From NCBI GenBank assembly GCA_002451065.1, contig DKBC01000127.1:307-12113 (forward strand): a stretch of DNA of 11,807 nucleotides. The letters run 5' to 3'. The notes under the pieces were generated by a model. The model saw only the letters and a program-made list of their open reading frames with translations. It was not told the origin of the DNA and did not search any database. Shown here piece by piece: positions 1 to 11,807 of this stretch (its first letter is position 1; the number at the start of each line of letters is the position of its first letter). The position numbers were made by a program, and so were the translations under genes. This DNA is from Betaproteobacteria bacterium UBA6910 (GTDB taxonomy: Bacteria > Pseudomonadota > Gammaproteobacteria > Burkholderiales > UBA6910).

Positions 1-25
1 CCAGCCTACCGGGAGCACCACCTAG

Positions 26-406
26 TTGACCGGAGCGCTGCGCAAGATCCGAAGCCAAGGGCCGGACCTGTTTTCCACCGGCTCACCCAAGGTCCATGCC
101 GGCGAAACCTGGGCCAAGAAGATCAGGGACGGTACCCGGCTTTATCTCGTCCTCGACACCGACGGCACCGGCTGGGTAAAGCTGCAGAACATTGACACGC
201 CGAGCAGCGTGTTCGAAACCACCGCCGACAAGATCATCTCCTCCGGCTACTACCTCGTCAGCCAGCAGCCCTACGTGGACCTCGGGCGCCACAAGCGCGG
301 CAAGACTTCCCTCAAACCCAGGCGCTGTCCCCGCACCGTGGATTTCCTGGAAGGGCGTCCCGACTGCGAGCCTCCTTTACTCGCCGGAGCCGCCGCCGAC
401 GATTGA
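26..406 (+). CDS. Small uncharacterised protein (126 aa)
   Basis: I do not recognise the family. The frame is opened by TTG at 26 directly after an in-frame TAG (23-25); a GGGAG at 11-15 lies 10 nt upstream, so this start is plausible, although the gene could also be the tail of an interrupted longer gene. Third positions are strongly G/C to the end, which argues for real coding. The middle (about residues 25-85) looks folded, with alternating hydrophobic strands and a V-L-D-T-D-G-T-G-W-V-K stretch; the tail is basic, then Ala/Asp-rich. No signal peptide or membrane segment is seen. Its stop overlaps the start of the Ap4A phosphorylase gene by 4 bp (TTGA), which suggests translational coupling and a shared operon. 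Confidence 0.5.
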   Translation: MTGALRKIRSQGPDLFSTGSPKVHAGETWAKKIRDGTRLYLVLDTDGTGWVKLQNIDTPSSVFETTADKIISSGYYLVSQQPYVDLGRHKRGKTSLKPRRCPRTVDFLEGRPDCEPPLLAGAAADD

Positions 407-1293
407 TCCAGCCCGGCACCCTCTGGGATACTCTGGTCGAACGCACCCGTGCCGCCCAGGAGTGTCGCGCGTTGCGGCCGATCGAGACCACCCAACGGTT
501 CATCGAAGACGGGGGCGTGCGCTTCGTACTGCGGCAGGTTTCCAGCCTGGCGCACAAGGCCCGGGACAAGGCTGCCCGCAGCGCGGAGCCGGCCAATCCG
601 TTTCTGCCTTACGAGGAGCCGCTGTTCGTCGCGGACATCTCGGAATCCCACGTTGCGCTCCTCAACAAGTTCAATGTCATCGCGCACCATCTGCTGATCG
701 TCACCCGCCGCTTCGAGGATCAGGAATTGATCCTCGATGTTCGGGACTTCCAGGCACTCTGGACCTGCATGGCGGAATTCGATGCCCTTGGCTTCTACAA
801 CGGAGGCACCCCCGCCGGCGCCAGCCAGCCCCACAAGCATCTGCAGATGGTGCCGCTTCCCATGGCACCCCCGGCGCCGGGCCTACCCATGGAGGCGTTG
901 CTGCGGAACACGCAAGAGCCGGGAATCAACACCGTTCCGGGTCTGCCCTTCGCTCACGCTTTCTGCCGGCTTCCCCGTGGAATTGAACGCAATCCGACCG
1001 CGGCCGCGGCGTTCAGTGAAGTCCGTTATCTCGAGCTATTGACGACCGCGGGTATACCGCCAACCCCAGCCCCGGAAGGGCCACGCCAGTCCGCGCCCTA
1101 CAACCTCCTGCTGACCCGCGACTGGATGCTGCTGGTGCCCAGGAGCCGTGAACACTTTGAGCGTGTCTCGGTGAACGCCCTCGCCTACGCCGGGTCTCTT
1201 TTCGTGCGCGACGATGCCCAGATGGGGCGCGTTGTTCGCGCCGGCCCCATGCGAGTCCTGGCGGCCGTCGGGATGCCCGGCAAAAGCGGTTAG
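403..1293 (+). CDS. ATP adenylyltransferase / Ap4A phosphorylase (HIT-like superfamily)
   Basis: Predicted cytosolic enzyme that phosphorolyses diadenosine tetraphosphate to ATP and ADP (COG4360, yeast Apa1/Apa2 type), keeping the alarmone Ap4A low. The 296-residue protein has the family layout: an N-terminal part that reads W-D-T-L-V-E-R-T, a central N-P-F-L-P-Y-E region, an N-G-G-T loop, and the catalytic H-x-H-x-Q motif at H144-x-H146-x-Q148 inside S-Q-P-H-K-H-L-Q. The C-terminal half holds Y-N-L-L-L-T-R and W-M-L-L-V-P-R, both typical of the family. Start TTG at 403 is chosen because the translation then begins just before the conserved N-terminal region; no ATG lies nearby. It overlaps the upstream small gene by 4 bp and ends 9 bp before the DUF4105 gene. 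The family call is firm; substrate preference is inferred. Confidence 0.9.
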   Translation: MIQPGTLWDTLVERTRAAQECRALRPIETTQRFIEDGGVRFVLRQVSSLAHKARDKAARSAEPANPFLPYEEPLFVADISESHVALLNKFNVIAHHLLIVTRRFEDQELILDVRDFQALWTCMAEFDALGFYNGGTPAGASQPHKHLQMVPLPMAPPAPGLPMEALLRNTQEPGINTVPGLPFAHAFCRLPRGIERNPTAAAAFSEVRYLELLTTAGIPPTPAPEGPRQSAPYNLLLTRDWMLLVPRSREHFERVSVNALAYAGSLFVRDDAQMGRVVRAGPMRVLAAVGMPGKSG

Positions 1294-1302
1294 AATTCCT
1301 CC

Positions 1303-2313
1303 ATGCCGCTCCTCAAGCTCGGCGCTGGATTGACCCGTGCGCTCCTCTGGCTGGTGCTGCTGGCGGCCATAGCCTGGGGCGCGGCAGCGCTTTGGATCGA
1401 CGGTCCGTCATCGCGCCTGCTCGCCGGAATCATGGCCGCCGCCTACGTCGCGTTGAGCCTCGCCCTGGTGATACGGATCCGGGTTTTCCGCGGCGGGATG
1501 CTGGCAGCCCTGGTCCCGTTCGCGGCAGTGCTCGCCTGGTGGCTCTCGATCCCGGCCAGCAACCAGCGTGACTGGCTGCCGGACGTCGCCCGGCCGCCCT
1601 ACGCGGAAATCAACGGCAGCCAGGTGACCCTGCACAACGTCCGCAATTTCGCCTATCGCGCCAGCGACACCGATTTCGAGGAGCGCTGGGAGACCCGCAG
1701 CTACGACCTGGACCGCATCGTGGGCGTGGACCTTTTCCTGTCCTTCTGGGGACCCACCCTCATCGCCCACACCATCATGAGCTGGGAGTTCGCCGACGGC
1801 TCCCATCTGGCGGTCTCCATCGAGACCCGCAAGGAGAAGGGGGAGGAATACTCGGCAGTGCTGGGTTTCTTCCGCCAGTTCGAGCTTTACTATGTGGTGG
1901 CCGACGAGCGGGACGTCATCGGCGTGCGCACCAATCACCGGGGCGAGCAAGTATTCCTCTACCGGCTGCGCATGCCCGCGCAGCGTGGCCGGGCGCTGCT
2001 GGTGCACTACCTGGAGGAGGCCAACCGGCTCTCCCGCCAGCCCGCGTGGTACAACGCCCTCACCCACAGCTGCACCACCACCATCGAGCAGAACGTCAAG
2101 GCCATCGGCGTTAACATGGCCTTTGACTGGCGGATTCTGGCCAATGGCCGCCTCGACGAACTGCTCTATGAGCGGGGCGCCATCAATAACACCCTACCGC
2201 TCCCGGACCTGCGCAGCCGCAGCAACGTCACCGACAGGGCCAGGGCAGCCGGCGCGAGTCCCGACTTTTCCCACTTGATCCGGGAGGGGCTGCCGCCCCG
2301 CCCTCCGCGCTAG
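1303..2313 (+). CDS. DUF4105 (Lnb N-terminal periplasmic domain) membrane protein
   Basis: Inner-membrane protein of 336 residues. Three hydrophobic segments come first, at roughly residues 9-31, 39-59 and 64-84, followed by a soluble domain that matches DUF4105, the domain named after the N-terminal part of lacto-N-biosidase. Visible family features are the A-E-I-N-G-S / N-V-R-N-F-x-Y entry region (about 100-120), a W-E-x-R-x-Y-D-L-D block, S-x-W-G...H-T-I-M-S-W-E-F, a G-E-x-Y-S stretch, and a Cys in T-H-S-C-T at C257, where the family usually has an N-C-T type motif. The biochemical role of the domain is unknown to me. Start ATG at 1303 has only a weak ribosome site, as expected for a gene 9 bp behind the Ap4A phosphorylase in one transcript. 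The gene ends tail to tail with glbO. Confidence 0.85.
   Translation: MPLLKLGAGLTRALLWLVLLAAIAWGAAALWIDGPSSRLLAGIMAAAYVALSLALVIRIRVFRGGMLAALVPFAAVLAWWLSIPASNQRDWLPDVARPPYAEINGSQVTLHNVRNFAYRASDTDFEERWETRSYDLDRIVGVDLFLSFWGPTLIAHTIMSWEFADGSHLAVSIETRKEKGEEYSAVLGFFRQFELYYVVADERDVIGVRTNHRGEQVFLYRLRMPAQRGRALLVHYLEEANRLSRQPAWYNALTHSCTTTIEQNVKAIGVNMAFDWRILANGRLDELLYERGAINNTLPLPDLRSRSNVTDRARAAGASPDFSHLIREGLPPRPPR
2310..2313. other. Shared CTAG: overlapping stop codons of convergent genes
   Basis: The palindrome CTAG supplies TAG to the plus-strand DUF4105 gene (2311-2313) and TAG to the minus-strand glbO (2312-2310). The two genes therefore overlap by 4 bp and no room is left for an intergenic terminator. 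Confidence 0.95.
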
Positions 2314-2714
2314 CCGCCAGCATCCGGCCGGTTTCGCATGTGGTCGGCCAGGCCGGCCAGTGCCCCAAACAGCCGTTCCCGGATCGCCGAGTCCTGCACC
2401 ACCTCCTCCAGTGCCCGGTGCATGCACATCAGCCACTGGTCCCGTTCGGCGGCGCCAATAGGGAACGGCAGGTGGCGCCGGCGCAGGAAAACCGGGCCGT
2501 GCCTTTGCTCGAACAGGGGCGGCCCGCCTAGCCAGCCGCAAAAGAACTCGAACAGCTTCTGCTCGCTGCTGGAGAGGTCCGCGGGATGCAGCTTGCGAAT
2601 GCCGTAGGCCTCCGGCAGCTCGTCCATCAGGCTGTAGAAGCGTTGGACCAGGCGGCGCACTGCGGGCTCGCCACCGATCAGGTCATAGGGAGACTTCGGG
2701 CCCGGGTCAGGCAC
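2310..2714 (-). CDS. glbO: Group II truncated haemoglobin (trHbO)
   Basis: Haem protein of 134 residues with the 2-over-2 globin fold of group II truncated haemoglobins, which bind O2 and react with NO or peroxides in the cytosol. Residues seen: Tyr27 at B10 (R-F-Y), His43 where the CD1 residue should fall (L-H-P), the G-W-L-G-G-P turn at 60-65, the proximal His81 at F8 in R-R-R-H-L-P-F, and Trp94 at G8 (D-Q-W-L). These are diagnostic for the group. The start is GTG at 2714, 4 nt after the stop of the arsC-like gene, so the pair is almost certainly co-transcribed and probably coupled. The physiological ligand cannot be told from sequence. Confidence 0.93.
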   Translation of the reverse strand: MPDPGPKSPYDLIGGEPAVRRLVQRFYSLMDELPEAYGIRKLHPADLSSSEQKLFEFFCGWLGGPPLFEQRHGPVFLRRRHLPFPIGAAERDQWLMCMHRALEEVVQDSAIRERLFGALAGLADHMRNRPDAGG

Positions 2715-2718
2715 GCGT

Positions 2719-3072
2719 CTAATCCAGGAGCTCGAGAATCTTTTCCGGCGGGCGGCACACCACCGCGTGCTGGCCCTTCACCACAATGGGCCGCTCCATG
2801 AGGATCGGGCTCTCGACCAGGGCCTTGAGGGACTGCTCATCCGTCAGCGTCCTGCCCTTGTACTTTTCCTTGTAGACATCCTCGCCGGTGCGCAGAATCT
2901 CGGCCGGCTTCAAACCCAGCTTCCTGAGCAGCGCCCGGAGCTCTGCTTCGGTCAGCGGTGTCCTCAGGTACTCGATGACCTCCGGCTCGATCCCGCGCTC
3001 CGTCAGCAATGCCAGGGCCTGCCGGCTCTTGGAGCAGCGGGGGTTGTGATAGATGGTTAACCTCGTTGACAT
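2719..3072 (-). CDS. arsC: ArsC-family reductase (YfgD-like, glutaredoxin-type arsenate reductase family)
   Basis: Thioredoxin-fold protein of 117 residues, the usual length for the family. The N-terminal motif I-Y-H-N-P-R-C-S-K-S-R carries the single nucleophilic Cys13. Arg61, Arg94 (M-E-R-P-I-V) and Arg107 (C-R-P-P-E) sit where the three anion-binding arginines of E. coli ArsC lie. That complete set is compatible with arsenate reduction coupled to glutathione and glutaredoxin. However, the overall sequence resembles the chromosomal YfgD branch, and no arsenic regulator or efflux gene is nearby, so a housekeeping thiol role is equally possible. Start ATG at 3072 is preceded by a GGGA about 9 nt upstream. 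It heads a two-gene operon with glbO. Confidence 0.88.
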   Translation of the reverse strand: MSTRLTIYHNPRCSKSRQALALLTERGIEPEVIEYLRTPLTEAELRALLRKLGLKPAEILRTGEDVYKEKYKGRTLTDEQSLKALVESPILMERPIVVKGQHAVVCRPPEKILELLD

Positions 3073-3226
3073 GCGAGATTTCCCGTTCGTTTATGCTGCG
3101 GTGCAAATGCAATTATGCGGCACTTCCCGGCCCCGTCGCGCCACCGCGTGGATTTTACATCCGGTCCGGAAAAACCTTGCTGCTCCAAAGTAATGCGATC
3201 GTCCTATGCTATATTCCACATGGCGG

Positions 3227-3252
3227 CGGAGCCCTCCGAAGCATATGCTCCG
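3227..3252 (+). repeat. Hairpin CGGAGC/GCTCCG with embedded palindrome AGCATATGCT
   Basis: CGGAGC at 3227-3232 pairs with GCTCCG at 3247-3252 (6-bp stem, 14-nt loop). The perfect 10-bp palindrome AGCATATGCT occupies 3240-3249. The site lies in an AT-richer stretch just upstream of the small ORF at 3276. It could be an operator or leader structure; nothing proves either. Confidence 0.3.
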
Positions 3253-3275
3253 TGGGGAAAGGGGTGCAGCAGCGC

Positions 3276-3599
3276 ATGTCTTCGCATAACAGCTCAACCA
3301 AGAACAACATCAGGCCCGCGGCACACGCGAAACAGTCACGGGATGTCGCCAATCCCGTCGCCTCCGCCCAGTCCTTACGCCTCGACGTGGAGGAGGGCGC
3401 CACCCGCGCAATTAACGGGCACCTAACGGGCAAGCGCAGCCGGCGGGTATCGGCTGGCGCCGTTCCTGGCAGCACCAAGACTCCACTCCTTCGGATCATC
3501 GCAGCCTCTGGGATCTCGAGCGCCGCGGTCCGCTGCGTTCAGAGGTTGGCCAACATTGTCCTGGCGAAGAGGCCGACCGACCTATTTTCTGGCGTGTGA
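3276..3599 (+). CDS. Doubtful small ORF (107 aa)
   Basis: An ATG at 3276 with a purine-rich AAAGGGG at 3258-3264 (11-nt spacing) opens 107 codons ending in TGA. The product is basic, rich in Ser, Ala and Arg, without a recognisable domain; residues 68-98 (L-L-R-I-I-A-A-S-G through V-L-A-K-R) might form an amphipathic helix. Third-position G/C bias is clearly weaker than in the neighbouring genes, so this may be a chance reading frame or a decayed gene. It is reported only because it is the best candidate in an otherwise empty stretch. Confidence 0.22.
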   Translation: MSSHNSSTKNNIRPAAHAKQSRDVANPVASAQSLRLDVEEGATRAINGHLTGKRSRRVSAGAVPGSTKTPLLRIIAASGISSAAVRCVQRLANIVLAKRPTDLFSGV

Positions 3600-3643
3600 G
3601 GCAACGTGGCAACGCGAGACGTGTACGACCTATCTATTGAATG

Positions 3644-3713
3644 TCCGGAGGGACCGCCGGCCAAATCCGGACTGGCCGGGGTGAATCCGGAATCATCGAA
3701 TCCAAACCGGCGG
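3644..3713. repeat. TCCGGA repeats and inverted repeats, possible mobile-element end
   Basis: TCCGGA occurs at 3644-3649, 3666-3671 and 3686-3691, at 22- and 20-bp intervals; the last two are extended to AATCCGGA. CCGGCCA (3657-3663) and TGGCCGG (3673-3679) form a perfect 7-bp inverted repeat around the middle copy, and CCGCCGG (3654-3660) is inverted at 3707-3713. Arrays of about 20-bp spaced terminal repeats are typical of some insertion-sequence ends (for example the IS21 family), but no transposase fragment is adjacent. Confidence 0.3.
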
Positions 3714-3786
3714 AGACCGGCGATGACGGGTCTTGAGCAACCGCGGGGACTGCGTCCTCTGGATGCGTACTCCTTGAGGCGCGGTC

Positions 3787-3816
3787 TTGCCGACATCGCC
3801 ACGGGCACGGGATACA
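3787..3816 (+). promoter_or_regulatory. Candidate sigma70 promoter of the TPR-patatin cluster
   Basis: TTGCCG (3787-3792) and GATACA (3811-3816) are separated by 18 bp and lie about 40 bp before the chosen start at 3854. The -35 matches 4 of 6 consensus bases and the -10 matches 3 of 6, so this is weak support resting mainly on position. Confidence 0.22.
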
Positions 3817-3837
3817 GCAAGTCCATGAAAGGAACAT

Positions 3838-3845
3838 GGGGGAAG
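3838..3845 (+). promoter_or_regulatory. Ribosome binding site deciding the start at 3854
   Basis: The purine run GGGGGAAG ends 8 nt before ATG 3854. The alternative ATG at 3836 has its AGGA only 2 nt upstream, too close to work well, and would add six residues before the conserved N-terminal strand. The 3854 start is therefore preferred. Confidence 0.55.
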
Positions 3846-3853
3846 ACCCCGCG

Positions 3854-5188
3854 ATGACCCTTCCCCTCTGCTTCGTCCTCATGCCCTTCGGCCGCAAGCC
3901 CGGCGCGGGGGGCGCCATGATCGATTTCGACGCCGTGTACTCGGGGCTCATCGCGCCCGCGGTCACGGCAGCGGGGATGGAGCCAATTCGCGCCGACCAG
4001 GAGCTGACCGGCGGCATCATCCACAAGCCCATGTTCGAGCGGCTGATCCTGTGCGAATTCGCGGTGGCGGACCTCACCACCGCCAACGCCAACGTGTTTT
4101 ATGAATTGGGGCTGCGCCACGCCGTGCGGCCCGCCTCCACCCAGCTCATCTTCGCCGAAGGCACCGGGCAGCTTCCGTTCGACGTGGCGCTACTGCGGGC
4201 GCTGCCCTACAAGCTCGGCGCCGACGGCAGGCCCTCCAATGCGGCGGCGGATTCGGCCGCCATCGCGGCGCGGCTCAAGGAAGCGCGGGACCTGCCCACC
4301 GACAGCCCGGTGTTCCAGCTGGTGGAAGGCTTTCCCGATGTCGCCCGGCTCAAGACCGACGTCTTCCGTGATCGGGTGAAGTACCGGGAGGAGGTCAAGA
4401 CAAAGCTGGCTGCGGCGCGGAAGCAGGGCGCCGAAGCGGTGCGGGCAGTGGAAGCCTCCCTCGGCAATGTCTCCGACCAGGAGGCCGGCGTGGTGATCGA
4501 CCTCTTTCTCTCCTTCCGGGCGGTGAAGGCGTGGAAGGACATGATCGCCCTGGTGCCCAAGATGTCGCCACCCCTCGCTCGCAGCGTCATGGTCCAGGAG
4601 CAGCTTGGCCTCGCCCTCAACCGCGACGGCCAGGGCGACGAAGCGGAGCGTGCGCTGCTTGCGGTGATCGAAAAGCAGGGGCCGAGCAGCGAGACCTACG
4701 GAATCCTCGGGCGGGTATACAAGGACCGCTGGGAGGCGGCGCTCAAGGCCGGCGACACTTTCCTTGCCGAGGGGCAGCTGGATAACGCCATCGACGCCTA
4801 CCTGAAAGGGTTCGAGGCCGACTGGCGGGACGCCTATCCCGGCATCAACGCGGTCACCCTGATGGAACTGAAGGAACCGCCCGACCCGCGGCGCGAGAAG
4901 CTGATCCCGGTGGTGGCCTACGCCGCCGAACGGCGCATCGCCGCCGGCAAGCCAGACTACTGGGACTACGCGACCCTGCTCGAGCTGGCGGTGCTCGGCA
5001 AGCAAAAGGCGGAAGCCGCCGCCGCCCTGGGCAAAGCCCTCGCCGCGGTGCGCGAGGTGTGGGAGCCGGAGACCACGGCGCGTAACCTCCGCCTGATACG
5101 AGAGGCGCGGGAGCGCCGTGGGGACGCGGTGCCGTGGGCGGGCGAGGTGGAGCAGGCGCTTTCGAAGCGGGCGGCGGCGACGGGCTGA
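3854..5188 (+). CDS. Deoxyribosyltransferase/TIR-like domain fused to TPR scaffold (DUF4071, MAP3K TRAFs-binding family)
   Basis: Cytosolic two-domain protein of 444 residues. Residues 5-120 form a Rossmannoid domain of the nucleoside 2-deoxyribosyltransferase-like group. Visible features are strand F-V-L-M-P-F-G (7-13), I-R-A-D (45-48), G-G-I-I-H-K-P-M-F (53-61) and the signature A-D-L-T-x-A-N-x-N-V-F-Y-E-L-G (72-86). Asp73, Asn78, Asn80 and Glu84 are the likely active-site residues, Glu84 being placed like the catalytic Glu of these N-glycoside-cleaving enzymes. Residues about 155-440 are helical repeats of the family shared with animal ASK kinases, with motifs E280-T...G-R-V-Y-K-x-R-W293 and D326-A-Y-P-G-I-N-A333. 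Related TPR scaffolds have been predicted to recognise NAD-derived signals in bacterial immunity. The next gene, 56 bp downstream, carries a homologous repeat region fused to a lipase. The role as signal generator or sensor is inferred. Confidence 0.82.
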   Translation: MTLPLCFVLMPFGRKPGAGGAMIDFDAVYSGLIAPAVTAAGMEPIRADQELTGGIIHKPMFERLILCEFAVADLTTANANVFYELGLRHAVRPASTQLIFAEGTGQLPFDVALLRALPYKLGADGRPSNAAADSAAIAARLKEARDLPTDSPVFQLVEGFPDVARLKTDVFRDRVKYREEVKTKLAAARKQGAEAVRAVEASLGNVSDQEAGVVIDLFLSFRAVKAWKDMIALVPKMSPPLARSVMVQEQLGLALNRDGQGDEAERALLAVIEKQGPSSETYGILGRVYKDRWEAALKAGDTFLAEGQLDNAIDAYLKGFEADWRDAYPGINAVTLMELKEPPDPRREKLIPVVAYAAERRIAAGKPDYWDYATLLELAVLGKQKAEAAAALGKALAAVREVWEPETTARNLRLIREARERRGDAVPWAGEVEQALSKRAAATG

Positions 5189-5234
5189 TCGGGGGAGCTG
5201 AGTCGGCCATAGCGGCACCCAATCGAAATATCAC

Positions 5235-5241
5235 GGAGGGG
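5235..5241 (+). promoter_or_regulatory. Strong ribosome binding site deciding the patatin start at 5245
   Basis: GGAGGGG lies just upstream of ATG 5245, with the GGAGG core 5 nt from the start. The same frame is open back to an ATG at 5134, but that ATG lies inside the preceding gene and lacks such a site. Its extra 37 residues read like out-of-frame Gly/Ala/Glu sequence. Confidence 0.75.
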
Positions 5242-5244
5242 ACC

Positions 5245-7956
5245 ATGGACGAGAACGCAAGGCGCGAGAACATCAACAAAGCCAGGGAGCTGGCGGACGC
5301 AATTCTAAAGGGTAGCGAACCCATTCCCGCAGACTTCAGGGCGCTAAAGGACTGCATCAGGTGGCTCAAGGCGGGCTTGGCATTCGGCCTGGGCCGCAAA
5401 CTGCTGGGGCGCTGCCACGGACGTTACGACCCGAAGCAGAACGTCTGGGTGGTCCAGCAGCTCGCGCTTTGTACCTACAAGGACGAGGACCAGCTACCCG
5501 ACACCCGTTTCACGCAGGCGCTCGCCCTTCTGGAGAGCGTGGGGCTGCGCAATCCCGACAAGGCGGACTTAAAGCAGGTGCCGCCAGAAACGCTGCCGGA
5601 GACTTTGGCCCTGGGGGGCGCCGTGTACAAGCGTATCTGGGAGCAGAACGGCCAGCTCGAAAATCTCCACGAGTCCCTGGCCCTTTACCGCGGCGCCTGG
5701 GACCGCAATCACGACATTGACGCCGGCTACGGAGGCGTCAATGCCGCCTTTGTGCTGGACATCCTGGCGTCGAGGCTGAGGGCCATCGCGCGGCGAAGCG
5801 GGACCAGCGACGAGCTTGCGAGGGAGCGCGCCGAGGAAGCGAAGGCCCTGAGATCGGAGATCGCGGCGCACCTGGAAGCGAAGCTCAAGACAGACCCCAC
5901 ACTGGCGAATCAGGACTGGTTCGCCGTCACCCTGGCCGAAGGGTATTACGGATTGGAGCGCTACGGCGATGCCGGGAAGTGGCTCGCGAGGGCACGCTCC
6001 CTTGACCGCTCGGAGTGGGAGCAGCAGACCACTTTCAAGCAACTGGTCTCCATCGCCCGCCATCAGGATATCAAGCCCCCGGCCGACGACGATCCGGCCA
6101 CCTGGCACGAGGCATGGCAGGCATTGCGCGAAATTCTGGGCGAGGACACGGGCCCGGCCCTCTCCTGCTACCGCGGCAAGGTCGGATTGGCCCTCTCAGG
6201 GGGCGGCTTCCGCGCTTCCCTGTTTCACATCGGCGTGCTGGCGCGGCTGGCGGAGATGGACGTGCTGCGCAGCGTCGAGGTGCTGTCCACGGTTTCCGGC
6301 GGCAGCATCGTGGGAGCCCACTACTACCTGGAAGTCCGCCACCTGCTGCAGACCAAGTCCGACCGGGAGATCGGGCGCGAGGACTACATCGAGATCGTCA
6401 GGCGCCTGCAGAAGGACTTCCTGGCCGCGGTCCAGGAGAACCTCCGCACCCGCGCCCTCAACAACCTGTTCCGCAACATCCTGATGGTCCTGGGGCGCTA
6501 CTCCCGCAGCCATCGCATGGGAGAGCTGTACGAGCGCTTCATCTATTCCAAGGTAAAGGACGGTCACTGGTCGGCGCTGCCCCGGCGCATGCGCGACCTC
6601 CTGATCCGGCCGGCAACGGGGGGCCAGGGGACCGACGGCAAGCCGATCGCCGATGAAGGCTTCAACCCGAAATTCAGCAACTGGCGGCGGAGGGCGCGGG
6701 TGCCCGTGCTGCTGCTGAACGCCACATCGCTCAACTCGGGCCACAGCTGGCATTTCACGGCCCGGTGGATGGGCGAGCCACCGGGGCTGGTGGGCGGGGA
6801 CGTGGACGTGAACGCGCGTTACCGCCGCCTCTGGTATTCCCAGGCCCCCACCGAGGACCTGCAGGACTACCCCTTGGGTTACGCGGTGGCGTCCTCGGCC
6901 TGCGTTCCTGGACTGTTCGAGCCGCTGGCCCTGAAGGGCCTCTATCCGGGCCGGGTGGTACAGCTGGTGGACGGAGGGGTGCATGACAACCAGGGCGTGG
7001 AAGGACTCCTCAACGAGGGCTGCACGCGGATACTGTGCAGCGACGCGTCGGGGCAGATGGAGGATCAGCCCAAACCCGCCGACAGCACCATCGGCGTGCC
7101 CCTCCGGTCCAACAGCGTCCTCATGGACCGCGTGCGCGAATCCGAGTATCAGGATCTCAGCGGGCGGGTGGCCAACGGCGCCCTGGAAGGGCTTTTCTTT
7201 ATCCATCTCAAGAAGGGCCTGCCCACCAAGCCCGTCGACTGGGTGGACTGCGACGATCCCAGCGTGGCGGACCCTCATCCATTCAGCACCACCCCTTATG
7301 GCGTGGACAGGGAGCTGCAGTCGCAGCTGGCCGCGATCCGCACCGATCTGGATTCCTTCAGCGAGGTGGAAAGCTATGGGCTGATGCTCTCCGGCTATTT
7401 GATGACCGAGCATGAGTTCAGGGAACTGGACAAGGAGCACCGACGTAACGGCGGCGCCGGCAGCTGGGGAGACTACTGGATCGACGCGCCGCGGGAGAGC
7501 TGGCCGTTCCTGGACCTGGAACCCATCGTGCGCAAGCCCAAGGACGACTCAGATCTGCGACGCCGGGATCTCGGTACCCAGATCGAGGCCGGCGCGTCCC
7601 TGTTCTTCAAGATCTGGAAGCTCTCGACCCCCCTGAAGGTTACGGCAATGGTGCTTGGCGCCGCCGGGCTGGTCGCGCTCGCGTGGTACCTGTCCCGCAA
7701 CTGGGACACTACCATCTGGAAGCCGCCGTCCTTTACTGCGGGCGGAATCGTTGTGCTGGTGGCGCTCATCCTGGGCGGGATCCTGTTCCCGCTCCTGAAG
7801 TGGCTCAATCCCCAGCGTGCCATGCAGGGCTACGTCTGGAAGACCGTCGTGGCCGTGGCGGGCTGGTTTTTCACCAACCTGCACCTCTGGATCTTTGACC
7901 CCATGTTTCTCAGGCGCGGCAAGCTGAAGCGGCTGCTCAGGCTGCCGGGAGATTGA
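5245..7956 (+). CDS. TPR scaffold-patatin-like phospholipase with C-terminal membrane segments
   Basis: Predicted membrane-anchored lipase of 903 residues. Residues 1 to about 300 are helical repeats homologous to the preceding protein: E119-T...G-A-V-Y-K-R-I-W132 and D159-A-G-Y-G-G-V-N-A167. Residues 313 to about 720 are a patatin domain: oxyanion loop S-G-G-G-F-R-A-S (318-325), nucleophile Ser351 in T-V-S-G-G-S, A-S-S-A-C-V-P-G-L-F-E-P, and catalytic Asp576 in V-D-G-G-V-H-D-N. The Ser-Asp dyad is intact, so hydrolysis of phospholipid acyl esters is expected. Hydrophobic segments at about 799-816, 833-851 and possibly 866-884 would fix the C-terminus in the inner membrane, next to its substrate, ahead of a basic tail (R-R-G-K-L-K-R). 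In a defence setting such a lipase would be an abortive effector held inactive by its TPR part; that is inference. Same transcript as the previous gene is likely. Confidence 0.88.
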   Translation: MDENARRENINKARELADAILKGSEPIPADFRALKDCIRWLKAGLAFGLGRKLLGRCHGRYDPKQNVWVVQQLALCTYKDEDQLPDTRFTQALALLESVGLRNPDKADLKQVPPETLPETLALGGAVYKRIWEQNGQLENLHESLALYRGAWDRNHDIDAGYGGVNAAFVLDILASRLRAIARRSGTSDELARERAEEAKALRSEIAAHLEAKLKTDPTLANQDWFAVTLAEGYYGLERYGDAGKWLARARSLDRSEWEQQTTFKQLVSIARHQDIKPPADDDPATWHEAWQALREILGEDTGPALSCYRGKVGLALSGGGFRASLFHIGVLARLAEMDVLRSVEVLSTVSGGSIVGAHYYLEVRHLLQTKSDREIGREDYIEIVRRLQKDFLAAVQENLRTRALNNLFRNILMVLGRYSRSHRMGELYERFIYSKVKDGHWSALPRRMRDLLIRPATGGQGTDGKPIADEGFNPKFSNWRRRARVPVLLLNATSLNSGHSWHFTARWMGEPPGLVGGDVDVNARYRRLWYSQAPTEDLQDYPLGYAVASSACVPGLFEPLALKGLYPGRVVQLVDGGVHDNQGVEGLLNEGCTRILCSDASGQMEDQPKPADSTIGVPLRSNSVLMDRVRESEYQDLSGRVANGALEGLFFIHLKKGLPTKPVDWVDCDDPSVADPHPFSTTPYGVDRELQSQLAAIRTDLDSFSEVESYGLMLSGYLMTEHEFRELDKEHRRNGGAGSWGDYWIDAPRESWPFLDLEPIVRKPKDDSDLRRRDLGTQIEAGASLFFKIWKLSTPLKVTAMVLGAAGLVALAWYLSRNWDTTIWKPPSFTAGGIVVLVALILGGILFPLLKWLNPQRAMQGYVWKTVVAVAGWFFTNLHLWIFDPMFLRRGKLKRLLRLPGD

Positions 7957-8015
7957 AGCCGAGCAGGTTTTAACTTCCGCAGCGTGGAAATCCCTGGTGA
8001 TCAGTAACAATAACG

Positions 8016-8023
8016 AAGGGAGG
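8016..8023 (+). promoter_or_regulatory. Strong ribosome binding site of the lipoprotein gene
   Basis: AAGGGAGG ends 8 nt before ATG 8032. It supports this start and efficient independent translation after the 75-bp gap from the patatin gene. Confidence 0.7.
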
Positions 8024-8031
8024 TTATCGAA

Positions 8032-8985
8032 ATGCACGGAAAATTTCTGAAGCCCTTTGCGGGCCTGGTCGCCGGGTTGGTCGCGGTTCTGGCCGGATGC
8101 GCAACGTTGCCGGACGTTGCGCCCTACCGCGACGCAACGGTGCAGTTGCGGTCCGCCGTGCTGGCGAGCGGAAATGCCGTGGGAGCGGAACTAAGGAATG
8201 CAACGCTCGCGGTTGAGGAAAAAGATCGGGCGAACCTCGAGAAAAGCGCCAAGACGTTTTCCGAAAACTGGCAGGTGCGCGTGGAAAGCGCTGACGCCCT
8301 GGTAGTCTATGCCCAGGCCCTCGCCGAGATCACCAAGGCCGGGAAGGAAGGAGGCGACACCGCGCGCTCACTGGCAGCGGCGCTCGAGCAGCTTGCCGGA
8401 GGGGTGGGCATCGCCCTACCGCCGGCGGGGGCAGTGGCAACCCTCGCCGACACGGCCGCGTTCGTATACGCCCAAGTCGCCGCGGTAAGAGCGTCCCGTT
8501 CTCTGGAAGACGCGCTCGTTGCCGCCCAGCCAGCCGTCAACGAGATCGCCGCCAAGCTTGGCAAGGATCTTGATGCGTCTCTGACACTGATTGACGCGGC
8601 TTACGAACTACAGCGCCTAGCCTTGGCAGACAGGTACGATAAAGAAATCGGTTTTCTGAAGGCGCTTGAACGCGAGCGGCGCAAGCTTTATGCCCAAGGA
8701 CAACTTAGCCGGGAGGACGAGAAGCGCCTTAAGGAGATCGGCGAGCTCTTTGATTCGACCAAGAGCTGGCGCGAGCCCATGCAGGCCGCGTTTGCCCAGC
8801 TGGAGAAGCGCTACGAGGTGGAGCGCGAGGTTGTCGTAGCCACAAAGGCGGCGGTGGCCGAGTGGGCGGCCGCCCACCGCGGATTGGCGATCGCCGTCCG
8901 CGAAGGCAGGACAATCAGCGTCGAAGGGCTGATCCAGGCGACCCTGGAGGCCCGTGAACTTGTGAGGAGGCTGAGAGCGCTATGA
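8032..8985 (+). CDS. Helical lipoprotein of unknown function (317 aa)
   Basis: Residues 1-23 are a lipoprotein signal peptide: basic start (H-G-K-F-L-K), hydrophobic core, and lipobox L20-A-G-C23, so the mature protein should be lipidated at Cys23. Ala at +2, with no Asp, favours sorting to the outer membrane. The rest is almost entirely predicted helix: a first bundle at about 35-120, a hydrophobic Ala/Gly/Val-rich stretch at about 122-156, and charged long helices at about 195-300 that look like coiled coil (Glu, Arg and Lys at heptad-like spacing). No known domain or catalytic motif is recognised. It lies 75 bp after the patatin gene on the same strand and overlaps the next gene by ATGA, so it probably belongs to the same unit. 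An envelope sensor, or a protector against the lipase, would fit, but neither is shown. Confidence 0.75.
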   Translation: MHGKFLKPFAGLVAGLVAVLAGCATLPDVAPYRDATVQLRSAVLASGNAVGAELRNATLAVEEKDRANLEKSAKTFSENWQVRVESADALVVYAQALAEITKAGKEGGDTARSLAAALEQLAGGVGIALPPAGAVATLADTAAFVYAQVAAVRASRSLEDALVAAQPAVNEIAAKLGKDLDASLTLIDAAYELQRLALADRYDKEIGFLKALERERRKLYAQGQLSREDEKRLKEIGELFDSTKSWREPMQAAFAQLEKRYEVEREVVVATKAAVAEWAAAHRGLAIAVREGRTISVEGLIQATLEARELVRRLRAL

Positions 8986-9488
8986 GCGACGAATGGGAAG
9001 ACATCGAGGGACATGAGCAGTGGCAGGCAAAACTCGAGGAGCTGCTGGGGGAAGCCGAAAGCGCGGCCCGCGAGGACGGCGATGCAAACCGGCTTGCCGT
9101 AAGTCGCCGCCTCACCGACTTCATCATGAACTCCTGGCCCAACGACAAGGCGATCAAGGCCATGGACGAAATCGCCAAGCGCACCGCCCAGGATCTGCTG
9201 TTGCAGACTATCCACGAGCGGGTGCGGGAAATCGCCGGCAGGACCGCGGAGCTGCGGCAGTTGGGGAAGGAGTTCCAGGACCTCGCGGACGCGGCCAGCA
9301 CGAGCGCATCGGCCATTCGCCTGGAGAAGGCCCACCGCGTGGCGAAAACCCTCACCGACAGCGTTCATTTGCTGAAGGATCTCCGGGCTTCGCTGGACTC
9401 GGGGAGCGATGCCAGTCTGATCCGAAACGTGGACAAGGCGATGGACACCATCCAGAAGCTGCGCGCCATGGTCGAGCGGGAAAGCTGA
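8982..9488 (+). CDS. Small all-helical cytosolic protein (168 aa)
   Basis: The start ATG at 8982 overlaps the stop of the lipoprotein gene (ATGA), and GAGGAGG at 8964-8970 is 11 nt upstream: classic translational coupling. The product has no signal peptide or membrane segment. It starts with an acidic stretch (S-D-E-W-E-D-I-E-G) and continues as charged amphipathic helices to the end, with heptad-like patterns near residues 60-110 and 120-165. No domain is recognised. Coupling to a lipoprotein gene suggests a stoichiometric partner, yet it lacks any export signal, so a direct complex would have to span compartments or the two simply act in the same pathway. A TPR-binding adaptor is one possibility. 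Confidence 0.7.
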   Translation: MSDEWEDIEGHEQWQAKLEELLGEAESAAREDGDANRLAVSRRLTDFIMNSWPNDKAIKAMDEIAKRTAQDLLLQTIHERVREIAGRTAELRQLGKEFQDLADAASTSASAIRLEKAHRVAKTLTDSVHLLKDLRASLDSGSDASLIRNVDKAMDTIQKLRAMVERES

Positions 9489-9490
9489 AA

Positions 9491-9511
9491 CCGGGGCGGC
9501 CGAGGCCCCGG
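9491..9511. terminator. Hairpin between convergent genes, possible bidirectional terminator
   Basis: CCGGGGC (9491-9497) and GCCCCGG (9505-9511) form a perfect 7-bp GC stem with a 7-nt loop, 3 nt after the stop of the small helical gene. Only a short T-run (TTT near 9519-9521) follows, so it is not a textbook intrinsic terminator, but its place between convergent genes fits. Confidence 0.45.
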
Positions 9512-9543
9512 ACCGGCCTTTCGAGGGAATGGCTTCCGCCGGG

Positions 9544-10116
9544 TCAGGCGCTGGCCGTGCCGCTGGTCTGCAGCCCGGCCACGTACACGTATTTTCCGCT
9601 GCGCGGGTCGAGGACGTAGCTGGTCAGCTTGCCCCGGTTCTCGCCCATGCCCGGCGGAACGATCGAGACATGCACCCACCCGGAATTGGGGCCCTTGCGC
9701 GGGTCATAGCACTCGCAGATGATCTGGTCGAATTCCAGGTTCTTCGCCACCCAATCCGCCAGTTCCAGGGTGGGCATGCCCGGGATTTCGATATCGCAGG
9801 CCTGGCCCAGGGTGTGCTGGCTGGCGGAGGTCCAGTTGCTGCGCTTCTTCTTCAGCGCCCGCTCCAGTTCCTGGCAGCGAAACACGCTGTTGGGCGTGAA
9901 GCGGCCGAACTTGTCGCGAATGGGCTGCAGCACGTTGCGGCAGAGGTGGACCGCCGCCCGCACTTCCGCGACCCGGGTGAACCGGTTGTCGATGAGGAGG
10001 CGCTCCGCGGTCTCGGATGCCGTGAGCTCATAGAACTTGAAGTTCTTGGATACCTGGTCGCTCGGAGCCGCCCGCAGCGGAAACTTGTCCCAGGAAACTC
10101 CGGTCAGGTCAGCCAT
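9544..10116 (-). CDS. Peptidase M15A family D,D-peptidase (zinc)
   Basis: Protein of 190 residues matching the peptidase M15A C-terminal type (zinc D-Ala-D-Ala carboxy/endopeptidases that cut peptidoglycan cross-links or stem peptides, common in phage lysins and in some chromosomal genes). Seen in order: N-F-K-F-Y-E-L-T-A-S-E-T-A (25-37), the helix V-L-Q-P-I-R-D-K-F-G (62-71), zinc motif S99-Q-H101-T-L-G-Q-A-C-D108, F-D-Q-I-I-x-E (129-135) and W-V-H149-V-S. His101, Asp108 and His149 form the expected zinc triad. There is no signal peptide, so it acts after lysis, via a holin-like route, or on soluble muropeptides. The start is ATG 10116 with AGGAGG 7 nt upstream, rather than a further upstream start at 10158 that lacks one. 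It is convergent with the TPR-patatin block and lies 68 bp after pepN on the same strand. Confidence 0.85.
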   Translation of the reverse strand: MADLTGVSWDKFPLRAAPSDQVSKNFKFYELTASETAERLLIDNRFTRVAEVRAAVHLCRNVLQPIRDKFGRFTPNSVFRCQELERALKKKRSNWTSASQHTLGQACDIEIPGMPTLELADWVAKNLEFDQIICECYDPRKGPNSGWVHVSIVPPGMGENRGKLTSYVLDPRSGKYVYVAGLQTSGTASA

Positions 10117-10123
10117 TGCCTCT

Positions 10124-10129
10124 CCTCCT
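10124..10129 (-). promoter_or_regulatory. Ribosome binding site of the M15A peptidase gene
   Basis: On the minus strand AGGAGG lies 7 nt before ATG 10116 within a purine-rich GAGAGGAGGAGAGG run. It fixes this start over the in-frame start 42 nt upstream. Confidence 0.7.
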
Positions 10130-10184
10130 CTCGAAGCCGCCCCAGGGCAGGACGGCACTGCCGCGATTGAATCCCGGCACCGGC

Positions 10185-11807
10185 TCAGGCCAGCGCCTTG
10201 GACACCACCTCGAATACATCCGGAGACAGGCCTGCCGCGTCCCGGATGCGCGTCAGGGCGGCCCGCGCGTGGCCCTGCCGGCCGTCATCGAACTTGCGCC
10301 AACGGTCGTAGGCCCGTGCCATGCGCGCCGCCACCTGGGGATTGAGAGGATCCAGGGCCAGGATCTGCTCCGCGAGGAACTCGTAGCCGCCGCCGTCCTC
10401 CGCGTGGAAGCGCACGTGGTTGGCGGCGAAGTTGCGAATGAGCGAGTACACCTTGTTGGGATTCTTGAGCTCGAAGGCGGGATGCCGGGTCAGCCGCCGC
10501 ACCTCCTCGAGGGTCCCCGGCAAGCGCGACGACGCCTGCACCGCCAGCCACTTGTCCACCACCAAGGGCTCATCTTTCCATTCCGCGTAGAAGGCCGAGA
10601 GCGCCTGCCCGCGCTCCGGGCAATCGCAATTGGCCAGCGCCGTGAGGGCGGCCATGCGGTCCGTCATGTTGTTGGCGTCGCGGAACTGCGCCACGCACCG
10701 GTTGCGAATGCGCGCTTCCTCCAGCTCCATGAGATAGGAAAGCGAGGCATTGCGCAGGGCACGCTTGCCGGCGGGTTCCGGGTCCGGCGCATAGGGGCCC
10801 GCGACGGCCAGCGTCTCGTAGAGGCCCTCGAACTCCTCGCGCAACCCCTGCGCCAGTGCGCGCCGGACCTGGTTGCGCGCTGCGTGGATGGCATCCGGGT
10901 CCACGCGTTCCAGCTGCTCCGCTATGTAGCCTTCTCCCGGCAGGGCGATGGCCTCCGCGGCGAAGGCCGGATCGGCCGGCGCGTCCGCCAGCAGCTTGGC
11001 AAAGGCCCGCACCAGGCTCTCCGGCACGGAAAACCGCCGCCCGGCGCGGATTGCTTCCACGGCATTAAGGATGACGTTCATGGCCAGGCGCTGGCCCGCC
11101 TCCCAGCGGTTGAAGGCATCGCTGTCGTGGGCCAGCACGTGCGCCAGGGCTACGTCGCTGTAAGCGTATTTCAGGATCACCGGCGCCGAGAAGCCGCGCA
11201 GCAGGGAAGGCACCGGGCGCTGCGGCACGTCCACGAACGTGAAACGCTGCTCGGCCTCCCGCAGGGACAGCACCCGGTCGGTGCCCGTGGCCGCCGCCTC
11301 GCCCTCCAATCGCAGCGGAATCTCGGCGCCCCCGGCGTCCAGGAGTCCCAAGCGCAGGGGAATGTGCAGCGGCAGCTTCTCTGTCTGCCCCGGGGTCGGC
11401 GCCGTGTGCTGGCGGACCGTGAGGGTATAGCACCGGCGCGCCGCATCGTAGGCGTCGCTCACGTCCAGGACCGGAGTGCCGGCCTGGGCATACCAGCGCC
11501 GGAACTGGGTGAGGTCCACGCCGCCCGCATCTTGCATCGCCTGGACGAAATCGTCGCAGGTCACCGCCTGGCCGTCGTGGCGCTCGAAATAAAGGTCCAT
11601 GCCGCGGCGGAATCCCTCTTCCCCCAGCAACGTGTGCTGCATGCGCACCACTTCCGCGCCTTTCTCGTACACCGTCATGGTGTAGAAGTTGCGGATCTCC
11701 ATGTAGGATTCGGGGCGCACCGGATGCGCCATGGGGCCGGCGTCCTCGGGAAACTGCGCCGCGCGCAGGGCGCGCACCTCCTGGATGCGCTGCACCGGGC
11801 GCGAGTA
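10185..11807 (-). CDS. pepN: Aminopeptidase N, C-terminal part (M1 family), gene runs off the window
   Basis: The frame is open to the window edge and encodes the last 540 residues of an E. coli-type PepN (about 870 aa), a zinc aminopeptidase that removes N-terminal residues from peptides in the cytosol. The fragment begins Y-S-R-P-V-Q-R-I-Q-E-V, just after the place where the H-E-x-x-H...E zinc site lies in the family, so the zinc ligands are outside the window. Seen here are A-x-P-M-A-H-P-x-R-P, then N-F-Y-T-M-T-V-Y-E-K-G-A-E containing the conserved transition-state Tyr, F-E-R-H-D-G-x-A-V-T-C-D-D-F, R-R-W-Y-x-Q-A-G-T-P, and the long helical C-terminal domain with N-N-M-T-D-R and F-H-A-E-D-G-x-G-Y. 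It ends K-A-L-A as E. coli PepN does. This is a core housekeeping gene and marks the right flank of the accessory block. Confidence 0.95.
   Translation of the reverse strand, partial: YSRPVQRIQEVRALRAAQFPEDAGPMAHPVRPESYMEIRNFYTMTVYEKGAEVVRMQHTLLGEEGFRRGMDLYFERHDGQAVTCDDFVQAMQDAGGVDLTQFRRWYAQAGTPVLDVSDAYDAARRCYTLTVRQHTAPTPGQTEKLPLHIPLRLGLLDAGGAEIPLRLEGEAAATGTDRVLSLREAEQRFTFVDVPQRPVPSLLRGFSAPVILKYAYSDVALAHVLAHDSDAFNRWEAGQRLAMNVILNAVEAIRAGRRFSVPESLVRAFAKLLADAPADPAFAAEAIALPGEGYIAEQLERVDPDAIHAARNQVRRALAQGLREEFEGLYETLAVAGPYAPDPEPAGKRALRNASLSYLMELEEARIRNRCVAQFRDANNMTDRMAALTALANCDCPERGQALSAFYAEWKDEPLVVDKWLAVQASSRLPGTLEEVRRLTRHPAFELKNPNKVYSLIRNFAANHVRFHAEDGGGYEFLAEQILALDPLNPQVAARMARAYDRWRKFDDGRQGHARAALTRIRDAAGLSPDVFEVVSKALA

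Follow-up and report, generated by a model that had tools for sequence, protein, structure and literature searches.

What two adjacent genes on this DNA encode, and whether their products act together, is the question raised by the locus described here. The first gene, P1, carries an N-terminal domain resembling nucleotide-cleaving enzymes, and the second, P2, a patatin-type lipase domain; each also encodes a TPR-S region.

Gene organization

The window (the whole stretch of 11,807 nucleotides analysed) comprises bases 307-12113 of the 12113-base contig C309, nearly the whole contig, from a 3.28 Mb genome in 365 contigs that is 85.5% complete. Both ORFs of the adjacent same-strand pair proposed in a first-pass annotation were confirmed on the + strand, separated by 56 bases (Table 1), and the residues it named are correct in its numbering: Glu84 (FYELG) of P1, and Ser351 (STVSGGS) and Asp576 (LVDGG) of P2. 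An in-frame ATG at 3836 is also a possible start for P1 (ORF 3836/3854-5188). A clear Shine-Dalgarno-like GGAGG lies just 5' of the P2 ATG at 5245, and an upstream GTG at 5134 is possible.

Table 1. Features of the P1/P2 locus, in window coordinates.
Feature	Position	Strand	Basis or remark
P1, 444 aa: NDT/DNPH1-like (DRHyd-type) N-domain and TPR-S region	3854..5188	+	MAP3K_TRAF_bd; DUF4071 annotation in relatives
P1 N-domain, residues 1-130, nucleotide N-glycosidase-like by sequence	3854..4243	+	DNPH1/Rcl profile match
Glu84 codon, candidate catalytic residue (FYELG)	4103..4105	+	Conservation; aligned with Glu of DNPH1 YELG
P1 TPR region, residues 179-444	4388..5185	+	
P2, 903 aa: TPR-S, patatin, C-terminal hydrophobic helices	5245..7956	+	
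P2 TPR region, residues 1-305	5245..6159	+	
P2 patatin domain, residues 313-735	6181..7449	+	Nucleophile Ser351 at 6295-6297, Asp576 at 6970-6972
P2 C-terminal hydrophobic helices, residues 795-891	7627..7917	+	Structure model and hydropathy
g3, lipoprotein-like, downstream of P2; system membership unproven	8032..8985	+	No Pfam family
g4, small protein overlapping g3 stop; system membership unproven	8982..9488	+	Nothing above curated Pfam cut-off

The pair is flanked on the left by window ORFs for an Ap4A phosphorylase, an Lnb_N protein, a bacterial globin and ArsC, and on the right by g3, g4, a convergent M15-type peptidase and the end of pepN. Neither a TIR nor any other infection sensor was recognised in the window, and the genes on either side of the pair (ArsC, globin, Ap4A phosphorylase, PepN) are of ordinary kinds. 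Searches with g3 returned 52 proteins at E<=0.001. Relatives of g3, g4 and g5 were absent at E<=0.01 from the other loci scanned, so a fixed place for g3 and g4 in the system is unsupported. The peptidase (9544-10158, -) has a PHROG endolysin match (3.1e-27) and may be left over from a phage or act on the cell wall. Promoter and terminator scans of the window gave chance-level results, its repeat search returned nothing attributable to the pair, and its tRNA search returned none.

P1 carries an NDT/DNPH1-type domain

P1 matched the Pfam families MAP3K_TRAF_bd (8.1e-46, 157.2 bits; curated cut-off 24.1) and TPR-S (1.5e-26, 93.4 bits; curated cut-off 27.6). The N-domain had been described as NDT/TIR-like, and the NDT part of this description held: a profile of 19 N-domain sequences matched DNPH1/Rcl with a best E of 9.5e-4, Glu84 aligning with the Glu of YELG. 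The TIR part proved weaker, as the same profile reached a solved TIR structure only at E 0.54 and the PADLOC TIR effector model matched the N-domain weakly (2.1e-6). The single window N-domain sequence matched nothing in Pfam, DUF4062 included, and a search with PF20309 (DRHyd-ASK) gave zero matches in the genome of the window and in every control genome, and is hence uninformative. Glu84 is invariant in all 16 P1 sequences aligned, and a Glu at this position is nearly invariant over 19 more diverse N-domains, L037 having Asn.

In the structure search with full-length P1, TPR matches fill the list and no NDT/TIR structure appears among the matches listed; P1 was folded only at full length, and this absence is no evidence against that fold. 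The N-domain model has partly low pLDDT, and the catalytic loops of the P1 and P2 models both have low pLDDT. No Pfam kinase domain matched P1 or P2. We conclude that P1 joins a domain of NDT/DNPH1 type to an ASK1-like TPR-S.

P2 is a TPR-S patatin

P2 matched TPR-S (5.8e-13, 49.8 bits; cut-off 27.6) and Patatin (3.3e-14) in Pfam. The patatin had been called intact, in agreement with the invariance of Ser351 and Asp576 in 20/20 aligned P2 sequences. The SGGGFR (oxyanion GGG), VSGG (Ser) and DGG motifs are present in the window, L004, L005, L012-L014, L019 and L052-L054. PADLOC 2.0.0 holds no model matching P2. A Foldseek search with full-length P2 returned nothing at E<=0.001; the structural matches of P2 to ASK1 and patatin come from a second search, VIA-align.

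The structure model of P2 ends in three helices (795-818, 832-851 and 863-891), of which a 19-residue hydropathy scan backed the first weakly, the second strongly and the third not at all, with windows above 1.6 starting at 795-799 and 827-838. The membrane anchor proposed in the first-pass annotation thus has its hydrophobic segments in the P2 of the window, but it does not extend to the family: such C-terminal windows are absent from four of eight paired P2s (L013, L014, L019, L053), and membrane anchoring is therefore not family-wide. In P2, a patatin that retains its catalytic residues follows a TPR-S related to that of P1.

The TPR-S regions are related to each other and to ASK1

The TPR regions of P1 and P2 matched one another by profile (E 5.3e-6, probability 86%), and human ASK1 was the top fold match for both, its central regulatory region having a TPR fold like that found in P1 and P2. 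The P1 profile also matched the sequence of human ASK1 (MAP3K5) at E 1.8e-11 over profile positions 61-295, which include parts of both P1 domains; the FYELG of P1 is FYHLG in human ASK1, with His in place of Glu84. Both the homology of the two TPR regions and their relation to ASK, as originally proposed, were borne out. TPR-S is widespread, as five of the 14 well-known control genomes contain matches. A link to ASK was recognised before, Pfam already having families named TPR-S and DRHyd-ASK. Burroughs and Aravind reportedly proposed in 2020 that signals derived from NAD are sensed by TPR-S, and that TPR-S was taken up into animal ASK.

The pair is accessory and co-occurs across genomes

Genome searches scored the first few candidates per genome, and all counts from them are accordingly lower bounds. 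Across a phylum sample of 398 genomes, P1 was found in at least seven (E<=1e-40) and a P2-like patatin in at least five (E<=1e-50), four of these with TPR-S. Four genomes held both P1 and a TPR-S patatin, three P1 only and none a TPR-S patatin only (Fisher 3.4e-8; 1.9e-6 without the genome of the window). A sample of 245 genomes centred on the Nitrospiraceae MAG G445 contained TPR-S patatins in at least five genomes (of six with a P2-like patatin) and full-length P1 in at least ten, with both in three, a TPR-S patatin only in two and full-length P1 only in seven (Fisher 4.7e-4; 7.0e-3 without the seed genome). P1 matches occurred in 15 genomes of this sample, including four N-domain-only genomes that were left unopened; G508 had two partial P1 matches, and its stretch was taken only around the C7 match. 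The Fisher tests count the G508 fragments and the four N-domain-only genomes as lacking P1. The co-occurrence predicted at the outset was thus recovered in both samples. An order sample of 300 genomes yielded P1 in at least two and a P2-like patatin in at least four, namely that of the window and three without TPR-S, none of which is accompanied by P1.

P2 was found in none of three same-family genomes and is patchy within two genera (2/8 and 1/11 genomes). This distribution, patchy in the larger genome samples too, rejects a housekeeping role and agrees with the original reading. Plasmid records contain relatives of P2 in two cases and of P1 in 21, of which six were examined in detail; two of them, L022 and L023, have nearly the same gene content. 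The patchy distribution and the relatives residing on some plasmids are consistent with an accessory, horizontally moving module. A viral origin of the pair is unsupported: tblastn found no P2 match in phage records, and a scan of viral contigs with two short peptide patterns gave no confirmed relative. P1 has one partial relative (31%) in a viral contig and its N-domain matches three PHROGs, none with an assigned function, indicating that phages carry relatives of the P1 N-domain.

The neighborhood survey of DUF4071 genes and patatins that the first-pass annotation had suggested was done with genes called by a simple ORF script and with P1 and P2 identified by profiles built from their alignments. 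P1 occurs in the stretch examined around 8 of 11 TPR-S patatins (the window, L004, L012, L013, L014, L019, L052 and L053; not L005, L051 or L054) versus 0 of 6 patatins lacking TPR-S (Fisher 0.009). Excluded from these six is L016, a TPR-S-less patatin locus of G412 that is also without a P1 match. The neighborhood of L015 is short, its contig being 4.1 kb; omitting it gives 8/11 versus 0/5 (p 0.026). P1 adjoins P2 in five of the eight paired loci (the window, L012, L013, L014 and L053), and in the others the distance is about 3 kb (L052), 8 kb (L004) or 9 kb (L019). The order is P1 then P2 in the window, L004, L012 and L053, and P2 then P1 in L013, L014, L019 and L052. That the two genes stay close while their order varies argues for a functional link and not for mere common descent of a single segment. 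Across the eight pairs the identity matrix of P1 correlates with that of P2 (r 0.69, Mantel p 0.0014), which shared organism history could explain. The unpaired TPR-S patatin copy of L051 is broken by a stop, compatible with loss of use. The P1/P2 pair is real and accessory, and its two genes share genomes and loci more often than expected by chance.

P1 is a hub with several partners

The locus had been described as a two-gene P1-patatin system. The pairing stands and the description is too narrow, as P1 has two further kinds of partner, a TPR-S alpha/beta-hydrolase and SLATT proteins, and is often located in clusters of TIR genes. P1 is a hub that is not tied to patatin. At L035, L036 and L038, from three genomes of one class, P1 directly adjoins an alpha/beta-hydrolase with its own TPR-S (1.3e-11 to 2.7e-14) and an intact HSMGG serine motif; no PADLOC 2.0.0 model matched those of L035 and L036. 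On Rhizobium and Agrobacterium plasmids (L022, L023), P1 adjoins SLATT (L022, by Pfam) or an annotated DUF4231 gene (L023). TPR-S has the appearance of a portable tag by which effectors are coupled to P1.

A TIR gene is present in the stretch examined of 15 of 27 P1 loci (L004, L013, L019, L021-L025, L035, L038, L052, L083 and L085-L087), a total that includes the diverged paralogue L018 and the partial L091, and in none of the six TPR-less patatin loci. As a yardstick, the genome of the window has seven TIR_2 matches in 3.28 Mb, all on other contigs. TIR genes were called at E<=1e-3 with a home-made profile, iterated from annotated and visible TIR genes. Pfam confirms TIR above its cut-off in L021, L024, L035 and L052 and weakly, below cut-off, in L013 and for one L004 gene; the records of L019 and L022-L025 carry TIR annotations. 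The calls in L038, L083, L086 and L087 rest on the home-made profile, and the 25 Pfam matches listed for L085 are all repeats. The remaining 12 of the 27 P1 loci are without TIR in the stretch examined, the window being among the pairs of this kind, and seven show no patatin, TPR-S alpha/beta-hydrolase, SLATT or TIR (L018, L037, L084 and L088-L091), the search for SLATT having covered annotations and single Pfam scans only. Other neighbors of P1 include nSTAND1-FGE proteins, WD40 repeats fused to a TIR-like part, a caspase, DUF4062, AAA and TPR proteins, and are typical of conflict systems.

Several of these loci have further distinctive content. L004:603-12445, from a Nitrospiraceae MAG, contains P1, P2, three TIR-like genes, an AAA NTPase and a TPR protein, together with a lipoprotein-like gene and a small gene located between P1 and P2, all on one strand; no Pfam family ties the last two genes to g3/g4. 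L035:12532-15770 encodes a TIR protein with a TGT-like part, an Ogg-type glycosylase, QueC and a ThsB-like TIR (Pfam and PADLOC), and similar cassettes, by annotation or appearance, lie beside P1 relatives in L022, L023, L038 and L083. Type IV CBASS carries TGT, QueC and Ogg as ancillary genes; the cassettes beside P1 relatives are accompanied by TIRs, and no CD-NTase was noticed there. A diverged second P1-like gene in the window's own genome (L018:9029-10402, E 1.6e-65) adjoins an ORF resembling pyruvate kinase by eye, with no patatin or TIR in the stretch. Small P1-like proteins lie beside a ThsB-like TIR on a 9.8 kb Pseudomonas plasmid (L024:2896-4542; 28% identical over 438 columns) and beside a TIR on a Vibrio plasmid (L025:8977-11221; 46% over 122), and their TPR-S motif is closer to that of P2 than to that of P1.

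Proposed mechanism and alternatives

We consider an immune-type role for the pair likely, and when triggered it probably damages the cell's own membrane. By the specific route we propose, to which we give an even chance, stress or infection would act on P1, which, by means of its Glu84 N-glycosidase-like domain (at other loci perhaps together with a TIR), would make or handle an NAD- or nucleotide-derived signal. The TPR-S regions of P1 and P2 would bind that signal or each other, and the patatin of P2, once released, would hydrolyze the cell's own phospholipids, stopping growth before the invader spreads. Where TIR genes are present at a locus, the TIR and not P1 may be the source of the signal. 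Every refutation test of the first-pass annotation that was run, on homology, co-occurrence and housekeeping-like conservation, came out in its favor; its interpretation as a whole, in which P1 would make or sense a signal on infection and unleash the lipase, is partly supported.

P1 could instead be a scaffold or pseudo-enzyme whose NDT-like domain binds nucleotides without cleaving them, as ASK1 presumably does, lacking the Glu, while TPR-TPR contact keeps P2 inactive. The relation of P1 to ASK1 and the TPR-S common to P1 and P2 fit such an arrangement, as does the ASK1 structure, where packing contacts join the N-terminal domain of one protomer to the TPR of the other (PMC10972558). Against this alternative, which we consider unlikely, stands the conservation of Glu84 (16/16, and nearly so in the 19 diverse domains), a residue for which a pure scaffold has no need. 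We give a similarly low probability to activation of P2 by a messenger from TIR proteins encoded elsewhere in the genome, with P1 as a second receptor or signal eraser. In its favor are the TIR genes at 15 of 27 P1 loci, the ThsB-like TIRs of L024 and L035, and the seven TIR_2 matches on other contigs of the window's genome; yet the stretches around those seven hold neither P1 nor P2, and partners occur without TIR in the stretch in the window, L012, L014 and L053 (P1 with P2) and in L036 (P1 with the TPR-S alpha/beta-hydrolase).

A role in lipid remodeling, stress response or virulence seems more improbable still. Relatives on an Aliarcobacter plasmid are tabled as virulence genes, the patatin under invasion/lipase and TIR under immunoavoidance, with the DUF4071 gene given no role there (PMC6690266). 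Against such a role stand the sporadic distribution, the swapped partner effectors and the conflict-system neighbors (caspase, nSTAND, DUF4062, ThsB-like TIR).

Returning to the preferred reading of a signal-driven lipase, we tentatively extend it, at rather less than even odds, to P1/P2 as a minimal bacterial forerunner of the ASK1 signalosome. P1 would be an active nucleotide-cleaving enzyme, and the thioredoxin-binding domain of ASK1 would descend from it in inactive form. TPR-S would link P1 to a set of exchangeable effectors that attack membranes (patatin, alpha/beta-hydrolase, SLATT) and, as a portable plug, would choose which of them is switched on. If true, bacteria would offer a two-gene system for direct tests of the proposed TPR-S ligand, and thus of the ancestral input to ASK1-type signaling, and lipases with a common sensor tag would join the membrane-damaging immune effectors.

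Comparison with known systems

Among the titles and abstract starts listed for the open literature, none presents the pairing of a TPR-S patatin with P1 as a system. The TPR-S/DUF4071 (MAP3K_TRAF_bd) systems reportedly predicted by Burroughs and Aravind (2020) share with this locus the TPR-S of both P1 and P2, the P1 relatives beside TIR genes and the ASK relation; they differ in that this locus unites P1 and a TPR-S hydrolase as two genes with no TIR close by.

The comparison with CBASS made at the outset holds as analogy only: no CD-NTase is among the ten window ORFs scanned, and P2, unlike the CBASS phospholipase CapV, has a TPR-S before its patatin. With Thoeris (ThsB TIR and ThsA) the likeness is that NAD-type signaling is plausible and that ThsB-like TIRs adjoin some P1 relatives; neither ThsA nor TIR is among the same ten ORFs. 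A 2026 preprint describes DUF4062 proteins as TIR-like NADases in phage defence, named Swarozyc (PMC13174449); like P1 these have a TIR/NDT-related domain with a conserved Glu, and DUF4062 proteins are encoded near P1 in L085 and L087.

The N-domain of P1 resembles the DNPH1/Rcl nucleotide N-hydrolases of the NDT superfamily in profile and in the aligned YELG Glu, and differs from them in its fusion to TPR-S. Human ASK1 has the domain order of P1, with an N-terminal thioredoxin-binding domain followed by a central regulatory region, but it differs in its kinase, which neither P1 nor P2 matches, and in carrying FYHLG where P1 has FYELG.
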